Positions 1 to 11,294 of a stretch of 11,294 nucleotides of DNA are shown one piece after another. Below the pieces are notes generated by a model, which was given only the letters and a program-made list of their open reading frames with translations, did no database searches and was not told the origin of the DNA. Numbering within the stretch: the first letter of the stretch is position 1; each line of letters opens with the position of its first letter. Made by a program: the position numbers and the translations under genes. Source of the DNA: Lachnospiraceae bacterium (GTDB taxonomy: Bacteria > Bacillota_A > Clostridia > Lachnospirales > Lachnospiraceae); contig JAGCAV010000448.1 in NCBI GenBank assembly GCA_017652545.1, positions 1 to 11,294 on the forward strand. The letters are read 5' to 3'.

Positions 1-1479
1 CAGCATCGGATGCGCTTTCCGGAACGCAATGAGTTCCCGGACAAAGCCGCGTATGCTCTCCGACATTTTTTTGTCGCTCCAGTCCAGCCAGGTGACGGGA
101 CTGTCCAGACAGTAGGGGTTGTTGTTGCCGCCCTGGGTGTTTCCCGTCTCATCTCCGGCAAGGATCATCGGGGTCCCGCGGGAAAGCAGAAGCATGGCAA
201 AGGCGTTCCTGATCTGCCTGAGCCTCAGCTTCTGGATGGTCATCTTTCTGGTCGGACCTTCCGTTCCGCAGTTCCAGGAGTTCTCGTTTTCAGCTCCGTC
301 CTGCCCGGATTCTCCGTTCTCCTCGTTATGTTTTCTGTCATAGGAGACCAGATCCATCAGGGTAAACCCGTCGTGAGCCGTCACATAATTCACCCAGGCT
401 GCGTCCGTACTGCTCTGGCGGAACCGGTCCACGAAAGCGCGGGTCATGTCGGCATCGCCCTTGAGGATCCTGCGCATATCGGTCTTGAACCCGTCATTGC
501 AGTTGGCAAGGAGCCGGTTGACCTGTTTTTCTTCGTCCAGTCTCACGAAGCCGGGATCAAAATACCCGGTCATGAGCTTGCTCTTTGCCAGCAGCGCATC
601 ATGCGCTGCCATATATGCGATCGAAGGCCGGCACATCAGGTTGAACCCGTCCACATGGTACTCCGTCATCCAGAAGCGGAGCGCTTCCAGAGCCAGGCAT
701 TCCGGTATATCATCGAAAAAGGCAAATTCCATGATCACCTCGATACCGGCCTCATGCATGGAACGGACCATGGTCCTGAATTCCCTGTCCGGCTGCCGCG
801 TGGCACAGTAGCCCGTCTTCGGCGCAAAATACCAGCTCTTTGTAAAGCCCCAGTAATTCAGCTTTCGGCCGGAGGGAATCTCCTCATCCTCTTTGGCCAG
901 ATAGGACGGAACCGGTACCCTTCTCTCCTCGATCTCTTCAAATTCATAGCAGGGCATCAGAATGATCTGGTTGATTCCCAGGTCTTTCAGATACCCGATC
1001 TTTTCCGTCAGTCCCAGAAACGTTCCGGGGTTTTTGACCTTTGCCCTGCTGCCACGTGTAAATCCCCTGACATGCAGGCAATAGGAAATGACCTCGTCAT
1101 AGGGTATGCACGGCGGCGCGTCATCGCCCCAGTCATACTCTGTTTCCGGAAATGAGCAGCGTACCTGGTATTTCCTGCGCCGCTCCATGGATCCGAAATG
1201 CTCACGCCCCCGGATCACTCTGGCTTTCGGATCAATGACGATCCTGCCGCCCACTGAAAAAACATAGTCCGTCTTCGCCCGGTCGATTCCTTCGGCAACT
1301 GCCTGCCGGAAATGACCCTGATAGGGAAGCGGCGTAAACGGAATTTCTGACAGGACCGTCCCGGCTTCATGATCGATCAGGAGAACCTTTGCTTCCTGAT
1401 CTGAATTGAAAGCCGCGCGAAAAACGACTGTTCCGGGAGTTTCCTGTCTTGTCTGATTCTGCTTCGTTCCTGATGTCAT
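1..1479 (-). CDS. GlgX/isoamylase-like GH13 protein, predicted catalytically inactive (3' end cut by window)
   Basis: The reading frame is open from ATG at 1479 to the window edge, giving 493 visible residues; GlgX-type debranching enzymes usually run to about 650-700, so the C-terminus is missing only because of the window. The ATG follows GGGAGA at good spacing. Residues about 1-120 look like an N-terminal beta-sandwich (CBM48-like) region. The barrel starts with YCLHVRGFTRG and a KIGYLKDLGINQIILMP strand. The region around VTAHDGFTLMDLVSY (about 366-380), followed by NSWNCGTEGPT and later ILAGDETGNTQGGNNN, is typical of GlgX/isoamylase/pullulanase proteins. The catalytic motifs are broken. 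Region I reads EVIMEFAFFD instead of the usual VILDVVFNH. Region II reads VDGFNLMCR instead of VDGFRFDLA, so the nucleophile Asp is Met282 and the invariant Arg is Asn280. Region III reads KLMTGYFD instead of KLIAEPWD, so the acid Glu is Gly305. Only region IV (His369-Asp370) is kept. No stop or frameshift is seen, so this is a maintained protein, perhaps a glucan-binding or regulatory one. Family call is firm; role unknown. Confidence 0.88.
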   Translation of the reverse strand, partial: MTSGTKQNQTRQETPGTVVFRAAFNSDQEAKVLLIDHEAGTVLSEIPFTPLPYQGHFRQAVAEGIDRAKTDYVFSVGGRIVIDPKARVIRGREHFGSMERRRKYQVRCSFPETEYDWGDDAPPCIPYDEVISYCLHVRGFTRGSRAKVKNPGTFLGLTEKIGYLKDLGINQIILMPCYEFEEIEERRVPVPSYLAKEDEEIPSGRKLNYWGFTKSWYFAPKTGYCATRQPDREFRTMVRSMHEAGIEVIMEFAFFDDIPECLALEALRFWMTEYHVDGFNLMCRPSIAYMAAHDALLAKSKLMTGYFDPGFVRLDEEKQVNRLLANCNDGFKTDMRRILKGDADMTRAFVDRFRQSSTDAAWVNYVTAHDGFTLMDLVSYDRKHNEENGESGQDGAENENSWNCGTEGPTRKMTIQKLRLRQIRNAFAMLLLSRGTPMILAGDETGNTQGGNNNPYCLDSPVTWLDWSDKKMSESIRGFVRELIAFRKAHPML

Positions 1480-1564
1480 ATCATCTCTCCCTTTTTGCTG
1501 CGCCGTTGTCTTTGCTGCCATTCATGTACTGTCATTCCATGTAACTGCTTATGTTCAGCTTCCG
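1480..1564. other. 85-nt gap between the exonuclease gene and the GH13-like gene
   Basis: No terminator-like hairpin and no convincing promoter are visible here, so the GH13-like gene is probably read through from the exonuclease gene. The minus strand carries an imperfect tandem repeat (ACATGGAATGACAG then ACATGAATGGCAG) just before the ribosome binding site. Its significance is unclear. Confidence 0.4.
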
Positions 1565-2335
1565 TCAGCACAGGCCGGGATCAAGATCAATATCCAGTTC
1601 CACCGGGCAATGATCTGAGCCGAAGACCTGTGTGTGGATTTTTGCATCGTCCAGGGCATCCTTAAGGGATTCCGAAACGCAGAAATAGTCAATGCGCCAG
1701 CCGGCGTTCTTTTCCCGGGCCCTGAACCGATAGGACCACCAGCTGTAGATTCCCGTCACATCCGGATTGAAATAGCGCCAGGTATCGATAAATCCGGAAG
1801 AGAGCATCGCCGAACACTTCGCCCGCTCCTCATCGGTAAAGCCTGCATTGCGGCGGTTGGTCTTCGGATTTTTCAGGTCGATCTCCTGGTGAGCCACATT
1901 CAGGTCCCCGCAGAAGATGACCGGGTGCGTCTTCTCCAGCTCTTTCAGATAGGCCAGAAAATCGTCCTCCCATCTCATACGGTAGTCCAGCCTGGCCAGC
2001 TCATCCTGGGAATTGGGCGTGTACACTGTCACCACCCAGAAGGAGGGATACTCAAGCGTGATCACCCTGCCCTCATGGTCGTGTTCCTCCATGCCGATCC
2101 CGTACCGGACACTGAGCGGATGATGCTTTGTGAAGATGGCCGTCCCGGAATATCCCTTCTTCTCGGCATAGTTCCAGTACTGCTCATACCCTTCCGTCTC
2201 CAGATTAATCTGTCCTGCCTGAAGCTTTGTCTCCTGGAGGCAGAAAAAATCAGCGTCAATCTCCCGGAAAAAGTCCATAAATCCCTTCTGCGCGCAGGCA
2301 CGCAGACCGTTCACATTCCAGGAAATCAGACGCAT
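1565..2335 (-). CDS. xth: Exodeoxyribonuclease III / AP endonuclease (Xth family)
   Basis: This 256-residue cytosolic DNA repair enzyme is full length for the ExoIII family (about 250-270). The family cuts the backbone 5' of abasic sites and removes nucleotides from 3' ends. All the signature motifs are present in order: WNVNGLRA (6-13, Asn7), LQETK with the metal-binding Glu35, VYTPNS (about 104-109), [13 protein letters not shown] with Asp144 and Asn146, [20 protein letters not shown] (about 199-218), and the C-terminal [11 protein letters not shown] with the catalytic Asp241-His242 pair. The ATG at 2335 follows GGGGAGGAAT at good spacing, and the protein starts directly at the first beta strand, as family members usually do. 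The gene has its own predicted promoter upstream, after the terminator of the ABC transporter gene. The GH13-like gene follows 85 nt later in the same direction. No active-site residue is missing. Confidence 0.96.
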
Positions 2336-2346
2336 TTTTTATTCCT

Positions 2347-2368
2347 CCCCAAAAAACACTATTTGGGG
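2347..2368 (-). promoter_or_regulatory. Perfect 7-bp inverted repeat over the predicted xth transcription start
   Basis: Arms CCCCAAA (2347-2353) and TTTGGGG (2362-2368) flank an 8-nt spacer. The repeat begins 2 nt downstream of the predicted -10 box, covers the expected start site near 2364, and its second arm runs into the Shine-Dalgarno GGGGAGG. It could be a repressor operator. Because transcription should begin inside it, an RNA hairpin is less likely unless the start is further upstream. Confidence 0.4.
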
Positions 2369-2370
2369 AA

Positions 2371-2400
2371 AGTATACCACCATATGATAGATCCAGGCAA
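2371..2400 (-). promoter_or_regulatory. Predicted sigma-A promoter of xth
   Basis: On the minus strand TTGCCT (2395-2400) is followed after 18 nt by TATACT (2371-2376). TGG directly before the -10 gives an extended -10 element. The predicted start near 2364 leaves a short leader of about 30 nt. The promoter sits between the upstream terminator and the gene, as expected. Confidence 0.6.
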
Positions 2401-2430
2401 TTATTTTTGCTGTCCTTTGAATAAATAACA

Positions 2431-2455
2431 AAAGACCGGAACAAGTCCGGTCTTT
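2431..2455 (-). terminator. Rho-independent terminator after the ABC transporter gene
   Basis: A perfect 10-bp stem (AAAGACCGGA with TCCGGTCTTT) encloses a 5-nt loop, 11 nt after the ABC gene's TAG. On the minus strand the stem ends in CTTT and continues as a U-rich tail (TGTTATTTATT). Confidence 0.88.
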
Positions 2456-2466
2456 CGCATCTGACG

Positions 2467-4953
2467 CTATCGCTTGTCCTTATCAATCATCTCAAGGAAT
2501 ATCAGACCGATCAGGACGTATAGGGCTCCGAAGGCTGCCAGGATCCCCCAGCATTTCAGCAGATTTCCTTTTGAATAATTATAAGCAGGTTCTTTCAGCT
2601 TTGTGGCGGTATAGGTCTCGACCTTGTCCTTGACCTCCTCGATCTCCATCACGTTGCGGACCTTTGTCATCAGCTCATCCTGCTCACCGCCCTGCATCGT
2701 CTCAAGCGCGGCAGACAGGATCGTCGACTTCTGGCTGTTGTAATCCGCGGCGATGTTGACCGCGTTGATTCCCCAGTTACTGATGGTCAGCTTGGCGATC
2801 TGCTTTGCCATGGGCCGCTGAATCGGGAAGATACTGCCGGCAAATACCAGCTGCACCACCATCAGGAAAGGCATGATCGTCATGGCCCCGGTGGTCGAAT
2901 GGGCAATACAGGATACTGCCAGTGCCAGCATATCCGAAACATAGGTGGTCAGGAACATGGAAATACCGACATCCAGCGCAAACAGGCCTGTGATCAGTCC
3001 TGTCTTCGGGAAATACATGCCGAACGCCCTGAAGATCACCAGTGTGATGACGACCTGGATCAGGCAGACCAGCGCCTGATAGATCATGTGGGCTGCCAGA
3101 TACGACGATATGTGAAGGCCTGCCCTGTGTTCACGTTTAATGATGCTTCTTTCCTTGCAGACGACCTGGATGGAGTTGAACATGCCGTTCCAGATACAGA
3201 CCATGATCAGCGCCATGGAAGCGTACTTGGTAACCTCCATGTTGCGGAACATCTTGCTGCCCAGCACATAGACCACCAGGTAAGCAATAACCGCAGCCAT
3301 GATGAAGACCTTCCAGTTCTTCTCCGTGAACATCAGGCGGAACTGCTTGCCCAGATAGACCGGTATCTGCTCCACCCGGTTCTTGTATTTGGCCGGCGAT
3401 ACGTTTTCATCCTTTCTGCCTTCCCTGAAACGGGAAAGCGCCGTCCCCTTCGGCGCCTGGTCCGCGTCCGCATACACGGCCCGGGCCTGGCTGGCTCTGT
3501 TCTTTTCGTATTCCTTGTATTTTTCGATGAATTCGTCGGCTCTGCCCTCGCCGCCTTCATTCTTCGCGTTGATCCGCTTGACCACTTCCTCCATGGTCGG
3601 GACGCCAAAGAAATCCCTGGCTTCCTGAATGCCGCCGTAGAAGGCCAGCTGACCGATTTTTGTCTCCGTTCCCTTGGCAAGTACGATCACCTTGTCAAAC
3701 AGATGTGCCACACGGTCCGGAGCATGCGTGATCACCATCACGATCCGTCCCTGGCAGGCGATCAGCCGCAGGTTCTCCATCAGTTCATTCGCCATGATGC
3801 CGTCCAGACCGGAGTCCGGCTCGTCCAGGATAAACAAAGAAGGAGATGCAATGAATTCGGTACAGATGGAGAGTCGTTTTTTCTGGCCGCCGGACAGTTT
3901 GGATACCAGCGTTTTCTCTCTGCCTGAAAGACCGAAGGTTTCCAGAACAGCCGCGATCCGCTTCTTCTTCTCTTCCTCGGGCATGTCGGCCGGAAGCCTC
4001 ATGTCCGCCGCGTTGCTCACGGTGTCTCCCACCGTGTCGTCTTCACGCATCAGGTTCTCCTGGGGGACAAAACCGATCCGGTGCTTCACCTGCCCGTAAT
4101 CGCGATAGTAGTCCAGATCACCTTCCCTGATCGTCGCCTTCGCCTTCTCGTAACCGGTGACCGCATTGACAAACGTACTCTTGCCGGCTCCGGAGCCGCC
4201 CAGGATAAGCACCATGTTGCCCGGTTCGACCGACAGATTGATATCCTTCAGGAGCGTGATCTTCTTCATGGCGCTGTGGGCGGACCGCTCGTCGATATTG
4301 ATCGACAGGCTGCTTTCCTGGGAGGGATAGCCGTACACCAGGCCGGAGCCTTCAAAGAAGAACCTCGTATCGCCGATGGTAATGTTGTCATCGATCCTGA
4401 TCTTGAAGGAATCACCCGCAGGCTCTCCGTTGTGCAGCACGTTTTTCGCCTGGAAATCCTGAATGGTCCAGTATCCTGACTCATACTGCAGCTTGACGAC
4501 CGCCTGGCCTGTCTCCTCCGTCTGGTTCCGGATCTCCACCTGATGACGCCCGTCATCCAGATTGATGATCTGCCAGTTCCTGCCGCTCACAAACTCACTG
4601 AAGAAAATGGCTGTGAGCATTCCCCCGTTGGTAAGCCTGATCACGCTGCCATCCTTCAGTTCCCTGACATCGCCCTTCTCAAGGACCTCGCCTCCGACGA
4701 AAGTGAATACCTCCTCTGACAGATTCTCATAGTACCACTTATCGCCTTCAGTCCAGATCCTGCACTGTTCCTTATCCAGAAAATCATATTCCAGCTGCAG
4801 GCTGGATGTCGTAAAGACATCCATGTCGCACTGTCCTTTGATCAGTGCTTCCCTGAAGATCACATACTGCCTGGGGGCCTCCTGACCTTCAAAAAACAGG
4901 AGTCCGGCAGGCCGACGTCTTCCATTTCCTTTTGTCATATTCCCGTCACTCAT
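2467..4953 (-). CDS. ABCG-like ABC transporter (ATPase fused to permease) with two N-terminal FHA-like domains
   Basis: This 828-residue membrane protein has the ATPase before the membrane domain, as in the ABCG/White family and the mycobacterial FHA-ABC protein Rv1747; substrate unknown. Residues about 15-115 and 120-205 look like two FHA domains: each ends in a typical pattern (ELKDGSVIRL; NVLHNGEP followed by a turn and strand), but the usual phosphothreonine-binding Arg and Ser/His are not evident, so both look degenerate. The ATPase has Walker A GGSGAGKS (252-259), Q-loop VPQEN (about 296-300), signature LSGGQ (353-357), Walker B LFILDEP (373-379) and switch His410. A charged linker (about 455-530) leads to about six membrane segments (roughly 548-567, 580-597, 615-645, 652-685, 690-712, 800-822). 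A GTG at 4968 in the same frame overlaps the upstream stop. ATG at 4953 is preferred because GAGGGG lies seven bases before it. The gene is 11 nt downstream of the secreted-protein gene, in one transcript, so the two may act together. Confidence 0.9.
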   Translation of the reverse strand: MSDGNMTKGNGRRRPAGLLFFEGQEAPRQYVIFREALIKGQCDMDVFTTSSLQLEYDFLDKEQCRIWTEGDKWYYENLSEEVFTFVGGEVLEKGDVRELKDGSVIRLTNGGMLTAIFFSEFVSGRNWQIINLDDGRHQVEIRNQTEETGQAVVKLQYESGYWTIQDFQAKNVLHNGEPAGDSFKIRIDDNITIGDTRFFFEGSGLVYGYPSQESSLSINIDERSAHSAMKKITLLKDINLSVEPGNMVLILGGSGAGKSTFVNAVTGYEKAKATIREGDLDYYRDYGQVKHRIGFVPQENLMREDDTVGDTVSNAADMRLPADMPEEEKKKRIAAVLETFGLSGREKTLVSKLSGGQKKRLSICTEFIASPSLFILDEPDSGLDGIMANELMENLRLIACQGRIVMVITHAPDRVAHLFDKVIVLAKGTETKIGQLAFYGGIQEARDFFGVPTMEEVVKRINAKNEGGEGRADEFIEKYKEYEKNRASQARAVYADADQAPKGTALSRFREGRKDENVSPAKYKNRVEQIPVYLGKQFRLMFTEKNWKVFIMAAVIAYLVVYVLGSKMFRNMEVTKYASMALIMVCIWNGMFNSIQVVCKERSIIKREHRAGLHISSYLAAHMIYQALVCLIQVVITLVIFRAFGMYFPKTGLITGLFALDVGISMFLTTYVSDMLALAVSCIAHSTTGAMTIMPFLMVVQLVFAGSIFPIQRPMAKQIAKLTISNWGINAVNIAADYNSQKSTILSAALETMQGGEQDELMTKVRNVMEIEEVKDKVETYTATKLKEPAYNYSKGNLLKCWGILAAFGALYVLIGLIFLEMIDKDKR

Positions 4954-4964
4954 TTTCAAACCCC

Positions 4965-5573
4965 TCACTGCAGTGCAGCCTGCAGATTCTCCAGTTCGGT
5001 TTTCAGTTCCTCATTAGCCGCCATCTCCGCCATCAGCCCGAACAGTTTCTGTACGTCCTCGTTCTGCTCAAGCTCTGCCAGACCCTTCAATGCCTCTTCG
5101 ATCTCTTCCCTGTGGTCGATCATCGTCAGAATGACTGTTATAAAGGTCTCATTCACCTCCAGGGTCTCGAGGACCTTCCTCGTCAGTTCAGGGTCATCAG
5201 CGGCCATATTGGCCAGATTCTCCACCGTGTAGACAGCCAGGTCCTGCACTTCTTCGTAGCTCATCAGGCTTCGGAAATCCTCATTTTCCATCAGCGCAAT
5301 GACCATCTCGATGTATCCCTGAATCTCCTCCTCGGATATGCCGGGCACATAAGGCGCCACAGCGGCGGCAACCTGATCCGCCGGGATTTTGTCAAGCACC
5401 TGCAGCATTTCATCGACAAGATCGGCATTTTCTCCTGCTTCCGTTCCTTCCCGGGCTGCTGTGCTTTCCGTCACTGCTTCGGTCACCTGTTCTGCCGCAG
5501 CCGGTACCGCGCAGGCTGTCCCCATCAGACACGTGGCCGTGATGACGGCTGCCATTTTCTTTAATCGTCGCAT
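4965..5573 (-). CDS. Secreted acidic helical protein of unknown family
   Basis: This 202-residue protein starts with a clear signal peptide: MRRLKK, a hydrophobic stretch AAVITATCLMGTACAV, and a likely signal peptidase I site after PAAA (about residue 27). The cysteine at about 21 is not in a good lipobox (GTAC lacks Leu at -3), so a lipoprotein is less likely. The mature part is rich in Glu, Ala, Leu and Met, with almost no aromatic residues and no cysteine, and reads as a run of amphipathic helices (for example VDEMLQVLDKIPADQVAAAV and LAELEQNEDVQKLFGLMAEM). No family was recognised. ATG at 5573 has an excellent AGGAGGTGAAAC ribosome binding site. Its stop is just before the start of the FHA-ABC transporter gene, so the two are very likely co-transcribed and the protein may be an extracytoplasmic partner of that transporter. 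That link rests on context only. Confidence 0.8.
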   Translation of the reverse strand: MRRLKKMAAVITATCLMGTACAVPAAAEQVTEAVTESTAAREGTEAGENADLVDEMLQVLDKIPADQVAAAVAPYVPGISEEEIQGYIEMVIALMENEDFRSLMSYEEVQDLAVYTVENLANMAADDPELTRKVLETLEVNETFITVILTMIDHREEIEEALKGLAELEQNEDVQKLFGLMAEMAANEELKTELENLQAALQ

Positions 5574-5662
5574 GTTTCACCTCCTGCCCTGCCGGTTCAG
5601 ATCTCCTGGCATTCCTGCCGCGCCGTTTCCGGTTATACCTGAAGGTGTGGCAGTTTTCCGAT

Positions 5663-5691
5663 ATTTTACCGCAATACAGCGATCCGGTCAA
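5663..5691 (-). promoter_or_regulatory. Predicted sigma-A promoter of the secreted protein / FHA-ABC operon
   Basis: On the minus strand TTGACC (5686-5691) and TAAAAT (5663-5668) are separated by the ideal 17 nt. Each matches consensus at five of six positions. The predicted start near 5656 gives a leader of about 80 nt before ATG 5573. No clear riboswitch or attenuator fold was seen in that leader. Confidence 0.75.
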
Positions 5692-5728
5692 TCAGTCATC
5701 TGCAGGACAATCAGGGCTAAAGACATAA

Positions 5729-5765
5729 TTCAGGGGGTGAGTCATCATCTGACCCACCCCCTGAA
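5729..5765 (-). terminator. Probable terminator of the oxidoreductase operon
   Basis: Arms TTCAGGGGGTGAGTC (5729-5743) and GACCCACCCCCTGAA (5751-5765) form a 15-bp stem with a 7-nt loop. The one imperfect pair becomes G-U in the minus-strand RNA, which favours that strand. It begins 15 nt after the gamma subunit stop. The following U-tract (TTATGTCTTT) is only moderate. Confidence 0.7.
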
Positions 5766-5780
5766 ATTTCAATCTGTTTT

Positions 5781-6313
5781 TTATTCGTAATCCCTGCCGA
5801 TCTCCATGCATTTCAGATTCAGATCCAGAAGATCCGCATGTCTGGCGGAGATGCATTTTCCGAGAGCTTTCTTAACCAGCTCCTCATCATATTCTCCGAA
5901 AACGCGCAGAAGTTTTCCCATGAGGATCATGTTCGCCAGGGTCGGCGCACCGTTTTCATTGGCAAGCTTTGTGGCGGGAATGTAGTAGACTTCAACATCA
6001 TCCCGCTCCACCTTTCTTTCGATCAGGCTGCTGTCGACAAAGATTTTGCCGCCGGGCCTGACGGTGGACTCATATTTGTCCAGGGACGGCAGATTCATGG
6101 CCACAAGAACATCCGGCGTTGAGATGATCGGCGCACCGACCGGCTCATCGCTGATGATAACGGAGCAGTTTGCCGTGCCGCCGCGCATCTCGGGTCCGTA
6201 GGACGGGAGCCAGCTTACATTTTTATCCTCAATAAGTCCCTTGTATGCCAGAACTTTTCCGGAAAACAGGAGTCCCTGTCCGCCAAAGCCGGCGAAAAGC
6301 AATTCTCTAGTCA

Positions 6314-6314
<1 letters not shown>
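5781..6314 (-). CDS. 2-oxoacid:ferredoxin oxidoreductase, gamma subunit
   Basis: This 177-residue protein matches the usual size of the stand-alone gamma subunit (KorC/VorC/PorG type) of four-subunit 2-oxoacid:ferredoxin oxidoreductases, cytosolic enzymes that convert a 2-oxo acid plus CoA into acyl-CoA, CO2 and reduced ferredoxin. It has the glycine-rich N-terminal motif FAGFGGQGLLFSGK (7-20) and the family signature YGPEMRGGTANCSV (39-52), and then the PDVLVAMN strand (about 67-74). Its ATG overlaps the beta subunit TAA by one base (TAATG), with AAAGGAGG upstream, so translation is probably coupled. It is the last gene of the operon and is followed by a hairpin. The exact substrate class (2-oxoisovalerate, 2-oxoglutarate or aryl-pyruvate) cannot be read from this subunit. 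Confidence 0.93.
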
Positions 6315-7084
<770 letters not shown>

Positions 7085-7085
7085 A

Positions 7086-8150
7086 TTATTCACCTGCCTT
7101 TCCGGCTGCTGCCCTGATGGCTTCAAAGACCTGTTCCGGAGACGGGATCATGCCGCCCACCCTGTTGCAGAGTGTGACCGGAACCTTGCATTCTGTCGCG
7201 AGTTTCACATCTTCGATCATCTGACCCATGGACAGCTCAACGCTGATGATCTGTCTGGCTGTGCCGAGTGTCTTCTGGAAGACCTTCGTCGGGAACGGCC
7301 ACAGGGTAATGGGACGGATCAGACCAACCTTGATGCCTTCGGCTCTGGCAGCGTTCACCGCGTTCTTTGAAACACGGGCTGCAATACCGAAAGCCGCGAT
7401 CACGATCTCGGCATCATCCAGAAGGTATTCTTCCGCAAGGGCTTCTTTCTCACAGACCTGTGCGTATTTCTGATAGCGCTCAATGTTTTTGGCTTCCAGC
7501 ACATCCGGTTTCAGATACAGTGAGTTCGCGATGTTGTGTTCCCTGGCCATCTTTGTGCCTGTGGTTGCCCAGGGCTTTTCGGGCGCTTCCTTCACTTCAA
7601 AATCGAAGGAGACCGGTTCCATCATCTGGCCGATCGTACCGTCGGCAAGAACCATGGCGGGCATGCGGTACTCATCCGCCAGTTCGAAACCGCGGATCGT
7701 CAGCTGGGCCATCTCCTGCACGGAAGAGGGTGCGAGAACGATCAGATGGTAATCACCATGACCGCCGCCCCTGGTTGCCTGGAAGTAATCGGACTGACTG
7801 GGCTGAATGCCGCCAAGGCCGGGGCCGCCTCTCTGGCAGTTGACGATCAGAGCGGGAAGATCCGAACCTGCAAGGTAGGAAATGCCTTCGCTTTTCAGTG
7901 AGATTCCCGGGCTGGAGGAGGATGTCATCACGCGCTTGCCTGCCGCAGAAACACCGTAGACCATATTGATGGCGGCAATTTCGCTTTCCGCCTGAAGAAA
8001 TGTTCCGCCGATTTTGGGCATTCTCTTTGCCAGATAGGCCGCGATCTCTGTCTGCGGCGTGATCGGATATCCGAAATAATGACGGCAGCCGGCGATGATC
8101 GCAGCTTCCGCTATGGCTTCATTTCCCTTCATTAATACTTTTTCTGCCAA
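7086..8150 (-). CDS. vorB: 2-oxoacid:ferredoxin oxidoreductase, alpha subunit (VorB-like, 3-methyl-2-oxobutanoate type)
   Basis: This 354-residue alpha subunit is full length and has the family's N-terminal signature FGYPITPQTEI (26-36), then LQAESEIAAINMVYGVSAAG (52-71), SSSSPGISL (77-85) and RGGPGLGGIQPSQSDY (107-122). The opening MAEKVLMKGNEAIAEAA matches proteins annotated as VorB in Clostridia. The enzyme interconverts branched-chain 2-oxo acids (from Val, Leu, Ile) and their acyl-CoAs plus CO2 with ferredoxin. The substrate is inferred from family resemblance; 2-oxoglutarate or aryl-2-oxo acids remain possible. The start is TTG at 8150, supported by GAGGTGAG upstream; the next in-frame ATG at 8132 has no ribosome binding site and would drop conserved residues. 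The gene lies 11 nt after the ferredoxin gene and 1 nt before the beta gene. Confidence 0.93.
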   Translation of the reverse strand: MAEKVLMKGNEAIAEAAIIAGCRHYFGYPITPQTEIAAYLAKRMPKIGGTFLQAESEIAAINMVYGVSAAGKRVMTSSSSPGISLKSEGISYLAGSDLPALIVNCQRGGPGLGGIQPSQSDYFQATRGGGHGDYHLIVLAPSSVQEMAQLTIRGFELADEYRMPAMVLADGTIGQMMEPVSFDFEVKEAPEKPWATTGTKMAREHNIANSLYLKPDVLEAKNIERYQKYAQVCEKEALAEEYLLDDAEIVIAAFGIAARVSKNAVNAARAEGIKVGLIRPITLWPFPTKVFQKTLGTARQIISVELSMGQMIEDVKLATECKVPVTLCNRVGGMIPSPEQVFEAIRAAAGKAGE

Positions 8151-8161
8151 TTCATCTCACC

Positions 8162-8368
8162 TCACTTTTCGATTTTGATAATGCAGTCGGGACACATCGT
8201 CGCACAGGATGCGCAGGCGATGCAAGCAGCTTCATCAACACACTCCGCGGGGTGATGTCCTTTCTTGTTAATGGTTTCCTTCGCCAGCTGAAGGATCCCC
8301 TTGGGACATGCTTCAACGCAGAGACCGCATCCTTTGCACTCATCTGTTTTGAATGTCAGTTTTGCCAT
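8162..8368 (-). CDS. 2x[4Fe-4S] ferredoxin-type delta subunit of the 2-oxoacid oxidoreductase
   Basis: This 68-residue protein has two complete cluster motifs: Cys11-x2-Cys14-x2-Cys17-x3-Cys21-Pro and Cys49-x2-Cys52-x2-Cys55-x3-Cys59-Pro. An extra Cys62 follows the second motif and is not needed for a cluster. Its size and position directly before the alpha gene are those of the delta subunit of four-subunit 2-oxoacid:ferredoxin oxidoreductases, where it passes electrons from the beta-subunit cluster to an external ferredoxin. ATG at 8368 has a strong AGGAGG site. It is 30 nt downstream of the P-loop ATPase gene and 11 nt upstream of the alpha gene. Confidence 0.94.
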   Translation of the reverse strand: MAKLTFKTDECKGCGLCVEACPKGILQLAKETINKKGHHPAECVDEAACIACASCATMCPDCIIKIEK

Positions 8369-8397
8369 AATATCCTCCTTCTTGATCGGATTTGCTT

Positions 8398-8403
8398 ATT
8401 ATA
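8398..8403 (-). promoter_or_regulatory. Possible internal -10 box before the ferredoxin subunit gene
   Basis: A perfect TATAAT spans the stop codon of the P-loop ATPase gene, about 30 nt before the ferredoxin ATG. The -35 position (GATGCA at 17 nt spacing) is poor, so this may be chance. If real, it would let the four oxidoreductase genes be made without the synthetase. Confidence 0.2.
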
Positions 8404-9061
8404 CAGGCCGCTTCTGCAGATGCATCGGAAAAAGATTTCCGATCCGGTCCTGCAGCTTTTCGCCGATATCCTGTGTAACACTGGTCATGACAACGGGAAG
8501 CGAGCAAAGGCGCGCAACCTCATCGGCGTAGGCCAGAGAGGAAAGCACATCTTCCGGTGTTGTCGCGGCTCCCAGATTGGAGTTATTAATAATGCCTGTG
8601 AACTTCAGGGAGGCGGCTTCCTCGATTTCCCTCATGACTTCCATGGTCGATTCCGCGTCCCGCGTCAGCGGGCGGAAGCGGTTGACAACCAGCAGCATAT
8701 CATAATTATTTTCCTCGCGGATGGCCGGTGAAAGTCTTCCCAGCGCATAGGCGCCGCGGTCGTCTCCTCCCACATCCACAATGCAGGTGAGCTCCCTGTC
8801 GTCCACGATCGCGTACATTTCCTGGGGCATGGCCGGTATGTCAACATTGGAATTCGCGTACCGGGAAACGATCAGCCGGATTCCCGCTTCATCCAGTTCC
8901 CGGACGCTGTCCGCCGAGCGGTAATAGGGATTGACGATATCCAGATCGGCAATGGCTACCCGCTCTGTCTGTCTTCGCACATCCAGCGCCATATTGACGG
9001 CGATGTTCGTTTTCCCGCTGCCATAATGCCCGCACAGGAGCGTTATTCTTTTATAATTCAT
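8399..9061 (-). CDS. P-loop ATPase of the MinD/ParA-like (CobQ/CobB) fold, role unknown
   Basis: This 220-residue soluble protein opens with a Walker A motif, CGHYGSGKTN (10-19). It then has ADLDIVNPYYRS (39-50, switch-like Asp41), a Walker B-like CIVDVGGDD (93-101) and VVNRFRP (125-131) at the base-recognition position. The order of motifs fits the SIMIBI class (MinD, ParA, Nbp35), but the second residue of the P-loop is His rather than the signature Lys of deviant Walker A proteins. No CxxC pair like that of Nbp35/ApbC cluster carriers is present; the only cysteines are 10, 93 and 186. Its ATG overlaps the synthetase stop by 11 nt and has only a weak, distant GGAAAG site, so it depends on translational coupling. 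Its place between the synthetase and the oxidoreductase suggests a role in assembling or controlling that enzyme. This is inference; no function is recognised. Confidence 0.85.
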   Translation of the reverse strand: MNYKRITLLCGHYGSGKTNIAVNMALDVRRQTERVAIADLDIVNPYYRSADSVRELDEAGIRLIVSRYANSNVDIPAMPQEMYAIVDDRELTCIVDVGGDDRGAYALGRLSPAIREENNYDMLLVVNRFRPLTRDAESTMEVMREIEEAASLKFTGIINNSNLGAATTPEDVLSSLAYADEVARLCSLPVVMTSVTQDIGEKLQDRIGNLFPMHLQKRPV

Positions 9062-11294
9062 GTCTGATGATCTTTCCGCTCACGGTCTTCGGCAGCTGAT
9101 CCTTAAATACGACAATTCGCGGATACTTGTACGGGGCCGTGTGCACCTTGACATATTCCTGAATTTCCTTCACAAGCTCGTCTGACCCTTCTTTGCCGGG
9201 GACAAGAACGATGCTGGCTTTGACCACAAAGCCCCTGACCGGATCCTTGGCGGCACTCACGCCGCATTCAAGCACATAGGGCAGCTCCATCAGCACGCTT
9301 TCGATCTCGAACGGTCCGATGCGGTAGCCGGAAGATTTGATCACATCGTCCTTTCTGCCTACATACCAGTAGAAACCGTCCTCATCCTTCCAGGCAAGGT
9401 CTCCCGTATGGTACCAGCCGTCTTTCCAGGTTTCTCTGGTTTCATCCTCATTGTTGTAGTAGCAGACCGCAAGACCGCAGGGAACACCTTTGCTGATATT
9501 GATGCAGATCTCGCCTTCCTCACCGAACGGTACCGGTTTGCCATTCTCATCAAGCAGCGCGACATCGTAGGTCGGGACCGGTTTGCCCATTGAACCGATC
9601 TTATGCGGCGCACCGACCAGGTTGCCGATGATCAGAGCGGATTCCGACTGGCCGAACCCTTCCATGATCCGAAGGCCTGTAGCCTTTTCAAACTGGCGGT
9701 ATACTTCCGGATTAAGCGCTTCACCCGCTGTTGTCATGTGCTTCACAGAGGAGAAGTCATATTTGCTGATGTCCTGCTTGATCATCATGCGGAGCATGGT
9801 CGGCGGCGCGCAGAACGTCGTGATGTGATGCTTCGCAAACATCGGCAGGATCTTTGAGGCGTCGAAGCGGTCAAAGTCATATACGAAGATCGCGCCCTCA
9901 CACAGCCACTGGCCATAGATCTTGCCCCATGTCGCCTTGGCCCATCCGGTATCGGAGATGGTAAAGTGCAGGCCTTCGGGATCCACTGTATGCCAGTATT
10001 TTGCCGTATGGAAATGGCCGAGCGGATATTTGTAGGTATGCGCCGCGATCTTGGGATATCCGGATGTCCCGGATGTAAAGTACATCAGCATCAGATCGTC
10101 GCCGCACGGAGATGTCCCGGTCCTGCGGAAACGGGAACTGAAGAGCGGATATTCCTCGTCAAAAGAGCGCCATCCCGGTCTGTCTCCGTTCACGATCATC
10201 ATATTTTCCAGCATATGGCAGTGTTCCTGCGCAATCTCCACCTGATGCGCCGTATCACCGTCGGCTGTACACAGGATGGATGTAATGCCGGCAGCCTGCA
10301 GACGATACTCCAGGTCGTGTGCCAGCAGCTGGTTGGTCGCGGGAATCGCAATGGCACCAAGCTTGTTGAGTCCGACGATCGCATACCAGAACTGGTAATG
10401 GCGTTTCAGAATCAGCATGACGCGGTCGCCCTTCTTGATCCCGAGTGATTTAAAATAATTGGCGCAGCGCGAAGATTCCTTGCGCACATCCTCAAAAGTG
10501 ATCCTGCGCTCTGTCCCGTCTTTGGAGATATGCAGCATGGCCAGCTTTTCGGGATCACGCTTCGCCAGTTCATCCACAAGGTCAAAGCCGAAGTTGAAAC
10601 GATCGGCGTTCCTGAATGTAATGGAGGTCGGGGTCCCTTTCTCGTTCTCCTCCACACTGATGAATTCATGCCAGATCCGCTCACTGTCATCGACAGTCTG
10701 TGCAGCGGTGGCTTCCTCAATGATCGGATGCTGGGTAAGCTCCGGGATCGGCTCTCCGGCCGGGTTCAGGACGATGGCGTAGAAGATGCAGTCACGGCCG
10801 CCGACAGCGATCATGCCGTGAGGCGTGCTGCTGTCATAGTAGATGCTGTCGCCGGGGCCAAGGATCTCGCTGTGCTCACCGATCTGCACCTTCAGGCTGC
10901 CGTCAACGACGATATCGCACTCCTGTCCTTCATGCTTTGTCAGGTCGATCGGCCGGTCCTGGGCAGCTTCATCGAAAATGCTGCGCACATAGAGCGGCTC
11001 GGCGATCCTGTTCTGGAACGCATACGCAAGGTTGTAATACGTCATGCCGTGAGCGCTGGAGATCTTCTGGCCTGCGCCGGTCCTGGTCAGTGTATAGGAA
11101 CGCAGGGTCGGGCTGTAACCTTCCAGGATATCCGTAACAGATACTTTCAGTGCCAGAGAGCACCGATAGATAAATGTAAAGTTCAGATCCTGCATGCCGG
11201 ATTCATATTCCAGATATTCCGGAACCGTAAGATCGGTCGCCTGTGCCATTTCTTCCGTCGTTTTGTTTTCCAGCTCGCGAAGTACACGAATACG
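9051..11294 (-). CDS. HTH-cupin-acyl-CoA synthetase fusion (AMP-forming); 5' end outside window
   Basis: The frame stays open from the TAA at 9051 to the window edge, 747 residues. An internal ATG at 11249 is not the start, because the 15 codons before it continue the helix-turn-helix. Residues numbered from the first visible codon: an XRE-type HTH (1-59, including TEEMAQATDLTVPEYLEYES), a cupin (about 100-180, possible ligands His121, Glu125 and His159; GPGDSIYY), then an AMP-binding synthetase (about 230-747). The synthetase has P-loop-like FTSGTSGYPK (406-415), EGFGQSE (545-551), YHTGDLAW (628-635), GRKDDVIKSSGYRI (646-659) and C-terminal PKTVSGKIIR with the adenylation Lys741. SDTGWAKATWG resembles medium-chain (ACSM-type) enzymes, which turn a carboxylic acid, ATP and CoA into acyl-CoA, AMP and PPi. 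XRE-cupin proteins are usually stand-alone repressors or activators, so the enzyme probably carries its own regulator. The real substrate and DNA site are unknown. It is the first visible gene of the operon. Confidence 0.92.
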   Translation of the reverse strand, partial: RIRVLRELENKTTEEMAQATDLTVPEYLEYESGMQDLNFTFIYRCSLALKVSVTDILEGYSPTLRSYTLTRTGAGQKISSAHGMTYYNLAYAFQNRIAEPLYVRSIFDEAAQDRPIDLTKHEGQECDIVVDGSLKVQIGEHSEILGPGDSIYYDSSTPHGMIAVGGRDCIFYAIVLNPAGEPIPELTQHPIIEEATAAQTVDDSERIWHEFISVEENEKGTPTSITFRNADRFNFGFDLVDELAKRDPEKLAMLHISKDGTERRITFEDVRKESSRCANYFKSLGIKKGDRVMLILKRHYQFWYAIVGLNKLGAIAIPATNQLLAHDLEYRLQAAGITSILCTADGDTAHQVEIAQEHCHMLENMMIVNGDRPGWRSFDEEYPLFSSRFRRTGTSPCGDDLMLMYFTSGTSGYPKIAAHTYKYPLGHFHTAKYWHTVDPEGLHFTISDTGWAKATWGKIYGQWLCEGAIFVYDFDRFDASKILPMFAKHHITTFCAPPTMLRMMIKQDISKYDFSSVKHMTTAGEALNPEVYRQFEKATGLRIMEGFGQSESALIIGNLVGAPHKIGSMGKPVPTYDVALLDENGKPVPFGEEGEICINISKGVPCGLAVCYYNNEDETRETWKDGWYHTGDLAWKDEDGFYWYVGRKDDVIKSSGYRIGPFEIESVLMELPYVLECGVSAAKDPVRGFVVKASIVLVPGKEGSDELVKEIQEYVKVHTAPYKYPRIVVFKDQLPKTVSGKIIRHEL

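Follow-up and report, generated by a model that had tools for sequence, protein, structure and literature searches.

The closest described counterpart of the protein treated here comes from plants. ISA2 is a noncatalytic GH13_11 paralogue whose nucleophile and most other catalytic residues have been replaced lineage-wide, which is retained by selection and which evolves faster than its active paralogue; its noncatalytic role is itself under study, and the reason for its retention is called not understood (PMC12510319). GlgX and TreX likewise belong to GH13_11 (TIGR02100). Butyrivibrio hungatei MB2003 possesses a glgX1 of 726 aa with GH13 and CBM48 and a glgX2 of 648 aa with GH13 and without CBM48 (PMC5716241), while Blautia obeum contains two glgX homologues (PMC10395257).

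The gene under study lies at the edge of the window, that is, the whole 11,294-nucleotide stretch of DNA from a Lachnospiraceae bacterium (contig JAGCAV010000448.1) that was analysed. It encodes a member of a group of GlgX/isoamylase relatives devoid of the GH13 nucleophile and acid/base, for which the terms "dead-type" and "dead copy" are used; a long type (n = 113) and a short type (n = 17) can be distinguished. No description of this family was found in literature searches on isoamylase and GH13 pseudoenzymes and on catalytic residues of Lachnospiraceae GlgX.

Gene Organization in the Window

The reading frame is cut by the window edge at base 1, so that about 124 C-terminal residues, as estimated from the homologue P0001, are outside. 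The start would be either ATG 1521 (507 codons in the window, 14 more) or ATG 1479 (493 codons). The latter is preferable, because a GGGAG-type ribosome site is located just upstream and P0001 starts there. P0001 (617 aa) is the closest among the matches listed, with 94% identity over 97% of the query; since both proteins begin at the 1479 start, residue numbers of the window protein are also those of P0001.

Ahead of the upstream neighbour xth (Table 1), a 13-pair terminator-like site is found on the minus strand at 2458-2428, and a promoter-like site is present nearby at 2400-2371, the number of such sites in the window being no better than chance. Between xth and the pseudoenzyme gene no terminator-like site was found on the minus strand, from which it follows that the two genes may be transcribed together. 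Long open frames on the plus strand (1-1155, 1634-2428, and 2899-3927) face real genes in antisense orientation and are probably an effect of composition rather than genes. The remainder of the window carries, all on the minus strand, an 833-aa chain uniting an FHA domain, an ABC ATPase, and an ABC-2 membrane domain (2467-4968); a 202-aa acidic protein, secreted-looking by eye (4965-5573), flanked by the FHA-ABC gene and the oxidoreductase genes and without a Pfam or NCBIfam match at E<=0.001; four consecutive 2-oxoacid:ferredoxin oxidoreductase genes (gamma, beta, VorB-like alpha, and ferredoxin; 5781-8368); and a fusion of a cupin domain with an AMP-binding acyl-CoA synthetase (9051-11249), the frame of which continues to the window edge.

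Table 1. Features of the pseudoenzyme gene and its upstream neighbour (window coordinates)
Feature	Position	Strand	Basis or remark
GlgX/isoamylase-like pseudoenzyme gene, N-terminal 493 codons	1..1479	-	ORF open to base 1; C-terminus beyond window
N454-P455-Y456, sugar-contact Asn and Tyr kept	112..120	-	Motif placement
NGExxxDG...SWNCGxEG loop, residues 383-408, nearly invariant; E390 at sugar-contact position	256..333	-	Mostly low model confidence
Region IV His369-Asp370, kept	370..375	-	Alignment
Region III remnant, G305 for acid/base Glu, F307 for subsite -1 Trp	559..567	-	Alignment
Region II remnant DGFNLM, N280 for Arg, M282 at nucleophile Asp site	634..651	-	Alignment
Approximate junction of the missing 44 residues between regions I and II	696..708	-	29 versus 73 residues
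Region I remnant from E251 to D256, which stand for the GlgX Asp and His	712..729	-	Alignment, E. coli GlgX D261/H266
W210-G211-F212, Trp of subsite -1 kept, Phe in place of Tyr (as in 20/113)	844..852	-	Motif placement
Exodeoxyribonuclease III gene (xth), directly upstream	1565..2335	-	TIGR00633, 326 bits, above cut-off; neighbour outside the claimed function

Loss of the Catalytic Centre

The match of the window protein to the GlgX and alpha-amylase families is far above chance. With PF00128 it reaches 34.9 bits, over the cut-off of 22, while the match to TIGR02100 (E=2.3e-88, 297 bits) stays under the cut-off of 640.9, the query being a fragment cut by the window; dead copies in the genomes of seven named relatives attain at most 203 bits to TIGR02100 in their best stretch. 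In sequence, plant isoamylase 1, GlgX, and TreX are the nearest proteins of solved structure, and the model of P0001 predicts an isoamylase-type fold along the whole chain, with N-terminal strands at the place corresponding to CBM48. A search with PF02922 (CBM48) at E<=1 gave no match in the dead proteins P0001, P0010, and P0094 and a match in the active GlgX of locus L010; a precomputed PF02922 match is present in one (P0066) among the best 120 homologues listed.

The sequence-only reading had placed Glu251, Asp256, Asn280, Met282, and Gly305 at the canonical GH13 sites, and all of these calls prove right upon alignment to E. coli GlgX, where they correspond to D261, H266, R334, D336, and E371, respectively. 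Its statement that region IV and the GlgX-type motifs after it are kept holds likewise, H442/D443 being aligned to H369/D370 and GNNN and other motifs being conserved, and the frame is open throughout on the minus strand, as it had described for the 493 codons. Beyond that reading are the loss of 44 residues between regions I and II and the truncation of the C-terminus by the window edge. The column of D336 is a gap in the large alignment and Met282 in the smaller one; the nucleophile position was, therefore, also read gap-free, two residues after the position of the region II Arg.

By this gap-free reading, an acidic residue is found at the nucleophile site in 0/113 proteins of the long type, 1/17 of the short type, and 30/30 active GlgX; for the acid/base Glu the numbers are 6/113, 0/17, and 30/30, and none of the 113 long and 17 short relatives combines the two. 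The recurrence of this loss in orthologues, for which the first reading had suggested a search, thus extends throughout the family. Of the remaining residues, the long type keeps the region I Asp in 6/113, the region I His in 1/113, and the region II Arg in 16/113, while region IV has its His in 94/113 and its Asp in 92/113; in active GlgX of this bacterial family, all seven residues are kept at 30/30 loci. The region I Asp and region II Arg positions are 29 residues apart in 111/113 long proteins (28 in the remaining two) and 17/17 short ones versus 73 residues in 30/30 active GlgX, which implies a 44-residue deletion fixed in the dead family. In a separate alignment the nucleophile Asp is absent in all of the best 120 homologues of 7571 proteins matched at E<=0.001, a result which covers these 120, as the other matches may include active GlgX.

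Near-duplicates among the 120 + 120 listed proteins and the loci were discarded, leaving 111. Outside the counts of 113, 17, and 30 stand two partial ORFs (L107 and L108) and 20 dead-type rows from 20-kb loci (L069-L088), 19 of which repeat genomes already present via another locus; L088, from genome G109 and also dead, does not.

Several variants deserve mention. The short clade (L090-L106) has also lost the region III segment, and its region IV has H or Q followed by T or N and GFT; judged from its sequences, the same active site would have eroded further here. In the subclade L001-L005, L007, L051, and L056, the region IV His-Asp pair is replaced by Tyr-Tyr. An outlying dead copy of 759 aa (L143, genome G137) reads IDAVHLS in region II and HNTMT in region IV.

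Substitute acids had been named beforehand as the finding that would speak against catalytic loss. D257, D277, and D308 were considered as catalytic residues and are rejected on the alignment: D257 is one residue past the region I His position and outside the invariant or nearly invariant columns of the family; D277 belongs to the HVDGF motif, which is found in active and dead proteins alike; and D308 aligns with E. coli D374, where Pro is the commonest residue of the dead family (50%). From the sequence comparison, the window protein is very probably dead as a GH13 hydrolase.

Conserved Part of the Putative Sugar-Binding Cleft

In 29 active GlgX, 132 columns show a conservation of at least 97%; at 60 of them at least 90% of 82 dead sequences carry the same residue, and another 53 have been lost, 17 through deletion. 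Losses and conservation are distributed unevenly: 42/53 losses are at E. coli positions 238-398, which comprise the cutting machinery, and 30/60 kept columns are at positions 437-540.

The residues of Streptomyces venezuelae GlgX that contact acarbose are given in PMC9530166; they were placed by motif and constant offset, the sequence being outside the alignment, and R212 was left unplaced. On this placement four contacts to the -1 sugar are changed in most proteins of the long type (His kept in 1/113, nucleophile in 0/113, acid/base in 6/113, and Trp in 8/113). Kept are the Trp of WGY (113/113), the Glu of NGE (111/113), the Asn of GNNN (113/113), and its Tyr (96/113, the rest being Trp), and the same four contacts are kept in 17/17 of the short type. 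Sugar-contact residues away from the bond-cutting centre, on one side of the cleft, are nearly invariant. The NGE Glu is not simply inherited from the nearest active GlgX, because the position is Trp there in 29/30. Of the acids near the cleft, D443 and E444, for example, are invariant, and E390 is nearly so.

Distribution and Evolution

A profile of 70 sequences, that of the window included, was searched against 150 genomes of the family containing Lachnospiraceae bacterium G41. Some match at E<=0.001 is found in 138/150 genomes, and a dead copy in 125/150 after strong full-length and short-type matches were separated from GlgX-like and weak ones; of these 125 carriers, 51 were checked by residue via loci and 2 (G081 and G154) by partial ORFs, and the remaining 72 were assigned from score, extent, and frame length. 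Many profile matches show stops, usually single ones; the frames in the fetched loci are open and encode 568-759 aa. In an order-level sample, a strong long-type match occurs in 20/196 genomes, five of them shared with the first sample, at a cut-off that divergent or short types could escape.

In a tree of 90 proteins, calculated by a quick method with 14 active rows from the same bacterial group and E. coli as distant outgroup, 75 dead and 15 active proteins are split by a branch with 100% SH-aLRT, and the 17 short proteins form one clade within the dead ones. Where it can be measured, the dead proteins are under purifying selection: dN/dS is 0.051 (L002/L004), 0.106 (L001/L007), and 0.059 (L003/L005; dS 1.46, near saturation) in three close pairs, which all belong to a subclade away from the window gene; no other pair of loci exceeds 60% identity. 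Recurrent catalytic loss, intact frames, and these ratios bear out the earlier view of a pseudoenzyme that is retained and not of a decaying gene. In 18 genomes with both genes, two GlgX proteins resemble each other more closely than do the corresponding dead copies in 148/153 comparisons (median identity 0.615 versus 0.445). The dead copy is faster-evolving than GlgX but clearly constrained.

Genome Context and Possible Function

Glycogen synthase is encoded in 146 of the 150 genomes, GlgX (E<=1e-80) in 45, type I pullulanase in 37, and GDE_C in 27; many of the sampled genomes are in many contigs, and the debranching census consists of GlgX, type I pullulanase, and GDE_C, other GH13 enzymes being outside it. 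GlgX and a dead copy occur together in 42 genomes, the dead copy only in 83, GlgX only in 3, and neither in 22, where G055 is counted as GlgX only, though it also holds an unassigned C-terminal fragment. Neither GlgX nor type I pullulanase was detected in 59/125 carriers, and GDE_C was also undetected in 57/125. In the order-level sample glgA is present in 179/196 genomes. For an association between the dead copy and glgA in the 150 genomes Fisher's test gave p=0.13, glgA being too common for the test to have power.

Over 28 loci, the recurrent neighbours of dead copies look like housekeeping genes (DUF5662-like in 13, trpS-like in 13, and xth-like in 6), with names beyond the window read by eye and with the window locus entered with an antisense ORF replacing xth. 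In L001-L007 the trpS-like gene comes after the dead gene. No glycogen (glg) gene is among the recurrent neighbour clusters of the 28 loci, and a conserved operon with glycogen genes was rejected on this ground.

The best explanation, held to be somewhat better than an even chance on the sequence evidence, is a non-hydrolytic GlgX/isoamylase pseudoenzyme that would bind alpha-glucan and act as glycogen-associated scaffold, sensor, or regulator. The remaining cleft would bind alpha-1,4/1,6-glucan chains without cutting them, and the protein would alter the reach of other enzymes to glycogen, as has been proposed for plant ISA2. That alpha-glucan is still bound is considered probable in its own right; glucan binding had been suggested from the start and is supported by the kept sugar contacts, which fall short of proof, while a role in the control of glycogen turnover, suggested along with it, can only be inferred. 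Homology and kept contacts make a scaffolding or regulatory role in association with glycogen the likeliest one. Against this explanation stand the weak link to glycogen, with glgA near-universal and no recurrent glg neighbour, the low confidence of the model over most of loop 383-408, and the subclade deprived of the region IV His-Asp.

Alternatively, the present job could be outside glycogen metabolism, the scaffold having been repurposed and the sugar-type cleft binding something else. The neighbours (xth in the window, trpS-like and DUF5662-like genes elsewhere) and the frequent absence of known debranching enzymes from carriers would agree with this, but most glucose-touching residues outside the cutting centre are kept and nearly all carriers have glycogen synthase, so it is regarded as unlikely, if conceivable. 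An obligate regulatory subunit of active GlgX, in a heteromer like plant ISA1-ISA2, would account for the dead copy in 42/45 GlgX-bearing genomes (Fisher p=0.03, uncorrected for kinship), for the fragment in G055, one of the other three, for the close vicinity of both genes in one genome (G140), and for the modelled fold, which matches ISA1/ISA2 complexes. The absence of a GlgX match at E<=1e-80 from 83/125 carriers, 59 of which also have no type I pullulanase match, argues against it; missing sequence is an unlikely cause in G145 and G109, in each of which one contig makes up nearly the whole assembly (2.9 of 3.0 Mb and 3.6 of 3.7 Mb) and which yet show the pattern of a carrier with neither match. 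A simple GlgX subunit is thus rejected as a general explanation, and the subunit idea as such is judged improbable. That pseudoenzyme is, consequently, not merely the obligate partner of an active GlgX.

An active glucan enzyme with non-canonical catalytic residues, replacing the missing debranching enzyme, might be suspected from the 57 carriers in which none of the three debranching types was detected and from the invariant acids near the cleft. It is very unlikely, as both nucleophile and acid/base are missing, the nucleophile position is not filled by any conserved acid, the 17 short proteins have, in addition, lost the region III segment, and other GH13 enzymes of those genomes could debranch. 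A decaying or assembly-damaged glgX copy, finally, would fit the faster evolution relative to GlgX; for the family, decay is already refuted by the long open frames, the single clade with its fixed deletion, the dN/dS of 0.05-0.11, and the nearly invariant motifs, and its probability is negligible.

Comparison with Known Systems and Implications

With GlgX and TreX the dead family shares fold, domain order, region IV, and the NGExxxDG, SWNCGxEG, GDE, and GNNN motifs; it differs from them in the missing nucleophile and acid/base, the altered region I, and the segment lost between regions I and II, and the window protein in its TIGR02100 score. By analogy, it may be seen as a bacterial parallel to plant ISA2, the nearest one at hand. 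Like ISA2 (PMC12510319), it has an isoamylase fold, replaced nucleophile and most catalytic residues, retention by selection, and a rate of evolution above that of the active paralogue. Unlike ISA2, it has the 44-residue deletion, and active GlgX is not detected in most carriers. The extra N-terminal beta-sandwich of ISA2 (PMC12510319) is not seen in the model of P0001, where the ordinary isoamylase fold starts at about residue 15 and, therefore, leaves no room for it. The family profile scores 374 bits with ISA1 versus 192 bits with ISA2. Because of its own deletion, the missing extra domain, and this preference for ISA1, the dead family appears, by sequence, to have an origin separate from ISA2.

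The sizes and CBM48 pattern of glgX1 and glgX2 of B. hungatei match those of the active and dead types, respectively, and glgX2 is annotated as debranching enzyme; from its size alone (PMC5716241), one might guess that it is a dead-family member.

Summarizing, the catalytic loss is common to an entire protein family of gut and rumen bacteria that is actively conserved and that probably binds or organises glycogen instead. A bolder and rather doubtful view is that a non-cutting isoamylase organises the glycogen of Lachnospiraceae lineage-wide and has outlived the debranching enzyme, with dead GlgX presenting or gating chains for other enzymes; in the approximately 50% of carriers without detected GlgX or type I pullulanase, glycogen turnover might then depend on dead GlgX. 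Among the gut and rumen bacteria of this family, many proteins that resemble glycogen debranching enzymes cannot be taken as a sign of debranching capacity. The bacterial family, whose origin looks independent, would offer a simple system for asking what the fold of a debranching enzyme does when it is unable to debranch.
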